This document shows positions 1 to 64,000 of a stretch of DNA of 64,000 nt, piece by piece. The stretch's first letter is position 1. Every line of letters begins with the position of its first letter. A program made the position numbers and the translations under genes. The stretch spans positions 1 through 64,000 of the forward strand of contig LNDU01000030.1 in NCBI GenBank assembly GCA_001464735.1, written 5' to 3'. Under the pieces are notes generated by a model, which saw nothing but the letters and a program-made list of their open reading frames with translations, made no database searches and was not told the origin of the DNA. The DNA is from Nitrospira sp. Ga0074138 (lineage in GTDB: Bacteria; Nitrospirota; Nitrospiria; Nitrospirales; Nitrospiraceae).

Positions 1-208
1 CCTGAAACCGGCGGTAGGGATGAGTGGGAGGGACTAAACTGTCAAGATCAACCCTTTCCATTTGGGACATGAACAGCTCCAGGGGTACCAGGTGGGGAGG
101 CGCTCAACCCATCGTTGATAGCTTCTATTGGCCCCTCTCTCACCTTCACAATCCAAGGGACAGTGCTTGCCGCATGACACCTAACCCACCAGTGGAGCCC
201 ATCATAAT

Positions 209-670
209 ATGTCCAACCAGACTCTCCGTCCGCACCCTTCATTGCCGATCCCCACCACCGTTGAACTGGCCCTGATACAGCTCAGCTCCTCACAGATTCC
301 GTTGGCCGGTGTCGTCGCGGCTGGGGCACCAATTGAACCGATTCCTCAGATGGAACGCGTCGAGATGCTGAAAATCATGGTCGGCTATGGGGAGACCTTC
401 ACCCTTCGGGTCAAAGGCACGTCCATGCAGAATGAAGGCATCTTTCCGGGTGACATTGTCGTGGGGCAGAAGCAATCGACCGCCAGAAATGGGCGGACCG
501 TCATTGCTTTGGTGAATGGCGAGGCCACAATCAAGACGTATCACCGCAAGGCGGGCAGAGTGGAGCTCCATCCTGCCAATGGCGCCATGCAGCCAATTAT
601 CATCAAGCCGTAGGACAGCTTTCAGATCGAAGACATTGTTGTCGGCGTCATCCGTCACTTGAGAATGTGA
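209..670 (+). pseudogene. LexA/UmuD-like S24 peptidase domain with in-frame TAG near the C-terminus
   Basis: ORF 209-613 has the VAAG cleavage-type motif, GTSMQNEGIFPGD (Ser) and NGEATIKTY (Lys). After TAG 611-613 the same frame continues DSFQIEDIVVGVIRHLRM to TGA 670, matching the usual LexA C-terminus. No N-terminal HTH. Confidence 0.7.
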
Positions 671-821
671 GGCCTCGGCTGTTGGCACGGACCGTCACCT
701 TGTCTGCTTCGGGATTCCTGCCTTCGAAGTCGCCGTTGTTCGACTTCGTGATCCATGCCTTTCGACGCGACCGGTCGCGATCGCTCCGTTAAATACCTCG
801 CAGGCGTGCCTACGTGAAGTC

Positions 822-1346
822 TCATCCGAAGCCGAACAAGCAGGCCTTGGGACCGGCATGCCCGTTGGGCAGGCCCGACAGGTCTGTCCCTCGCTGCATG
901 TCCTTTCCACGAATCCGTCTTGCATCCGCACCGCGGAGGAGTCCTTGCTTCACATCGTGAGCCGCTATGCTCCGGTCTGGGAACCAGTTCAGCCAGGGTC
1001 CTTCGTGATGGATCTGACCGGAACTGGTCGGCGGCCGTGGACTTCCGATGTTCTTGGTCATATTGATGTCTTCATGCCGCATCACCTCCTGCACCGCAGC
1101 AAGGGGGGCCCGTTTGGCTAGCGCTTGCTTGTCCGCGGTCAACCGCAGTGATAGCGGGGTACTGCCGGGGCATCGCACTCCGACGCGCTCAAGTGCCTCC
1201 GTAATCCACCGGCGCATTTCGCGTGTCGGAATCGGACGCTCCTCCTCGTCATAGAGCATGGTGAAGAGGGGCGCATCGGATGGAAACTGCCCATTCGGAA
1301 ATCGCCGCCGGAGGTAGGCCTCCAACTCCTGTTTCACACTCCTCAC
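822..1346 (-). pseudogene. Degenerate tyrosine recombinase/phage integrase C-terminal fragment
   Basis: RRWITEALERVGV...STPLSLRLTADKQALAKRAPLAAVQEVMRHEDINMTKNI resembles the integrase SLRxTxA...VQxxxGHxxxxxTxxY region, but GH is RH and the Tyr is not evident. Confidence 0.5.
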
Positions 1347-1533
1347 GCGGATGACCGGTTCATCCTTCTATTTGCCTTTACAGTGTAAGAACAACCAGGC
1401 ATCAGTGCCGGCATGATGGAGATCCCGGATCTTGGCCTGCGCAAGGTCCACTTCCCGCGCCCAGGTCTTCAGCATGAGGCGCACAATAGACAGTCGGCAT
1501 CGCACAACGATCGTGGACCTGCCGTCAGGTTAG

Positions 1534-1631
1534 GGAAGGCCTGATTAATTCGAAGTTTCGGATGGCGATTGGTTAGATTCCCAGTGTTTTCTGTGATGGT
1601 TTGTTGAAAATGGGAATTAATCAGACCTTCC
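1534..1631. mobile_element. MITE-like element with about 18-bp imperfect terminal inverted repeats
   Basis: GGAAGGCCTGATTAATTC (1534-1551) and GAATTAATCAGACCTTCC (1614-1631) are inverted copies with one mismatch; no coding content. Confidence 0.5.
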
Positions 1632-1729
1632 ATAGGAGAGATCATGCACGCAATGGCCTGCTGTCAGCTATGCGGATGAATTTCCAAGATGGGTCACCAC
1701 GCTGATACCCATAAACCAGTGCGCACGGT

Positions 1730-1873
1730 CTATCTCGCCCCTTTGGCGAGCCGGGTGCGCTCACTCCACCGGTCTGGTTGCAGGACCGTGCTAATGGCCA
1801 CAAAGACGATGATGATCAAATAGAACACCAATGACACTGTGAAAAGATACCCTGCGCGGAGTTTGGTGAGCAT
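1730..1873 (-). CDS. Small membrane protein (47 aa), paralogue of 53325-53501
   Basis: Manual translation: MLTKLRAGYLFTVSLVFYLIIIVFVAISTVLQPDRWSERTRLAKGAR*. One predicted TM, GAGGAG upstream of ATG, and strong similarity to a second small ORF in the window. Confidence 0.75.
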   Translation of the reverse strand: MLTKLRAGYLFTVSLVFYLIIIVFVAISTVLQPDRWSERTRLAKGAR

Positions 1874-1999
1874 GATATTCCATCTCCTCATCTTCGCAGC
1901 CCCTCAAAATGTTACCGACATGAAATACATGCCTAATACCGGCGCAACAGCACAATGGCAGTATGAATCCAACACAACAATACTAAGGAGGATCAGATT

Positions 2000-2383
2000 A
2001 TGGTCACAGTCGGCAACTTAATGCAGAAGGAACCAGTGACGGTGGATGCAGGCACGTCGGTCGTCGAGGCGGCGAAGTTGATGAAGGCCTGCAACGTCGA
2101 AAGTGTGCTCGTCGCCCGCCAAGCAAAGATCATCGGCATCCTGACGGAATCGGATGTCGTCAAGAAGTTCGTGGGCGCAGAGAAAGCCCCGTACTTCGTG
2201 CCGGTAGAGGACATCATGAGCAGCCCAGTGCCCGGGATCGAAGAGCGGCGGCCGTTGACCGAAGCGGCCGACCTCATGGACAAGCATCGCACGCTTCATC
2301 TCGGCGTCACCAAAGGGGGAGCGCTCATCGGCATGGTCTCGGTTCGAGACTTTCTCCGACCCGTCTCCATCGACGAGTTTTAA
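2000..2383 (+). CDS. CBS domain protein (two CBS motifs)
   Basis: VGNLMQKEPVTVDAGTSVVEAAKLMKACNVESVLV...GILTESDVV...VEDIMSSPV; AAGGAGGA before ATG. Confidence 0.9.
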   Translation: MVTVGNLMQKEPVTVDAGTSVVEAAKLMKACNVESVLVARQAKIIGILTESDVVKKFVGAEKAPYFVPVEDIMSSPVPGIEERRPLTEAADLMDKHRTLHLGVTKGGALIGMVSVRDFLRPVSIDEF

Positions 2384-2631
2384 CGACCCTGTCTTTCATG
2401 AGCCTGCTGCCTGCTCGGTTAGGCAGCCCCTCGCCCCCTCTCTTCCACGTCGCCAGTTCGCACGGGTGATCTCTCCCCCGGCATTTCCTGACGACCCACC
2501 GAGAGTTGCGTTTCCCTCTCTCCTGCGTTCATACTTACAGATGCTGGTTCTTGCGTGAGAATTCCACCTTGTCTCGATTGGACACCCATCTCGCTTCTCA
2601 TGGTCGCTCCTCCCCGATCTCTTCACAACGA

Positions 2632-2772
2632 GAACGCGAACGGAAGCTGACCGTCGCACCTGATTTCCGCCTGCCTCGGCTGCCCGGCACACCGCTCCCC
2701 CGACGGCAGCTGATCTCCACCTATTACGATACGACGGCCTACGATCTGGCCCATGCACGGATAACCCTTCGA
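2632..2772 (+). pseudogene. CYTH domain N-terminal fragment, out of frame with the downstream CHAD ORF
   Basis: ERERKLTVAPDFRLPRLPG...RRQLISTYYDTTAYDLAHARITLR is typical of CYTH; the frame is lost before ELKIPLGDDRQEIEV, which lies in another frame. Confidence 0.65.
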
Positions 2773-2785
2773 GCTGAAGATTCCG

Positions 2786-3988
2786 TTGGGCGACGATCGG
2801 CAGGAGATAGAAGTGCCCGACGACAAGCCCGATCCACCGGCCTCATTACGTGACCTGCTGATTGTTCACCTGGGCCATCGGCCTCTGGTGCCGATCATGA
2901 CCTTGCGCGTCTGGAGAACCGGTGTCCTCGTGCGCGATCGTCGTCGGCCTGTTGCTGAGGTGGTGCTCGACAACGTGACCGTGGTGAAAGACGGCCGCGT
3001 GATCCAGCGCTTTCGCGAACTTGAAATCGAACAGCGCCAGGGCAACGAGGCCTCGCGTCGTGCCCTTGAACGGCAGATGCGCGAGGCCGGGGCATCCGAT
3101 CATGACGGGCGGCCCAAATTGTTTCGTGCCCTGTCTCTGCCGGCCCCTATCCCAGACGAGCAGCCTGACCCAAAAGCGCCGATAGTCGACCATCTCAAGT
3201 GGGCACTCGCGCAGCACGTCGGATGGCTCCTGGCCCATGATCCTGGCACGAGACTCGGCACCGAGCCTGAGAGCCTGCATCAACTGCGCGTCGCGACCAG
3301 GCGCCTGCGCGCGGTACTCCGCACAGCCCGGCCGATCCTCCTTCCCACATGGGTCACGACACTGGAACAAGAGCTCACGTGGCTGAGCGAGCTGCTGGGA
3401 CCGGCCCGCGACCTCGACGTCCAGATCGCCCATTTCACAGAAGAATCTGCCGCATTGGATGCGCGAGATCGCAAGCTACTGACCCAATTCATCTCCCATC
3501 TACGCACGCAACGAGAGGCCGTGCAGCAGATGGTGGTCAGCGAGCTCACAGGCGTTCGCTACGTGGAACTGATCCGGCGGCTTCAACAAGCGGCGCAAGC
3601 CCCCTCAATCGTGGAGTCTCCCCTCACTGTCCGTCAACTCGCCAAGCGAGAGTTCATGAAACTGCGCAAGGCGATCAGCCGACTCGCCCCTTCCCCATCG
3701 GATACCGCACTACACACAATTCGCATCAAGACCAAACGGGCTCGCTATGCGGCAGAACTTGCTCGCAGTTCAGTAGGGAAACCAGCCAGCCGGTTTATCA
3801 AGTCCGCGCGTGCGGCCCAGGATCTCCTGGGCCTCCATCAGGATGCGATCCAAGCCGAACGTCACGTCCGACAGTTCCTCAAATACTCGACGAGTGTCCG
3901 CGCCGGATTCGTCGGCCGCAACGTTCACAAGGAGATCAAACCGCTGTTCAAGTCGTTGCTGAAACGAGGGAAGAAGGCCTGGCGATGA
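2786..3988 (+). CDS. CHAD domain-containing protein (N-terminally disrupted CYTH-CHAD)
   Basis: ESLHQLRVATRRLRAVLRTARPIL...ELLGPARDLDVQIAHF and LHTIRIKTKRARYAAEL are CHAD signatures. Confidence 0.85.
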   Translation: MGDDRQEIEVPDDKPDPPASLRDLLIVHLGHRPLVPIMTLRVWRTGVLVRDRRRPVAEVVLDNVTVVKDGRVIQRFRELEIEQRQGNEASRRALERQMREAGASDHDGRPKLFRALSLPAPIPDEQPDPKAPIVDHLKWALAQHVGWLLAHDPGTRLGTEPESLHQLRVATRRLRAVLRTARPILLPTWVTTLEQELTWLSELLGPARDLDVQIAHFTEESAALDARDRKLLTQFISHLRTQREAVQQMVVSELTGVRYVELIRRLQQAAQAPSIVESPLTVRQLAKREFMKLRKAISRLAPSPSDTALHTIRIKTKRARYAAELARSSVGKPASRFIKSARAAQDLLGLHQDAIQAERHVRQFLKYSTSVRAGFVGRNVHKEIKPLFKSLLKRGKKAWR

Positions 3989-4191
3989 ATGGGGCAACTA
4001 TACTATCGCGATAAGCGGTGTGTGTTTCAAACATTGCCACAACACAGAGATAAATGTTCCGTGATAGATAAACCTGAAGGGGTGACCACGCTGAATGCAC
4101 CGGAGGGTGAGAGTAAACCAACTCGTTACACGTTGGCCCAGGATTGGTTTTTAGTCAATGTGGATCCGTTACCGATCTAATTATGGCCTCT

Positions 4192-5616
4192 TTATCCTCG
4201 AATGTTTCGGAGGAGTAGTCCGCACCCTCGCCAGAAGGAGGAGGCGAATCGAGTAACTTGTTTATCTTCTGCTAGTCCAAAGTCCTGGTCTTCGTCCTGC
4301 AAGCGGGCAAGACGAGCCGACACATCACGGTACTTGCGCTGTCCCCGGTCTAATGCCACATAGACCTCCCGAGCTTCATCATACCGTCGATGGGATTCAA
4401 GGGTCCGAGCCAACAAATACTGCACGGCTACACTTTCCTCTCGGGTAGCCGGTCGGTAGCTGGCGGCTTCCCGTATCGTCGTTATTGCGTCGTCGTGCTG
4501 CCCCATCGCCTTCAAACAGAGCCCCTTCTGCGCTAGCGCTCGAATCGCCCAGGTGTCCTGCTTGGACAGCTTATCGAATAGCCAGATCGCTTTCGTATAT
4601 TCCCGAGATTCCTTCAGCGTCAATCCTTCGTGATACATCGATGCCGGATCCGGCACACAGACAATCTCACTCTGCTGGAGTTGTCCAGAATGCCGGGCCT
4701 GTCCATCCGCTTGGACACGCCCACCAACCAACGAGTCGATCTCGACTCGCTCAGCGCTCAGTTCATGTTCAGGCAAATCGACATCTTCCGGCGACACTAC
4801 GAACCGAAGCATACCTTGTTTGGCTCGGGCTGTTGCAGCTGCCACAATGACACGTGCGGTGATGTTGTCAGCTTGTTCTGCAAAACCATACGCAAGCGCA
4901 TGGTCGCAGAGTTGATTGATGAGACGAGGGTTTCCGCCGGCCAGACGAAAAGCAACTCGACTGGCGAGTGTGGAAAAGAGCGGAGAGTGCCGACCTGCCA
5001 CCTGAAGACGATGCTCGATGTAGGCCACGGTCTCAACTTCCGAAAGCCCATCCAACACATATTCCACGCCGATTCGTTGCGCGAACTGCACCATCTCAGG
5101 CCCCTTGAGGAGATCCTGAAGGGCCAGCTGTCCAGACAGTAAGATCTGAAGCGCGCGGCGGCGTCCGTCGTTGAGATTCGAAAGGAGCCGAAGCTCTTCC
5201 AATACACCGGCTCCAGCGTTTTGTGCTTCATCGATAATCAAGAGAACCCTGCGCCCGATTTTGTGCTCATGCTCAAGGAATCGTGCAAACTCATGAAAGA
5301 CATCGACCTCACTCTTCCCGTTGGTCGATAATCCGAAAGAGGCCGCGATCCAGGGCATCAATGCGCCCAGCCCGCTGTGGATGTTCGATAAGATGCCGAT
5401 GACCCAGGGATGGCGCGACTGGTCCAGCACCCGATTCAGCAAGGTTGTTTTCCCTGTGCCGGGATGGCCTGTCATGACGATGAAGGCTGAACCGTTCGCC
5501 AGTCCATACTCCAGGAGACTGAGCGCCGTCTTGTGCTTGGCTCCCAAGTAGAGAAACTCAGGATCCGGCAGCAACGTGAAGGGCTTCGTTTTCAGTTGAT
5601 AGTGCGCTTCGTACAT
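4192..5616 (-). CDS. ExeA-like secretion ATPase of PEP-CTERM/XrtA-type EPS loci with C-terminal TPR-like region
   Basis: MYEAHYQLKTKPFTLLPDPEFLYLGAKHKTALSLLEYGL, Walker A GHPGTGKTT, Walker B LLIIDEAQN. Confidence 0.9.
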   Translation of the reverse strand: MYEAHYQLKTKPFTLLPDPEFLYLGAKHKTALSLLEYGLANGSAFIVMTGHPGTGKTTLLNRVLDQSRHPWVIGILSNIHSGLGALMPWIAASFGLSTNGKSEVDVFHEFARFLEHEHKIGRRVLLIIDEAQNAGAGVLEELRLLSNLNDGRRRALQILLSGQLALQDLLKGPEMVQFAQRIGVEYVLDGLSEVETVAYIEHRLQVAGRHSPLFSTLASRVAFRLAGGNPRLINQLCDHALAYGFAEQADNITARVIVAAATARAKQGMLRFVVSPEDVDLPEHELSAERVEIDSLVGGRVQADGQARHSGQLQQSEIVCVPDPASMYHEGLTLKESREYTKAIWLFDKLSKQDTWAIRALAQKGLCLKAMGQHDDAITTIREAASYRPATREESVAVQYLLARTLESHRRYDEAREVYVALDRGQRKYRDVSARLARLQDEDQDFGLAEDKQVTRFASSFWRGCGLLLRNIRG

Positions 5617-5621
5617 AGCCG

Positions 5622-6464
5622 CTAATTGGAATGCGCCTGCAACAAACTCATGGCTTTCCGCCCGGTCAATTGCTTACGTCCTGACTTATTGAGAACCCCC
5701 CCAAGAATCGGAACGCTGCCACCAATTGCCGTCAGCGCTCGTTCCACGTCGGCCGATGATGTTCGACCTTCTTCGGCCACGAGCAGCAATGCGTCGAGAT
5801 GGGGGCTGAACCCAAATACATCTGGTCGAGACAAGAGCGGCGGGAGATCGAACACGATGAAACGGGAAGGATACCGATGCTTGAGTTCTTGAGCCAGGGC
5901 AGCCATTCTTGGAGACGCCAGTGCTTCTGCCGAATTCTTGACTGCTCGTCCTCCCGGCAAGACCACCAACCGTCCGACATCGGGATGAACCAGTAATTGC
6001 GCAAGCGGCGCCTCATCAAACAGGTATTCTGTCAATCCTGGGACCGTCTCCAATCCAAAGGTGCGATGGACGGAGGGTCGAGCCATGTCGGCGTCCACCA
6101 GCAACACCGTATGCGCCAGATCCATCGCGAGGGCGAGAGAAAGGTTCACCGCCGTCAGCGTTTTTCCTTCGTAAGCCGTAGGGCTGGACACGCCGAGGAC
6201 ATTCCATCCCTTCTGGCGGAACTGTTGCATGACCTGAGCACGCAGCATTTTGTATGCATCGACGAATGCCCCTTCCTCATGCCCAACAATCAATCGGTGA
6301 GCCCGCATCACATCCTCAGAGAGTGGGATCGATTTCGTCGACGAATAGACGAGGGGACGTGTGGGGACGAGAGAATGTCCGACTCGGCGATGTATGTCCT
6401 GATCCGTCCCGCCATATTGTTGTTTAAGCCGCTCTTGGGCTCGCTGGAGATATTCCATTGTCAT
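5622..6464 (-). CDS. CpsD/CapB-type tyrosine autokinase (exosortase-system associated)
   Basis: VLGVSSPTAYEGKTLTAVNLSLALAMDLAHTVLLVDADMARPSVHRTFG; likely start at MTMEYLQRAQ rather than the 6620 ORF start. Confidence 0.88.
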   Translation of the reverse strand: MTMEYLQRAQERLKQQYGGTDQDIHRRVGHSLVPTRPLVYSSTKSIPLSEDVMRAHRLIVGHEEGAFVDAYKMLRAQVMQQFRQKGWNVLGVSSPTAYEGKTLTAVNLSLALAMDLAHTVLLVDADMARPSVHRTFGLETVPGLTEYLFDEAPLAQLLVHPDVGRLVVLPGGRAVKNSAEALASPRMAALAQELKHRYPSRFIVFDLPPLLSRPDVFGFSPHLDALLLVAEEGRTSSADVERALTAIGGSVPILGGVLNKSGRKQLTGRKAMSLLQAHSN

Positions 6465-6483
6465 GCCTCCTCCCGTCACTGGT

Positions 6484-8268
6484 TCAGCCGAGTTTTCGCC
6501 AAATCGTGTACCATAGGACGTCCAAGGGCATCCATGCCAGATGTAGCACGACCGCCCCAAGAAGAGCGACGCCGAGGCCCGCAAATCCGACCATCCTTCT
6601 CCGACGACCAAGTGACACAAGCTCCTCCTCCGAATGCAGATATGGAATCACGGCCAGGGTCGCACCCTGCAGCGCTCGACTGAACTGTTCGGCTGTATGG
6701 ATCGTTCGATCGATATTGTCCACCACCACACCCGCCCCGATTCCTCCTCCGACCGCCAGAAAGGCACCGAGCAGTAGAATCGCCAGACGATTGGGCCGAT
6801 CCGGCTTCTCAGGCAACTCGGGAGGATTGATCAGCGAGAATCGCTCGCCTTTTCGCTGCACCTCCAACTCTGCCGACACTTGGGCCTCCATCAGGCGAGA
6901 GGTGATTTCTTGGTGCTTATGCACGGAATTTTCCCGATCTCTGATCAAATCCAGATACTCGGGTTCCATCGTCGGCGTCGCGGCCAAACGTTTGGCATGC
7001 TCCGCCATCCTGCGTTTGAGGTCCGCTCGCGCTAACTCCAGTGAATCCAACATCGCCTTGGTCGAGGCCAACTGGGACTGGATGTTGATGTATGCAGGGT
7101 TCTCCGGCTTGACGGCAGATGTCGTTGCCGGACGAAGCCCCGCAGCCTGTAACTCCCGCTCAAGCGACGCCACCACTTCCTGAGTGCGAACCACATCGGG
7201 ATGTACATCGTTCGCACGCTCCCGGAGATCGGCAAGCGCAGCACGTGCCGCTGTCAACCGTTTCGACAGCTCATCTCGCTCGTCGATGCCACCCGTTTCT
7301 CGTTCCAGCGATTCAAGCTCTTGTTTCAGCTTGAGGATATCGGGATGATCGGGCATGAGATACGCGGACACGCTGGCATACTGTGCTCGCAAAGCCTTCA
7401 GCCGCTCTCCCGTATCCAAGAGCCGCTCGCCGCTGGCGCTGATGATCGGCGTGTGGGGTTTCAACGTGGCGAGCTCCCCCTCGAGATAGGTCTTTCGCTC
7501 GCGAAGACTTCTGATATCGCGGTCGGCGTCGATTAGCTCTCGCTGAGTTTGATTCAACAGTTGCATGTTGAGTTGCACCAACTCCGGCAGGGCCCCGTCC
7601 GCCCGCTGTTTCACCACCGAGATCTTCTCCTCCAATTCCGAAATATGCCGAGCGAGGTTCTCCGACTCCCGTTTCAGAAAAGCCGTCGTTTCATGGGCAT
7701 GCCGCTCGCGTGTTTTCAGGTTTTCCCCCAGAAACAAACTGGTCAGTTCATGAGCAACCTTTTGTGCCAGTCCTGGAGTTTCTCCATCGTACGCCAGGGT
7801 AAAGGCGATGGTCGCCTGGGTCGGATTTTGACTCCGACGATCGATCACCTTGACGTTCATGACATCGATTTGGATATCTTTCGTAAATCGATTCAGTACC
7901 TCCTCCGTCGGGCTCCGTTTCCTGAGCTTCTTGTACAGATCGTACTGCTCGACAATGCGCCAAAGAGTGGAACGGCTGAGAACCTGTTGTTTGATTGTCT
8001 CGATGCGTTGATCGGCGTAGGTCGCAATGGCCGCGCGAACCAGATCGGGTGGAATCTCTTGCTCTTCGATCAGAATCGTCGCGGTCGAGCGATAGACCGC
8101 CGGCAGGAGAAACGCCAAGGCAGCACACGCAACCACCAGGGACGCCCCAATCGTCATAATCAGCGCTCGGCGTCTCTGGAACAGGGCCAGATAGTCGGAG
8201 AATGTCCTGGTACGCGCAGCCGGCCTGGCTTGCGGCCTCCGCTCGTGACTCATCGCGACACCGACCAT
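6484..8268 (-). CDS. Wzz/GNVR polysaccharide chain-length determinant family protein
   Basis: N- and C-terminal TM segments, long coiled coil, C-terminal RFSLINPPELPEKPDRPNR. Confidence 0.88.
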   Translation of the reverse strand: MVGVAMSHERRPQARPAARTRTFSDYLALFQRRRALIMTIGASLVVACAALAFLLPAVYRSTATILIEEQEIPPDLVRAAIATYADQRIETIKQQVLSRSTLWRIVEQYDLYKKLRKRSPTEEVLNRFTKDIQIDVMNVKVIDRRSQNPTQATIAFTLAYDGETPGLAQKVAHELTSLFLGENLKTRERHAHETTAFLKRESENLARHISELEEKISVVKQRADGALPELVQLNMQLLNQTQRELIDADRDIRSLRERKTYLEGELATLKPHTPIISASGERLLDTGERLKALRAQYASVSAYLMPDHPDILKLKQELESLERETGGIDERDELSKRLTAARAALADLRERANDVHPDVVRTQEVVASLERELQAAGLRPATTSAVKPENPAYINIQSQLASTKAMLDSLELARADLKRRMAEHAKRLAATPTMEPEYLDLIRDRENSVHKHQEITSRLMEAQVSAELEVQRKGERFSLINPPELPEKPDRPNRLAILLLGAFLAVGGGIGAGVVVDNIDRTIHTAEQFSRALQGATLAVIPYLHSEEELVSLGRRRRMVGFAGLGVALLGAVVLHLAWMPLDVLWYTIWRKLG

Positions 8269-9527
8269 TGTTCACCTCCGTACGTCACCATGATGAACGT
8301 CGAATGGGAACCATTCTGTTGGTCGATGCTGTCGACGGCACGTTCTCCATATGTATAGGACACATCGAGTGCCCACCACTCGGCGAATTTCCATGAAAGG
8401 CTCGGACTGACGGAAAAAAACCTCGTCTTGGCCAGAGGTCGACTGCCCTCCGTCGTGGTAATTCCCGATACGAAATAGAGCGCGCCAGCCACTGATACGC
8501 TCAGTTTTTCGGTCATGTTGTGAGACAGCGATGCCCCCACACGGTCGGTTCCCAGCAGGCGGCCGAACCCACTGGGATTAATCTCGCGGCTTCCGTCGAT
8601 CTGGAGCATGGTCCGTTCGAACTGCTTACGCAATGAGCCTCGGTATACCCAGACGACCTCCTGGCTGGTCTCGGATCTGTCGGTGCTTCTTCCCAGTAGA
8701 ATCCCAACAACTCCCGGTATAGCAGGGAGATCTTGCGTCGAACTCACCAGCCGGCCACCTCCCGATATCGATCCCGTCACCTGATGACCGAAGTCATGCG
8801 TCCATCCCCCCTGTGCTCCGTAGTATGTCGACTCAAGCCCGACGGTTGGGATGCGGACTAATGTGTAGAGGCCGGTCACCTGCACTTCATCCAGCTCCGT
8901 CGGATGGTAGATCGGTCCGGACGTCACACCGTGCACCTGGTAACCGACCAAGCCGAATCGCTGCCCATCTTGGTACTGTGCGTCCGTGAACTGATAGCTG
9001 CTCTCCCACGACGTGCGCTCAGTGAGTCCGACTCTCCAAGTAGGCACAGCTGTCCACGTGCTTCGTTGCGTAAAACCCAGGACCAGTCCGGTTTCCTGTA
9101 ACTCTGAGCGCAAAGTATTATCTCGATGAAATCCTCCCTGAAATCCCAGGGTGTGACGATCCGAGCGATACGACGCCTTTAGGGGGAAATGGAGGTTGGT
9201 GAACTCTCGATCGATGTCGCCGTAGTAATGCACAAAGTCTGCTCTGGTCTCTGCCTCGACAGCCAACGCTTCCGTCGCTCCTTTGAACTTCACCGCCGGT
9301 GTCACCCAATGCCCCAACACTTCGTTGTCCCCGTCATTGATGAGCAGATTGCTGTTGTAGACGCCTTTCACACTCAACGTCGGAGCCGCCGACCATTCGG
9401 CCGCCGCTGCCTGATCCCGTACTGTACCAAGCGTCAGCGCTCCCAGACCGCAGAATCCAGCCAGGACACCGAGCCACGCTCGACTCCAAGAACACGTTGG
9501 ACTGTCCTCAACAGACGGCCGCTCCAT
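8250..9527 (-). CDS. Outer-membrane beta-barrel protein, PEP-CTERM system associated
   Basis: Signal peptide, alternating beta-barrel composition, position between Wzz-like and export genes. Confidence 0.7.
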   Translation of the reverse strand: MERPSVEDSPTCSWSRAWLGVLAGFCGLGALTLGTVRDQAAAAEWSAAPTLSVKGVYNSNLLINDGDNEVLGHWVTPAVKFKGATEALAVEAETRADFVHYYGDIDREFTNLHFPLKASYRSDRHTLGFQGGFHRDNTLRSELQETGLVLGFTQRSTWTAVPTWRVGLTERTSWESSYQFTDAQYQDGQRFGLVGYQVHGVTSGPIYHPTELDEVQVTGLYTLVRIPTVGLESTYYGAQGGWTHDFGHQVTGSISGGGRLVSSTQDLPAIPGVVGILLGRSTDRSETSQEVVWVYRGSLRKQFERTMLQIDGSREINPSGFGRLLGTDRVGASLSHNMTEKLSVSVAGALYFVSGITTTEGSRPLAKTRFFSVSPSLSWKFAEWWALDVSYTYGERAVDSIDQQNGSHSTFIMVTYGGEQWSVSR

Positions 9528-9531
9528 CCCG

Positions 9532-10143
9532 TCACGGCACCATCACCACATCGCCACGCTGGAGCACAATGTTCTGCTCCAGATCTCTTCCTTTTCGGGC
9601 GTCACCGTAGCGAAACGGAAAGACCATTTCATCGGTTCCATTCTGCCGGCGAATGATCTTGATGTCGTTCTCCGCCGCATAGGGCGTCAATCCTCCGGCC
9701 ATGCTGAGCGCCTGCAACACATCCGTGTGGTGTCCTGCCTGGTATTCTCCGGGCTTGTTCACCCGTCCCAGCACATAGATGCGATAGCTTTGCACTTTGA
9801 GGACGGTCACCGTTACATTCGGTGTCGGCAGATACTTCGTCAGGCGCTTGGTGATTTCGAAACGGACATCCTCGGCCGTCCGCCCGGAGGCCGCGACCTC
9901 GCCGATCAGGGGAAACGTGATCATCCCATCCGGCCGCACAACCATTTCCTGCGTCAGCTGCTCATCCTTCCACACGGCCACTTTGAGGACATCCTCGGGT
10001 CCAAGAAGATAGGATGGTTCTGCATTGATGGGTTCCGCTGCAGAGGAAGCACTCAGGCTCAACATTGAAACACAGAGACTTCCGACCAAAAGGCCAAGAC
10101 AGCCCAAGCTTACATACAACATCTCTCGTCCGCGAGGCCTCAT
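9532..10143 (-). CDS. Polysaccharide export protein (Wza/SLBB family)
   Basis: YLLGPEDVLKVAVWKDEQLTQEMVVRPDGMITFPLIGEVAASGRTAEDV...YVLGRVNKPGEY. Confidence 0.92.
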   Translation of the reverse strand: MRPRGREMLYVSLGCLGLLVGSLCVSMLSLSASSAAEPINAEPSYLLGPEDVLKVAVWKDEQLTQEMVVRPDGMITFPLIGEVAASGRTAEDVRFEITKRLTKYLPTPNVTVTVLKVQSYRIYVLGRVNKPGEYQAGHHTDVLQALSMAGGLTPYAAENDIKIIRRQNGTDEMVFPFRYGDARKGRDLEQNIVLQRGDVVMVP

Positions 10144-12569
10144 CCTGAGATCTCCCCTAATAACGTTTTCGCCTCGTCCGACCCCTCAAAGGCCGCGCCG
10201 GATGCGAGGGCTTTCTTCAGATGCAAGGAGGCCTCGGCACGCTGCCCCACCTTGGCGTAGGCGGCACCGAGATGGTAGTTGAGAATCGGGTGTTCCGGCA
10301 CCAATGTCGTCGCCTGCTGCAGGACGCGCACCGCATCGGCTCCATGCCCCATCTTATGATGGGTCCATCCTAAGGTATCGAGTAAATAGGCGTTCGGTTT
10401 CTGCGATTCAAACCCACGACTCAACGCCAAGGCCCGCTCCAAACTCTGGGTGTCCCCTTTCTGATCCACCAACAGGGCCGCCAGATTATTCGCGGCCAAG
10501 AGCGATGACGGGGCACGGCGAAGCACCAGTTCATACTGACCGATGGCTTCATCATAGTGCCGCTGCGCAGCCAAGCTGATCGCAAGCATGAGCCGCATCT
10601 GCTCATTGTCGGGGTTGAGATCCAATCCTCGCCGCAGCGCCGTGTCTCCCTCTTTCATCTGCTTTTGGCCATACCGAATCTGCGCCAGATGAATCCGTGG
10701 AGTTACCCATTTAGGATTGAGACGGGTTGCCGTGTCGAAATGGGACACAGCCGCCGCCGTTTCACCCTTTGTCAGCAGGAGTTCGCCGAGGAGCCCGCTC
10801 GCGTACGGATGGTCCGGAGATTTGACGAGAAGTTGTTCCAACCGACTCTGCGCCGACGTCAGCCTCCCGCGTCGCATATCCATTTGAACAAGCGCCAACA
10901 GGGGTTCCGGCGCAGACGGCCGCCGCTCGGCGGCTCGCCGATAGGAGGCTTCCGCGATATCCCATTGTTGTTGTGCTAGCGCCACATGGCCCTCGGCCAA
11001 ATCCGCGGTGGCATCGTCGGCTCCAGCCCGACGCAACTTGGTGAGGGTAGACTGACTCTTGCCCCAATCTTTCTCCTGCAGCTGTAATTGAAACAGCATG
11101 CCAAGCAGCGCGATATTGCCAGGATTTTGAGCGATGAGCGGATCCAGCCGCTGTTTGGCTTCTTTGAGCTGGCCGGCAGCAGCATCGAGTCCCACCAGCA
11201 TGGTCTGCGCTTCCAACATCATTGGGTTCAACGCGAGCGCACGATCCAAGCTTTCGCGTGCCAAGGCTGGTTCTCCGGCCAGCAAATGGGCACGGGCGAG
11301 CAACACATGCCCCTCGGTCAACTCCGGTTGATCTTTCAGAACGGAACGGAAATCCAAGGTAGCGTCTTTGCCATTCCCGCGTTGAAGTGCGATACGTCCA
11401 CGCAACATCAGCGCGTCGCTTGATCGATAATTATCCTTCAATACCGCCTCGATCTGCCGCTCAGCTTCATCCGTCTTTCCAACCAACCAGTCCATCCCCG
11501 CCAGCTTGATCTGGGCTTCCAATGCTTCCGGTTTACCGGAAAACTCCGTCTGGATCTCTCGATAAACTTCACGCGCCAGCTCACCCCGCTGAGTCGATTC
11601 ATAGAGACGGCCAAGCGCGAACCACAGTTTTCCGGCGCGCGGCAGTTCCTTTTTGGCCTGCTTGAGTGCCGCCTCTGCCGCCTCGAAACCACGACGCTTG
11701 CCGGCATACTCCGCAAGCGCTACTCGCCGCCGCTCATCCTCCGGCTCTAATCGCACGGCATCCTGCAGAATGGATTCCGCCTTGTCATACTGCTGCTGTT
11801 GGTCATAAAACGCGGCTTGTCGCAGACGGTGCGTCAAGATGGTCGGTTCCAATCTGGCGATCTGGTCGAGCGTCGATTCGGCATCCGCCGTCCGTCCCAG
11901 CTTGATCGACGTGGTCGCCAGCGCATCCAACAGTTCCAGATTGGTCGGACTGACCTCGAGCGCCCGGCGCAGATACGGCATCGCCTCCACCGAACGTTGG
12001 GTTGAGGTGTACAGCGAGACCACAAGCAACACGGCATCGATTTCCGCCGGAGCCTCGGCGACAAGCTTTTCAGCTTGTTCGACGGCCCCCTTCATATTGC
12101 CCGACAAGGCCACGCCTGCGATTTTGATCGCCTTGGCCTGCACATGATCCGGCTGGCTTGTCAGCAGCCGGTCCGCGATCTGCCCGGCCTGTTCCAAGGC
12201 CCGAACTTCCAGGTAATACTTAGCCAGCTTGACCATCGCTCGATCATGCTTCGGGTTCAGCTCTACAACTTGCTGATACGCAGCCATGGCGTTCCGCCAA
12301 TTACGCTCTTTTTCCTCGATCTGGGCATAAAGAAAATAGGCGTCGACGTCCTTCGGATCGATTTGAAGCACGTTTCTGATCTCGACGCGGGCTTTCGGAT
12401 AGTTTCCCTGCTGAAAATATTCTTGCGCCCGGAGACGGTACTTCGCCTTGCGCTCTTCCGGCCCACCACAGCCGCCTGACCCTACGGCCAGCACGACGAC
12501 TAATCCCAAGGCGACATATCGTGTCATCACTCTTTCCTCCTCCCCGATCATGGTGACCAGGCCCGCCAC
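10140..12569 (-). CDS. PEP-CTERM system TPR-repeat lipoprotein (PrsT-like)
   Basis: Lipobox VLAVGSGGCG, then YFQQGNYPKARVEIRNVLQIDPKDVDAYFLYAQIEEKERNW; many TPR repeats. Probable start MTRYVALGL (12527). Confidence 0.88.
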   Translation of the reverse strand: MAGLVTMIGEEERVMTRYVALGLVVVLAVGSGGCGGPEERKAKYRLRAQEYFQQGNYPKARVEIRNVLQIDPKDVDAYFLYAQIEEKERNWRNAMAAYQQVVELNPKHDRAMVKLAKYYLEVRALEQAGQIADRLLTSQPDHVQAKAIKIAGVALSGNMKGAVEQAEKLVAEAPAEIDAVLLVVSLYTSTQRSVEAMPYLRRALEVSPTNLELLDALATTSIKLGRTADAESTLDQIARLEPTILTHRLRQAAFYDQQQQYDKAESILQDAVRLEPEDERRRVALAEYAGKRRGFEAAEAALKQAKKELPRAGKLWFALGRLYESTQRGELAREVYREIQTEFSGKPEALEAQIKLAGMDWLVGKTDEAERQIEAVLKDNYRSSDALMLRGRIALQRGNGKDATLDFRSVLKDQPELTEGHVLLARAHLLAGEPALARESLDRALALNPMMLEAQTMLVGLDAAAGQLKEAKQRLDPLIAQNPGNIALLGMLFQLQLQEKDWGKSQSTLTKLRRAGADDATADLAEGHVALAQQQWDIAEASYRRAAERRPSAPEPLLALVQMDMRRGRLTSAQSRLEQLLVKSPDHPYASGLLGELLLTKGETAAAVSHFDTATRLNPKWVTPRIHLAQIRYGQKQMKEGDTALRRGLDLNPDNEQMRLMLAISLAAQRHYDEAIGQYELVLRRAPSSLLAANNLAALLVDQKGDTQSLERALALSRGFESQKPNAYLLDTLGWTHHKMGHGADAVRVLQQATTLVPEHPILNYHLGAAYAKVGQRAEASLHLKKALASGAAFEGSDEAKTLLGEISG

Positions 12570-14176
12570 ATGATTCCGCCTGACATCACCAGTAATACCA
12601 CTCCCAACCGGATCACGGCGGACGACCGCATGTACAGCAATAGTTCGAACGCAAAGAACAACACAACCGACTTAGCCGTCAACGATCCTATAGGCACGCT
12701 GCCGATCGTAATTTCAGGCAAAAACGGCATGACGACCGCCAAACACGCAATGAGCGCATCCAGCGGCGTCAGCTGAAATCGCTCATCCTCCGCCAACCGA
12801 ACCGCGAGAACGACCAGGACGGCCAGAGCCACGATTCCCAAATTCATCGGTGTCAGGACGTTGATAGGGGGTATTCGTGGAAACGCCTCTCCGTAATACA
12901 GAAGGCAGATGCTGCCGATATACAGCGCAGCCCGCACCACCCACGACAGTGCATAGCGCGTCAACAGCGAACCGATGACGGCAAGCGCCAGGCAACCGGC
13001 GATCACCCCCCCTTCGGCAGGAATTTCCCGCGGCACGGTGATGGACCAAACCAGATAGAGAGGGACCCCCACATACAAGAGATTAAGTGGCCAATCACTC
13101 AGCACTTGACGTCTAGAAGGATTTGAAACTGCCTGACGCGACAGAGACAAGAGTAATCCCGAGGACGACTCCACCGGCTCATGTCGGCGAACAAACAACA
13201 GGAGTACGGCACCTGCGTAGAGGAGATACGTCGCGAGAAGCACCGCGTCGGATTGCCATCGCAAGAGATACGCGCAACTCACCATGAGCCCATGCACCAA
13301 ATAGATGGCCGTGACAGCCTGGCCGTGCGTCAGGCCGAAGGTCAGCAGTTTATGGTGAAGATGATTCCGATCCCCGACAAACGGAGACCGCCCTTCCAAC
13401 CATCGCTGCCCCATGACACCGACCGTATCGAGCAACGGAACCCCCCAAATAAACAGAGCCAGCAACGGGCTATAGGCCGTATGATGCGCGTCGGTCAACA
13501 AAATGGCGGCAATCGCGAGATAGTATCCCAGAAACTGGCTGCCAGCATCGCCCATGAAGACCCGCGCCGGATAGGTATTGAACCGCAGGAAGCCCAGCAC
13601 CCCCCCCAGGACGGACACGATCAGCAGTATAAGAAGCGGTTCATTGACCTGATAGGCCAGATAGGCCAACCCGGTGAAACTGATCAAGGACAATCCGCCG
13701 GCCAAGCCGTCGAGTCCGTCGGAGAGATTGACAGCATTCGTCACTGCGACGATGACGACCAGCGTGAGGGGAACGGCTATCCAGGCGGGCAGCAACGCCT
13801 CATCAAAGAACGGCATCGAAGACCATCGGACTCCGACGACACTCATAGCGATCACGGCAGCCGCTACCTGACCGACGAACTTGACCCGATAATCAAGTCC
13901 AACCCGGTCGTCCCAGACACCGAAGAGCATAATGACGGCCCCACCGAGGAGGCTGGAGAGCAGAAACGACTCTTTCGGCGCCCATACCAGAACGGCGATG
14001 AAGGTGGCTGCAGCGAAGGCGATGCCACCCACCTTCGCGATCGGCTCCCTGTGCGCATGCCGTTCGCGAGGCAGATCGATGAACCAGAGACGGATCGCCG
14101 ACGTCGACAAGACAGGAATCAACGCCATACAGATGATCAACGACCCGATAAAACTGAGAAATAATGCCGAGCCCAT
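12548..14176 (-). CDS. WecA/MraY-family undecaprenyl-phosphate sugar-1-phosphate transferase with extended C-terminal membrane region
   Basis: NAVNLSDGLDGLAGG, FMGDAGSQFLGY, GDRNHLHHKLL motifs; about 190 extra C-terminal residues with several TM segments. Confidence 0.9.
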   Translation of the reverse strand: MGSALFLSFIGSLIICMALIPVLSTSAIRLWFIDLPRERHAHREPIAKVGGIAFAAATFIAVLVWAPKESFLLSSLLGGAVIMLFGVWDDRVGLDYRVKFVGQVAAAVIAMSVVGVRWSSMPFFDEALLPAWIAVPLTLVVIVAVTNAVNLSDGLDGLAGGLSLISFTGLAYLAYQVNEPLLILLIVSVLGGVLGFLRFNTYPARVFMGDAGSQFLGYYLAIAAILLTDAHHTAYSPLLALFIWGVPLLDTVGVMGQRWLEGRSPFVGDRNHLHHKLLTFGLTHGQAVTAIYLVHGLMVSCAYLLRWQSDAVLLATYLLYAGAVLLLFVRRHEPVESSSGLLLSLSRQAVSNPSRRQVLSDWPLNLLYVGVPLYLVWSITVPREIPAEGGVIAGCLALAVIGSLLTRYALSWVVRAALYIGSICLLYYGEAFPRIPPINVLTPMNLGIVALAVLVVLAVRLAEDERFQLTPLDALIACLAVVMPFLPEITIGSVPIGSLTAKSVVLFFAFELLLYMRSSAVIRLGVVLLVMSGGIMWRAWSP

Positions 14177-14188
14177 CGCCCCTACCCC

Positions 14189-15832
14189 TCAATCGGGAAC
14201 ATAATGACTCAATAACGGGGTCACTAACCCGGCCATCGCCTGTAACCGTCCATCGGCGGACGCTTCCTCCTCACCGGGATGGACCGTGGACACTAAACGC
14301 ACGAGTGCCCCGTCGGCACGATGCCTGGTCAAGGAATCCCAGAAGAGGAAAAATTTCACGAGGTATTCGCTCGTCATCCAGCGGTCGCGCTGTTTGAACC
14401 AGTAATAGACGATCTGCTTATGGCTTCCCTTCTGAATGACGACTCGATTGACATCCCACGCGGCGACCGCCCCGGGAACAGACGCGATGGGTACCGACTC
14501 GAAGGACGTGATCTCCCAACCACCGCCTGGAATGCACTGCCTGGGAGAGTGAGACGACCGTCCTTTCTTTGGAGACTGGTAGTAGGCTACATAAACATTA
14601 ACGGGATGCCGATCGGCAGCGGAGTAGTCAGCCAACACATAGTCGTCTAAGGCCAAGGCGTCGAGATACTGCCGTTCCATAGCCGTCGAGACGCCTTTCC
14701 ATACTCCCAACTGCGATGGGAAATCGACCAACGGCTGTCGGGCAGGCAGAGAGGAAAACTCCCCTTCAGTCACGGCCGGGTCCGCCACCGTCACCATAGC
14801 GAGCAGACTTGCCCCTACCACCACAGGCCAGAACGCAATCCGTGCAGCCGGCGTAGTGATCTGGAACGGCAAGGCCGCACCAACCTTGGGAAGACCGACC
14901 AATTCCGCGAAGGAACGGCCGGGTGCGGATGAACCGATCCGAGCAAGAATCCACATTTCCGCGCAGAGCAAGGCGAGGCTCGCAACGAAGAAAATCCACC
15001 CTTCAAAAAAGTGGGTAAACCCTTCGGCTGCAGCTTGCCCATACGTGCCGACCAATACACCGATGACTCCGATCCGAAGCCCATTCAAGAGAATCGAGAT
15101 CGGAATACTCGACAGCACGAGGACGGCTCGTTTCCACAACGATTCACGGTAGAGATAGGCGGCCAGCAGCGTCAAAGCCGTGAGCGGGAAGAGATACCGC
15201 AGGCCGCTGCAGGCTTCGACTACTTGAAGTTGAATCGGCCCAAGATCGATGACATTCCCTTCCCGATAAGCCGTGACACCGATCAGATGAAGGACACCCA
15301 CGCCCAACGCAGACGACCATAACTGCAGACGGCTCGACAACTCGTACTGCAGAAATGTCGGCGGGGGAATCGCGGCGAGCAGATAGAGCAGAGGAAAGGC
15401 CAACAGGCGAACACCGGACAGCCCGATCGCACAGACGAGCAATCCGACGATCACCATCCACAGTGAAACATGCATCACCGCATGTATGGCGGAGAACTCG
15501 CCGACGACGTACACGAACAGCCCGGCCGCGACGATCCCAGGGCCCCACCACGCGCCCCAACGCGCAATGACTTCCAGCGCCCGCCATCGCCACCAGATCA
15601 TGTACAACACGATCAGTGGAATGAACGGCCCATGGCTGTTGTTGTCTTCCAGCCATGCCTCTCCCAAAAACCGCAGACTGTCCGCATAGAGATACCCAAG
15701 GACCGTTGTGACCAGAGCCAGGATCGACCAGAGGACCACTGTCTTTCGGTAGATCGAGGGTTGAATCACCGATGAATCAGAGGAAGAGGGTACCGACGTA
15801 TCCAGCATCGTAGGTTGTAAACTCATGATCAT
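14189..15832 (-). CDS. Exosortase with fused C-terminal EpsI domain (XrtD/VPLPA-type architecture)
   Basis: Exosortase catalytic motifs EACSGLRYLFP, NGLRIGVIGV, HFFEGWIFF; EpsI-like tail LPARQPLVDFPSQLGVWKG...SPRQCIPGGGWEI. Likely start MIMSLQ. Confidence 0.88.
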   Translation of the reverse strand: MIMSLQPTMLDTSVPSSSDSSVIQPSIYRKTVVLWSILALVTTVLGYLYADSLRFLGEAWLEDNNSHGPFIPLIVLYMIWWRWRALEVIARWGAWWGPGIVAAGLFVYVVGEFSAIHAVMHVSLWMVIVGLLVCAIGLSGVRLLAFPLLYLLAAIPPPTFLQYELSSRLQLWSSALGVGVLHLIGVTAYREGNVIDLGPIQLQVVEACSGLRYLFPLTALTLLAAYLYRESLWKRAVLVLSSIPISILLNGLRIGVIGVLVGTYGQAAAEGFTHFFEGWIFFVASLALLCAEMWILARIGSSAPGRSFAELVGLPKVGAALPFQITTPAARIAFWPVVVGASLLAMVTVADPAVTEGEFSSLPARQPLVDFPSQLGVWKGVSTAMERQYLDALALDDYVLADYSAADRHPVNVYVAYYQSPKKGRSSHSPRQCIPGGGWEITSFESVPIASVPGAVAAWDVNRVVIQKGSHKQIVYYWFKQRDRWMTSEYLVKFFLFWDSLTRHRADGALVRLVSTVHPGEEEASADGRLQAMAGLVTPLLSHYVPD

Positions 15833-15891
15833 TCCACAGGTATGACGGTCAGACAGTCTACCGTCCGCTGATCCCTCGTGGGCCACGTCAA

Positions 15892-15919
15892 TCTCAAGTT
15901 TGTGTTAACTGATTGTTAA
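15892..15919 (-). promoter_or_regulatory. Pho-box-like 11-bp direct repeats upstream of exosortase gene
   Basis: Minus strand TTAACA-atcag-TTAACA-caaac-TTGAGA. Confidence 0.65.
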
Positions 15920-15936
15920 AAAGCGAACAGGGTCGT

Positions 15937-16848
15937 CTATCGTGCGGTGAGATCGGTCGGACGGTCGGGGGGACTAGAACGGATTTGATTCAGGAATCGT
16001 TTGGTTACCTGCCACCAGGGAGCTTCTTCGTTCCAGGATTCAGCCCCACGGTCCCCCCACCCGCCCCAAATTACGAGACCATCGGCATGTTGAGACACAG
16101 TATTCAATTGAAGTTCCCAGTACTCCGGTTCGACAGGCTGCAGTCGCAGCTTGGCGTTGGACTCATGGTACTGCGGCCAGAGAAACGCATAGACCGGCTT
16201 TCCGTTTGCTTTCCGTCTGGCTTCCGTCAGCTGCGCGACGGCATAGGTCACCCAGCCTTGTCGGTCCGGATAGAAGGTATAAAGTGATGGATACAACGCA
16301 TCCAGCTGAGCCGCCAACTCATCCAATCGGTCGTTATCCTGTTGCCACGCTTGATGCTCTTTGCTCGCCAGACCGCGTATCGCCCGCCAATAGTCGTTCA
16401 ACGGTACGGTGCCATAGGCCCCAACCTGGATATTCGGGGCTTCGGCCTTTATCCACGATAGGATCGTCACCAACTTCCCGACATTCTCTTTCACAACCTG
16501 AGGATTTCCCTTGAGCGGCCATCGTTCGATGTCGATAATCACCGGTTGCGATGCTCCACTCAATTCCTTCCCGATGGATCGTACCGTCTGTTCCGGCGGC
16601 ATTGCCGTCGCTGCATGCTTGCCGGGGAACAAGCGCGCCTCGTAGAGGAGCGTGATAGGCCGAATAGGATAACCGGCGAAGGAAGGCTTGTTTTTATACA
16701 GAGTCGCATCAAATACAACGAAGGGTCTGCGATCAGCCACCGAAGCGGGAGCCGCTGTGTCAGCCGGAGAAGGACGCCCCAACGTGCCCACCAAAATAAG
16801 TCCAGCCATCAACAACTTGATCCATCCAATTCTTGATCGGCGCATCAT
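15937..16848 (-). CDS. Secreted glycoside-hydrolase/hyaluronidase-like protein
   Basis: Signal peptide; VFDATLYKNKPSFAGYPIRPITLLYEARLF...PVIIDIERWPL...YAFLWPQYHE...GLVIWGGWG suggests a TIM-barrel GH fold. Confidence 0.55.
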   Translation of the reverse strand: MMRRSRIGWIKLLMAGLILVGTLGRPSPADTAAPASVADRRPFVVFDATLYKNKPSFAGYPIRPITLLYEARLFPGKHAATAMPPEQTVRSIGKELSGASQPVIIDIERWPLKGNPQVVKENVGKLVTILSWIKAEAPNIQVGAYGTVPLNDYWRAIRGLASKEHQAWQQDNDRLDELAAQLDALYPSLYTFYPDRQGWVTYAVAQLTEARRKANGKPVYAFLWPQYHESNAKLRLQPVEPEYWELQLNTVSQHADGLVIWGGWGDRGAESWNEEAPWWQVTKRFLNQIRSSPPDRPTDLTAR

Positions 16849-18140
16849 TCTCGTCCCACTGCCACGGGCTGTACCATCGCATCCGCGACCTCCGGCTGCG
16901 GCATACCGGTCGATGCGGATTCCAACAGCACACGCCAACTGTCGAGTGCGTGGGAGCGTGCGTACTTTCGGTCAAAGGCTCGGCGCGCGCAGACCCCTGC
17001 ATTGGCAACCTCAGGCCCCCCACTGGAAAGGCGAAGAATACAGGCCGCCAGGGCGTCCACCTCACCGATACAGAAGCTCCACCCACAACGCTCCCGCTCA
17101 AGAATACGGGCGATTTCCCCTTCAGGATCGCCGATGTTGATGATCGGACGTCCCGCCGCTGCGATACCGTAGAACTTGCTGGGGACGATCAGCCCTTCCA
17201 ATGTTGGACGCAGGGAGACGAAATGCACGTCAGGGACACTCAGGCTCCAGTGAAGCTGATCGGCCGCTTGATACGGATGAAACTGCACGTTCGTCAACCG
17301 ACGCTGAACGGCCTCCGACTCCAGCCAGTGCCGAGCGATCCCCTCGCCGATGAACACGAATACGATATCACTCACCGCCTTCAGCCGATCCGCCGCGTCA
17401 AGCATGGTCTTGAATTCATGCACATGGCCCATATTCCCCGAATAGCCGAAAACAAATTTTCCAGCTAGACCCCATCTTCTGATGAGCGGGTTATCGTCCT
17501 TAGGGATCGGTTGAATGGCCTCGCCATCCGCCCAATTTTCGATGATTGTAATCTGGTCGGAGGGGATTCCTTCGTCGCGCAGTCGCTGCGCCATGATCTC
17601 GCCCAATACCACATTGGAGCGGCCCTGCCGTAGCGATTGATTACGCAGCCGCTTGAGCATGGGAGCGGCAAAACGCACGCCGTACACCTCCATTGAAGTG
17701 GCGACCTCCGGAAACAGATCCTGTACCCAATTGACCAATACACCGCGCTTGAGCTTGACAACCCATGCGGCAGGAACAGACATCATCGGCGGATCGGTCT
17801 TAGCCACCACGACGTCACCAGCTTGTACCAGTCGAAGCAGGTGCCACGTGGCTCCCAGGTAAAACGTCAGATAGTCGATCATGCGTCCCCACAGTCGAGC
17901 TCGCCCGAAACGCGAAGTCCTTACGCGATGCACCCGAACTCCACGAATCGTTTCTTCGCCTGGAAGAGTTGCTCGCGGATCGCCGTACAGCTGACAACCG
18001 GTGATGACATGGATATTCTGACCACGAGACGCCAAATCGAAGGTCAGGTCGCTCAAGAGCTGGCTCGTCGCCGAATGATCCGGATAGAAGTAGCGGTTGA
18101 TGAAGATCGTCTTGGACATGGGTATGGAGGCGTCGGGCAT
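16845..18140 (-). CDS. Glycosyltransferase family 4 (WcaI-like)
   Basis: IFINRYFYPDHSATSQLLSDLTFDLASRGQNIHVITG...FGYSGNMGHVHEF...IPSKFYGIAAAGRPII. Confidence 0.88.
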   Translation of the reverse strand: MPDASIPMSKTIFINRYFYPDHSATSQLLSDLTFDLASRGQNIHVITGCQLYGDPRATLPGEETIRGVRVHRVRTSRFGRARLWGRMIDYLTFYLGATWHLLRLVQAGDVVVAKTDPPMMSVPAAWVVKLKRGVLVNWVQDLFPEVATSMEVYGVRFAAPMLKRLRNQSLRQGRSNVVLGEIMAQRLRDEGIPSDQITIIENWADGEAIQPIPKDDNPLIRRWGLAGKFVFGYSGNMGHVHEFKTMLDAADRLKAVSDIVFVFIGEGIARHWLESEAVQRRLTNVQFHPYQAADQLHWSLSVPDVHFVSLRPTLEGLIVPSKFYGIAAAGRPIINIGDPEGEIARILERERCGWSFCIGEVDALAACILRLSSGGPEVANAGVCARRAFDRKYARSHALDSWRVLLESASTGMPQPEVADAMVQPVAVGRE

Positions 18141-18157
18141 CGCCGCCTCGCTTCCTT

Positions 18158-18997
18158 TCAGGTTAAGAGCCCTCGCTGTTGCCGTTCCAATTCGCGCATC
18201 TTCAGTACGATCATGTATTCGTAGAATGCCTGTAGGACACAGTAGGTCAACCCTGCCCGCCCATCGAGCCATCCCCGCTGCCATACGTAGAAATAGAGAA
18301 ACTTGATCAGCGGCCTTAAGGGCAGTCGGAACGATAAGTTCTTGAGCGCTCGACGGCGCATCGCCGGGTCAGCATCGAACAGCCGAGGTTCACCCGCCGA
18401 ACTCTGGTGGACCTGCTTCATGCCTTCCTGCGCTTCCAACTGCGAATAGCGATTGTGCTTATCGATCCACTCAGAAATCCCTTTACTGAAATTGTAATGC
18501 GTCAACATGCCGGTCAGGTATCCGTGTGGGCCATCGATGATGGGTACCGGATTCACCAACCGCTGAAATCGGACATAAGGAGGATGAAAGAAACGCATGA
18601 TGAGACCCGGCGGCATCGCATGTTTGATCCACCGGCCCATGAACATATTCTGCCTTCCACAGTAGTACGCGATAGGAGCACGCCTCGCCTCATCCGCGAT
18701 GGCAAGCAGTTCGTCCTTCAGGTCTTCCGTCATGCGTTCATCGGCATCGAGATAGAACACCCAGGAATGTTTGAAGGACACGTGCTCAAGCGCCCAATTC
18801 TGATGGGCAGACCAGTTGTCGAAGCGGCGCTGCACAACACGCGCGCCCATTTCCTCCGCAATTTTGACCGTCCGGTCGCTACTGAACGAATCCAGTACGA
18901 CGATGTCGTCCGACCACTTCACCGATTGAAGACAGTCGGCGAGGTTGCGTTCCTCGTTCAGCGTCAGAATGAGAATGGACAGGCTCATGTTTTCCAC
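18158..18997 (-). CDS. Glycosyltransferase family 2 (WaaE-like)
   Basis: LSILILTLNEERNLADCLQSVKWSDDIVVLDSFSSDRT...FYLDADERM. Confidence 0.92.
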   Translation of the reverse strand: MENMSLSILILTLNEERNLADCLQSVKWSDDIVVLDSFSSDRTVKIAEEMGARVVQRRFDNWSAHQNWALEHVSFKHSWVFYLDADERMTEDLKDELLAIADEARRAPIAYYCGRQNMFMGRWIKHAMPPGLIMRFFHPPYVRFQRLVNPVPIIDGPHGYLTGMLTHYNFSKGISEWIDKHNRYSQLEAQEGMKQVHQSSAGEPRLFDADPAMRRRALKNLSFRLPLRPLIKFLYFYVWQRGWLDGRAGLTYCVLQAFYEYMIVLKMRELERQQRGLLT

Positions 18998-19079
18998 TCT
19001 TCAGCCATCAGATGGTTTGCGAGCGCATCCTTGAGATAGCGCAGTCTACTCTTGGCGAATTGTGACGGAGCGACGGCCA

Positions 19080-19107
19080 CGTCAAATTTGTGTTAGGCGA
19101 ATGTTAA
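19080..19107 (-). promoter_or_regulatory. Pho-box-like repeats upstream of GT2 gene
   Basis: Minus strand TTAACA-ttcgc-CTAACA-caaat-TTGACG. Confidence 0.6.
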
Positions 19108-19267
19108 ATTGATATGCGGAGGGAGAGGCGTGGGAACTCGGTTCAACTCAATCGATGTCGCTTCTCGGGCATTAGTGAACCTATTCGAACGGATAAATTG
19201 CTGAGATCCAGAGCATGGGCATTATTTCAAGCAGCACGTACGGGCTACGATCGGGCACGAACGCTTC

Positions 19268-19906
19268 TTATGGTTTCTTGGCGATGGCTATCAACGACTT
19301 CGCCAGTGCCGGGATACGGCCGACCCTTCTAAACGAGATGTCTTTAAATCCTGCCTCTTCCAATAACGCCATGAGTGTTTTCATCGACCAAAACTTGATG
19401 TGTCCGTGATCCCACAAGGCTGTGAAGTGTGCATCAAGACCTCCGGTGAGCGCCAAGGCCAGATTCTTCCAATAGCCATGGTACGGCGTGGAAACAATCG
19501 CGGTACCAGACGGCTCCACGAGATCGTAGAGCGTCTTGGCAAAGACGCGAGGCGCATAGAGATGCTCAACTACTTCCAAACTGATGACAATTGGGAATTG
19601 CCCATGGATCTCAGCGAGGCGGTCGTAAGCCGATCCCGGCTGAAGTAGGAGGTGCGGATATCGGCGTCGAGCTTGTTCCAACCCTTGAGCTGAGACCTCC
19701 ACGCCAGTAGACTGATAACCCGCTTTCGCCAAAACCGCAGCAACCGCTCCGTTTCCACATCCAATCTCAAACACCCGCCGCTGACTTGGCGGAACAGCGA
19801 GCGAGGCCAGAATGGCCAACAAAGACGGGACAAGATAGTTGTGTGATGCATTGAGTTCACTGTCTTTGTAGACGTAACCGGAAAGATCCACCACTCTGCC
19901 CGTCAT
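19268..19906 (-). CDS. Class I SAM-dependent methyltransferase
   Basis: RVFEIGCGNGAVAAVLAKAGYQSTGVEVS...ISLEVVEHLYAP. Confidence 0.9.
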   Translation of the reverse strand: MTGRVVDLSGYVYKDSELNASHNYLVPSLLAILASLAVPPSQRRVFEIGCGNGAVAAVLAKAGYQSTGVEVSAQGLEQARRRYPHLLLQPGSAYDRLAEIHGQFPIVISLEVVEHLYAPRVFAKTLYDLVEPSGTAIVSTPYHGYWKNLALALTGGLDAHFTALWDHGHIKFWSMKTLMALLEEAGFKDISFRRVGRIPALAKSLIAIAKKP

Positions 19907-20448
19907 GTTTCCTCTTGGTCTGGTTCATACTTTCTGATGACACGAGCTGGATTCCCCCCCACCACGGTCCAGGAATCGACATGACGAAACACACTCGCCC
20001 GTGCACCGACCACTGCTCGCTCTCCAATAGTAACTCCAGGTCCGATGAAGACATCCGCTGCGACCCAGGCACCACTGCCGATCGTAATTGGAGCTGTGAT
20101 CAATGGCATCCCCTTGGCTCGATAGTCATGTCCGGCAGTACAGAGAAACGAGAATTGGCTGACCGTCGCCTCAGGTTCGAGCGTAATCCGGTCGACCGAG
20201 TAACATTGGACATAGTCGCCTAAGCAACTCCCTTCCCCCATGGTCAGATTCCACGGAGCCCAGATCCTGGCTGAGGGATAGGGATGAGCCCCCTTTCCGA
20301 TGATGGCCCCGAACCTCCTGAGCAAAAACCTTCTCCAGCCGTGGAAGACCCTTGGGCTCGGACGGTAGGCGACCCACCAAACCAGACTCCAGAGGGCCCG
20401 ACTAGGTCTGTTCCAGACCGTCTGAACAGGCGATGGAAAATCTGTCAC
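19903..20448 (-). CDS. WcaF-like hexapeptide-repeat acetyltransferase
   Basis: Hexapeptide repeats PITIGSGAWVAADVFIGPGVTIGERAVVGARASVFRHVDSWTVVGGNPARVIR; ATGA overlap with downstream gene. Confidence 0.88.
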   Translation of the reverse strand: MTDFPSPVQTVWNRPSRALWSLVWWVAYRPSPRVFHGWRRFLLRRFGAIIGKGAHPYPSARIWAPWNLTMGEGSCLGDYVQCYSVDRITLEPEATVSQFSFLCTAGHDYRAKGMPLITAPITIGSGAWVAADVFIGPGVTIGERAVVGARASVFRHVDSWTVVGGNPARVIRKYEPDQEET

Positions 20449-20461
20449 GGCAACTCCTCGT

Positions 20462-21610
20462 CTAGATGACGCAGCTGGGCCGCTGCCCTGATCCGCTCAT
20501 CCAGGAGTACACCGACGAGATTTGCTCGGCGTACGCCGCCCATGAGTATCGTTGTTCCACTAGGCGCCTGCCACGCATGCCCATGGCCGACCGGTCTCCG
20601 GCGGACATGATCATGAGATCCAACAAGCCCCGCGCAATCCCTGTCGCGCTGGTGTCGATGGATACCGCCGCCCCGGCCTCGAATCCTTGTGGAAGATTAC
20701 AATGTGTCGTCATCGCTACCGGCAGCCCATAGGCCCAGGCTTCTAGGATGCTGACCGGCAGGCCCTCACTGAAAGACGGCAGAACAAATGCGTGTGCAGA
20801 CCGAAGCACCGTCTCCTTGTCGGCTCCGAATTTCGGGCCGACAAACCGAACGGAATGTTCTAACCCATTCTCCGCAGACCATCGTCGGAGTTCAGTTTCA
20901 TGGTGACCTTGGTCCCAACCTGCGATCCAGAGCGTCCACTCTGCGGCGATCGACGGAGCATCATGCTGAAGCTCCCGCCACGCTGCCAATAGGTTCACGA
21001 GCCCCTTCTTGGGATGGAGGCGGCCGAGAAAGAGAAGGACCTTCCCCTGCCGTGGAGGAGGCGCCAGGCTCAGCAGCGGTAAGTCAATGCCGCACGGAAT
21101 CACGCACACCGGATTCGACAACCCATAGCGCCGAATGGCCTCCGCTTCAGGCACGCATAACGCGTGGAGGCAGGCGGCATTGGTCAGGTGACGACGCTCA
21201 TACAGCATATCCGCGATCCGTTTTTTCCAGTAGGAATGGGTGATCGCCCAGGGATCCAGCATCCCGTGCGTACTGACGATGTACGGCCTGTTTGTGAGCT
21301 TCGCCCACCTGACCGACGCCACCGAGGGGTACATCCACAAGCCGTGATTGTGCAGGATGTCCGGAGCCGACGACTGGAGCGCGGGTAATAGATCCGGCGC
21401 ATATCCGAACGACTTGTACCCTTTATGGCAAAAGACAGTGACCGCAACCGGTCTCCACGTTTCATAATCTTTCCCGACATGTTCGTCGCTGAGCCCGAAT
21501 ACACTGATCCTGGAGCCCCGACGGTGCAGCTCCAGCGCGCTCCGACGGACAACCTCGTGTATTCCTCCGCCGGCTCGAGAAACCGACGCTGTCATCATCC
21601 CCACCTTCAT
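20462..21610 (-). CDS. Glycosyltransferase family 4/1
   Basis: GGIHEVVRRSALELHRRGSRISVF...LLFLGRLHPKKGLVNLLAAW...PSFSEGLPVSILEAWAYGLPV. Confidence 0.9.
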   Translation of the reverse strand: MKVGMMTASVSRAGGGIHEVVRRSALELHRRGSRISVFGLSDEHVGKDYETWRPVAVTVFCHKGYKSFGYAPDLLPALQSSAPDILHNHGLWMYPSVASVRWAKLTNRPYIVSTHGMLDPWAITHSYWKKRIADMLYERRHLTNAACLHALCVPEAEAIRRYGLSNPVCVIPCGIDLPLLSLAPPPRQGKVLLFLGRLHPKKGLVNLLAAWRELQHDAPSIAAEWTLWIAGWDQGHHETELRRWSAENGLEHSVRFVGPKFGADKETVLRSAHAFVLPSFSEGLPVSILEAWAYGLPVAMTTHCNLPQGFEAGAAVSIDTSATGIARGLLDLMIMSAGDRSAMGMRGRRLVEQRYSWAAYAEQISSVYSWMSGSGQRPSCVI

Positions 21611-22407
21611 AGACGCCCTGCAACCGCAGATTCATAGACAAATGTGGTGTTCCACCCGTCGATATACGTCAACCGATAGCCACAGTCCTTGACCTGACGC
21701 ACCATGTTCAGGATGCGCGGCAAGTACTCATCGTCCAACGGATGATAGCCTTCATCGAATTCCATGCAGAGAACAGTCGGGCGAATGTGCCCATTCAGGA
21801 TTGACGCAAGAATCTCGTACTCCGCACCTTCGACATCCAGTTTGAGCAGCGACAACTCGCCATGGCCCAGCATCCGCATCACCGTCTCGAGCTTTTGACA
21901 GTCGGCCTCGAAGTAATCGGCCGTGCGCTGCAAGTTGACGATGGAATGCGACACATGGGCCGGATTCTCCGGCGCATAGAAGCGCATGGTGCGGTCTTGG
22001 CTCCACAAGCCGAGGGCATGGAAATGAAGCCGGGCCAGGCATGCCGGATCGGCCTTATAATAGGAATTGACCGCATCATTGATGGAGGTTGGAATTCCGT
22101 TAACGGTATTCCTGCGCAACTGTTCCACATGTCGTTGCGCCCGAGGGGTTGGATCGAAACAGTGGACTTCGCAACCGTATTGATTGATGAGCTCGATCTC
22201 GAAACTGATATCTTCGCCCGCGCCCACTCCATAGCAGAGCGATTGACTGGACAGCAGACCGGTCGGGACAAACCATCCTCCATAGCCGGTTCCGATCTTG
22301 CGATGAGGAACGGACATCGTGTCTCGAAGACGATTCAAGTTTCCCTGTGCGACCCGCTGTTCGACCCGCTTGTACAGCGCCCGTGCTTGTTTCATAAGCA
22401 TAGTCAT
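21607..22407 (-). CDS. FkbM family methyltransferase
   Basis: YGVGAGEDISFEIELINQYGCEVHCFDPTPRA...LSLLKLDVEGAEYEIL. Confidence 0.85.
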   Translation of the reverse strand: MTMLMKQARALYKRVEQRVAQGNLNRLRDTMSVPHRKIGTGYGGWFVPTGLLSSQSLCYGVGAGEDISFEIELINQYGCEVHCFDPTPRAQRHVEQLRRNTVNGIPTSINDAVNSYYKADPACLARLHFHALGLWSQDRTMRFYAPENPAHVSHSIVNLQRTADYFEADCQKLETVMRMLGHGELSLLKLDVEGAEYEILASILNGHIRPTVLCMEFDEGYHPLDDEYLPRILNMVRQVKDCGYRLTYIDGWNTTFVYESAVAGRL

Positions 22408-22410
22408 TCG

Positions 22411-23661
22411 TTACCTCGTGGAGTGTTCGATCGGTCCTGACCGCCGCACAGCATCCGGGAGCGGTTGCTCCGTTCCGCTGGGCGACGTGAACGGACAATA
22501 TTGGGCAATCGCCTTAACAAACAACTCGGCATGAGTGGCTGTGTTATATCGACGGCCGATCATTGCTCGACAAGCCGCAGCCATTGCCGGCTTTCGCGGG
22601 CTCGGAAACAACGCGTCGATGATCTTCTGAGCACAATCTGACAGATCTCCCTTCTCATAAAACCATCCGGTTTCCCCTTCTTTCACCGCCTCCCACTCAG
22701 GAAAGTGGTCCTGAATGTCGTCGTGGAGCAGCACGGGCGTACCGTACGCAAGCGCATGCATGACCGAAAGACCGGCACCAGACGGCACAACAGCCAAGTC
22801 ACTAGCCGAAAGAACAAGACCAAGTCGGGATTCGTCGTACAAAGCACCTAGAAAATGCACCAGCTTGGTGAGCCTCAATTCCTCCGCGAGGGATTCCAAT
22901 ATCGGTCGCTCGCTTCCATCACCGACCAACACAAGATGGACGTTCCTCCCTTGCTGCACGACAATATTTAGTGCCCGCAGCAGCCATGGCAGGCCCTTCA
23001 CCGGTTGGAGACGACCCGTAAAACAGATTAATCGTTCATGGGAATCGATGCCGAGCGAACGGCGAAATGCTTCACACTCCTCAGGAGTGATCCGTTGAGA
23101 TACCGTGGCCTGCTCACAATCGTCCAACGAGTTATAGATCACATGCAGTCGGTCCGCAGCGAGCCCTTTTGAAATCAACAGCTGTTTTGCGTGGTCCCCG
23201 TAGAGGAGTAAACCGCGCGACAGCCGGTACAACCATGCCCGGACCGTCCACTTCAGTCCTGATTCCTCCCCTTGCAGGCCGTGGGTCCAGAGTAAGACCG
23301 GTAAGCCGAGGAATCTCCCGACTAGCGTCAGTGCCCAAGCCGTCAGGTCATAGGGACTGCCCTGTGCGACGACGACGGCGGGGCGGTTCCGAACCATCGC
23401 CTTCACCGCAGTCGGCTGCCAAGACAACGACACTCCACAAGGCAGCCGGATGAAGCGCTGTGCAGCCACTTCAAACTCACAGTGTCTCGGTGCTTCGGCC
23501 AGTGGAAGAAAAGGAACATCAGCAGAGGGATTGGCGAACACCACAAACCGAAACCGCCGATCAGACCCCAGCTTTTCATAGAGGCACCGCCGATAATGCG
23601 GGATGCAGGCCTGCTGCAGTGCTACGAGAGGTCTTCTATGCTTGTCGATGTGATTCAGCAT
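22411..23661 (-). CDS. Glycosyltransferase
   Basis: LICFTGRLQPVKGLPWLLRAL...LVLVGDGSERPILESLA...AVVPSGAGLSVMHALAYGTPVL. Confidence 0.88.
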   Translation of the reverse strand: MLNHIDKHRRPLVALQQACIPHYRRCLYEKLGSDRRFRFVVFANPSADVPFLPLAEAPRHCEFEVAAQRFIRLPCGVSLSWQPTAVKAMVRNRPAVVVAQGSPYDLTAWALTLVGRFLGLPVLLWTHGLQGEESGLKWTVRAWLYRLSRGLLLYGDHAKQLLISKGLAADRLHVIYNSLDDCEQATVSQRITPEECEAFRRSLGIDSHERLICFTGRLQPVKGLPWLLRALNIVVQQGRNVHLVLVGDGSERPILESLAEELRLTKLVHFLGALYDESRLGLVLSASDLAVVPSGAGLSVMHALAYGTPVLLHDDIQDHFPEWEAVKEGETGWFYEKGDLSDCAQKIIDALFPSPRKPAMAAACRAMIGRRYNTATHAELFVKAIAQYCPFTSPSGTEQPLPDAVRRSGPIEHSTR

Positions 23662-23666
23662 GGGGA

Positions 23667-24962
23667 TCAGGCTCGTGCCTCGAACACGTCATCATCTGCA
23701 AATTCTGAGGCCTGCGCCTCAGCCCCAGAATCGTGGTCATCGCTCATGAGCTGCTCCGACTCCATGGCGTCGTCCGAGAACGCCGGGCCAAGAATGCTCA
23801 GCATGAATAGTAACGAAGTTGGGTTGCCAGAATTGATGAAGTACCGCTCGAACATGGCAAGGCCAAAATACCCGCAAGCCAACCCCAGGAGCACGCTGTA
23901 GCTGAAGGTCTGAGACGGGTCTTCACTCCTCCGCCAGATACTCCGCAACCCCGAAAACGTCAGAAAGGTGACGGCTGCAAATCCAATCGCCCCAATTTCC
24001 GCTAACAGCGCCAGGTAGCCGTTATGCGCCGACGTGTTGACCTTCAGAACCGCCTCATGCGCTCGAAACCCAACGCCCAGAAGTGGGTGAGTCAAAAACA
24101 GGTTCCATGTGGCCTTCCAGGTATCCAGGCGCCCGGAGCCACCTGATTCGAGGCCGCGGTGGCTATCCTGAATCGCAAAGAAGTCGGATGCTCCTCGCAG
24201 AACTACATCGCCATAATAGGCCGCCAAGGAACCGCCCAAGATGGTGCAGAAGAAGAGCACTATATACCCGTCGGTTCCAGCGATCCGTCGACGCACGAAG
24301 AGCGTGACCCCCAACCCAATAAGCGCCGCCACGGCAGAGGCTCTGGCACCGGTCATGTAGATCACGGCCCCCATCGCGACAAGAATCGGAATCCGTACAA
24401 TTGCCCGTCTAATCATCATGGCCGTCACGAAAACGGACACGGTCATGAGCGCGAAGCTCGCCGGGTTCAGAGTCCCCCTCCCGCCCCCGAGTCGAATTCC
24501 AGGAATGTAGTCGTACAGTGCAAATCCGATGACCAGGAGGCTCCCGAGAACGGCGTAGCACTTCATTCCCGTCTCATATTGGGCCGCATCCAAATTAGTA
24601 TTGAACTGAAGCACCACCAGCATCGTCAGAATCGTCAGCACGGTATATTGGACTGATTCGAGGGGCGCATGACTGACGAATGACGAGAGCCCGCAGAAGA
24701 GCCCGAATAGGGCGATTGCTATGATGGTCGCGGAACCGAACCCCTCGGGAACGAAGCGGTTGCGACTGAATAAGAAATACCCCGATGGCCACAAGAGAGA
24801 AGCGAGCATGATTGCTTCATAGGTATGGTTCTTGCGGCCTTCGACGTTTCCAAAGAGCGATCCGACGAAGACTCCCGCCAGCCAAAGGCTGAGGACAAGG
24901 CCGACCCACGTTCGGGCCTCCTCCTGTGGAAGCAAATCCTCGCGATCAGTCATCGACGTCAT
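23667..24962 (-). CDS. O-antigen ligase/polymerase family membrane protein (Wzy/WaaL-like)
   Basis: Polytopic membrane protein with LTHPLLGVGFRAHEAVLKVNTSAHNGYLALLAEIGAIGF (Wzy_C-type loop). Confidence 0.85.
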   Translation of the reverse strand: MTSMTDREDLLPQEEARTWVGLVLSLWLAGVFVGSLFGNVEGRKNHTYEAIMLASLLWPSGYFLFSRNRFVPEGFGSATIIAIALFGLFCGLSSFVSHAPLESVQYTVLTILTMLVVLQFNTNLDAAQYETGMKCYAVLGSLLVIGFALYDYIPGIRLGGGRGTLNPASFALMTVSVFVTAMMIRRAIVRIPILVAMGAVIYMTGARASAVAALIGLGVTLFVRRRIAGTDGYIVLFFCTILGGSLAAYYGDVVLRGASDFFAIQDSHRGLESGGSGRLDTWKATWNLFLTHPLLGVGFRAHEAVLKVNTSAHNGYLALLAEIGAIGFAAVTFLTFSGLRSIWRRSEDPSQTFSYSVLLGLACGYFGLAMFERYFINSGNPTSLLFMLSILGPAFSDDAMESEQLMSDDHDSGAEAQASEFADDDVFEARA

Positions 24963-26254
24963 GCTGCCTCCGACAGAGAGACAAGACGACAGAGCAAGAA
25001 CCAGCCCAGCATGCATGTATCGGTCACTTGAGCCGCCACACACGAAACAGCCAGTCCTTCGACTCCGAAGAGAGGAATCAACCAGCTTCCACAGAGGAGA
25101 AGCGTCACCCATCTGATCCCGTGCCCAGCGAGCGGTGTCCGATAATCGGACAACGAGTAGAATGAGTTCCGAACCACTCCATATAAACTCGCAAAAGGAA
25201 GTCCCCAGACCAGCACAGAAAGGATATGGGCCGTCAACCGAGCATCGGCCGTTGAAAACTTCCCTCTCGCCAAGGCGAGTTCAATAAGGGGTTCCGAGAC
25301 GAAAGCCATGAACACACTGCAAAGAAGCGTGACTCCGAACAGCACCGCTCCATATCGAATCAGGACTTGACGTCCTTCACGGAAGCCGGCGTGAAATGCC
25401 CGCGCCAGTTTGGGGAAGAGCGTCGTGTTGACCGGAGCGGCGAACAACGCCAGCGGTACAGCGACAACAGACCCGGCATAGAAAAACGCGGCGATCTTGC
25501 CGGTTCCCAGACCGGAGGCAAAGCTTCGTTCCGTCATGACGACCGCCTGGAAGAGGAACTCTCCGATCAACACAATGAGCACTGGCCGCCACCATTCCCT
25601 GACTCGAACGGGCCTGTCTCGTGCGTTGAACGTGGCAGGTGGAACAGCGACTCTGCCGAGCATCACGACGAACCACAGCAGCACGAGAAAATGCCCGACT
25701 GCAAAGCCCCAGACCATGGCATCGATACCCCAGCGATCGGCAAACATCAGCACGGCCGCGATGGTCGACAGCGAGACGACCGCCCCGCTGAGAAAGACCG
25801 GCGCAAAGCTCCCTACCACGGAGAGCCCGGCCCTCATGATGCCGGCCAATCCGGCGCAGGCGATCGGAAACAGCAAGAGTCGGATGAGGCGGACTCCGGT
25901 ATCGCATTGATCGACGCTGAACTGAGGGAAAATTGCCTGGAGCACCGACCTCGACCCGAACACGAGGACCGTGAGAACGATCACATTGATCACGATGAGG
26001 ACAAGCGAGGCACGTTTGACCAAAGGCCTGATGCTGCCCCCATGCTGCGAGGCCATTTTCGAGACGAACACATGTTCGATTGCATTTCCCACCTGCACGC
26101 CGAACAACAAATGAAATCCCATAACCGCCACCAGTACATCAAGCTCGCTGCTCAGGCCGAATGTCGAGGCGATGACCACCTCACGAGCTAAGCCCGCCAC
26201 GATGACGATCCCGGACGCCACCGAGTAGATGGGAACCCGACGGAGCACCTTCAT
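24959..26254 (-). CDS. MurJ/MviN-like lipid flippase
   Basis: SGIVIVAGLAREVVIASTFGLSSELDVLVAVMGFHLLFG; multiple TMs; GYR-like late motifs. Start reassigned to MKVLRRVPIYS. Confidence 0.85.
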   Translation of the reverse strand: MKVLRRVPIYSVASGIVIVAGLAREVVIASTFGLSSELDVLVAVMGFHLLFGVQVGNAIEHVFVSKMASQHGGSIRPLVKRASLVLIVINVIVLTVLVFGSRSVLQAIFPQFSVDQCDTGVRLIRLLLFPIACAGLAGIMRAGLSVVGSFAPVFLSGAVVSLSTIAAVLMFADRWGIDAMVWGFAVGHFLVLLWFVVMLGRVAVPPATFNARDRPVRVREWWRPVLIVLIGEFLFQAVVMTERSFASGLGTGKIAAFFYAGSVVAVPLALFAAPVNTTLFPKLARAFHAGFREGRQVLIRYGAVLFGVTLLCSVFMAFVSEPLIELALARGKFSTADARLTAHILSVLVWGLPFASLYGVVRNSFYSLSDYRTPLAGHGIRWVTLLLCGSWLIPLFGVEGLAVSCVAAQVTDTCMLGWFLLCRLVSLSEAA

Positions 26255-26307
26255 TTCCTTGGCTCTGGACTTCAGACTGACCCACCATGGACGCAGGAGA
26301 GATGCGC

Positions 26308-28278
26308 TTAACACCGTAACCCCGACTGGCAAGCGCGAACGGAATACGATTCGATTTCGGTCAGTTGTCCCAAGTGGGCGGCGAACCAGTATTCGAGCAC
26401 CAAGGCCGTGAACGTGAGCATGGCCAGAGGGCCACGCGGAGAATGCTTCGACATCGTGCGCGCAACCTCCGGTCTGAGAATGGAATGTTGAACGAGCAGC
26501 CCATCTTCGAGAGCACGACCATGGCGAGCCCAGACACCCTGCATCCATTCTCGTCCCGGCGGTTGAAAACCCCGCTTCGGTCGATGCAGAAGCCAATCAG
26601 GCACCAAGTCCTTCACCGCTTGCTTAAACCACCCCTTCGGGGGAAGGGCGTGATCGGGATGCGCCTTGCGTAGGCCGATGACGGTTTCCACAAGCCGATA
26701 GTCGATGAGCGGCAGTCTGAGTTCGACCGAGGACGCCATGCTGAGCCGATCGCCCTGCGCGATGCCGTTTCCCAGAAGATAGGTGTCGCATATCAATCTC
26801 GTGAAGAGGGTGTCTGGGCTCAGCCACGGATGCGGGAATGTAAATGGCTTCCACAGCTCCGTTTCATAGATTGAATTTCTGAACCTGTCCGTCAAGATCG
26901 AGGGGATGGAATCACGGACAGTCCGGAACCAGGGGGAGTGTTCGAAAAAGACGATTCGATCCTTAGGATTCTGCTGATCACGCAGAAACTGATGATATGA
27001 AGATCTGAGCCCCGCCCCCGACCAACACCAATCGACGAGATCCCATCGCGACTTGGTCGAGGGCAACTTCAAACCGATGTACTGGCCCAACTCCGGACGC
27101 CCTTCCGACTGCCAACGTGCCTTGCGCATCGTCTGACTGAGCGCTTCCGTCATCCACGGGTATCCCCAAAAGAGCTCGTCGCCTCCCTGTCCAGCAAGCA
27201 TGACCGGAACGTCATGCGTTCGCGCAGCGTTCATCACAGCGTCGTAGCCATAGCTCGCAATATCGGCGATCGGATCATCGGCCCGAAAGACCAGCGATGG
27301 GAAAGCAGCGACCATATCCTCCGTCTTGATCTCGACTTCGCGCAGGGGAATCTCCAGATAATCCGCCATGGCCTTCGCTTCGAGGCGCTCGTCGTACCTT
27401 GGACGTCCTTCATACCCCACGGTGAAGGCAGTCAACCGTCCCGGATAAGCCCTCGCAGCCAATGCCGCCAGCGCGCCGGAATCCAGCCCTCCGCTGAGCG
27501 CGACTCCAACCGGCACATCGGAGCGCACGATCAATTCGCTGACCCGTTCCAATTCGGCTCGGATAGTCGAGACCGGCTCCTCGTTCAACTGAGGCGCGTC
27601 TTCCATTTGCCAATACAGGGATTCCGACAAACACCACGGATGTGGAGAGATTGTCAGAGTCGTCCCGGCGGGGAGCTTGCGGATACCCTTAATCAGGGTC
27701 ATCGGTTCAGGCACGTATTGAAAGTGAAAGTATTGGTAGACAGCAGAAGGGTCGAGCTGCACGTCGATGACACCTGTACGAAGCAGGGCTTTCAGCTCCG
27801 AGGCGAAATAGAGCACCTGGTCCTGCTCGTACAGATACAGCGGCTTCTCTCCCATCCGGTCCCGGGCCAGGAAGAGGCACTTCCGACGTTCATCCCACAA
27901 TGCAAAGGCGAACATCCCACGCAGGTGCTCGACGCAGCGTTCGCCGTAGTCTTCATAGAGATGCACGATCACCTCGACATCGCTATTCGATCGGAAGCGA
28001 TGGCCTCGTGACTCCAGCCGAGCCCGAAGCTCAATGAAGTTATAGATCTCCCCATTGGCGATCAACGCAAGCGACTTATCTCCGTTGTATACGGGCTGCC
28101 AACCGCCGGTCAGGTCGATGATACTCAGGCGACGCATAGCCAGAGCCGCATGTGACCCGAGATGGGTCCCGGCCCCATCCGGTCCGCGATGGACCAGCGC
28201 ATCGCTCATGCGCAACACCCTCTCGTGTTGGTCGGGACTCAATGGCTGCGCACTGATAATCCCGGCAATTCCGCACAT
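26308..28278 (-). CDS. asnB: Asparagine synthase (glutamine-hydrolysing)/amidotransferase of EPS locus
   Basis: MCGIAGIISAQPLSPDQHERVLRMSDALVHRGPDGAGTH...VGVALSGGLDSGALAALAAR. Confidence 0.95.
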   Translation of the reverse strand: MCGIAGIISAQPLSPDQHERVLRMSDALVHRGPDGAGTHLGSHAALAMRRLSIIDLTGGWQPVYNGDKSLALIANGEIYNFIELRARLESRGHRFRSNSDVEVIVHLYEDYGERCVEHLRGMFAFALWDERRKCLFLARDRMGEKPLYLYEQDQVLYFASELKALLRTGVIDVQLDPSAVYQYFHFQYVPEPMTLIKGIRKLPAGTTLTISPHPWCLSESLYWQMEDAPQLNEEPVSTIRAELERVSELIVRSDVPVGVALSGGLDSGALAALAARAYPGRLTAFTVGYEGRPRYDERLEAKAMADYLEIPLREVEIKTEDMVAAFPSLVFRADDPIADIASYGYDAVMNAARTHDVPVMLAGQGGDELFWGYPWMTEALSQTMRKARWQSEGRPELGQYIGLKLPSTKSRWDLVDWCWSGAGLRSSYHQFLRDQQNPKDRIVFFEHSPWFRTVRDSIPSILTDRFRNSIYETELWKPFTFPHPWLSPDTLFTRLICDTYLLGNGIAQGDRLSMASSVELRLPLIDYRLVETVIGLRKAHPDHALPPKGWFKQAVKDLVPDWLLHRPKRGFQPPGREWMQGVWARHGRALEDGLLVQHSILRPEVARTMSKHSPRGPLAMLTFTALVLEYWFAAHLGQLTEIESYSVRACQSGLRC

Positions 28279-28344
28279 GATACGCCACCTTCCTTTAGGC
28301 CGGCAGAGTATAGGGCTTACTTTAAGGCCGCATGGATACCTGCG

Positions 28345-28372
28345 ATTCAATTCTTTGTTAACAAATTGTTAA
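28345..28372 (-). promoter_or_regulatory. Pho-box-like repeats upstream of asnB
   Basis: Minus strand TTAACA-atttg-TTAACA-aagaa-TTGAAT. Confidence 0.65.
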
Positions 28373-28490
28373 TACCAAGACATACGGTAGATTTCAGTTC
28401 TGGACGAAGGCTACTATCTCGCAAGCAAGTCAAGCCCCAGATACCTCAAACAGAATCGTGCGAGTGCTCATACTGCACATCAAGAAGACA

Positions 28491-31166
28491 ATGAAGACAT
28501 TGCGTCCTGCCCTCCATTGGGTAATGGCCGTCTGCGTCGTTGCGACCAGCCTACTGGCCTGCAGTGCTCAGGAGAATCAGGACACGCCAAGCGCCCCCCC
28601 TCCCTCCCCTCCTGCCTCAGTGACGCCCCCCAAGTTCCTGTGGCAGACCGATGGAATAGGTCCGACTCGTGGGAGTGAATCGATCAGTAATTGGCCGAGG
28701 CTCACAGGCGGCACGGCAAGCTGTGATTTGAGTCAGGTGGATGACCACAGCACGTTGCCTCCGCATGCGCCGTTCGGAGGAGGCTCGGCCGTGCGCTATA
28801 TCAAAGCCGTCTGCGCCGGCGGTGCCAGCGGCGGAAGAATCCAGATCGTGGTCGACATGGAGGACCGCACCCTGGACGATCTCGGCAATTTCGGATTCTT
28901 CTGGTATCAGCCGTCCGTGTCTGTCTCAACCGCGATGACACTCGAGCTGGCGACAGCCCCCAGCTTTTCCCAATATTTGCTCTTCAATTGGGCCACGGGA
29001 GCAGTGGGGCGAAGGATGATCGACGGCTGGAACCCGATCACCTGGCAAGCCGGTGACCAGGTTTCCGCAATTGGTGGGGCAACGATGGCCCACACCTTCA
29101 CGACCTTTCGCATCCTCCTCGATCTCCAGCCTAACGGTGCCGGCACATTCTATTTCAGCGACTTTATCTATGGTTATTACACGAAACCGCATATCAACAT
29201 CTGGGGCGAGAATAACTTCGCAAGTGTCTACACCCATCTTTTCCCCGAAGCCAGAAAGCGAAATTTGATCGGCTCCTATTGTCCGGTCACGGAGATGCTC
29301 AAAGATCCCGGGCGAGTGGTGTTGGAAGGGGGATTCACAAACGATCAACTGAAGGAAATGGTGAGGGCTGGGTGGACCATCGGCGGCGAATCCACAGAGG
29401 GACTCAACTATATCGATTTCTACACGCTCGAAGGTGCAGCCGCTGACATGGACAAACACCTCGCCGACCTCCAACGTCTCGGCTACCAACGCCCGATCTT
29501 CTGGTGTTACGAAGATGCCAAGCACAATGCCGTGTTGGATGCCGAGCTGGCAAAACGCAAGGTGGTGGCAGCCTACAGCGGCAACGTGTTTTCCGACAAT
29601 ACGGGACGATCCCTCTATGGAGGACTCACGAACCCCTATAACCTATGGTCGGTGTCGGGCGACGCCCGGCCATTGAACGAGATCATCGCGGCGATCGACC
29701 ATGCCGTGAAGTACGGCGAACAACTTGGGTTAGAGTGGCAACGGTATGATCAAGAGTTTCACGCAGTCGCCGACTATCTCGTCAAGCTACAGAATGAAGA
29801 GAAGATCGAGATCGTCACGGTCGAAGAGATGATCGCACGCCATGGGAAAAAGAACGGTTCCCCGGCTGGGCCTCCGCCGGTTGATCCCCCGCCGCCACCG
29901 CCGCCACCGGCCGCGCTGTTGCCTTTTGATCAAGTCGAACACTCTTACACTCAATCGCCGGCTCGATTCTCTGGCCTCTGGTCTCAGGCCAAGACCCGCA
30001 CAATCCGGCTTGCGTTGTTCGGCGATTCGCAGGAAACGTCTCCGGAAGGAAAAGGCGATGTCTATGTGCCACGTCTTCAATACGAATCGTGGAAGCGCTT
30101 CGGAAACGTGCCGGAAACCGTCGTGGCTGGCTACCATGCTTACGGTGGTGGCGCTCCGTTCGGAGACTGGTTGCTGAGAGGCGCCGCTGCTCGTCCCGGG
30201 GCCTCGCCGACTCGTATTATGGTGGATAGTCTTTTACCAGGCATCCCGGCCGCAGCCCACGCGGCACCGGCTGGACCGCAGTCGGTAAACGGACAGCAGT
30301 ACGGTCAACTCATGGTTCTTGAACCGGATGCCCGCAGCGTCAACCCGGCAGCAGAAATTCCGACCACCACTCCATACTTCTGCACCCAGGGTTCGGTACG
30401 GGCGGAAATCTTCGCCGCGACACATCCGCAGTCCGGGGGCCTGCTCTATAAGGCACGGCCGTCGGATTCCGTGCCCAGTTACTTCGCGCCGACGACGCTG
30501 GAAGAAACCGCGCCGCTCTCCCTGGTTGACTCGACGTTTATCGTCAAGTCCTTCACGACGGCCCCTCTGCCTTTCAACGGCAAACGTGACATGCAACTGG
30601 AATTACTCGGCAGTCTGACGTCGGCACTGACGGATATCATCGGGGCACGCTTTAAGAGTGATCAGTGCCCGCATGGGATCGTTATTCAAGATCTGAGCGT
30701 GGGCGGACTGTCCACCAAGGAGTTTCTAAGCATCCACCGCGGAGCCACACTCCTCTTTCGAACCATGGGTTTCGATGCAGCTATCCTCCACTTCGGTGCC
30801 AACGACATCGGCGAAGGTGCCACGGCGGAGTCATTTCGGCTCGACACGGAACGGCTGATCGCTCGCATCCGTTCCTGGGCCAACGACCCAGGGTTTCCTG
30901 TCATCCTGATGGGCGATCCCTATCGCAAGGGATTGACCCCGTCGATGGAAGCGGAGTATGCCCGTTATCCCGGAGCGCTACGAGCCATCGCCGCCTCAGA
31001 TCCAGCAGTGATGGTCATCAATTCACGACGACTAATGGATGAGCGCGGATGGAAAGCAGCTCCACCTAACCGATTAAGTGAATTGCTTCTAGACGATCTC
31101 CATTATACTCCTCGTGGTGCCATCGAATTGGCTGAACAGGAGATGCAGACATTGCTGGGGCCATAA
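28491..31166 (+). CDS. Two-domain lipoprotein: NodB/polysaccharide-deacetylase-like N-terminal region + Pro-rich linker + SGNH/GDSL hydrolase C-terminal domain
   Basis: Lipobox SLLAC; PEARKRNLIGSYCPV...NDQLKEMVRAGWTIGGEST; PPPVDPPPPPPPPAA linker; LALFGDSQETS, LHFGANDIGE, DDLHYTPRGAIELAEQ (SGNH blocks). Confidence 0.75.
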   Translation: MKTLRPALHWVMAVCVVATSLLACSAQENQDTPSAPPPSPPASVTPPKFLWQTDGIGPTRGSESISNWPRLTGGTASCDLSQVDDHSTLPPHAPFGGGSAVRYIKAVCAGGASGGRIQIVVDMEDRTLDDLGNFGFFWYQPSVSVSTAMTLELATAPSFSQYLLFNWATGAVGRRMIDGWNPITWQAGDQVSAIGGATMAHTFTTFRILLDLQPNGAGTFYFSDFIYGYYTKPHINIWGENNFASVYTHLFPEARKRNLIGSYCPVTEMLKDPGRVVLEGGFTNDQLKEMVRAGWTIGGESTEGLNYIDFYTLEGAAADMDKHLADLQRLGYQRPIFWCYEDAKHNAVLDAELAKRKVVAAYSGNVFSDNTGRSLYGGLTNPYNLWSVSGDARPLNEIIAAIDHAVKYGEQLGLEWQRYDQEFHAVADYLVKLQNEEKIEIVTVEEMIARHGKKNGSPAGPPPVDPPPPPPPPAALLPFDQVEHSYTQSPARFSGLWSQAKTRTIRLALFGDSQETSPEGKGDVYVPRLQYESWKRFGNVPETVVAGYHAYGGGAPFGDWLLRGAAARPGASPTRIMVDSLLPGIPAAAHAAPAGPQSVNGQQYGQLMVLEPDARSVNPAAEIPTTTPYFCTQGSVRAEIFAATHPQSGGLLYKARPSDSVPSYFAPTTLEETAPLSLVDSTFIVKSFTTAPLPFNGKRDMQLELLGSLTSALTDIIGARFKSDQCPHGIVIQDLSVGGLSTKEFLSIHRGATLLFRTMGFDAAILHFGANDIGEGATAESFRLDTERLIARIRSWANDPGFPVILMGDPYRKGLTPSMEAEYARYPGALRAIAASDPAVMVINSRRLMDERGWKAAPPNRLSELLLDDLHYTPRGAIELAEQEMQTLLGP

Positions 31167-31273
31167 GTACCGATGCCTGCGCCAGGATCTACACCACAAT
31201 AGACCTGTCGGGTCCCGCCTGTGCGAATGGCCCTAGGGAAAGGTCTTGCGCCTGCCCCTCGCTCCTGCCGTCC

Positions 31274-31290
31274 TTAATGTTCCTGTAACA
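31274..31290 (+). promoter_or_regulatory. Pho-box-like repeats upstream of PhoB-like regulator
   Basis: TTAATG-ttcct-GTAACA, about 64 nt before the chosen start. Confidence 0.45.
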
Positions 31291-31353
31291 TCAGTGGCGT
31301 ATGCTCAGGTCCACCAAACGGTGGGACAAGCAGAGGCAGCCGGAGGAAGATTC

Positions 31354-32064
31354 ATGGCATCGCAACGCCGAAAGACCATTCTGATCGTCGAAGACGATCC
31401 AGATATCTCACAGTTGGTCAAGCACTACCTTGAGAAAGATGGATTTCACGCCCATATCGCCAAGACGGGACTCGACGCACAGAAACTGGTGGTATCTGAA
31501 CATCCTGATCTCGTGATCCTGGATCTCATGCTCCCCGAAATGGATGGGTTGGAGGTGTGCAAGGCCCTTCGAAATAAACCGGAGACGGCATCGTTGCCGA
31601 TTATGATGTTGACGGCAAAAAATGAGGAGTCCGATACCATTGTCGGACTGGAACTGGGAGCCGATGACTATGTGACGAAGCCGTTCAGCCCCAAGGAGTT
31701 GGTCGCCCGTGTGAAGGCCCTCTTCCGTCGCCTGGAACGAACGAGCGAGGAACAACCAACCTCCTTGTCCTACGGTCCACTTTTGATGGATCTGACACGC
31801 CATGAAGTGACCGTGAAGGGAAAAGAAGTCTCGCTCACGGCCAAGGAATTCGGACTGTTGGAACTCTTATTGCGCCATCCCGGGCGGGTACTCACACGAG
31901 ACATGCTTCTCAACTCCGTCTGGGGATACGACTACTATGGAACGACTCGAACCGTCGACGTCCATGTTCGTCGCCTGAAGGTGAAAGTGCCATTCCTCGG
32001 CGAGACGATCGTGTCCGTCAAGTCGCTTGGCTACAAGCTATCAGATCAACCGCTGACTTCGTAA
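31354..32064 (+). CDS. OmpR/PhoB-family response regulator
   Basis: ILIVEDDPDISQLVKHYLEKDGF...DLVILDLMLPEMDGLEV...DDYVTKPFSPKELVARVKALFRR and winged-helix C-terminus; start MASQRRKT. Confidence 0.93.
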   Translation: MASQRRKTILIVEDDPDISQLVKHYLEKDGFHAHIAKTGLDAQKLVVSEHPDLVILDLMLPEMDGLEVCKALRNKPETASLPIMMLTAKNEESDTIVGLELGADDYVTKPFSPKELVARVKALFRRLERTSEEQPTSLSYGPLLMDLTRHEVTVKGKEVSLTAKEFGLLELLLRHPGRVLTRDMLLNSVWGYDYYGTTRTVDVHVRRLKVKVPFLGETIVSVKSLGYKLSDQPLTS

Positions 32065-32076
32065 CGACTCCAGCTC

Positions 32077-32367
32077 GTGCTTCGATACCGCATACCACTC
32101 AGGTTGCCCCTCGCCTTCTTCTGCATCGTCATGACCTCGTGCAGTCATCAACCCCGAGTCGAAGATTTTGAAGCCAGCATTGGTCACGTGACTCAGGATG
32201 AACTGATTCATCATTTCGGCTACCCACAACGACTCAAGCGACTTCGATCCGGAACAGAAGCCTGGGACTATGAGTTCTTATCCGGCTACTCTCGCTGTGT
32301 GGGATACCGCATCTACTTCGACGAGGATCAGCGCTCTCAACGATGGGAACATATCCCTTGCCGTTAG
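32077..32367 (+). CDS. Small putative lipoprotein
   Basis: Signal/lipobox FFCIVMTSCSHQ with 96 aa ORF directly downstream of the regulator. Confidence 0.55.
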   Translation: MLRYRIPLRLPLAFFCIVMTSCSHQPRVEDFEASIGHVTQDELIHHFGYPQRLKRLRSGTEAWDYEFLSGYSRCVGYRIYFDEDQRSQRWEHIPCR

Positions 32368-32372
32368 ACCTT

Positions 32373-32578
32373 CTAGCAGAATGCTGAAAAAGTCCTCCAG
32401 CGGCGTTCTCGCATCACTCAGAGGCTCAACGTACCGAAACGTATGCCTCGCCCCTTCGCTCGCTGCGGCCTTGCTGGACGGCCTTTTTGAGCATTCTGAG
32501 ATGTAGCGTGCCGTAGGTCTTTCTGTCATCGTGCAACGGTGCGCGAAGCAGAATCCAAGTTTTTCAGCAGACTGCTAG
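32373..32578. repeat. Intergenic palindromic repeat element (about 206 bp) with nested inverted repeats
   Basis: Outer ends CTAGCAGAATGCTGAAAAA (32373-32391) versus reverse complement of TTTTTCAGCAGACTGCTAG (32560-32578), 17/19; inner AGAATGCTGAAAAAGTCCTCCAGC versus GCTGGACGGCCTTTTTGAGCATTCT. Confidence 0.75.
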
Positions 32579-32707
32579 TCCTTCCAACCAACCATAGCTC
32601 TCTTAGCAACCTCGCAGTCTTATCCCTCTCTCGACCCAACATTTTGGTTGGACTTTTACACAGACTTGATCTCTTCCTGAACATCTGTTGTCATTCATCC
32701 TGTATCT

Positions 32708-33157
32708 ATGGCGGCAAAAGGAGGGCTGGACATGGCACTCACGACGCAATCAAGACCGCGATCACGTCGACCGAAGAATGAGCCACTCCCCGCTCAGGCT
32801 GTGCCTTCTGTATTCTCCCGCTCACGACTGCGAGAAGAGCTGACCCGCCAGCGTGCACTGTTGCTGGCCGATTGGAATTTATCATTCACCCCGCAAGCCG
32901 ATCGGGCACATCTCGCCGACCCCGCCGATCAAGCATCACGCGATTTGGAGCACGATCTGTTCGTTCAGCTCAGAACACGAGTGCTTGCAAAACTGAAACG
33001 CATTGAGCGTGCGCTGCTTCTGCTGCGGACGAAGCACTATGGGTACTGTCGCCGATGCCATAAGGCAATCCCCGACGAGAGGCTGGCTGTTCAGCCGGAT
33101 GCACGTTTCTGTGTGCCTTGCCTCAAATGGATCGAGAGTCGAGCATTGCGCAATTAA
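32708..33157 (+). CDS. DksA/TraR C4-type zinc finger protein
   Basis: LKRIERALLLLRTKHYGYCRRCHKAIPDERLAVQPDARFCVPCLKWIE. Confidence 0.88.
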   Translation: MAAKGGLDMALTTQSRPRSRRPKNEPLPAQAVPSVFSRSRLREELTRQRALLLADWNLSFTPQADRAHLADPADQASRDLEHDLFVQLRTRVLAKLKRIERALLLLRTKHYGYCRRCHKAIPDERLAVQPDARFCVPCLKWIESRALRN

Positions 33158-33200
33158 TAGGAACGATGGATCGTCCAACCCGCATCGAGAAGTAGAGAGT

Positions 33201-33668
33201 ATGCATCGCTCCATGACACGCACCACGTTAATAACACCACCAGGCTCTCACGCCGAGCACGATGAGCAGACATTCCGTTCGCTGCTGGACCTTGAACATC
33301 GTAAATGCCGGCAATCCGGGCAAGCCTTTCATGTGCTGCTCTGTCGCCTGTCCACTCAGTCTGGAACGCAGTTCCTGATGACTGACTCGGTCACGAGAGC
33401 CTTGATTTCTGCCGCAAGAGAGTCGCTTGGCAAGACGGACCACATGGGCTGGTTTCTACAAGATCTCGTATTGGGTGCGCTCCTCCTAAACAAGAATCCA
33501 AGTCAATCGGCGGTATCGAGCGGCGGCGGAACGAGTCGGGTCCGCCGGCTGATCGAGAGTCGGCTCTGCCCCGCCTATCCATCTGTCGTCGTACAGTTCT
33601 ACGATTATCTGGATCTGCCCCCTATTAAAGACAACACGCGGGATCAGACTTTTTCGAGAGCTTTTTAA
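33201..33668 (+). CDS. Hypothetical protein, degenerate GGDEF-like fold
   Basis: FRSLLDLEHRKCRQSGQAFHVLLCRLS...ARESLGKTDHMGWFLQDLVLGALLL; no GGDEF signature. Confidence 0.5.
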   Translation: MHRSMTRTTLITPPGSHAEHDEQTFRSLLDLEHRKCRQSGQAFHVLLCRLSTQSGTQFLMTDSVTRALISAARESLGKTDHMGWFLQDLVLGALLLNKNPSQSAVSSGGGTSRVRRLIESRLCPAYPSVVVQFYDYLDLPPIKDNTRDQTFSRAF

Positions 33669-33678
33669 GGAGGATAGC

Positions 33679-33894
33679 ATGCGATGTCCCCGTTGCGCCG
33701 GCATACGAGTGCCAGAGGTGATCACCGACGGAGGAATGAGATCCTTAGCGCTGCGGTGTGTTCTCTGTGGAGACCTCACCGATCATGTGATCGTCCAAAA
33801 TCGGCAACGGCCGCGACTCGTCAGGGAGGGACGAGCGCGACCCCCCGTTTATGGTCGCAACTCCGATAGATGGGATTGGTCTGCGTTTGGCTAG
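33679..33894 (+). CDS. Small zinc-ribbon protein
   Basis: CPRC-(24)-CVLC; AAGGAGGATAGC before ATG. Confidence 0.55.
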   Translation: MRCPRCAGIRVPEVITDGGMRSLALRCVLCGDLTDHVIVQNRQRPRLVREGRARPPVYGRNSDRWDWSAFG

Positions 33895-34152
33895 GGATAC
33901 CGGCTCATCACCGAGGCGATCTTTTCAGTTCGGTGAATCCTCCAACCGCTGTATCCATTATATCCATCTCATCAATTGCCCGGTCCTTGGTCCGATTCTG
34001 CCCATATGTGACGGGTGGGAGTACGACCCTTCGCAAGTGCTCGTTGCAACCCGGTTTCAAAACTGATGGCATGACGTGATGGCCAGAGAGAAGGGAACCG
34101 ACAACATGCGGGCCCCGGGGAGCAATCCCGCAAGGCCCGCAACACTTCACGT

Positions 34153-36168
34153 TCAGCTGCCGATCCTCCCGCCGTCATCTTTCGTCACGACGATCAGAGC
34201 CGACCGCGGGCGCCCGCCGCTCGGACCATCCGGCCACGAGCTGAACTGCTTCGGGTTGTTTGGATCGCCAGGCAAGTCGTCCGGCCGCTCACCCGGATGC
34301 TGGATGCCGACGAACATGGTTCGACGGTCCGGAGTCATGAACACACCGGTGATTTCGCACTGATTCGGCCCTACGAGGAATCGTCTGGTCTCCCTCGTCT
34401 CCGGATGGGCGGCCAGCATCATGTTGTTGCCGAACCCGGCATAGTTGCCGCTGTTGATGGTATTGGTCGAGATATCGGTCTGGATCCAGAGCAAGCCGCT
34501 GGGATCGACATAGATGCCGTCCGGCGAGCCGTACTTGTCGCCGAAGATCGTGGAGCCGTGCGCCGGATTCGCCGGATCGCCGCAGAGGGCGAAAATATCC
34601 CAGCCGAAAGTCGGCTCCGTCCAATCCTGGCGATAGAACCAGCGGATGATGTGACCGTAGTTGTTGACGGCTCGCGGATTTGCTGCGTCCACCGGGGGAC
34701 GGGCCGAGCCGGCTGCGGTAGACCCGTCTGGATTGTTGACCGACGGAGGGTTCGAGCCGCGCCGATTGTTGTTCGTCAACGTCGCAATGGCCGTCAGATC
34801 CTTGGGGAACGTGTCGATCCATTCAGGACGATCCATCATGGTCGCACCAGCGGCATCGGCGGCGCCACGTGTATTGATGAGAATGTCGTTGAGCGACCAG
34901 CCCGCCAAGCGCGGGTTGTCCGGAACGAGCGGCAGCCATTCTCCCGTTCCGTCCGCATGAAACTTCGCAACGTAGAGGATCCCGTCGTCAAGTGGGTTGA
35001 TCCCCTGCGCGCGCGCTTGTCTCCAGGGCAGATTGGATACATAGCGATAGATGTACTCGTTCCGCTCATCGTCACCCATATAGACCACGACACGACCGTT
35101 CCGCGCCTCTTGCACCCAGGCCCCTTCGTGCTTGAGCCGGCCTAACGCCGTGCGTTTTACCGGGGTCGAATGCGGCTTGAACGGATCAATCTCCACCACC
35201 CAGCCGAATCGATTGGGCTCATTGGGTTCTTCATCGACACGGAATCGCTTGTCGGTTGTGTGCCAGAGATAGCCAAACCCCGCCGCGGTAATACCGTAGC
35301 GCTTTTCCATCGTCGTCTGTGGGCCGTTCTTTCGGAAATAGCCGTTGAAGTTCTCTTCGCAGGCCAAGTACGTGCCCCAGGGGGTATAGCCCATGGCACA
35401 GTTGTTGAGCGTCCCCAATACGCGTGTCCCTGTCGGATCCTCGCTGGTCACGAACCGGGGGTCGCCGGCTGCCGGCCCGCCGATCTCGATCGGCGTCATG
35501 CCGGTGATGCGACGGGCAAAGGGAGAGGGCCGCACGACATCCCACTTACCGCGCCGGCGCCGCCAGTCCCAAGGAAATCCCATCCGCTTAGTGACTTCGA
35601 TGATCGAGACCCCGTGGGCATTGAGCGACTTGTTCGTCTTCTCTTGAGTCCAGTTATTCACGCCGTCCGGGAACAGCAGCCCGTCATCGGTATATTCGTT
35701 GTTCTGCACGATGAGGCCGCGCTGTGACCCCACGACAGGAAAGTACACGAGCCCGTCGTTGTGCATGCCCCACTGACGCGCCTGCTCATCTGCGGTGTTG
35801 CTTGCGTCCTGTTTGAAAGCCGGGCCGTTCGAAACAGGCTCGCCCCAGGCGATCAGCACTTCAGCCGTATAGCCTTTCGGCACGACAACGTCGTCGGCAG
35901 ACGAAACCGGCACACTTTCGAATCCCAGCGTCGGCCGTCGACGTCCCAGACTTTTCTCGTCTTGATCCGTATCTTCGGCTTCTTCAATTCCACCTGCCGC
36001 TGCAGGTACGGCTTTTAGCAGCGCCTCGACTCCACCCAGCGAGACCGCTGCGGCCGTCGCGAGACCGCCTGTCAAAAAGTTGCGTCGCGATAGGCGCGTG
36101 TCCACAATGTCCTGAAACTGTTCGTTCCCAGAGGTGTTGCTCACACCCTCGTCATCGATGATCGACAT
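34153..36168 (-). CDS. phoX: PhoX family alkaline phosphatase (Tat-exported)
   Basis: Tat motif SRRNFLTGG; VPKGYTAEVLIAWGEPV...GWVVEIDPFKPHSTPVKRTALGRLKHEGA...YVYMGDDERNEYIYRYVS (PhoX family). Confidence 0.92.
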   Translation of the reverse strand: MSIIDDEGVSNTSGNEQFQDIVDTRLSRRNFLTGGLATAAAVSLGGVEALLKAVPAAAGGIEEAEDTDQDEKSLGRRRPTLGFESVPVSSADDVVVPKGYTAEVLIAWGEPVSNGPAFKQDASNTADEQARQWGMHNDGLVYFPVVGSQRGLIVQNNEYTDDGLLFPDGVNNWTQEKTNKSLNAHGVSIIEVTKRMGFPWDWRRRRGKWDVVRPSPFARRITGMTPIEIGGPAAGDPRFVTSEDPTGTRVLGTLNNCAMGYTPWGTYLACEENFNGYFRKNGPQTTMEKRYGITAAGFGYLWHTTDKRFRVDEEPNEPNRFGWVVEIDPFKPHSTPVKRTALGRLKHEGAWVQEARNGRVVVYMGDDERNEYIYRYVSNLPWRQARAQGINPLDDGILYVAKFHADGTGEWLPLVPDNPRLAGWSLNDILINTRGAADAAGATMMDRPEWIDTFPKDLTAIATLTNNNRRGSNPPSVNNPDGSTAAGSARPPVDAANPRAVNNYGHIIRWFYRQDWTEPTFGWDIFALCGDPANPAHGSTIFGDKYGSPDGIYVDPSGLLWIQTDISTNTINSGNYAGFGNNMMLAAHPETRETRRFLVGPNQCEITGVFMTPDRRTMFVGIQHPGERPDDLPGDPNNPKQFSSWPDGPSGGRPRSALIVVTKDDGGRIGS

Positions 36169-36555
36169 AGACCCTCCTCCCGTACGTTATGTATGTAGAC
36201 GGATTTGTGCCTCTTGCCCATTGGTTCACTATCAGAGCTCCCGACCTGCCCGTGATCACATCTTCAGAATTCGTCTTGTCAGTTTTGCTATCAGTGATTC
36301 CTTGTCAGATCGTCTCAGCACGCCAGATGACACTAACAGCATTGATTGCGGCGTCAGTGGCGCCTGCACGGATGGTTGATTGCTCTCGTTCACCTCTTCT
36401 CGAGGGATCTTCAGCACTCTCTTCTCCATAGTGATAGTAAGCCGAATCGAGACCTATCCATATCTTCAACATGCACCACTAGCGGTTGAATGAAGCTGCA
36501 GTCTTCCTTCACGCCGCGAGCTCGAACCCCACACCTCCTCACTTTCACAGTGATT

Positions 36556-36605
36556 CGTTACAGCTGAGTCTCATAATCTTTAATAATGCGTGACAAACTC
36601 GTTAA
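36556..36605 (-). promoter_or_regulatory. Pho-box-like repeats in the long phoX upstream region
   Basis: Minus strand TTAACG-agttt-GTCACG-catta-TTAAAG-attat-GAGACT-cagct-GTAACG; about 390 nt from phoX. Confidence 0.45.
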
Positions 36606-36647
36606 GAGACGTAACTGGGAGAATGTCGGTCTCGTCTGTCGCGTGAC

Positions 36648-36730
36648 TCCCCAGTACTTGGAGTACAGGCCAGCACCGCCACCATCACCTATCGCTTCCC
36701 GATCGATGGACCCTTGACGCGGTTGCTCGG
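36648..36730 (+). pseudogene. Remnant of an RMD1/DUF155 gene (paralogous to 39455-40534)
   Basis: CCCCAGTACTTGGAGTACAGGCCAGCA matches 39592 region; then ATITYRFPIDGPLTRLL matches AVTITYRLPLDGPFNRLL at 39706 with an internal deletion. Confidence 0.65.
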
Positions 36731-36756
36731 CTCAGGACTCACTCTTTGAGAGAGAA

Positions 36757-36854
36757 GAGAAAGATGACTGAGTGTCCGGTGTGTGCACGGCGGTCATCGC
36801 GCATGACGACGAGGCGCCGGCTCTTGATACGACCGAACATGATCTCGATGGGGG
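36757..36854 (-). pseudogene. IS5-family transposase C-terminal remnant
   Basis: Reverse-strand translation PIEIMFGRIKSRRLVVMRDDRRAHTGHSVI resembles the IS5-type IERMFGRLKDWRRxATRYDRCAHTFxSAI motif. Confidence 0.6.
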
Positions 36855-37031
36855 TGAATCACCATGTATCGCCTCCCGGAGGGAGGTACGATCTTGTTCT
36901 GACACACTAGCTGTGGCATGAAAGGCCGCACATTTCCCGCCACGGAGGCGTAGGCAACGATCCCGACACAGGGCCGCGTGCGATAGCTGCCGGCAAATGA
37001 TGCGTGCCGTTCGGATTAGCAGCGCTGCATT

Positions 37032-37604
37032 TTACCGCCGGGGACGGGCGGGCACATTATCCGGTGGGATAAAGACTGCCAGAGCTATGACCGTCGTCCA
37101 CTTGCCCTTCTTCCCGACGGCCGATTGGGTAATATTCAACGTCTGCACGATCTTTCCGCCCATCTTGAAGACCTGTTCGCGCTCTTTCCAGGCAACATTG
37201 GGGTCAAACTCCACGCCTAAGGTCGTGGCGAGCATCTGTGCCGCGAGGTCTTCTGTATATTCTCCAGTCTCTTCATCCGTCTCACCGTGCGCATGATGCT
37301 CGGAGAGATACCCATAGGTACCGTGATCGGTGGGCTTCGCCACTCCGACCGAAGCGGAAACCAATTGGTTCCGTTCATTGGTTTCTGATCGCGCCATGAC
37401 GCAAAACGTAATTTCTCCGGGCTTCAGCAGCTTCTCTCCATGCTTCCGGGGGATGATCTTACAGTGTGGAGGAAGGATCGATGACACACTGACCAGGTTG
37501 CAATATTCCACACCTGCGCTGCGTAAGGCCTCTTCGAAGGAGGTCAACTTTTCCTTGTGGACTCCAACTCCTCGTGTGAGAAACATATGCGTAGGTACCA
37601 TCAT
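37032..37604 (-). CDS. Pyruvoyl-dependent arginine decarboxylase (PvlArgDC)
   Basis: [52 protein letters not shown], with SSI cleavage motif. Confidence 0.93.
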
Positions 37605-37802
37605 TTTCCCTTTCGCCGGGCAATTGGCCGCTCTTGTTCTTCGAACGATTGTTTGATTGATGTGGTTCCGAAGCGGCCACTCAGGCACACAAACTGGACC
37701 AGATCAACGGCTGTATCGGGGGCTTGTTGTAGCAAAGCGGAACTGGACTTCGCAATATCTTTCAGGACACTATTCTCGCATTACTGCACGAAGCCGAAAC
37801 TT

Positions 37803-37841
37803 TTTACTGTACGGTTACACGTGCGTAACGGATCTGTAATG
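37803..37841 (+). promoter_or_regulatory. Pho-box-like repeats between PvlArgDC and the DHS-like gene
   Basis: TTTACT-gtacg-GTTACA-cgtgc-GTAACG-gatct-GTAATG. Confidence 0.5.
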
Positions 37842-38124
37842 CATTCCACGTAAACAATATAGTTCCGATTTTCAGGAATGGGTTCCGTTTCAACACAGGT
37901 TTAGAAATCTTGACGCCACCATGCTAGACCGCAGCGGCGAGACAACCGCCATCACTGGGGTTGTTCTCATCGCGTTTCCCCACACTGGGGATTTTCCGCA
38001 GGTGTCGCTACGGTTTGAGTCGGTTATATGTCGCAGGTAATCTTATTCAATCTACTCGCGACATGATCGAAGAAGACAAACGCAACAGGTCTTAGCCGCA
38101 CAATCTTGAGAGCTGGAGTTGAAT

Positions 38125-39102
38125 ATGACACCGACCTCTATTTCGCAATTCATTGACCATCACTATCGGCATTTTAATGCGGCGGCGATGAAAGATGCGG
38201 CTCATGCCTACAGAGCTCACTTGGACCGAGGTGGCACAATGCTGGTGACGTTGGCCGGCGCAATGAGCACAGCGGAGTTAGGTCTATCGCTGGCAGAAAT
38301 GATCCGGCGTGACAAGGTTCACGCGATCTGTTGCACAGGAGCCAATCTGGAAGAGGATTTGTTCAACCTGGTGGCGCACAAACATTACGAGCGGATCCCG
38401 CACTATCGAGAGCTGACGGTCGAGGATGAACAGAACCTTCTGCTTCGACATCTGAATCGTGTCACTGACACCTGCATTCCTGAAGCAGAAGCGATGCGGC
38501 GCATTGAGGCGGCAGTTGCGACCGAATGGACCGCAGCGGATCGCGCAGGTACCAAAGCATTTCCGCATCAGTTCCTTTATAAGCTCTTGGTCAACGGCAC
38601 GCTGAAAGAGCATTACCAGATTGATCCAGCCGACAGTTGGATGTGCGCAGCCGCAGAGCGGAATCTCCCAATGTTTGTTCCAGGGTGGGAAGATTCGACC
38701 TTGGGGAATATGTATGCGGCACATTGCATCACAGGAGCCGTTAGAGACGTGCACACCGTACGATCCGGCGTCGAATACATGATGCATTTGGCCGAATGGT
38801 ATCTGGAAACGGCAGAGGCACATTCGATCGGACTTTTTCAAATCGGAGGCGGAATTGCCGGTGATTTTCCTATCTGTGTCGTGCCGATGCTGAGCCAGGA
38901 TCTTCGAAAAGATCAGGTGCCGCTCTGGGGATATTTCTGTCAGATCGGCGACTCGACAACGAGCTATGGGTCGTACTCCGGAGCGGTCCCGAACGAAAAG
39001 ATCACGTGGGGAAAGCTCGGTGTAGACACTCCGAAATTCATCATCGAGTCCGACGCCACGATCGTCGCCCCATTGATGTTCGCGTATGTCCTCGGTTGGT
39101 AG
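38125..39102 (+). CDS. Deoxyhypusine-synthase-like protein
   Basis: LVTLAGAMSTAELGLSLAEMIRRDKVHAICCTGANLEED...QIGGGIAGDFPICVVP...SGAVPNEKITWGKLG retains the WGK lysine. Confidence 0.92.
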   Translation: MTPTSISQFIDHHYRHFNAAAMKDAAHAYRAHLDRGGTMLVTLAGAMSTAELGLSLAEMIRRDKVHAICCTGANLEEDLFNLVAHKHYERIPHYRELTVEDEQNLLLRHLNRVTDTCIPEAEAMRRIEAAVATEWTAADRAGTKAFPHQFLYKLLVNGTLKEHYQIDPADSWMCAAAERNLPMFVPGWEDSTLGNMYAAHCITGAVRDVHTVRSGVEYMMHLAEWYLETAEAHSIGLFQIGGGIAGDFPICVVPMLSQDLRKDQVPLWGYFCQIGDSTTSYGSYSGAVPNEKITWGKLGVDTPKFIIESDATIVAPLMFAYVLGW

Positions 39103-39454
39103 ATTACAGAGTTTGGAGCATTCTCTCGTATTTCCAGTATCTGAATGCCACCCACGAGAAGATGCTCTAGGCGACGAGCTTGCAGAGCGACCTTTGATCC
39201 GTGCATGAACGTCTGACTCATTATATCGAAATATCGAACCAGCACCCCCACTGTGGCATAACGAGGACCAAAGCCGCGTACCCGCCAAGTTCCAACAGTC
39301 TTCGTTGTTGGCCCAGCCATTCCCTCGCAGGTCACCAATCGAGCAACTCCTCCGTTTATCGAGTGCCTCTGACAGCCGCTAGGAGGGATGGTGACTGGAA
39401 CGAACAAAAGCAAATTCTTACAATATTGGGGTGCAAGGATTAACCATGTCGGAA

Positions 39455-40534
39455 CATGTCACCATTACCAAAGGAACCTGCTATGCCCTGTTCGCCTACA
39501 ATATCGGTCTGTCAATCAACCTGACGGATGCGGAGCGGCGGATCAGTGCCGGAGCGGAACGAGGACGTCTACGGCATAAAACTAGAGCTCCCCAATACTT
39601 CGAGTACCGGCCGGCTCCACTGCGGCTGGTTCAGGAGGGGACCATCCTCGACGTTAGTGGGTATCAGGCCAGCTCAACGGTCGAAGCCATGGTGTACGAC
39701 TTCGGAGCCGTCACTATTACCTACCGCCTTCCTCTCGACGGTCCATTTAATCGATTGTTGGATTTGAGCGAGTCACTCTACGAAAATGACCGCCTCTTGA
39801 CTGAGTCACGCACACGCGTGGAGCGGCTGCTTCACGCATTGGGTCCCGCAATCGAGCGCCCTTTGATTTCGGGGGAGGTGGAAGACTACATCATCTTTTC
39901 GATCGAGTCCTGCGTGCCGGAACACCCTCGTCTCTGGATGAGCCATGAAACCGACTTGGCTCATCTCCTGCGCGCAGAGCGGACCCCTTTGTCCGACCAA
40001 GAAGTGGCCGATGCAGTCTCCTGCCGCATCTCCTATGGGCAAGAGGATGCCGCGATCATCGATTGGCACTCGACGATCTTGTTCGGTCAGGAGATGGATG
40101 ACGTTCGCGCGGTGCTGGAGTTCGCTAACGTCGAGCTTCTGGAGATGCGGATACTCGACGAACAGCTGGACCGGGCGCTGGATGAGGGCTATGAAGCCTT
40201 GTCTCGAAAGCCGCGACTCCTATCGCCGCCGGGCTCCCACGAAAAAGACGTGACGCACATCGCACAGCTTCAAGTCGATAGCGCCCTGATCTTCGAACGT
40301 GTCACCAACACCTTGAAGTTACTGGGCGATCAATACCTCGCGCGCGTCTCTCGGCTCGTCTCGCAACGCTTCCATTTGGAAGCCTGGGACGCGAGTATCC
40401 TGCGAAAACTGCAGACCCTGGAGAGCATCTACGGCAAGATGTCGGATCGTGCCGGAACCAGGCGAATGGAAGTGCTCGAATGGATCATCATCGTCTTGAT
40501 CACGCTGTCAATCGTGCTGTCTTTTGTCCAATAA
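39455..40534 (+). CDS. RMD1/DUF155 family protein with C-terminal TM
   Basis: CYALFAYNIGLSINL...AMVYDFGAVTITYRLPLDG...RTRRMEVLEWIIIVLITLSIVLSFVQ. Confidence 0.8.
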   Translation, partial: HVTITKGTCYALFAYNIGLSINLTDAERRISAGAERGRLRHKTRAPQYFEYRPAPLRLVQEGTILDVSGYQASSTVEAMVYDFGAVTITYRLPLDGPFNRLLDLSESLYENDRLLTESRTRVERLLHALGPAIERPLISGEVEDYIIFSIESCVPEHPRLWMSHETDLAHLLRAERTPLSDQEVADAVSCRISYGQEDAAIIDWHSTILFGQEMDDVRAVLEFANVELLEMRILDEQLDRALDEGYEALSRKPRLLSPPGSHEKDVTHIAQLQVDSALIFERVTNTLKLLGDQYLARVSRLVSQRFHLEAWDASILRKLQTLESIYGKMSDRAGTRRMEVLEWIIIVLITLSIVLSFVQ

Positions 40535-40565
40535 ACGCCCTGCCTGGCGCCTTTCTGGAATACAA

Positions 40566-40582
40566 TTTACATCAATTTAACG
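40566..40582 (+). promoter_or_regulatory. Possible Pho-box-like repeats upstream of NarL-type regulator
   Basis: TTTACA-tcaat-TTAACG. Confidence 0.35.
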
Positions 40583-40697
40583 ATCCGCTGATCGAGCCGG
40601 TAGGTTATTTACGTACAATCACTACATAAATGGTTCCCATTATGTCACCTCAGACTACCGTTGACCGCGGACGACTGCTCGACCGGAGATCAGCGGA

Positions 40698-41504
40698 ATG
40701 CCTAACCAGAATTTACATATGAACCGCTTAGATTCTTCCATAACCAATCTTCAACTATCCTCTTATCTTGACCGATCCGAATTGATGGAACCTTTACCCA
40801 ACGGGCACAGGGTGGAGCGATCGACCGGCATTCAGAAGCGGGTTCGTGTCCTGCTGGTCGATGATTCCATTTTCGCTCTTCATGGCTTGAGGATGTTCCT
40901 TTCCCGGAGCAGCAACATCGTGGTTGTCGGCACAGCAAGAACTGATGCCGAAGCTTTTGCGGCTATCTGGATCTCCCAGCCTGATGTAGTTGTCTTAGAC
41001 GTTCAGGTTGGTCGAACAAGTGGAATCGACCTGTGCCGACGCATCCGTGAGTCAGATCCGAGAATCGCCGTCCTCTTTTTTTCCGCTTTCGACGACGGTC
41101 GGTTCCTACGCTCCGCCATTCTTGCCGGCGCACAGGGCTACCTGCTGAAGAGTGCGTCACCCCAAGCCGTGGTCAGAAGCATCGAGATCGTTTCGGCAGG
41201 ACAGGCGATTATCGACCAACGGTTGACGGACCAGGTGCTCATGTGGGTGCGAGATAGGACGTGGGCTGCCCAGCGCAAGGATATTGAAGGCTGCTCGGCC
41301 GACGATGAGAGGCTCCTTGCATGCGTTGCAGCAGGGAAAACCAACAAAGAGACGGCACAGGAACTCAACATTTCTCTCAATGTTGTGAATGCCAGACTCC
41401 AGCGAATCTACAAGCGCTTGAGAATCTCCAGAAAATCAGCAGCGGCAAGTTACTTCGCAAAGATGGAAAAACATCACGTGGCGCCTACAAGCCTCTCTCA
41501 TTAA
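40698..41504 (+). CDS. NarL/LuxR-family response regulator
   Basis: VRVLLVDDSIFALHGLRMFL...DVVVLDVQVGRTSGIDLCRRI...YLLKSAS; LuxR-type HTH NKETAQELNISLNVVNARLQRIYKRL. Confidence 0.9.
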   Translation: MPNQNLHMNRLDSSITNLQLSSYLDRSELMEPLPNGHRVERSTGIQKRVRVLLVDDSIFALHGLRMFLSRSSNIVVVGTARTDAEAFAAIWISQPDVVVLDVQVGRTSGIDLCRRIRESDPRIAVLFFSAFDDGRFLRSAILAGAQGYLLKSASPQAVVRSIEIVSAGQAIIDQRLTDQVLMWVRDRTWAAQRKDIEGCSADDERLLACVAAGKTNKETAQELNISLNVVNARLQRIYKRLRISRKSAAASYFAKMEKHHVAPTSLSH

Positions 41505-41736
41505 GCTCCGCTCATAATCATCGTAAACGGCTGGTACCGCCATGTGCACTGCTCAGTCGCACAATAATGAAACCGTGCGACCCTCCAGAGCAGCTGCCCC
41601 ATTGTGCTAGGCTTACCATGCAACTGTCCCTGCATCGTAGCCGGCATCGACATACAGTAACTCACAGGCTTCATCAGCCGGGCAAATGCCATCGCGCGGA
41701 CACCGAAATCTCGCGGCATGCCTTAGCGTCGGGCGC

Positions 41737-42522
41737 TTACCTGGCGAGAATCTCAAGAATTTCGTCGAGCGGGCGAATGGTTCCCAGTAAGAGAGGGCTT
41801 CCAAATGTGCGATTGTGCCGATTCTCTTTGACTTGGAGCAATCCCGTGACCAAATTGTTGAAGTCACTCAATTCCGACGTTTCGAAATATGTGATGAAAT
41901 CCCAATCATCGAGACCGCTGGAGTGATAAAGCTTACGCTTGACCGTCTTTAGGTATGCTACTGTTGCATCCGTGTGTTCCTTCATCATCCTTATTCGAGC
42001 ATCCTGTGAGGTGGTCCACCACTCCGCATCCTTTTGAATCGGCACCACCACAACATATGTGCTGCCTTGCGGCGGTGGAGTTTTCAGTTCAGTTTTAAGT
42101 TCGTCGGGAAAGTTGGGCACATAGTTCAGCGCTTTCGTGATGCCGTTGAAAGCATTCACCTGGGTGAAATACTTTCCAAAACCTGTCGCCATCATATCTA
42201 CTAGAAAATTCTGATTGTGAACCATCTCCTTTGAATGAATTCGGATGAGAATATCAGCCCGCTCCGACAGTCCGCGTAGTAAGTACATATCTGCCGTCAA
42301 CTTGTCTCCATATGTGGTCAGTAATTTCTTCACATCGGTCGTGGCCAAGGCGCGGGTGTGAGGCTCAACGTGCCACCATTGCTCTGAGGCTTTAAACACC
42401 GCGAACGTGGCGTAGACTCCCGCTTCTTTCAGCAGTTTTTCTCTATCGGCTTCGGCCTTCACATGGCCCACCGTACTGAAGACGAATGTCAAGCTAAGGA
42501 TCACGGTGCTTAGATAGCGCAT
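41737..42522 (-). CDS. cld: Chlorite dismutase (periplasmic)
   Basis: Signal peptide; KDAEWW, KEHTDATVAYLKTVKRKLYHSSGLDDWDFITYFET; by motif alignment the heme-ligand His, its Lys partner and the distal Arg (His+13) are retained. Confidence 0.93.
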   Translation of the reverse strand: MRYLSTVILSLTFVFSTVGHVKAEADREKLLKEAGVYATFAVFKASEQWWHVEPHTRALATTDVKKLLTTYGDKLTADMYLLRGLSERADILIRIHSKEMVHNQNFLVDMMATGFGKYFTQVNAFNGITKALNYVPNFPDELKTELKTPPPQGSTYVVVVPIQKDAEWWTTSQDARIRMMKEHTDATVAYLKTVKRKLYHSSGLDDWDFITYFETSELSDFNNLVTGLLQVKENRHNRTFGSPLLLGTIRPLDEILEILAR

Positions 42523-42667
42523 CGACTTCTCCTTTTCCGTTTTACATGACCACCTTGTGTGGGTGAAGAACCACAGGTAACCAGCTATCATAGCGTGTGA
42601 TTTAAAGAAACAAAAGCGCGCTCGTTGGAGGTAGCTTCTTAAGCCGAATCCCGCAGCGTCGTGAGAC

Positions 42668-43372
42668 TCAACCTTGCCGGTCAATCCGTTGCCTTCTCAT
42701 CCATCCCAATGCTGCGAGGCCCGTCCCCATCAAAAGCCAGGCTCCCGGGATCGGCACGGTAGCCACGGTTAGTGACGTAATTTCACCTTGGATACTCCCG
42801 ATTGTCGATCCTTGTCCAGGGACCCAGAATTGTCCAAACCACGGATTTTGAAAGCTTTCGCCAACAGCGGGCGGGACGAGCGAGAGTGTGTCATCAAAAA
42901 ACATCCCGTCTCTTGCAATTTGAAAGAAGAAAATCCGAGGCGTGCGTCCGTTGACTAAAGGACCTGTCATGTTGCTCTGTGTGACAACCTCATAACGGTC
43001 GAAGTTGTCACCCGGCTGATTCGACACAGTGATCCTGTTGTCGGATGTCCCTGGAGCGGCAGCCGCTGTGAACGTGAGTCCACCCACGCTGTGGGTTAAG
43101 CTGCTCAAGGCATACCGTCCGAATGTCGTACTACCGGGAAGAAGGTCCGGCGTGGTTGATTCGAATGTATAGGACCCAGTCAGTGGCTGGATGCCATCGA
43201 AACCATCAGGGCCGATCAGCGAAGAGTCAAAACTTTTGACGGTTCCCTGAAAGTGAAAGGTAATCTCCGCCGCTTGCGTAGACCTTGCCAATATCAAGGA
43301 CAGCATAACTACTAGCGTAAGCGTATATGTCATTGCCTTGAAAATATTTGCTAGTGCTTGCCTATCCGGCAT
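42668..43372 (-). CDS. Secreted protein with PEP/VPLPA-type C-terminal sorting signal
   Basis: Signal peptide and C-terminus VPIPGAWLLMGTGLAALGWMRRQRIDRQG. Confidence 0.85.
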   Translation of the reverse strand: MPDRQALANIFKAMTYTLTLVVMLSLILARSTQAAEITFHFQGTVKSFDSSLIGPDGFDGIQPLTGSYTFESTTPDLLPGSTTFGRYALSSLTHSVGGLTFTAAAAPGTSDNRITVSNQPGDNFDRYEVVTQSNMTGPLVNGRTPRIFFFQIARDGMFFDDTLSLVPPAVGESFQNPWFGQFWVPGQGSTIGSIQGEITSLTVATVPIPGAWLLMGTGLAALGWMRRQRIDRQG

Positions 43373-43692
43373 GATTCCTCCAGGTTATTTTCTTGACGAG
43401 GCAGAACTGAATCATAAAACGGAGCGTACTTTTAGTACGGGCACGTAACAGAATGATCAGTTCGCTCTGAAGAACAGGTTACATTTTCATGAAACCCACA
43501 CGGAACGGTCATCGAACCGCTGACTGATTTGGTGAAACCTATTACAGGCACCTTTAGCAGTGACAGTCGCTTACCTACATCGATGATCTTCGTGTCACTT
43601 AGAATAGGATTCCCTGCATCTCTCTTGGCAGTACGAGGCGAAGACTGGATTACAGCACCAAAGGATTGAGAGCGGAAAGAATGGATTAGGAA

Positions 43693-43995
43693 CTACAGGC
43701 GTGGGCTCTTAGCCTGGCGACGCACCTGCAAGCCATTGGATGTTTGTGACTGCTTGTTGTAGAGGTCCTGTAACCCAAGCCAGTAGCTGGTAGTGGTCCC
43801 GAATCTCATAGCAAGCCTGACCGCAAGGGCCATGGTTACAGGACATTTCCCTGCTATAAAATTCGTGAGTTGCTGGGATGAGACGTTGATCGAATCCGCC
43901 AAATCGCTTACGGTGACCGCGGGCTGGAACGATTTCAGGTAGACCTCACCTAGCACTTCTCCCGGATGGATAGGCTTTTGAGGTAGGTCTGTCAT
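43693..43995 (-). CDS. HigA-family antitoxin-like HTH protein (no HigB partner seen)
   Basis: PIHPGEVLGEVYLKSFQPAVTVSDLADSINVSSQQLTNFIAGKCPVTMALAVRLAMRFGTTTSYWLGLQ. Confidence 0.88.
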   Translation of the reverse strand: MTDLPQKPIHPGEVLGEVYLKSFQPAVTVSDLADSINVSSQQLTNFIAGKCPVTMALAVRLAMRFGTTTSYWLGLQDLYNKQSQTSNGLQVRRQAKSPRL

Positions 43996-44191
43996 GGTTC
44001 CATTCTTCCCTATACTCTTTGTACTTATCGTCCATCTAACGGCTTATTGCAACCTGGAAACACCCTTGAATCCTACTAGTGAAACCCAAGGGGCACTGGT
44101 AGGATCTGGGCCTTGAAGGGCCCTGCGTGGTCACATCAGAGAATAAGATACTTACCTAATCCATAGGCTATCTGCCTTATTCATCCTCAAC

Positions 44192-44230
44192 GTTACTCCA
44201 TCTTAACGCTAACGTAATCTCGACCTAATC
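44192..44230 (+). promoter_or_regulatory. Pho-box-like repeats upstream of choice-of-anchor I gene
   Basis: GTTACT-ccatc-TTAACG-ctaac-GTAATC-tcgac-CTAATC. Confidence 0.5.
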
Positions 44231-44301
44231 GGTCTCAGGCATGATCTGTATCTCTGACGGCGCTTTTCATTCTTGTTTTCAGGTCAGAGGAGGAAGTATC
44301 C

Positions 44302-45972
44302 ATGGTCATTGAACGGTTGTTGATGGGAGTCGGTTTACTCAGTTTGTTCAGTATCATCGGAACATCGGTCACGGTCGAAGCATCGGACTCGAGGTCGATC
44401 GCATTGAAGCAGATCGGCCGATATAGTGCTGGGGTGAGTACCAACCCGGATGAGCCTCGGGCGGAGATTTCGTCCTTCGATGCGGGCTCCAAACGGTTGT
44501 TCAGCATCAATCTGAATCTTCGTCAGCTCGATATTCTCGATCTGAGCGCGCCTGAGACACCGGTGCTGGTCCAGACCGTGCCGCTCGGCGGTAAGCCGAA
44601 CAGCGTCGCAGTACGCAGAGGCGTGGTTGCTGTCGCGCTAGAGGGAACGCAGAAAACCGACCCCGGCAGCGTGAAATTCTTTAATACAAGCGGGATGTTC
44701 CTCAATCAGCTCTCGGTTGGAGCATTGCCCGACATGCTCACCTTTTCACCAAACGGCCGCTGGCTGCTCGTAGCAAACGAAGGCGAGCCCAACAGCTATA
44801 ACCAAGTGGATTCTGTCGATCCGGAAGGTTCGGTCAGCATCATCGAAATACGAGAGGACGTCACCAGCCTGACACAACTCGACGTCCGTACCGCCGGGTT
44901 TGACCCAGCGATTCCGCAAGAGAACGCGTCCAGCATCCGCGTCTTCGGACCGAACGCGACCCTCGCGAAGGATCTTGAGCCTGAATATATCACCGTGTCC
45001 AAAGACTCGCGCACCGCCTGGGTCACTCTGCAGGAGAACAATGCTATCGCCGTCTTGGACATCCGCTCCGCAACCTTCACGAAGATCGTGGGGCTCGGCT
45101 TCAAAGACCATCTCCAACCGAACAATCAATTGGACGCAAGTGACCGGGACGTACCAGGGTCGAGCAACAGCGGCATCATCAACATTCGCAACTGGCCGGT
45201 ACTGGGGATGTACCAACCGGACAGCATTGCCTCCTATCGTGCGAAAGGAAAGACTTATCTCGTCATGGCCAACGAAGGTGACGCCCGGGACTACACTGGA
45301 TTCTCTGAAGAAGCCCGCGTCGACTCGCTCACGCTGGATCCGGCCACTTTTGCTGCTCAAGGATATCCCGATGTAACGACGGGAACGGCCGGATTGCGCA
45401 ACAATGACAATCTCGGCCGGCTCACCGTCACCAACACGCTGGGGAACACAGACGGCGACGCCGAGTTTGAAAAACTCTACGTCTTCGGCGCTCGCTCATT
45501 CAGTATTCGGAACGCCGACGGCAGTTTGGTCTACGACAGCGGCGGCGAGATCGAACAGCTCACGGCGGCATTGACACCCACGACCTTTAATTCCAACGGT
45601 GCAGCCGACTCGTTTGACACGAGAAGCGACAACAAAGGCCCCGAACCCGAAGGGCTGGCGCTTGGGAAAGTCGCGGGACGAACCTACGCTTTCATCGGAC
45701 TTGAGCGCACTGGCGGGATTATGGTCTACGACATCTCCGATCCTCAGTCCCCGCAGTTTGTGACGTACGCCAACACCACCCCCACCGACCTTTCGCCGGA
45801 GGGTTTCCTTTTCATTACGAAGAAAGACAGCCCCAACGGTAAACCGCTCCTTGTTGTGTCCCATGAAGTGAGCAACACCGTCACGATCTTCGAGATCGAA
45901 CGCACGAAGCAGGACGGCCAGGAGGAGTACGACAAAGAAGACAATAATAATGAAGAAGATGATGAGCAATAG
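44302..45972 (+). CDS. Choice-of-anchor I family beta-propeller protein with acidic tail
   Basis: GRYSAGVSTNPDEPRAEISSFDAGSKRLFSIN...VANEGEPNS...LVMANEGDARDYTGFSEEARV...SPEGFLFI; tail EEYDKEDNNNEEDDEQ. Confidence 0.85.
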   Translation: MVIERLLMGVGLLSLFSIIGTSVTVEASDSRSIALKQIGRYSAGVSTNPDEPRAEISSFDAGSKRLFSINLNLRQLDILDLSAPETPVLVQTVPLGGKPNSVAVRRGVVAVALEGTQKTDPGSVKFFNTSGMFLNQLSVGALPDMLTFSPNGRWLLVANEGEPNSYNQVDSVDPEGSVSIIEIREDVTSLTQLDVRTAGFDPAIPQENASSIRVFGPNATLAKDLEPEYITVSKDSRTAWVTLQENNAIAVLDIRSATFTKIVGLGFKDHLQPNNQLDASDRDVPGSSNSGIINIRNWPVLGMYQPDSIASYRAKGKTYLVMANEGDARDYTGFSEEARVDSLTLDPATFAAQGYPDVTTGTAGLRNNDNLGRLTVTNTLGNTDGDAEFEKLYVFGARSFSIRNADGSLVYDSGGEIEQLTAALTPTTFNSNGAADSFDTRSDNKGPEPEGLALGKVAGRTYAFIGLERTGGIMVYDISDPQSPQFVTYANTTPTDLSPEGFLFITKKDSPNGKPLLVVSHEVSNTVTIFEIERTKQDGQEEYDKEDNNNEEDDEQ

Positions 45973-48022
45973 AACCAACAGCCTCGGCTTCCGAAATCAA
46001 GAGAAGGGCATGAACCATTGGGGCAGACAATCTGACGGTTTTCTCCCCAAAGATACACCTGTACCAGCAGACCACGCTGGCCACGGTACGTTCCAGGGTG
46101 CCGTTCATATTGACACGCTTCTTCGCGACCTTACCGGGATCAGGGCCGACGTGATCGCCGAGTCGGCCCTGATCGAAACCCACCTCAACGACATTCATTC
46201 CAACTACCAAGCAAGCGCTCGAAATCTCCTCCATTACCTGGCACTCCGTCGGCACGATCTCCACTCCTTGCAACTCCGATCGGCGGAAATGGGGCTATCT
46301 TCTCTCGGCCGATCCGAATCACACGTGTTAGCCACCCTGGACACAGTGCTGGACGTTCTGCATCGTCTAGGACAGCGCCCTTCGCAGCGACCGCCGAGCG
46401 AAGCAGCCGTGCTCAACTTCTCCAGGGGACAACGGCTGCTTGCCCAGCATGCCGAGGCCTTGTTGGGCCCTGTGCCTCCTCGGCGCCAGTCGAGAATCAT
46501 GGTCACCATGCCGGGTGAGGCTGCCGACGATGACAAGCTCGTTCACGATCTACTCCAACAGGGTATGGATTGCGTACGCATCAACTGCGCCCACGACAAT
46601 GCGCCGGTGTGGTTGCGGATCATCGACAACGTGAAACGTGCCAGACAGGCGCTGGGGCTGCCCTGCAAGGTGGTCATGGGCCTCGCCGGACCAACACTGC
46701 GCACCGGACCGCTCGGGCCTGGCCCGGCAGTGGTCCGCATTCATCCCTGCCGCGACATCTTTGGGCGAGTCATCGCTCCAGCCAGGATTTGGCTGACTCC
46801 CGCGACGACTCCCCACTCACCTCCGTTGCCGGCGGCAACGTGTCTTTTCGTATCGGCAACATGGTTGGCTCGCCTTCGCCCGGGGGGACGGGTGAGACTC
46901 ACCGACGCCAGGCAAGCGAAACGCGAATTCACAATTGTCGAAACGACCGAGCTCGGCTGCTGGGCGGAAGTGACGAAGACAACGTACGTCGTCCCTGGAA
47001 CGGTTCTGCGTTACAAGTCCACGGCGGCGGATCGGCATGACGCTGAAACATTCATCGGGCAACTGCCTCCCAGCGAGAGCCGTATCTTTCTCAAACCAGG
47101 GGACCAGCTCATCCTACAGCGAGATCTCGCGCCCAGCCGCCCTGCCACATATGACAGTGCAGGCCGGATGCTGAGTCCTGCCTCGATTGGCTGCACGATA
47201 CCGAGCGTGTTCGATGACGTCCGGTCAGGAGAGTCCATCTGGTTCGACGATGGGAAGATCGGCGGGGTGATCGAAAAAGTGGAGCCCACGCGAGTGTTTG
47301 TCAGAATCACCCATGCGCCACCTGCCGGTGAACGGCTGCGGAGTAATAAGGGAATCAATCTACCCGACAGCGACCTCCAGCTGACGGCCCTCACGCCTGG
47401 TGACCTGGAGAACCTGCCTTTCATAGCCGAGCATGCCGACGTCGTCGAGTTGTCGTTTGCGAACAATGCGCAGGATGTGGAGCTGCTTCAACAGCACCTG
47501 ACACGGCTTGGAAATCGACAACCTGCCATTGTCCTGAAGATTGAAGCGAGGCGAGGCTTCGAGCACCTCCCTGAGATGCTCCTGGCCGCCATGCGGTGGC
47601 CGAACTGTGGTGTGATGATCGCCCGAGGCGACCTGGCTGTTGAATGCGGGTTCGAGCGCCTGGCAGAGATCCAAGAGGAGATCCTCCGAATCTCGGAGGC
47701 CGCCCACGTCCCCGTAATCTGGACGACACAAGTCCTAGAACCACTGGCCAAATGGCTGCATCTGTCACGTCGGCAGGGGGTGGCATGCCTATCTTGGCAA
47801 GGGTTTCCAGGACTGGGGCATCGTGCCGAGTGCGTGATGCTGAACGAGGGGCCTCATGTGCTCGCTGCGGTTCGCGTCCTTGACGACATCCTACGGCGGA
47901 TGCAGGGCCACAAGTCGAAGAGACGCACTCTGCTTCGTGAGTTACGTCTCGCTCAACCGCTCTTACCTGACTCAAACGTGGGATCCGAACGACATACCGA
48001 TCCCACATTCACGACTGCCTGA
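45950..48022 (+). CDS. Divergent pyruvate-kinase-family protein
   Basis: RIMVTMPGEAADDDKLVHDLLQQGMDCVRINCAHDN...VLKIEARRGFEHLPEML...GVMIARGDLAVECGFERLAEIQEEIL. Confidence 0.8.
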   Translation: MKKMMSNRTNSLGFRNQEKGMNHWGRQSDGFLPKDTPVPADHAGHGTFQGAVHIDTLLRDLTGIRADVIAESALIETHLNDIHSNYQASARNLLHYLALRRHDLHSLQLRSAEMGLSSLGRSESHVLATLDTVLDVLHRLGQRPSQRPPSEAAVLNFSRGQRLLAQHAEALLGPVPPRRQSRIMVTMPGEAADDDKLVHDLLQQGMDCVRINCAHDNAPVWLRIIDNVKRARQALGLPCKVVMGLAGPTLRTGPLGPGPAVVRIHPCRDIFGRVIAPARIWLTPATTPHSPPLPAATCLFVSATWLARLRPGGRVRLTDARQAKREFTIVETTELGCWAEVTKTTYVVPGTVLRYKSTAADRHDAETFIGQLPPSESRIFLKPGDQLILQRDLAPSRPATYDSAGRMLSPASIGCTIPSVFDDVRSGESIWFDDGKIGGVIEKVEPTRVFVRITHAPPAGERLRSNKGINLPDSDLQLTALTPGDLENLPFIAEHADVVELSFANNAQDVELLQQHLTRLGNRQPAIVLKIEARRGFEHLPEMLLAAMRWPNCGVMIARGDLAVECGFERLAEIQEEILRISEAAHVPVIWTTQVLEPLAKWLHLSRRQGVACLSWQGFPGLGHRAECVMLNEGPHVLAAVRVLDDILRRMQGHKSKRRTLLRELRLAQPLLPDSNVGSERHTDPTFTTA

Positions 48023-48054
48023 TCGTTCTTCTCCGTGCAGCGCATGGTCAAAAA

Positions 48055-48093
48055 TTTACCTGGCTCGGACCATTTCCCGACCAGTTTGTAACA
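48055..48093 (+). promoter_or_regulatory. Possible Pho-box-like repeats upstream of 5'-nucleotidase gene
   Basis: TTTACC-tggct-CGGACC-atttc-CCGACC-agttt-GTAACA. Confidence 0.35.
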
Positions 48094-48210
48094 CACCCGT
48101 TCTATCCTTGGTTGCAGAGTCTCCGGTGAGAGGTGCGAAGGTGTATGTCGTGTCACACGGAACAAGTCTTGGTCTTGGAATGACACAACTCGGACGAAAG
48201 GAGTTTTCCT

Positions 48211-50124
48211 ATGCAGCTCGACCGTATCATCCTAAAGCCCCTCGTTTTCTTCGCCGTCATGGGCACACTATGCATGAGCGCCGCCTGCACGATGTCGCCC
48301 GCCTTCGCCGAGGGTTTGGCCGAGCATCATTCCTACGAGTGGGACCGAGACGACGAGGCCGACGATACGATTGAGATGCGCCGGGACGCCGGCCGAACGC
48401 TGGAATGGCGCAGCCCCGAATTCCATCGAGAAGAGAAAGACTCCCTCCTCCACATACAGTTGCTCGGTATCAATGACTTTCATGGACAGCTCTCGGCGGG
48501 GCGACGTGTGGCGAACCGTCCGGTTGGAGGGGCGGCGGTGTTGTCCGCCTATCTCCACGCCGCACAGCAAAACCCGAACGACCCGGACCTCGCAGAGCGA
48601 ACCTTCATCGTCCATGCAGGCGACCATGTCGGAGCCACACCTCCTGAATCAGCGCTGCTGCAGGATGAACCGTCGATTGGCTTTTTGAATCTCTTGACTA
48701 ATCGATACTGTCGTTACGAGGATCGCCGAGAAGACGGTGATCGACGCGGAGGCTGGGACGATGATGAGGCAAAGGAGGACCGCCGCGATCGCCGCATGCA
48801 CCCCAAATGTAATCTTGTCGGCACTCCGGGCAATCATGAGTTCGACGAAGGCAAAAACGAGCTCTTTCGCCTGCTCAACGGCGGCAATCATGCCACTGGC
48901 CCTTTTCTTGAGAGTCCGTATCGTGGCGCGCGGTACCCGACCGTCTCCTCCAACGTCGTCGATGAGAAGACCGGTAAGCCCATTCTGCCTCCCTATGTCA
49001 TCAAGCAAGTCAAGGGCGTCCGCATCGCGTTCATCGGTGCGGTCTTGAAGGAGACTCCGACCATCGTCACACCGACCGGAGTCGCGGGATTAAAATTCCT
49101 GGACGAAGCCGACAGCATCAATCGCTACGTGCGCTGGTTGCGTCAGACGGAAGGCATTCGCACATTTATCGTCCTGATTCACCAGGGCGGCCGCCAGACG
49201 ACCTATGAAGGTCCGACTCAACCGGGCGCGCTTATTACCGGCCAGGAGATCGTCAACATCGTCTCTCGTCTGGATAACGATGTCGATGTCGTCGTCTCAG
49301 GCCATGCCCATGCCTTCACCAATGCGTTACTCAAGAATCAGAATGGCGCCGACATCTTGGTCACACAAGCCTTCTCGTCAAGCACGGCGTACGGCGATAT
49401 CGACCTGATGATCAACAAACATACCCGAGACGTCGTCGCCAAGAGCGCGGCGATCGTTACCACCTTTGCCGATGCCGGACCAGGCCTCACGCCGGATCCT
49501 CAGGTCGCGGAACTGGTGGCTCAGGCCCAAGCCAAAGTAGCACCGCTCGTCAACCGGGTGATCGGCGAAGCCGCGACAGACCTGTTGCGTACGGAAAGCC
49601 CGGCCGGCGAGTCATCGCTCGGCAACCTGATCGCCGACGCGCAACGAGCGGCACAGGGCACCGATTTCGCCTTCATGAATCCCGGCGGCATCCGCGCAGA
49701 CCTCTCGGCCGGTCCGGTGACCTATGGGGAACTCTTTGCCATTCAACCGTTCGGCAACAGCTTAGTACGTATGGAGCTCACCGGTCAGCAAGTCTACGAC
49801 CTGCTCAATCAACAATGGACCAATCAGCCGTTCCCACGCATTCTCAAAACGTCCGGATTGACCTACACCTGGGACAACAACCGACCGATCGGCGACCGCA
49901 TCGTTCAAGTCCTCCGCAACGGGTCGCCGATCGACCGGCAAGCGACTTTTTCCGCGACCGTCAACAATTTTATGGCGGCCGGCGGGGATAATTTCACCGT
50001 CTTGCTGCAAGGGAGAAACCAAGTAGGTGGGCCGCTGGATCTGGATGCTCTGATTGCGTACATCCAGAGTCTGACGCAACCCTTTTCCGCCGCGATTGAG
50101 GGACGGATCGTCAAGTTCAAGTAA
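48211..50124 (+). CDS. Bifunctional metallophosphatase/5'-nucleotidase
   Basis: LLGINDFHGQLSAGRRV, GNHEFDEGKN, VVVSGHAHAFTNALL, FMNPGGIRADLSAGPVTYGELFAIQPFGNSLV. Confidence 0.93.
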   Translation: MQLDRIILKPLVFFAVMGTLCMSAACTMSPAFAEGLAEHHSYEWDRDDEADDTIEMRRDAGRTLEWRSPEFHREEKDSLLHIQLLGINDFHGQLSAGRRVANRPVGGAAVLSAYLHAAQQNPNDPDLAERTFIVHAGDHVGATPPESALLQDEPSIGFLNLLTNRYCRYEDRREDGDRRGGWDDDEAKEDRRDRRMHPKCNLVGTPGNHEFDEGKNELFRLLNGGNHATGPFLESPYRGARYPTVSSNVVDEKTGKPILPPYVIKQVKGVRIAFIGAVLKETPTIVTPTGVAGLKFLDEADSINRYVRWLRQTEGIRTFIVLIHQGGRQTTYEGPTQPGALITGQEIVNIVSRLDNDVDVVVSGHAHAFTNALLKNQNGADILVTQAFSSSTAYGDIDLMINKHTRDVVAKSAAIVTTFADAGPGLTPDPQVAELVAQAQAKVAPLVNRVIGEAATDLLRTESPAGESSLGNLIADAQRAAQGTDFAFMNPGGIRADLSAGPVTYGELFAIQPFGNSLVRMELTGQQVYDLLNQQWTNQPFPRILKTSGLTYTWDNNRPIGDRIVQVLRNGSPIDRQATFSATVNNFMAAGGDNFTVLLQGRNQVGGPLDLDALIAYIQSLTQPFSAAIEGRIVKFK

Positions 50125-50151
50125 TGAAGGGTCGTTGTTGAGAGCCCACAT

Positions 50152-50517
50152 TCATTGTTGGAGGTGGAACTGGCCCAGCACGGCGTGATGGAGTTCGTGG
50201 CCACAGACTTCGAAATCCATTTTAGGGCAGTAAATCGTACGCGTACGAAAATCGTAGAATCCGACAACCACTTCTTCGCGCCGGTGAGTGTCCAGCACGA
50301 GGCGAGGCGTCATCATGACGGCTGATTTTCCGGTGATCTCCTGCCATTTGGCTTGCATCTGTGGCGCATCGAGGAAGACGACCCGGAGAGACGGCAACTC
50401 GTGCTCTTCTCCGGGTAGAGACTGGCCGGTCATGCAGCCGGACAGTGCGAGAAGGGCAACGGCACCGCTCAGAATTTGCAAGGCCCATCGCCGGATCGGA
50501 TTGTGGACCACCAGCAT
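50152..50517 (-). CDS. Putative lipoprotein with HELHH motif
   Basis: Lipobox LLALSGC; C-terminal CGHELHHAVLGQFH. Start chosen at MLVVHNPIRRW. Confidence 0.55.
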   Translation of the reverse strand: MLVVHNPIRRWALQILSGAVALLALSGCMTGQSLPGEEHELPSLRVVFLDAPQMQAKWQEITGKSAVMMTPRLVLDTHRREEVVVGFYDFRTRTIYCPKMDFEVCGHELHHAVLGQFHLQQ

Positions 50518-50648
50518 CGTGGCAAGTACTCCCAACGGCTTGACTAGCGGCTTCAGCCCAGTCGACAGCTGACTGAAACCGCCTGAGAATAGTAAGCCTA
50601 GCAGGGGTTTGCAGACCGTCAAGTAAAGCCTGGGAAGAGCCCTCACTC

Positions 50649-50676
50649 GACTAACAGTGTGTTGACAAACTGCTAA
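50649..50676 (-). promoter_or_regulatory. Pho-box-like repeats upstream of HELHH lipoprotein
   Basis: Minus strand TTAGCA-gtttg-TCAACA-cactg-TTAGTC. Confidence 0.4.
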
Positions 50677-51126
50677 CTCGATCAAGTGAAAGTTCATTGT
50701 CGTCGGCTCTCGCAATCGACGACTCGGCACAGGTCCTTTCGGAGCGTCAAGGACCCGGTGGCCAAGCCCTCCAGCTGTGTGAGCCTATTCCCAGTGCGCA
50801 ACGGTGGGATTCGCATGCGTAGTAATCTCGACAATCTCCATTGCCAGTGCATGACCCTACGGTCGAATCTGCTCGTACATCCTTCCAGCATTGAACCAGG
50901 ACTTCGACATCCGAAGACAAGGCAGCCCATAGGGTCACGAGTGGGAAGACACTGCTTGCCAAACCTCAGCGCGACAGGCCTGCCATCCATGACCTATAGT
51001 GCGCGCAAGTGTTACGCAGAATTGGCACAATCGTAATCGGATAGAAACACACAATTAGTAGGATACCTACTATACGAATCTGTATGAGTCACAGATCACG
51101 ATCAATTGGAAGGGAGGTGAGAATTG

Positions 51127-51210
51127 ATGGGAGCACTGGTCATCGAAGTGTTCATATTGAGTGCCATAGTGGGACTGACGTATACACTGGTATCAGTAGG
51201 TCGCGAGTAG
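51127..51210 (+). CDS. 27-aa single-TM small ORF
   Basis: AAGGGAGGTGAGAATTG ATG: MGALVIEVFILSAIVGLTYTLVSVGRE*; not in the ORF track. Confidence 0.5.
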   Translation: MGALVIEVFILSAIVGLTYTLVSVGRE

Positions 51211-51535
51211 ACGAAGCCACTCGCGGCAACGGTGAGAACGGGAGGCTAGAAGAGAAATGGCCTTGCGAGGGGATGAGAGCCAACGAGGGGCATCGGCCCC
51301 TCTGGCTCTCGAGAGGAATGCTCTTCGTGCATCGCCTCAGCACCGTCATCCCCCACCTGATCCTCTTGCGTACAGATCGAGCTAAACAAGCGCCCTCTGA
51401 ATTTGTTCCATACATCTGCGGCTAGTCCTTCCCGCAAGCAAGGGCCTTGAGGGGGATGTTCAAGGATCGTGATCAGCCTCACCAGGCTCAGCAATCCATT
51501 CCCCAACAATTCTTTTACGAGAGACCGTGAATTCC

Positions 51536-51563
51536 TTAACCGAGTCGTAACATCCACATGTCA
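51536..51563 (+). promoter_or_regulatory. Pho-box-like repeats upstream of atypical LuxR regulator
   Basis: TTAACC-gagtc-GTAACA-tccac-ATGTCA. Confidence 0.5.
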
Positions 51564-51633
51564 TACATGCGTAACCCTGACGGAAAAGAGGCCGATAGCC
51601 CATCCGATGATCCGTCTTTCTGAAGGAGACTTC

Positions 51634-52479
51634 ATGACCGACACCAGCGTCGCGCGTCCACCCCTCACGATCGCGGTTCTGAGCAGTCAGGGTTCCGTGT
51701 GGTGTGGTTTGCAGAAGTTTCTCGAGAGCTGCGCGACCATCCCGATGGTCGTGCACCTGCACCCGTGGAGAACGCCTGACTGGTTCGTCGCCGAGAGCCG
51801 ACCCGACGTGGTCATCCTGGATCTGGAGACCGAGCGCGACACCATCGGCACGATCACACAGATTCGAGAGGCAGCCCCAACCAGTAAGATCGTGTTGTTG
51901 TGCGGGTTCGAGAACCGGGACCGCACGCGCGAGGCATTTGCCTCCGGCGTCGACGGCATCGTCCTCAAGGTTCAACCGCCCACCGTCATGCTGGCGGTGA
52001 TTGAGTCGCTATATGCCCCCGCGCAGCCCCAGGCCCACAGGGAACGGGATGGTATGGTGGGGATAGGCCTCGGGACAACCTCCTTCACGAAGAAAATCGA
52101 TTCCGATACACTGCCGACGATGTGGCCAGATGCCTTGACCGAGCGGGAACGAGCGATTATCCGATTGGTAGGGCAGGGACTCTCAAACAAAGAGATCGCC
52201 GACACGTTGTCGATCAGTGACAGTACGGTCCGATATCACATGACGAGCATTTTCCGCAAGGTCGGGGTGACCAATCGACAGAAGCTCCTGCTCCATATAT
52301 TTCTGCTCCACTCCTCTCCAGACCCTATTTCAAAATTGCTGAAGGAGCATCGTGCCACAGACGAGCTGCACAAGGACAAGGACTCTCATGGCATAGTACT
52401 GCAAACGAACCAGGCTGCGTTTCCACTGCTGCGAAGCAAAGAAGTGTTCAGCCAACCAGTGACGTTCATACCGACGTAA
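51634..52479 (+). CDS. LuxR-family regulator with atypical receiver domain
   Basis: Receiver IAVLSSQG (acidic pair missing) ... VVILDLET ... IVLKVQ; HTH LTERERAIIRLVGQGLSNKEIADTLSISDSTVRYHMTSIFRKVGV. Confidence 0.88.
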   Translation: MTDTSVARPPLTIAVLSSQGSVWCGLQKFLESCATIPMVVHLHPWRTPDWFVAESRPDVVILDLETERDTIGTITQIREAAPTSKIVLLCGFENRDRTREAFASGVDGIVLKVQPPTVMLAVIESLYAPAQPQAHRERDGMVGIGLGTTSFTKKIDSDTLPTMWPDALTERERAIIRLVGQGLSNKEIADTLSISDSTVRYHMTSIFRKVGVTNRQKLLLHIFLLHSSPDPISKLLKEHRATDELHKDKDSHGIVLQTNQAAFPLLRSKEVFSQPVTFIPT

Positions 52480-52694
52480 GTGGCGGCCGGCGTGTGCCTT
52501 GACTGTTCGAGTTGAGCAATGCGGGACAGCCAGATTCACCCTGCCTTGTTTGGTGCAGGCCGAGAAAGACTGTTCGGCACAACCCCAATGAGGTCGTGTT
52601 CAAGGAATCAGCATCAAGACGGTAGACGTCTGATGAATGGCCATCGATCACTGATAAAAGGATCGGTATGAGAGGATAACCGGCGGGCTAGCGG

Positions 52695-52991
52695 TCACAA
52701 TTCCGGAGCACTCATCCTTCGGGCTGGCTCAACTTCTATTGCCGTCGCCTCCGCCTTGGCTTCGATAATGTCGCCTACCTTGGCATCGACGTAGACCTTC
52801 ACGCGCTCGGCGACTCGTACCAATTTCACGCGCCACACCACCCTGCCGTCCACGTTTCTCAACTTTATATCGTAGATCGTTCCGCCAATTGCCGACACAG
52901 CGGCAATCGCCTCCTCAATCGACACCGATGCGTTGTTCACGAGCTCATTGGCCTTCTCCGCCTTGAGAACCCGATCATGCCTGCGTTTCAT
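52695..52991 (-). CDS. PepSY domain protein
   Basis: SIEEAIAAVSAIGGTIYDIKLRNVDGRVVWRVKLV...KVYVDAKVGDIIEAKAE. Confidence 0.85.
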   Translation of the reverse strand: MKRRHDRVLKAEKANELVNNASVSIEEAIAAVSAIGGTIYDIKLRNVDGRVVWRVKLVRVAERVKVYVDAKVGDIIEAKAEATAIEVEPARRMSAPEL

Positions 52992-53324
52992 CAGATACCT
53001 CCTCTTCACTGAGGCTGTATAGCCCCCCTTAACCCGATAGAGTGTAGTATTGGATGATCGCAAAAGGCTACGACAAATTTATGGCCGGGTGGGTAACGGC
53101 TAATGAGAGGGCATATCCTCACCAGGCCGTCGTACGACCTGGGATGCCGATACGTCCAGGTCCTGTGCGGTAACCACCGAGACGAGGACCAAGTCCTGAA
53201 GAACACGAATAAACCATGCCCAAAACATGCCGTGGGCTTCTATGATTGAGGTCGCCAGAGAAGGGGGATGGCCGGCACCAAATTGTGGAGCCCACGCGAC
53301 GTGATACCCCGCCATGCGGGAGCA

Positions 53325-53501
53325 TCATGCAGCAGGCGACAAACCAGTGTTCCCGCTCGATCGCGTCCCACCGTGTAGCCTAGTACGCTCACTCCATCGG
53401 TTCGGTCTCATGACCATACTGATGGCGAAGAAGGTGATAATCATCATAAAAAACGCCAGTGACACAAAGAGAAGAACACCTGCGCGGAGCTCGGCAATCA
53501 T
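53325..53501 (-). CDS. Small membrane protein (58 aa), paralogue of 1730-1873
   Basis: MIAELRAGVLLFVSLAFFMMIITFFAISMVMRPNRWSERTRLHGGTRSSGNTGLSPAA*; AAAGGAGG upstream. Confidence 0.75.
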   Translation of the reverse strand: MIAELRAGVLLFVSLAFFMMIITFFAISMVMRPNRWSERTRLHGGTRSSGNTGLSPAA

Positions 53502-53712
53502 GATGGTCCGCCTCCTTTCGTCTGAAAACCATTTCTCATTTTAGGGACAAGCTACGACACGTCTATCACCGACTTGTTGCCGATTCATTAACGGCGAGTA
53601 ACACTTGGTGTACGGAGTCATCTTCGGTGTTCCAGGCTTGTCTTGAGTCTCCAGACCGGCCTGTAGGCCCCTATTCCTGTCGTACGTGAAGAAATAAAGA
53701 GAACGAGGGGAT

Positions 53713-54420
53713 CTAGACGCGGAGCTTGTAGCCGACACCGCGAACCGTGACGATACGACCCGGTTCGGCAGGGCTGATTTCGATCTTCTGACGAAGCGAA
53801 TGGATATGAACGTCCAAGGCATGTTCTTCTAGCGCGTAGCCTTCCCCCCACACTCGGTTGAGCATTTCTTGCCGAGAGAAGACTCGGCCTGGAGCTTCGA
53901 TAAACTGAAGGAGGATCTTAAACTCCTTCGGAGTCAACTCGACGGTGTGCTTACCGACTGTGACTTCATGCCGATCAAGATCCATTCGAATATTCCCGGC
54001 ATGGTAGTGCCGAGGAGCTTGCTCCGCCGATGGAGCGGACCGTCGCAAGATCGCACGCACACGGGCAACGAGTTCACGCGGGGTTTGATTCGAGACGACA
54101 AGATCAATCTCTTCATCATACCCGTCCAGACTGTCGTCGTCCGCGCCGGACTTCTTTCCGGTGGACAGGGCCACTATCGGTATCGTTGTGGCCATTCGCA
54201 GCTGCCGCAGACTCACAGCGCTATCTGGCTGACGCTCAATGATGAGAAGGGAAGGCACGGCCTTTTTCATAGCGGTAAGGACCGCGTCCTCCGTCTTCAC
54301 GTGCATGGTCTGATAGCCATTTGTGGTGAAGGCCCTCTCGAGCGAGAGCGCCAGATGGTCGGATTTTATGAAGAGGAGGATCGCCCCTTGTCTGCCTGTC
54401 ATCGAGGGTAAGGTCAACAT
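53713..54420 (-). CDS. OmpR-family winged-helix regulator with degenerate receiver
   Basis: Receiver phospho-acceptor position reads LLIIERQPD; winged helix LTPKEFKILLQFIEAPGRVFSRQEMLNRVWGEGYALEEHALDVHIHSLRQKI. Confidence 0.88.
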   Translation of the reverse strand: MLTLPSMTGRQGAILLFIKSDHLALSLERAFTTNGYQTMHVKTEDAVLTAMKKAVPSLLIIERQPDSAVSLRQLRMATTIPIVALSTGKKSGADDDSLDGYDEEIDLVVSNQTPRELVARVRAILRRSAPSAEQAPRHYHAGNIRMDLDRHEVTVGKHTVELTPKEFKILLQFIEAPGRVFSRQEMLNRVWGEGYALEEHALDVHIHSLRQKIEISPAEPGRIVTVRGVGYKLRV

Positions 54421-54530
54421 GATTCGGGTAGGGATAGTAAAGCAGTATCGGGAAGAAGGTCGTTAGGGTCCTGTAAATTGTACGTAAACTCACTCGGCTC
54501 GTTGGCCGAAAGAACTTGGCTCGCAGATGG

Positions 54531-54558
54531 TTAACATGGAATTAACATGACCTTAATC
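54531..54558 (+). promoter_or_regulatory. Pho-box-like repeats upstream of PstS-like gene
   Basis: TTAACA-tggaa-TTAACA-tgacc-TTAATC, 48 nt before the start. Confidence 0.75.
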
Positions 54559-54605
54559 ATGAAGAAATGCTTCCCGTCTAGACTCCAACACTGGGCGGAA
54601 GCAAC

Positions 54606-55673
54606 ATGATCCGTTCAGCAAGAGGAGCGTTGACAGTGCGATCGGTATCTGTAATTCTCGGCTGTGTGATCGCCACTGCGGGACTGTTTTTATCGCCTTC
54701 CACGACATGGGCGCAGGTGCAACTCAAGCTTGATCCCAACATTCCCTCCTATCTCCCGCAGGAACTCGCATCCGGCACACTGAGCATTTCCGTGGCCGAA
54801 ACCATCAAACCTTTGGTTCGGACATGGGTAACGGGCCTAACGCTTCGGCATCCTCAGCTAAAAGTCAGCGTGATATCGGAAGGATCAGGCAATGGGCTCG
54901 CCGCGCTTCTCGAACACCGAACGGAGGTGGCCGCAATGGCCCGTCGGCTCACTGCCGTCGAGATCGCCGAGTTCGTCAGGGAATATGGATATGAACCGTC
55001 TGAAGTTCCAGTGGCCACTGAAGCGCTGGCCGTCTACGTCCACAAGGACAATCCTATTACCGGTCTTGCACTGGACGAATTGGATGCCATGTTCTGTCGT
55101 GAGCGGCAACGCGGATTACGCTACGACGTCGACTCGTGGGGCTTGGTCGGAGTGATGGATGAGTGGTTTGAAGCACCCGTCGAATTGTACGGAAGAAGCG
55201 GCAAATCCGGTGTTGGTTATCTTTTCCGTGAAGAAGTGTGCAAAGGTGGAACCTTTATCCCGAAGATCGTCGACGAACATGGCTCCGCATCAACAGTATT
55301 GGATGTTGGAGCCAACCAGTATGGCATCGGGTTCGGGGCGATCGGGTATAGAACCTCACTGGTAAAGCCGGTGCCCATCGCGTCGGTGAAAGGCGGTCGA
55401 TATGTCGAGCCCACCGCACAGACGGCCATGGACGGCTCGTACCCCTTACGTCGAAACCTGTATCTCTACATCGCCAAGCCTCCGAAAACGCCGCCGACAC
55501 GGCCACCAGCGGAGTTGATCCGCTACGTGTTGAGCCGGCAAGGCCAACAGGCGGCGATCGACTTTGGATATTTCCCGATCGTGTCGACGGAAATTACGAG
55601 ACTGATATCCAAATGGTCTATGCCGCCCAAATTGGCTCAGGTGCAGACATCCGATCGCCACATCGTTGAGTAG
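54606..55673 (+). CDS. PstS-like phosphate-binding protein
   Basis: GTLSISVAETIKPLVRTWVTGL...SEGSGNGLAALLEHRTEVAAMARRLTAVEIAEF...EALAVYVHKDNPITGLALDELDAMFC. Confidence 0.82.
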   Translation: MIRSARGALTVRSVSVILGCVIATAGLFLSPSTTWAQVQLKLDPNIPSYLPQELASGTLSISVAETIKPLVRTWVTGLTLRHPQLKVSVISEGSGNGLAALLEHRTEVAAMARRLTAVEIAEFVREYGYEPSEVPVATEALAVYVHKDNPITGLALDELDAMFCRERQRGLRYDVDSWGLVGVMDEWFEAPVELYGRSGKSGVGYLFREEVCKGGTFIPKIVDEHGSASTVLDVGANQYGIGFGAIGYRTSLVKPVPIASVKGGRYVEPTAQTAMDGSYPLRRNLYLYIAKPPKTPPTRPPAELIRYVLSRQGQQAAIDFGYFPIVSTEITRLISKWSMPPKLAQVQTSDRHIVE

Positions 55674-55707
55674 CCCTTGCTTCGATAGGATATCGACTAA
55701 CACCCCT

Positions 55708-56418
55708 ATGAACCTATTACATCCCTATTGGCTCCGCCACGGTTGGTGTGTTCTTTGGACCTACACCTTCATCGGATGTTCACCGGCACAGTTCACGACT
55801 CTCACGATTTACGAGACTCCCCTCTCATTCGTCCGCCTCGAAGTCGATCGCACGCTCACTCAGGGAACCGGACATAGCCATCCCTCGAACATCTCGTCTG
55901 AACAAATGGCGGCGGTGCTCCGCGGGATCACCATTCAAGAACCATTGACGAGAATCCCGTTTTATGATGACCTGAGCGTGTCTCGCACCCATCCAGCGTT
56001 CAGCGATCGGGATATCTCATTCTGGGCGCCCCTATTGAGCCTGGCCTTGAGCAAGGCGACGGTGGACGAAATCGCCACCTTCTATCAGAGCACGAAAGTA
56101 TCGGGAACCTCACGTGAGGTGACATCGGGCGGGGTCTTTGTCGATAGAGATAACCTGCATGTCGTTCTCAGCAATCTGCAGTCCAGCACCCACTTTACAG
56201 CCGACATCGGAGTCGCCGACACTCAGGACGATCGACTCTCACCGATGAAGTCGATCGCCCCGCAGCGAGGAAAACTGATGTTCGTTCCGGAAACGGCACG
56301 CGTCGATGAGGCCCCGGATGCCCTGACTCGCGTCTTCCAACAAGATCGGCGGGAACTCGTCGTGCAGTACAAAACCCTTTCTTCAGGTCAAGTACGCTCA
56401 GCCACCCCCAACCCCTGA
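55708..56418 (+). CDS. Hypothetical lipoprotein
   Basis: Lipobox-like YTFIGCSP; overlaps/adjoins the PstS-like gene. Confidence 0.55.
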   Translation: MNLLHPYWLRHGWCVLWTYTFIGCSPAQFTTLTIYETPLSFVRLEVDRTLTQGTGHSHPSNISSEQMAAVLRGITIQEPLTRIPFYDDLSVSRTHPAFSDRDISFWAPLLSLALSKATVDEIATFYQSTKVSGTSREVTSGGVFVDRDNLHVVLSNLQSSTHFTADIGVADTQDDRLSPMKSIAPQRGKLMFVPETARVDEAPDALTRVFQQDRRELVVQYKTLSSGQVRSATPNP

Positions 56419-56445
56419 ACCCCAAGGCCGTCTCGTATTCTCTCG

Positions 56446-57879
56446 CTAAAAGCTCCACTGCAGTTGGAAACGGAGCAAGTTGCCGCTATGAAGCTGATAC
56501 GGCGTCTGAAGGCAGGGTCCGAATCCAGTTGCCGCCAAAGCGCACTGGCCAGGAGGACTTCCAGCGGGCGTAAACGTGCCGTCCGAAGTATTGCGCTGCG
56601 TCCAGCTGTACGACACGGTGAATTCCAAAGCCTTATTGAGCTGATATTCGACACCAAGTTCCCATTCCCGCACGGAGTTACGCGGCGCATTCGCCTCTGA
56701 TTTGCGTCCACCGTAGTACTCCTGCACCCTGAAAAACGGATAGATGTTCTGGCAGAACGTATCGCACTGATAGCGGTAGAATACTTGAAGGTAGCCGCCG
56801 CGCACATTGTTGAGCACCACATCGGTTCGGGCTTCGTTCAACTCCGGTCCTCTTCCTATCATATACTCGGCCTGAAACCCAAAAGGCTGCGGGAACAACG
56901 TAACATGCCACGCGATCCGCTCATCGAGGTAGTTCCCATTGTTCGTCACACGCGGCGTGAACGCCTGACCGTTGGCGAGAGCGGTATCGAGTGGAACGAC
57001 CGGCGTCGTGGAGACATTGAATTGACCGCGGTACGCATCCATGCCCACTTCGACGATCTGGCCGTTCGGAAACTCGAACGGATACATGGCATGGAACACA
57101 ATGTGTTTGTCTTTGTTGCGGTCGCGGACGTTGATGCCCTGTCCGTTGAAGACCCCGATGCCCAACATGCCGTAGTCTCCCGATCCCTTGAGACCGCTGT
57201 CGGCCAATCGGCGAAAACGCTCGCGCACCGAGGTCGGGGTGTAATACAGAAACACGCCGAGATCCCGCTCGTTCGGAAATCCCGAGTTGATCGCATCGTT
57301 GCGATCCAAGGCCAGACGGTTTTGGCTCGACTGCATGTTTTCGAACCCGAACGGTACCTTGGAAAGCCCCAGGCGAACACGCCATTCCTTATTCTCCGTC
57401 ACAAAGAAGTCGGTATAGAAATCGCGCAACGAGACTACTTGCTCTGACCCTCCGACCGATCCGGCAAATTCTGGTTGGATATACACAAACACCCGCTCAT
57501 GGGGTTGCCCGCTGACGATCAGACGTGCGCGGCGGAGAAAGAGCTCGTTATTACCAGAGATCGACCGATCCGCTTGATTACTCCGGAGTAGATCGTTATC
57601 GATCGTATGGGTATAACGAAGTTGCGCATAGCCTCTGATGCTGATCTTTTCGTACCACCGTTCCCGGACCGGCACATCGCCGACTCCACGACTCTCCTGT
57701 GAGGCCTTGGCTTCGCGTTTTTCCTCTTCAGCCTTGATCTGCACCCACTGTTCGACAGTAATCTGCTTGTTTTCTAGCAATACGTCTTCCAACTTCCCCG
57801 CCCAGGACACCGCGTGTCCTGTAAACGTGAACAGGAAACCGATGATTACACCACCCCACCCGCTGATTGCGTTCTTCAT
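56446..57879 (-). CDS. Phosphate-selective porin O/P family
   Basis: Signal peptide, coiled-coil N-terminus, RRARLIVSGQPHERVFVYIQPEFAGSVGGSEQVVSLRDFYTDFFVTENKEWRVRLGLSKVPFGFENMQSSQNRLALDRNDA. Confidence 0.88.
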   Translation of the reverse strand: MKNAISGWGGVIIGFLFTFTGHAVSWAGKLEDVLLENKQITVEQWVQIKAEEEKREAKASQESRGVGDVPVRERWYEKISIRGYAQLRYTHTIDNDLLRSNQADRSISGNNELFLRRARLIVSGQPHERVFVYIQPEFAGSVGGSEQVVSLRDFYTDFFVTENKEWRVRLGLSKVPFGFENMQSSQNRLALDRNDAINSGFPNERDLGVFLYYTPTSVRERFRRLADSGLKGSGDYGMLGIGVFNGQGINVRDRNKDKHIVFHAMYPFEFPNGQIVEVGMDAYRGQFNVSTTPVVPLDTALANGQAFTPRVTNNGNYLDERIAWHVTLFPQPFGFQAEYMIGRGPELNEARTDVVLNNVRGGYLQVFYRYQCDTFCQNIYPFFRVQEYYGGRKSEANAPRNSVREWELGVEYQLNKALEFTVSYSWTQRNTSDGTFTPAGSPPGQCALAATGFGPCLQTPYQLHSGNLLRFQLQWSF

Positions 57880-57927
57880 TCCACCCCCTCAACCGACATT
57901 CGTGTTCGAGGCAGAGTAGAAAGAATG

Positions 57928-57966
57928 CATTACAACAAGGTTACGGTAGAGTCCGGACTGAGTTAA
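57928..57966 (-). promoter_or_regulatory. Pho-box-like repeats upstream of phosphate-selective porin
   Basis: Minus strand TTAACT-cagtc-CGGACT-ctacc-GTAACC-ttgtt-GTAATG. Confidence 0.55.
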
Positions 57967-58046
57967 CTCGCTGGTCACGCGGCCTTATGGGGCAAGGGTC
58001 CGGCACTGGGGAATGGGCGACGAAGGAGTGGGAGGTTTCTGGGGAT

Positions 58047-58081
58047 CCCGTCGCCCGCCCTTCGATCGGGCGGGCGACGGG
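58047..58081. terminator. Perfect 14-bp GC hairpin downstream of 58106-58717
   Basis: CCCGTCGCCCGCCC-TTCGATC-GGGCGGGCGACGGG; no obvious T-tract. Confidence 0.5.
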
Positions 58082-58105
58082 GAATTGAAGGGAGGAAGAG
58101 CGCCG

Positions 58106-58717
58106 CTACGCGACAGCCGGAAAGCTGGTCTTCCGCCGCAACCAGGTCCAAGAGCCGAGACCAAAGAGGCCGGTGGCGTAGAGCACAAGGCTCGCCGGAA
58201 TGGCGACGGGCTGCATATCGAACTTGGCTATACCGCTGAGGAAGAACGTCGCCAACCCCTCATGCTTGCCGCTTTCGAACAGATGGTTCCAGGAGACGGT
58301 AAACTCTCGAGTCTCCGGATTGTACTGGCCCGTCGCCAGGCCGCCGATGTCCCATGTCTTATGAAAGTCACCGCGACTGGAACCGAAGAACAGCGATGAC
58401 AGGTCGACCGAGATCGAGGAACCGGAAATCATCGCGGTCGGAGCCGATTCGCCAGTGAACCCCGAGGTGAAGAGGGAATAGGTCTCGCAAGCCTTGTCGA
58501 TGGATGGCACAAGCTCGCCGATGGATTGGAACTGCCCCAGTTTCAATGTTCCGTCTTGGCCGAGCAAACGATCCATCATCGCACTGTGCTTGCCGTCGTA
58601 GTTGACGGCCCCTCCCGTCAACTCCAACTGGGACATCATCACCGCGCCGGCTGGCGCCGCGAGGGCCAGGCTGGCACTCAATAGGCCGATGGTCATCAAG
58701 AGCGAAAATGGTTTCAT
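58106..58717 (-). CDS. Secreted protein with PEP/VPLPA-type C-terminal sorting signal
   Basis: Signal peptide and C-terminus VAIPASLVLYATGLFGLGSWTWLRRKTSFPAVA. Confidence 0.82.
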   Translation of the reverse strand: MKPFSLLMTIGLLSASLALAAPAGAVMMSQLELTGGAVNYDGKHSAMMDRLLGQDGTLKLGQFQSIGELVPSIDKACETYSLFTSGFTGESAPTAMISGSSISVDLSSLFFGSSRGDFHKTWDIGGLATGQYNPETREFTVSWNHLFESGKHEGLATFFLSGIAKFDMQPVAIPASLVLYATGLFGLGSWTWLRRKTSFPAVA

Positions 58718-58844
58718 GAGAGAGATCCTTTCGTTAGATGATGGTGATTGAGAACTTATCTGCTAATGAATCCGAACTATGACGCCTCTGTGTAATCATT
58801 TCTTATTCCAGCAAAATGTTTATACAAGCCGTGGAGAACATCAA

Positions 58845-58883
58845 CGTAAGATTTGGGTTCAGATTCTGTAAATCATGCATTAA
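58845..58883 (-). promoter_or_regulatory. Pho-box-like repeats upstream of VPLPA-type protein 58106-58717
   Basis: Minus strand TTAATG-catga-TTTACA-gaatc-TGAACC-caaat-CTTACG. Confidence 0.45.
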
Positions 58884-58899
58884 GATTTGATGATGTTTC

Positions 58900-59376
58900 A
58901 TGTGCGCACAAAACCCACAGACGCACCATCGCCCTCGGTGGGATTCGTCCCTGAAACTTAGCTCCCTTGCTCACGCCGTTTACGAAGAGCTCGAACAATC
59001 AGATTCCCGCCGTAGACGTGCTGCTGGCCTGATGGTATGGCTTCGAGTCCGGCTCGCCGTGCCCAGAGAGGAACGGGTCGAGTTGCTTCATCGCCTGCGG
59101 ACGCTCTTAGAAGGGCTGCCGATTGCGACGCAGTTGGACTGGGACCTGGCTGAGGCGGATGATGCCAGCCAGACCCCCTCGGGACCAGCTGATCGCACCG
59201 TGCCGGCGCTCCATTTTATGCCCCAGGTGCATAGCGCCTCCCCTGGATCGTCATTCAGCTACGGAATCCGGGCTCAATGGATGCTGCTCGTGATGGCCAC
59301 CGTCTTCATACTGTCACTGTATTTGCGCCATCGAATTGCCCGCCTACCCTTCGCTCCTGTCCAGGGGGACGAGTAG
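58900..59376 (+). CDS. Hypothetical protein with one C-terminal TM
   Basis: 158-aa ORF, C-terminal WMLLVMATVFILSLYLRHRIARL. Confidence 0.45.
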   Translation: MCAQNPQTHHRPRWDSSLKLSSLAHAVYEELEQSDSRRRRAAGLMVWLRVRLAVPREERVELLHRLRTLLEGLPIATQLDWDLAEADDASQTPSGPADRTVPALHFMPQVHSASPGSSFSYGIRAQWMLLVMATVFILSLYLRHRIARLPFAPVQGDE

Positions 59377-59486
59377 GGAAATGTGTGCTGCGAATTACCG
59401 CATCGAAGTAAGAGCGAAGAACTGGCAAGGCGGAACAAAAGCAGCTAAGAGGTTATGACTATTGCAACAGAATAGGCGGGACCGCG

Positions 59487-59990
59487 CTAGACCGAGTGTA
59501 GGAGTTCGGGCAGCCAGACATCGATGAGCTGACGAATGCGCCGCTCATCGCTTCGATGAAGTTTGGTGAAGCGCAGGCCGATCGCACCATCGGCTATGGA
59601 GCGCACAACTGCCTCCTCAATCGCCACCGGGACAGAATTATCCGAATACTGGAATTCTAGTTCCAGTCGCGAGCCAATCCTCATTGAGGCAGTGGAACGA
59701 ATTCGGCATCCACGAATCGACAGATTCTCAATCACCCCCTCATGCCCCACTCCGGAAGCGGGTGAAGATCGGTGAGATTTAAACCAGACCGGGAAAGACA
59801 CCTCGACGCGATCAAAGCTGCGACGAGGATTGGGCGTGCGGCGGCCGAGGAATGTTCGAAAGCGATAGGCACAGAGCTGGCACCGAAACGGATAAATCGT
59901 CAGACCGGTCAGCAGAACATCAGACAATGATGTTCTAGTCGCGAAGCGGATTTTTCCCGCCCTGCAAGCGGGACAGTGGAGAATGGACAT
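59487..59990 (-). CDS. PilZ domain protein with N-terminal zinc ribbon
   Basis: CPAC/CQLC ribbon; RRSFDRVEVSFPVWF...GVIENLSIRGCRI...IGLRFTKL. Confidence 0.82.
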   Translation of the reverse strand: MSILHCPACRAGKIRFATRTSLSDVLLTGLTIYPFRCQLCAYRFRTFLGRRTPNPRRSFDRVEVSFPVWFKSHRSSPASGVGHEGVIENLSIRGCRIRSTASMRIGSRLELEFQYSDNSVPVAIEEAVVRSIADGAIGLRFTKLHRSDERRIRQLIDVWLPELLHSV

Positions 59991-60108
59991 TTGGCGTTCA
60001 CGCCTCCTTGATGTTCATCGCATCCCGGCATTGTTTGGAAAGGTCTGTTTCGTTTCGGGCGCTGAACGCGCCCCGGCCTTCGAGTATCGAGTGGATCAAC
60101 CGCTCAGC

Positions 60109-61551
60109 CTACTCCTTGTCGTCATCCTCCTGGCCCTCATCGTCACCCCTATCCTGGTCATAGCCGGGCCGAATGAAGGTGCCAAGGTCGGTCGCTGCCA
60201 CCTTGTACGCATGCAACACCCCCGGGAGGAGTTTGTAACTGCCGTCGTTGGGAAGATCGAACATCTCATTGACCACGCCATCTGCGACATCGGCGGTCGT
60301 GAAACAACCGGTGGTCAAGCCAAGCGGGCACTGGATCGAGCCGGCGAAAGGATCGGCATCGCTCATGCGGAAATACACGTCGAACTGCTGACCGATCCCA
60401 TTCTGGGTCACGCTGTAGTCATTGTCCGTACCCGTCACCAGCACATAGCTGCCGTCCTTCAAACGTGGCCCGACGGCCAGCCCTTCCCATTTCTCAGGAA
60501 CCTTGTTGCCGAATTCCGGCAACGTATCGACGGCGAGGTCAAGAAGCGGAACGGCCTGTTTCGTGACCTTTCCGGTCGGGCACGCAGCAGCCGCAAACGC
60601 CGGGGCAGGAGGACTGAAATCAGTTGCGCCTGTGATGTCAATCCGGAAAAGTTTTTTGTTAGACGGTGAGAGTTCCGCGCCGACGCCGATACCTCGGTTG
60701 TTGCGTTCGAGGACGAGGAACTCATGATCGTTGATGGCGAACAGGGCGGAAATCCCGCGTCCCTGGCTGGAGCCTTCCATCTGATACGCATATTGCGCAA
60801 CGGCCGTGCCGGTCCCGGCGCTGAACTTGACGATGCGGTTGCACAGCCCGCCGGAGCCTCCCTCATCGAGCATGGCACTTTGCAGCATCGCATAGACGTA
60901 GGCGCCATCGGGGCTGATGGCCAGACCTTCAAAGCCGCGGTTGGTCCGCTTGCCGGCAGTGTTGCCGATGTCGTTGGCATAGTTCGGCATGTTCGCAGCG
61001 CTACGTGGGATCAGGTTGGCCGGGGTGACGAAGGACCGCACCCGCTTTCCCTTTTTGTCGAACTCGTAGAGGGAGGGACCATATTCATCCGATACATAGA
61101 AATGACGATTGTGAGAATTGATGACGAACCCTTCCGGGTCGAACGCATTGCCGAGAACGTTCGTCGGGCTCGGGGCCAACCCATTCATGGGATTGCCGAA
61201 CTCATCCTTGAAGATGATGGTCTCGCGGATTGTGAAACCACTGATCGCGCCGGTCTTTTTGTCGACCTTCAATCGAAAGCGCTGAACACGAGTCTGGTAG
61301 TCAAGCGAACCCCCACCGGGGCCACGATCGGAAAGTCCATACCACTGTTTCCGTTGGGCATCGTAATAAAGATCCGAGAAGTACCCGACCCGACCGGTAT
61401 TGGCGTCCGTGCCGCCGCTGCGGTCGAGCAGAGCACCCTCGAGCGCGAGGCCGTTCACAAATTCAGGTGCGGCCAGCACGATAGGGGCCATTGCAGCCAA
61501 AATCAGGCTCATCGCCATAGCCGTCATCACATGACACAGAGATCTCATCAT
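60109..61551 (-). CDS. Esterase-like activity of phytase family protein
   Basis: NGLALEGALLDRSGGTDANTGRVGYFSDLYYD...GLSDRGPGG...FDPEGFVINSHNRHFYVSDEYGPSLYEFD...NRGFEGLAISPDG; acidic tail RGDDEGQEDDDKE. Confidence 0.88.
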   Translation of the reverse strand: MMRSLCHVMTAMAMSLILAAMAPIVLAAPEFVNGLALEGALLDRSGGTDANTGRVGYFSDLYYDAQRKQWYGLSDRGPGGGSLDYQTRVQRFRLKVDKKTGAISGFTIRETIIFKDEFGNPMNGLAPSPTNVLGNAFDPEGFVINSHNRHFYVSDEYGPSLYEFDKKGKRVRSFVTPANLIPRSAANMPNYANDIGNTAGKRTNRGFEGLAISPDGAYVYAMLQSAMLDEGGSGGLCNRIVKFSAGTGTAVAQYAYQMEGSSQGRGISALFAINDHEFLVLERNNRGIGVGAELSPSNKKLFRIDITGATDFSPPAPAFAAAACPTGKVTKQAVPLLDLAVDTLPEFGNKVPEKWEGLAVGPRLKDGSYVLVTGTDNDYSVTQNGIGQQFDVYFRMSDADPFAGSIQCPLGLTTGCFTTADVADGVVNEMFDLPNDGSYKLLPGVLHAYKVAATDLGTFIRPGYDQDRGDDEGQEDDDKE

Positions 61552-61602
61552 TACCTCCGATAGTTGAGTGACAGTCGAGTATTCAGAAAGTTCGGCGCCC
61601 TA

Positions 61603-62733
61603 TCACTGGTTCTTCAAGAAGGCATCACGGGCCACGATGCCGCGATCCGTCTGATCGGTGAAGAAGCCGTCAATTCCAGTCCTCAAGAAGACCTTGATTT
61701 CTCCTGCCCCATCACCCAACGCGTTGGGGTCGCTGGACGACTTGAAATTGCTCGGCAGAAAGACGTTCTCGGAGCGGAAGGTGTAGGGATGCACCTGGAG
61801 CCCCACTGCATGGGCATCTTGGACAAAGCGAGTGGCGCTCGAGAGGTTCAGATTCCCGGCAGAGTCGAGAGGGAGGATGAAGCGCTTCTCAGGACCCACT
61901 CCTTTGGCATACGAGGCGATCTGGGCCAATCCGGCTGGAGTCGCCATCTGCTCATAGGTGAGCGTCCCGCCACCCGCTTCCACATCATAGGGCTTGCCCT
62001 CGATCCAGAGCAGTTGAACCAGAGGGATCCGTGTCATGCCCTTCAACTTGCGCAGATTGTTGATCTCAAATGACTGGATGAAGACCTGCGCGTTACGCCC
62101 CTCGTAGCCGTTCCGGCGTAACACTTTCACCAGCGGCTCTTCAAGCGGAAGCCCTAGACGGTCGAAATAGGTCGGATGTTTGGTTTCCGGATAGAGTCCG
62201 ATGCGGCGATCGAGGAGCTTTTCATAAGCCTGGGCCAGCTCGATAATTTCCTGGAAGGTCGGAATCTCAAACTGACCGTCAAACCGGGCATTGGCTGGCC
62301 GGATACCGGGAATGCGCTCGATGGCCCGCAGTGTCTTGATTTCATTGAGAGTGAAATCCTCGCTAAACCAACCCGTGACCGTGACCCCATCGACCGTCTT
62401 GGTGGTCTTGCGTCCGGCAAACTCAGGCCTGCTCGACACATCTGTGGTGAGATCAAGCACATTGTCATGGCGGGCAACCAGATAGCCGTCTTTCGTGATG
62501 ACGAGATCCGGCTCAATAAAATCGGCCCCCTGAAGAATCGCCGTCGCATAGGAGGCCAGCGTGTGTTCAGGCACATATCCGCTCGCCCCACGATGAGCAA
62601 TCACAATGGGCTTGCCCTGGTCATCTGATGGCCGTCCCCTTCGTTCTGCGTCGTCGGCACTCACTCCTACCGCCGTCAGACAGACCAGCGCGGTCACTGC
62701 CAATAACATCTTGTTTCTTACGACACGAAGCAT
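61603..62733 (-). CDS. glpQ: Glycerophosphodiester phosphodiesterase
   Basis: PIVIAHRGASGYVPEHTLASYATAILQGADFIEPDLVITKDGYLVARHDNVLDLTTDV. Confidence 0.94.
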   Translation of the reverse strand: MLRVVRNKMLLAVTALVCLTAVGVSADDAERRGRPSDDQGKPIVIAHRGASGYVPEHTLASYATAILQGADFIEPDLVITKDGYLVARHDNVLDLTTDVSSRPEFAGRKTTKTVDGVTVTGWFSEDFTLNEIKTLRAIERIPGIRPANARFDGQFEIPTFQEIIELAQAYEKLLDRRIGLYPETKHPTYFDRLGLPLEEPLVKVLRRNGYEGRNAQVFIQSFEINNLRKLKGMTRIPLVQLLWIEGKPYDVEAGGGTLTYEQMATPAGLAQIASYAKGVGPEKRFILPLDSAGNLNLSSATRFVQDAHAVGLQVHPYTFRSENVFLPSNFKSSSDPNALGDGAGEIKVFLRTGIDGFFTDQTDRGIVARDAFLKNQ

Positions 62734-62776
62734 GTTGGCCTCCTTGTGAGGAGAGACAATGAAGTATTCTGTTCTC

Positions 62777-62816
62777 CTTAGTTAGGATAGGCATGGTTCT
62801 GCTTGTCCTAACTAAG
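62777..62816. promoter_or_regulatory. 11-bp inverted repeat in the glpQ leader
   Basis: CTTAGTTAGGA ... TCCTAACTAAG, 18-nt spacer, upstream of the glpQ-like start at 62733. Confidence 0.5.
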
Positions 62817-62942
62817 AATTGGATTGACTGTGTTACCCCTACCGTGCGTGATGGTGGTGACAATCGCGAAATGGCAGGACTTCCACAGTCCCGCATGTTT
62901 CGCTCGTGAGCGAATGGAGTTCCACCACTCTATGTGCGAGAC

Positions 62943-63629
62943 TTAGGCTGCGAATCGCTTCCGCACGAACGCGAGACCCGACAACCCACTCAGAAACATC
63001 AGCGCAGCTCCGGGCAAGGGAACGGCGGCAACTGCTGTCGTTCCGACCCAGGCTGATGTGCCTCCTGGCTGCAGGTTCTGAATGTGGGACGCCAGGATGT
63101 AGCTCCCCGATCCTCCACCAGGGAGTGAGAAGAAGTGGAAATCACTTTCGGCCAAATCCTGTCCGGTGGCACTGAGTTGGAACGACAGAGTTTGTCCATT
63201 CGCAAGAAAATTATTGCTCGTATACTCAAACTTCCCATCGAAGTAGCCGTCCCCGTCCGCCTTCAACCCGGCCAGCGTGGAGGTGGTCAACGGAGCCAGC
63301 AGCGTCGCATAGGTCCCCGTTGCCGCACTGATATTCGAAAACACGAGTTGATTGGGATTCGTGGTTCCATGCAAAAAGTTGAAATACAGCGAATCCAGCT
63401 TCGACCCGGCTCCGGCGTTGTTTACGATGTCAAAGCGCACCGACGTGCCAAGATCCGTCAATGTGACGGTTCCCATGGGGGGCACCGCCCCAGTAGCTGG
63501 ACTAAAGACGTAATTGAGGTTGTACACTGTCATGGCCTCGGCAGGCGCCGAAAAGACGGACAAGGCCGACCAGAGTAGAAGTCCGGCTATCGGTTTACCA
63601 AAAGCCTTCACCCTCGCCTGTGTGATCAT
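62943..63629 (-). CDS. Secreted VPLPA-CTERM protein
   Basis: Signal peptide and C-terminus VPLPGAALMFLSGLSGLAFVRKRFAA. Confidence 0.9.
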   Translation of the reverse strand: MITQARVKAFGKPIAGLLLWSALSVFSAPAEAMTVYNLNYVFSPATGAVPPMGTVTLTDLGTSVRFDIVNNAGAGSKLDSLYFNFLHGTTNPNQLVFSNISAATGTYATLLAPLTTSTLAGLKADGDGYFDGKFEYTSNNFLANGQTLSFQLSATGQDLAESDFHFFSLPGGGSGSYILASHIQNLQPGGTSAWVGTTAVAAVPLPGAALMFLSGLSGLAFVRKRFAA

Positions 63630-63877
63630 AGGTTATTCCTAATCAAGTTAGTTGATACCCGTACCTGACCGAAGCTCGGGATGGTGGGTGGACCTCCCAA
63701 AAAAGCGGGAGCCTTGCTCTGCGCCGCTTGCTTCGCTCATGAGCGAAATGGGGCCCCACCACCCCTTGCCTTGCAGATGAGGACTTCACGATGCGTTTCC
63801 GCCGGCGCGAGGCCCGACAACCCACTCACGCGGATGGCCGGCGGGCCTCACTGGACCCGCCGACTCCACCACGGTTG

Positions 63878-64000
63878 TTACACGGCTAATTTCCTACGCA
63901 CCGCTGCATACAGACCCAGCAGTCCCGATCCGAACAGCCACGCCGCCGCCGGTACCGGAACCGCCGCAATATTGGCGATGCTGCCGCCGAAAATGGTCGT
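63878..64000 (-). CDS. C-terminal end of another PEP/VPLPA-type protein, truncated by the window
   Basis: Manual translation TTIFGGSIANIAAVPVPAAAWLFGSGLLGLYAAVRRKLAV*. Confidence 0.85.
   Translation of the reverse strand, partial: TTIFGGSIANIAAVPVPAAAWLFGSGLLGLYAAVRRKLAV

Follow-up and report, generated by a model that had tools for sequence, protein, structure and literature searches.

Bitopic membrane proteins of a few dozen residues are known to act on larger partners in bacteria. MgrB of the Enterobacteria, 47 aa long, belongs to a two-component regulon and acts on the sensor kinase through its helix and its tail, the latter periplasmic and carrying a functional Cys pair (PMC8404706). 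MgtS of E. coli, a single helix of 31 aa, belongs to the magnesium response and modulates MgtA and PitA, a phosphate transporter, while AcrZ, of about 49 aa, packs its one helix against a large inner-membrane transporter (PMC10710835). Genes of the Pho regulon are recognized by PHO boxes, in which an 11-nt unit with 7 conserved positions is directly repeated (PMC4415409). Our literature search found no work on the Pho regulon of Nitrospira or on the family of small membrane proteins described here. Two of its members, SM1 and SM2, lie in the window, by which we mean the whole stretch of 64,000 nucleotides that was analyzed.

1730..1873, minus strand: SM1, accessory-clade small membrane protein of 47 aa (ATG at 1873, stop codon at 1730-1732, coding from 1873 down to 1733)
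1884..1888, minus strand: AGGAG ribosome-binding site of SM1, 10 nt before the ATG
53325..53501, minus strand: SM2, accessory-clade small membrane protein of 58 aa (translation, family match)
53511..53515, minus strand: GGAGG ribosome-binding site of SM2, 9 nt before the ATG

Translation of the minus strand gives MLTKLRAGYLFTVSLVFYLIIIVFVAISTVLQPDRWSERTRLAKGAR for SM1, exactly the peptide that an earlier note on this DNA had placed at 1730-1873. An alternative in-frame ATG at 1891 would yield 53 aa; we place the start at 1873 because the family alignment and the ribosome site favor it. The ungapped match to SM2 with 28 of 47 positions identical, also claimed in the earlier note, was reproduced by pairwise alignment (36 positives, E 2e-20), and 20,000 segment-preserving shuffles reached at most 13 identities. 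At the nucleotide level the two genes are 64 to 72% identical in frame versus 22 to 40% in the 100 bases 5' of the start codon.

A search of this 4.1-Mb genome with SM1 recovered SM2 at an E-value of 5e-13 and two further copies. The earlier note had spoken of two copies; both are indeed homologues, but the genome holds four. The third accessory copy (L034, G000:C43:41879-41995, contig C43) has a frameshift near its start relative to L045 and is a pseudogene or an assembly error. Of the 82 genomes in the genus, 72 gave a match to a single-sequence query; with a 32-sequence profile, 122 of 150 genomes of the family Nitrospiraceae matched, spread over 11 of the 22 genera sampled. Relatedness among the genomes inflates these counts, which are not independent. 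Among 249 genomes of the phylum outside this family there was no convincing match, the sole borderline one (E 0.006) lying inside a 358-aa frame. Scanning named genomes with core-clade sequences gave 80 loci, N. moscoviensis (NZ_CP011801.1, zinc-ribbon/core pair near 361,094) among them, all titled Nitrospira or Nitrospiraceae/Nitrospirae except for one "uncultured Nitrosospira." SM1 and SM2 had no Pfam or NCBIfam match above the curated cut-off, the single Pfam match stayed below it (E 0.16), and a profile search of the PDB found no relative. The homologues across genus and family bear out the earlier view of a family of small membrane proteins. Its members appear to constitute an undescribed micro-protein family restricted to the Nitrospiraceae, some of which small-protein catalogues (sORFdb-style) may list as unnamed clusters.

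Are these frames translated? The selection on the frame that the earlier note had proposed is purifying: dN/dS is 0.25 for SM1-SM2 and 0.24 when pooled over 35 disjoint core-clade pairs, and values for the remaining five frames of this DNA range from 0.33 to 2.5. A GGAGG or AGGAG ribosome site precedes nearly all family copies. One could still argue that the conservation reflects a function of the DNA or RNA, with a frame that is not translated. However, the purifying selection is specific to the frame, the ribosome sites are near-universal and the protein alignment is ungapped across genera. We give this explanation a negligible chance and regard the SM1/SM2 family as almost certainly real coding genes.

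Each of the 101 copies scored has a hydrophobic segment of the length of one membrane helix (about 20 residues), its best 19-residue hydropathy mean being about 2.5 or higher. AlphaFold2, run on the family alignment, predicted a helix over residues 2 to 30 (pLDDT 92 to 98 in the middle, block means up to 98), a break at Pro33 and, at lower confidence, a short helix at residues 38 to 45. The tail carries the motif P-x-R-W-[SCA]-[ED]-R, with P33, W36 and R39 invariant in a 32-row alignment. Its net charge of about +3, versus about 0 before the helix, would place it on the cytoplasmic side according to the positive-inside rule. Hence, we infer that the family comprises bitopic membrane proteins in which a single helix is followed by a Pro kink and then by a basic tail with a Trp anchor, SM1 and SM2 presumably residing in the inner membrane. 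Size (47 aa) and a bitopic build are shared with MgrB (PMC8404706); no sequence relation is claimed. The tail Cys pair of the MgrB type is absent from our family alignment, where the tail is basic and predicted to be cytoplasmic, and because of these missing cysteines we do not claim membership in the MgrB family.

Being short and hydrophobic, with a basic tail and several copies per genome, the peptide could also be a toxin of the Hok/Ldr/TisB kind that attacks the membrane as part of a type I toxin-antitoxin module. This is very improbable, as the tail motif is strictly conserved and the core copy is normally single and has been kept vertically across the family in stable gene orders. The distinction of core and accessory copies stems from a tree of 89 distinct sequences, in which 19 accessory sequences separate from 70 core sequences at 100/100; the sequences are short and resolution inside the clades is weak. 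SM1 and SM2 both belong to the accessory clade, where SM1 forms a long branch with SM2 and the copy at L036 as nearest relatives.

The core clade, usually with a single copy per genome in Nitrospira and several in some other genera, occupies a locus between aroE/aroK and pal/msrA. Behind the core copy, pal and msrA were found in 67 of 82 loci; 3 to 5 kb downstream we recognized a phosphate porin in 31/82 and pstS in 37/82, counts to be read with the fact that many of the metagenome-assembled contigs end inside the region examined. In 59 of the 82 loci a tiny open reading frame ends 18 to 36 nt before the core start. It encodes a C4 zinc ribbon, W-[TMV]-R-x-C-P-x-C...P-x3-W-x-C-x-C-G-W, without a Pfam match over the cut-off. 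Examples are found at loci L035, L038, L052, L140 and L155; the ribbon is kept across genera and apparently unnamed. Its profile is present in 105 of 150 family genomes, nearly all of the strong matches sit immediately upstream of the core gene, and none of the 20 accessory copies has the ribbon beside it. The earlier note, correct about the family, had missed both the two clades and this partner of the core clade.

These observations give some weight to a different reading, namely that the family is a general envelope micro-protein with an ancestral core role, together with the zinc-ribbon peptide, in envelope upkeep, and that accessory copies ended up in phosphate islands simply because envelope genes gather there. 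The core copy is the commoner form, it is coupled to the ribbon and followed by pal and msrA, and it has no PHO box: none of the 82 core-clade promoters exceeded a PHO-box score of 8, and we rejected the core copy as a Pho-regulated gene. We consider this reading unlikely, if a serious contender, on account of where the accessory copies are found.

The window is a phosphate island with genes for PhoX, a 5'-nucleotidase, PstS, Porin_O_P, a phytase-like protein and GDPD. The following features were assigned by domain match unless stated otherwise.

1874..1999, no strand: intergenic stretch of 126 bp from which SM1 and the CBS gene diverge (sequence)
2000..2383, plus strand: two-CBS-domain protein, divergent neighbour of SM1
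2786..3988, plus strand: CHAD-domain protein
34153..36168, minus strand: PhoX alkaline phosphatase
48211..50124, plus strand: 5'-nucleotidase family protein
52695..53063, minus strand: PepSY-domain protein downstream of SM2
53713..54420, minus strand: PhoB/RegX3-like winged-helix regulator, directly upstream of SM2 (domain match and sequence)
54606..55673, plus strand: PstS-like phosphate-binding protein (PBP_like_2)
55666..56418, plus strand: conserved cassette ORF without a Pfam match (conservation across loci)
56446..57879, minus strand: Porin_O_P, phosphate-selective porin
60109..61551, minus strand: phytase-like esterase domain protein
61603..62733, minus strand: glycerophosphodiester phosphodiesterase (GDPD)

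CHAD is a polyphosphate-associated domain. At the edge of the window, an S24 (LexA/UmuD-like) peptidase ORF at 209-670 (+) has a TAG near its C-terminus, and its frame continues to a plausible end.

The same setting recurs around the accessory clade, which occurs in three genera. All 20 accessory copies lie among phosphate or polyphosphate genes, L146 being the weakest case with only a CBS gene recognized. Their neighbours include CBS genes (16/20), a PhoB-like regulator (14/20), pstS (13/20), ppk (9/20), a UshA-like nucleotidase (6/20) and CHAD (4/20), and a PepSY gene stands beside six copies. With a mean of four pstS-like genes per genome, pstS would lie within 8 kb of a given copy by chance in 1.6% of cases; it does so for 13 of the 20 (P ~4e-19), and P is 1e-6 if only independent lineages are counted (4/6). 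This proximity, though conserved, does not prove contact with Pst. As judged from gene order, the accessory clade is very probably linked to phosphate. The CBS gene was rejected as an exclusive partner (it occurs in 77 of 82 genomes), as was a link to the phosphate porin by presence and absence, the porin being found in 18 of 22 genera and thus not discriminating. A link to nitrite oxidation was rejected too, NxrB-like TIGR03478 matches (below cut-off) occurring also in genera without the small protein.

For the promoters we used a 29-bp PHO-box matrix trained on 45 pstS and 29 porin promoters only, with no SM promoter. It converged on three 7-mers at an 11-bp period, AtTTAACAcnnctGTAACAntcCcGTAAc, the repeat architecture of the described Pho regulon, with the core word [TG]TAACA in the Nitrospiraceae versus CTGTCAT in E. 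coli (PMC4415409). As well as the pstS and porin promoters, those of ppk carry boxes here (7/9 above a score of 8). This threshold of 8 was set without independent calibration; six of the 20 accessory promoters exceed it, compared with a single one among 366 control promoters (P 6e-8) and none of 1,000 shuffles. Three boxes lie in the region of SM2.

53565..53593, minus strand: predicted PHO box of SM2, CGTTAATGAATCGGCAACAAGTCGGTGAT, three 7-mers at an 11-bp period, 92 to 64 nt before the ATG, score 10.6
54529..54557, plus strand: PHO box of pstS, score 19.8, training-set member
57940..57968, minus strand: PHO box of the porin, score 15.2, training-set member

Random DNA with the base composition of the window should contain, per 64 kb, 0.1 matches scoring above 8 and none scoring above 10. 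The box starts 66 to 96 nt before the ATG in five related promoters (L036, L043, L044, L054 and SM2). SM2 is probably Pho-regulated through its predicted box. For SM1 such control is possible but doubtful: its own strand holds no convincing box (best score -8.9), and the intergenic region shared with the CBS gene has a weak PHO-box-like match toward CBS at 1909-1937 (score 4.3; 2.5 such matches are expected per 64 kb). Five accessory copies sit 78 to 79 nt behind another gene, and no promoter of their own is therefore expected. Confinement of the accessory clade to phosphate and polyphosphate neighbourhoods in three genera, and a PHO box kept at similar distance by related copies, argue against accessory copies being general envelope proteins that merely happen to lie in islands.

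The matrix also matched elsewhere in the window. Matches at 15882-15921 (-, score 14.9) and 19081-19109 (-, score 15.8) lie upstream of exosortase EpsH and glycosyltransferase genes, and this exopolysaccharide cluster is possibly Pho-controlled. PHO-box-like matches at 37801-37840 (+), 40564-40592 (+) and 44190-44229 (+) precede genes for a deoxyhypusine-synthase-like protein, a LuxR-type response regulator and a choice-of-anchor-I protein.

The regulator upstream of SM2 has Glu at the position of the phospho-acceptor Asp and Asn for the conserved Lys in its receiver, which gave no Response_reg Pfam match. In lacking that Asp the candidate differs from the described Pho regulon (PMC4415409); its sequence and position suggest a role in the phosphate response, possibly as a phosphorylation-independent Pho regulator. 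Such PhoB-like regulators occur in 23 of 82 genomes and accessory SM proteins in 14, 12 of them with the regulator (12/2 versus 11/57, P 1e-6). The 11 remaining genomes with the regulator have no accessory copy. In two of these 11, G010 and G079, the order porin-PstS-regulator-CBS-PepSY is intact, and the SM slot holds only apparent decayed remnants by our reading of the translations. Loci L240 (4956-5640) and L241 (4350-5037) are phosphate cassettes with such an apparent remnant in the slot. The accessory gene is thus optional, and its apparent decay in intact cassettes suggests that it modulates the phosphate system more likely than it carries it.

This bears on the idea that the family instead supplies a minor subunit of the CydX/KdpF/AcrZ type, which would stabilize a large membrane protein in an envelope enzyme or transporter complex and have no part in regulation. 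Size, the single helix and the conserved interfacial tail would fit, and so would a core copy that is near-universal in the genus. AcrZ is alike in size and helix (PMC10710835); the SM proteins differ in having no adjoining RND pump or fixed transporter gene and in their optional place in the phosphate cassette. Since no invariant large membrane-protein gene stands beside all family copies, and since an obligate subunit would hardly be lost where the rest of the cassette is intact, we hold this idea to be quite unlikely.

Our best overall reading, to which we give a probability of about 45%, is that the SM protein is a small Pho-linked membrane modulator of phosphate uptake or signalling. SM1 and SM2 would be expressed as bitopic micro-proteins in the inner membrane, and the accessory clade of their Nitrospiraceae-restricted family would have been absorbed into phosphate-starvation cassettes of the order porin - PstS - PhoB-like regulator - CBS - SM - PepSY; the constitutive role would fall to the core paralogue. 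SM2 would most likely be switched on by the Pho response through its PHO box. The single helix (about residues 2 to 30) would insert such that the tail (net charge +3) faces the cytoplasm, where the invariant Pro would kink the chain and Trp and Arg would hold a short amphipathic helix against the membrane surface. We tentatively suggest that the helix docks on a membrane protein of the Pho system and adjusts how active or how stable that protein is, by analogy to MgtS on PitA and MgrB on PhoQ; the PstCA permease would be the first candidate, followed by a phosphate sensor kinase. Both the partner and the sign of regulation are hypothetical. MgtS is likewise a tiny single-helix protein, differing in length and with no known sequence relation, and the SM context is Pst/Pho (PMC10710835). 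The earlier note had called the function unknown and had missed the phosphate island and the PHO box of SM2; that verdict can now be narrowed. A bolder and improbable version would join the zinc ribbon and the single-helix peptide into a two-micro-protein unit, of which the Pho-inducible branch forms a membrane switch in the phosphate cassettes with the PhoB-like regulator, itself not open to phosphorylation by the ordinary route. If true, it would mean phosphate signalling without the classical phospho-relay.

In summary, our analysis adds a near-universal, apparently undescribed micro-protein family to Nitrospira-type nitrifiers. The PHO-box model makes the Pho regulon of Nitrospira predictable, and the accessory clade offers a testable link between the phosphate response of these bacteria and a tiny membrane protein.
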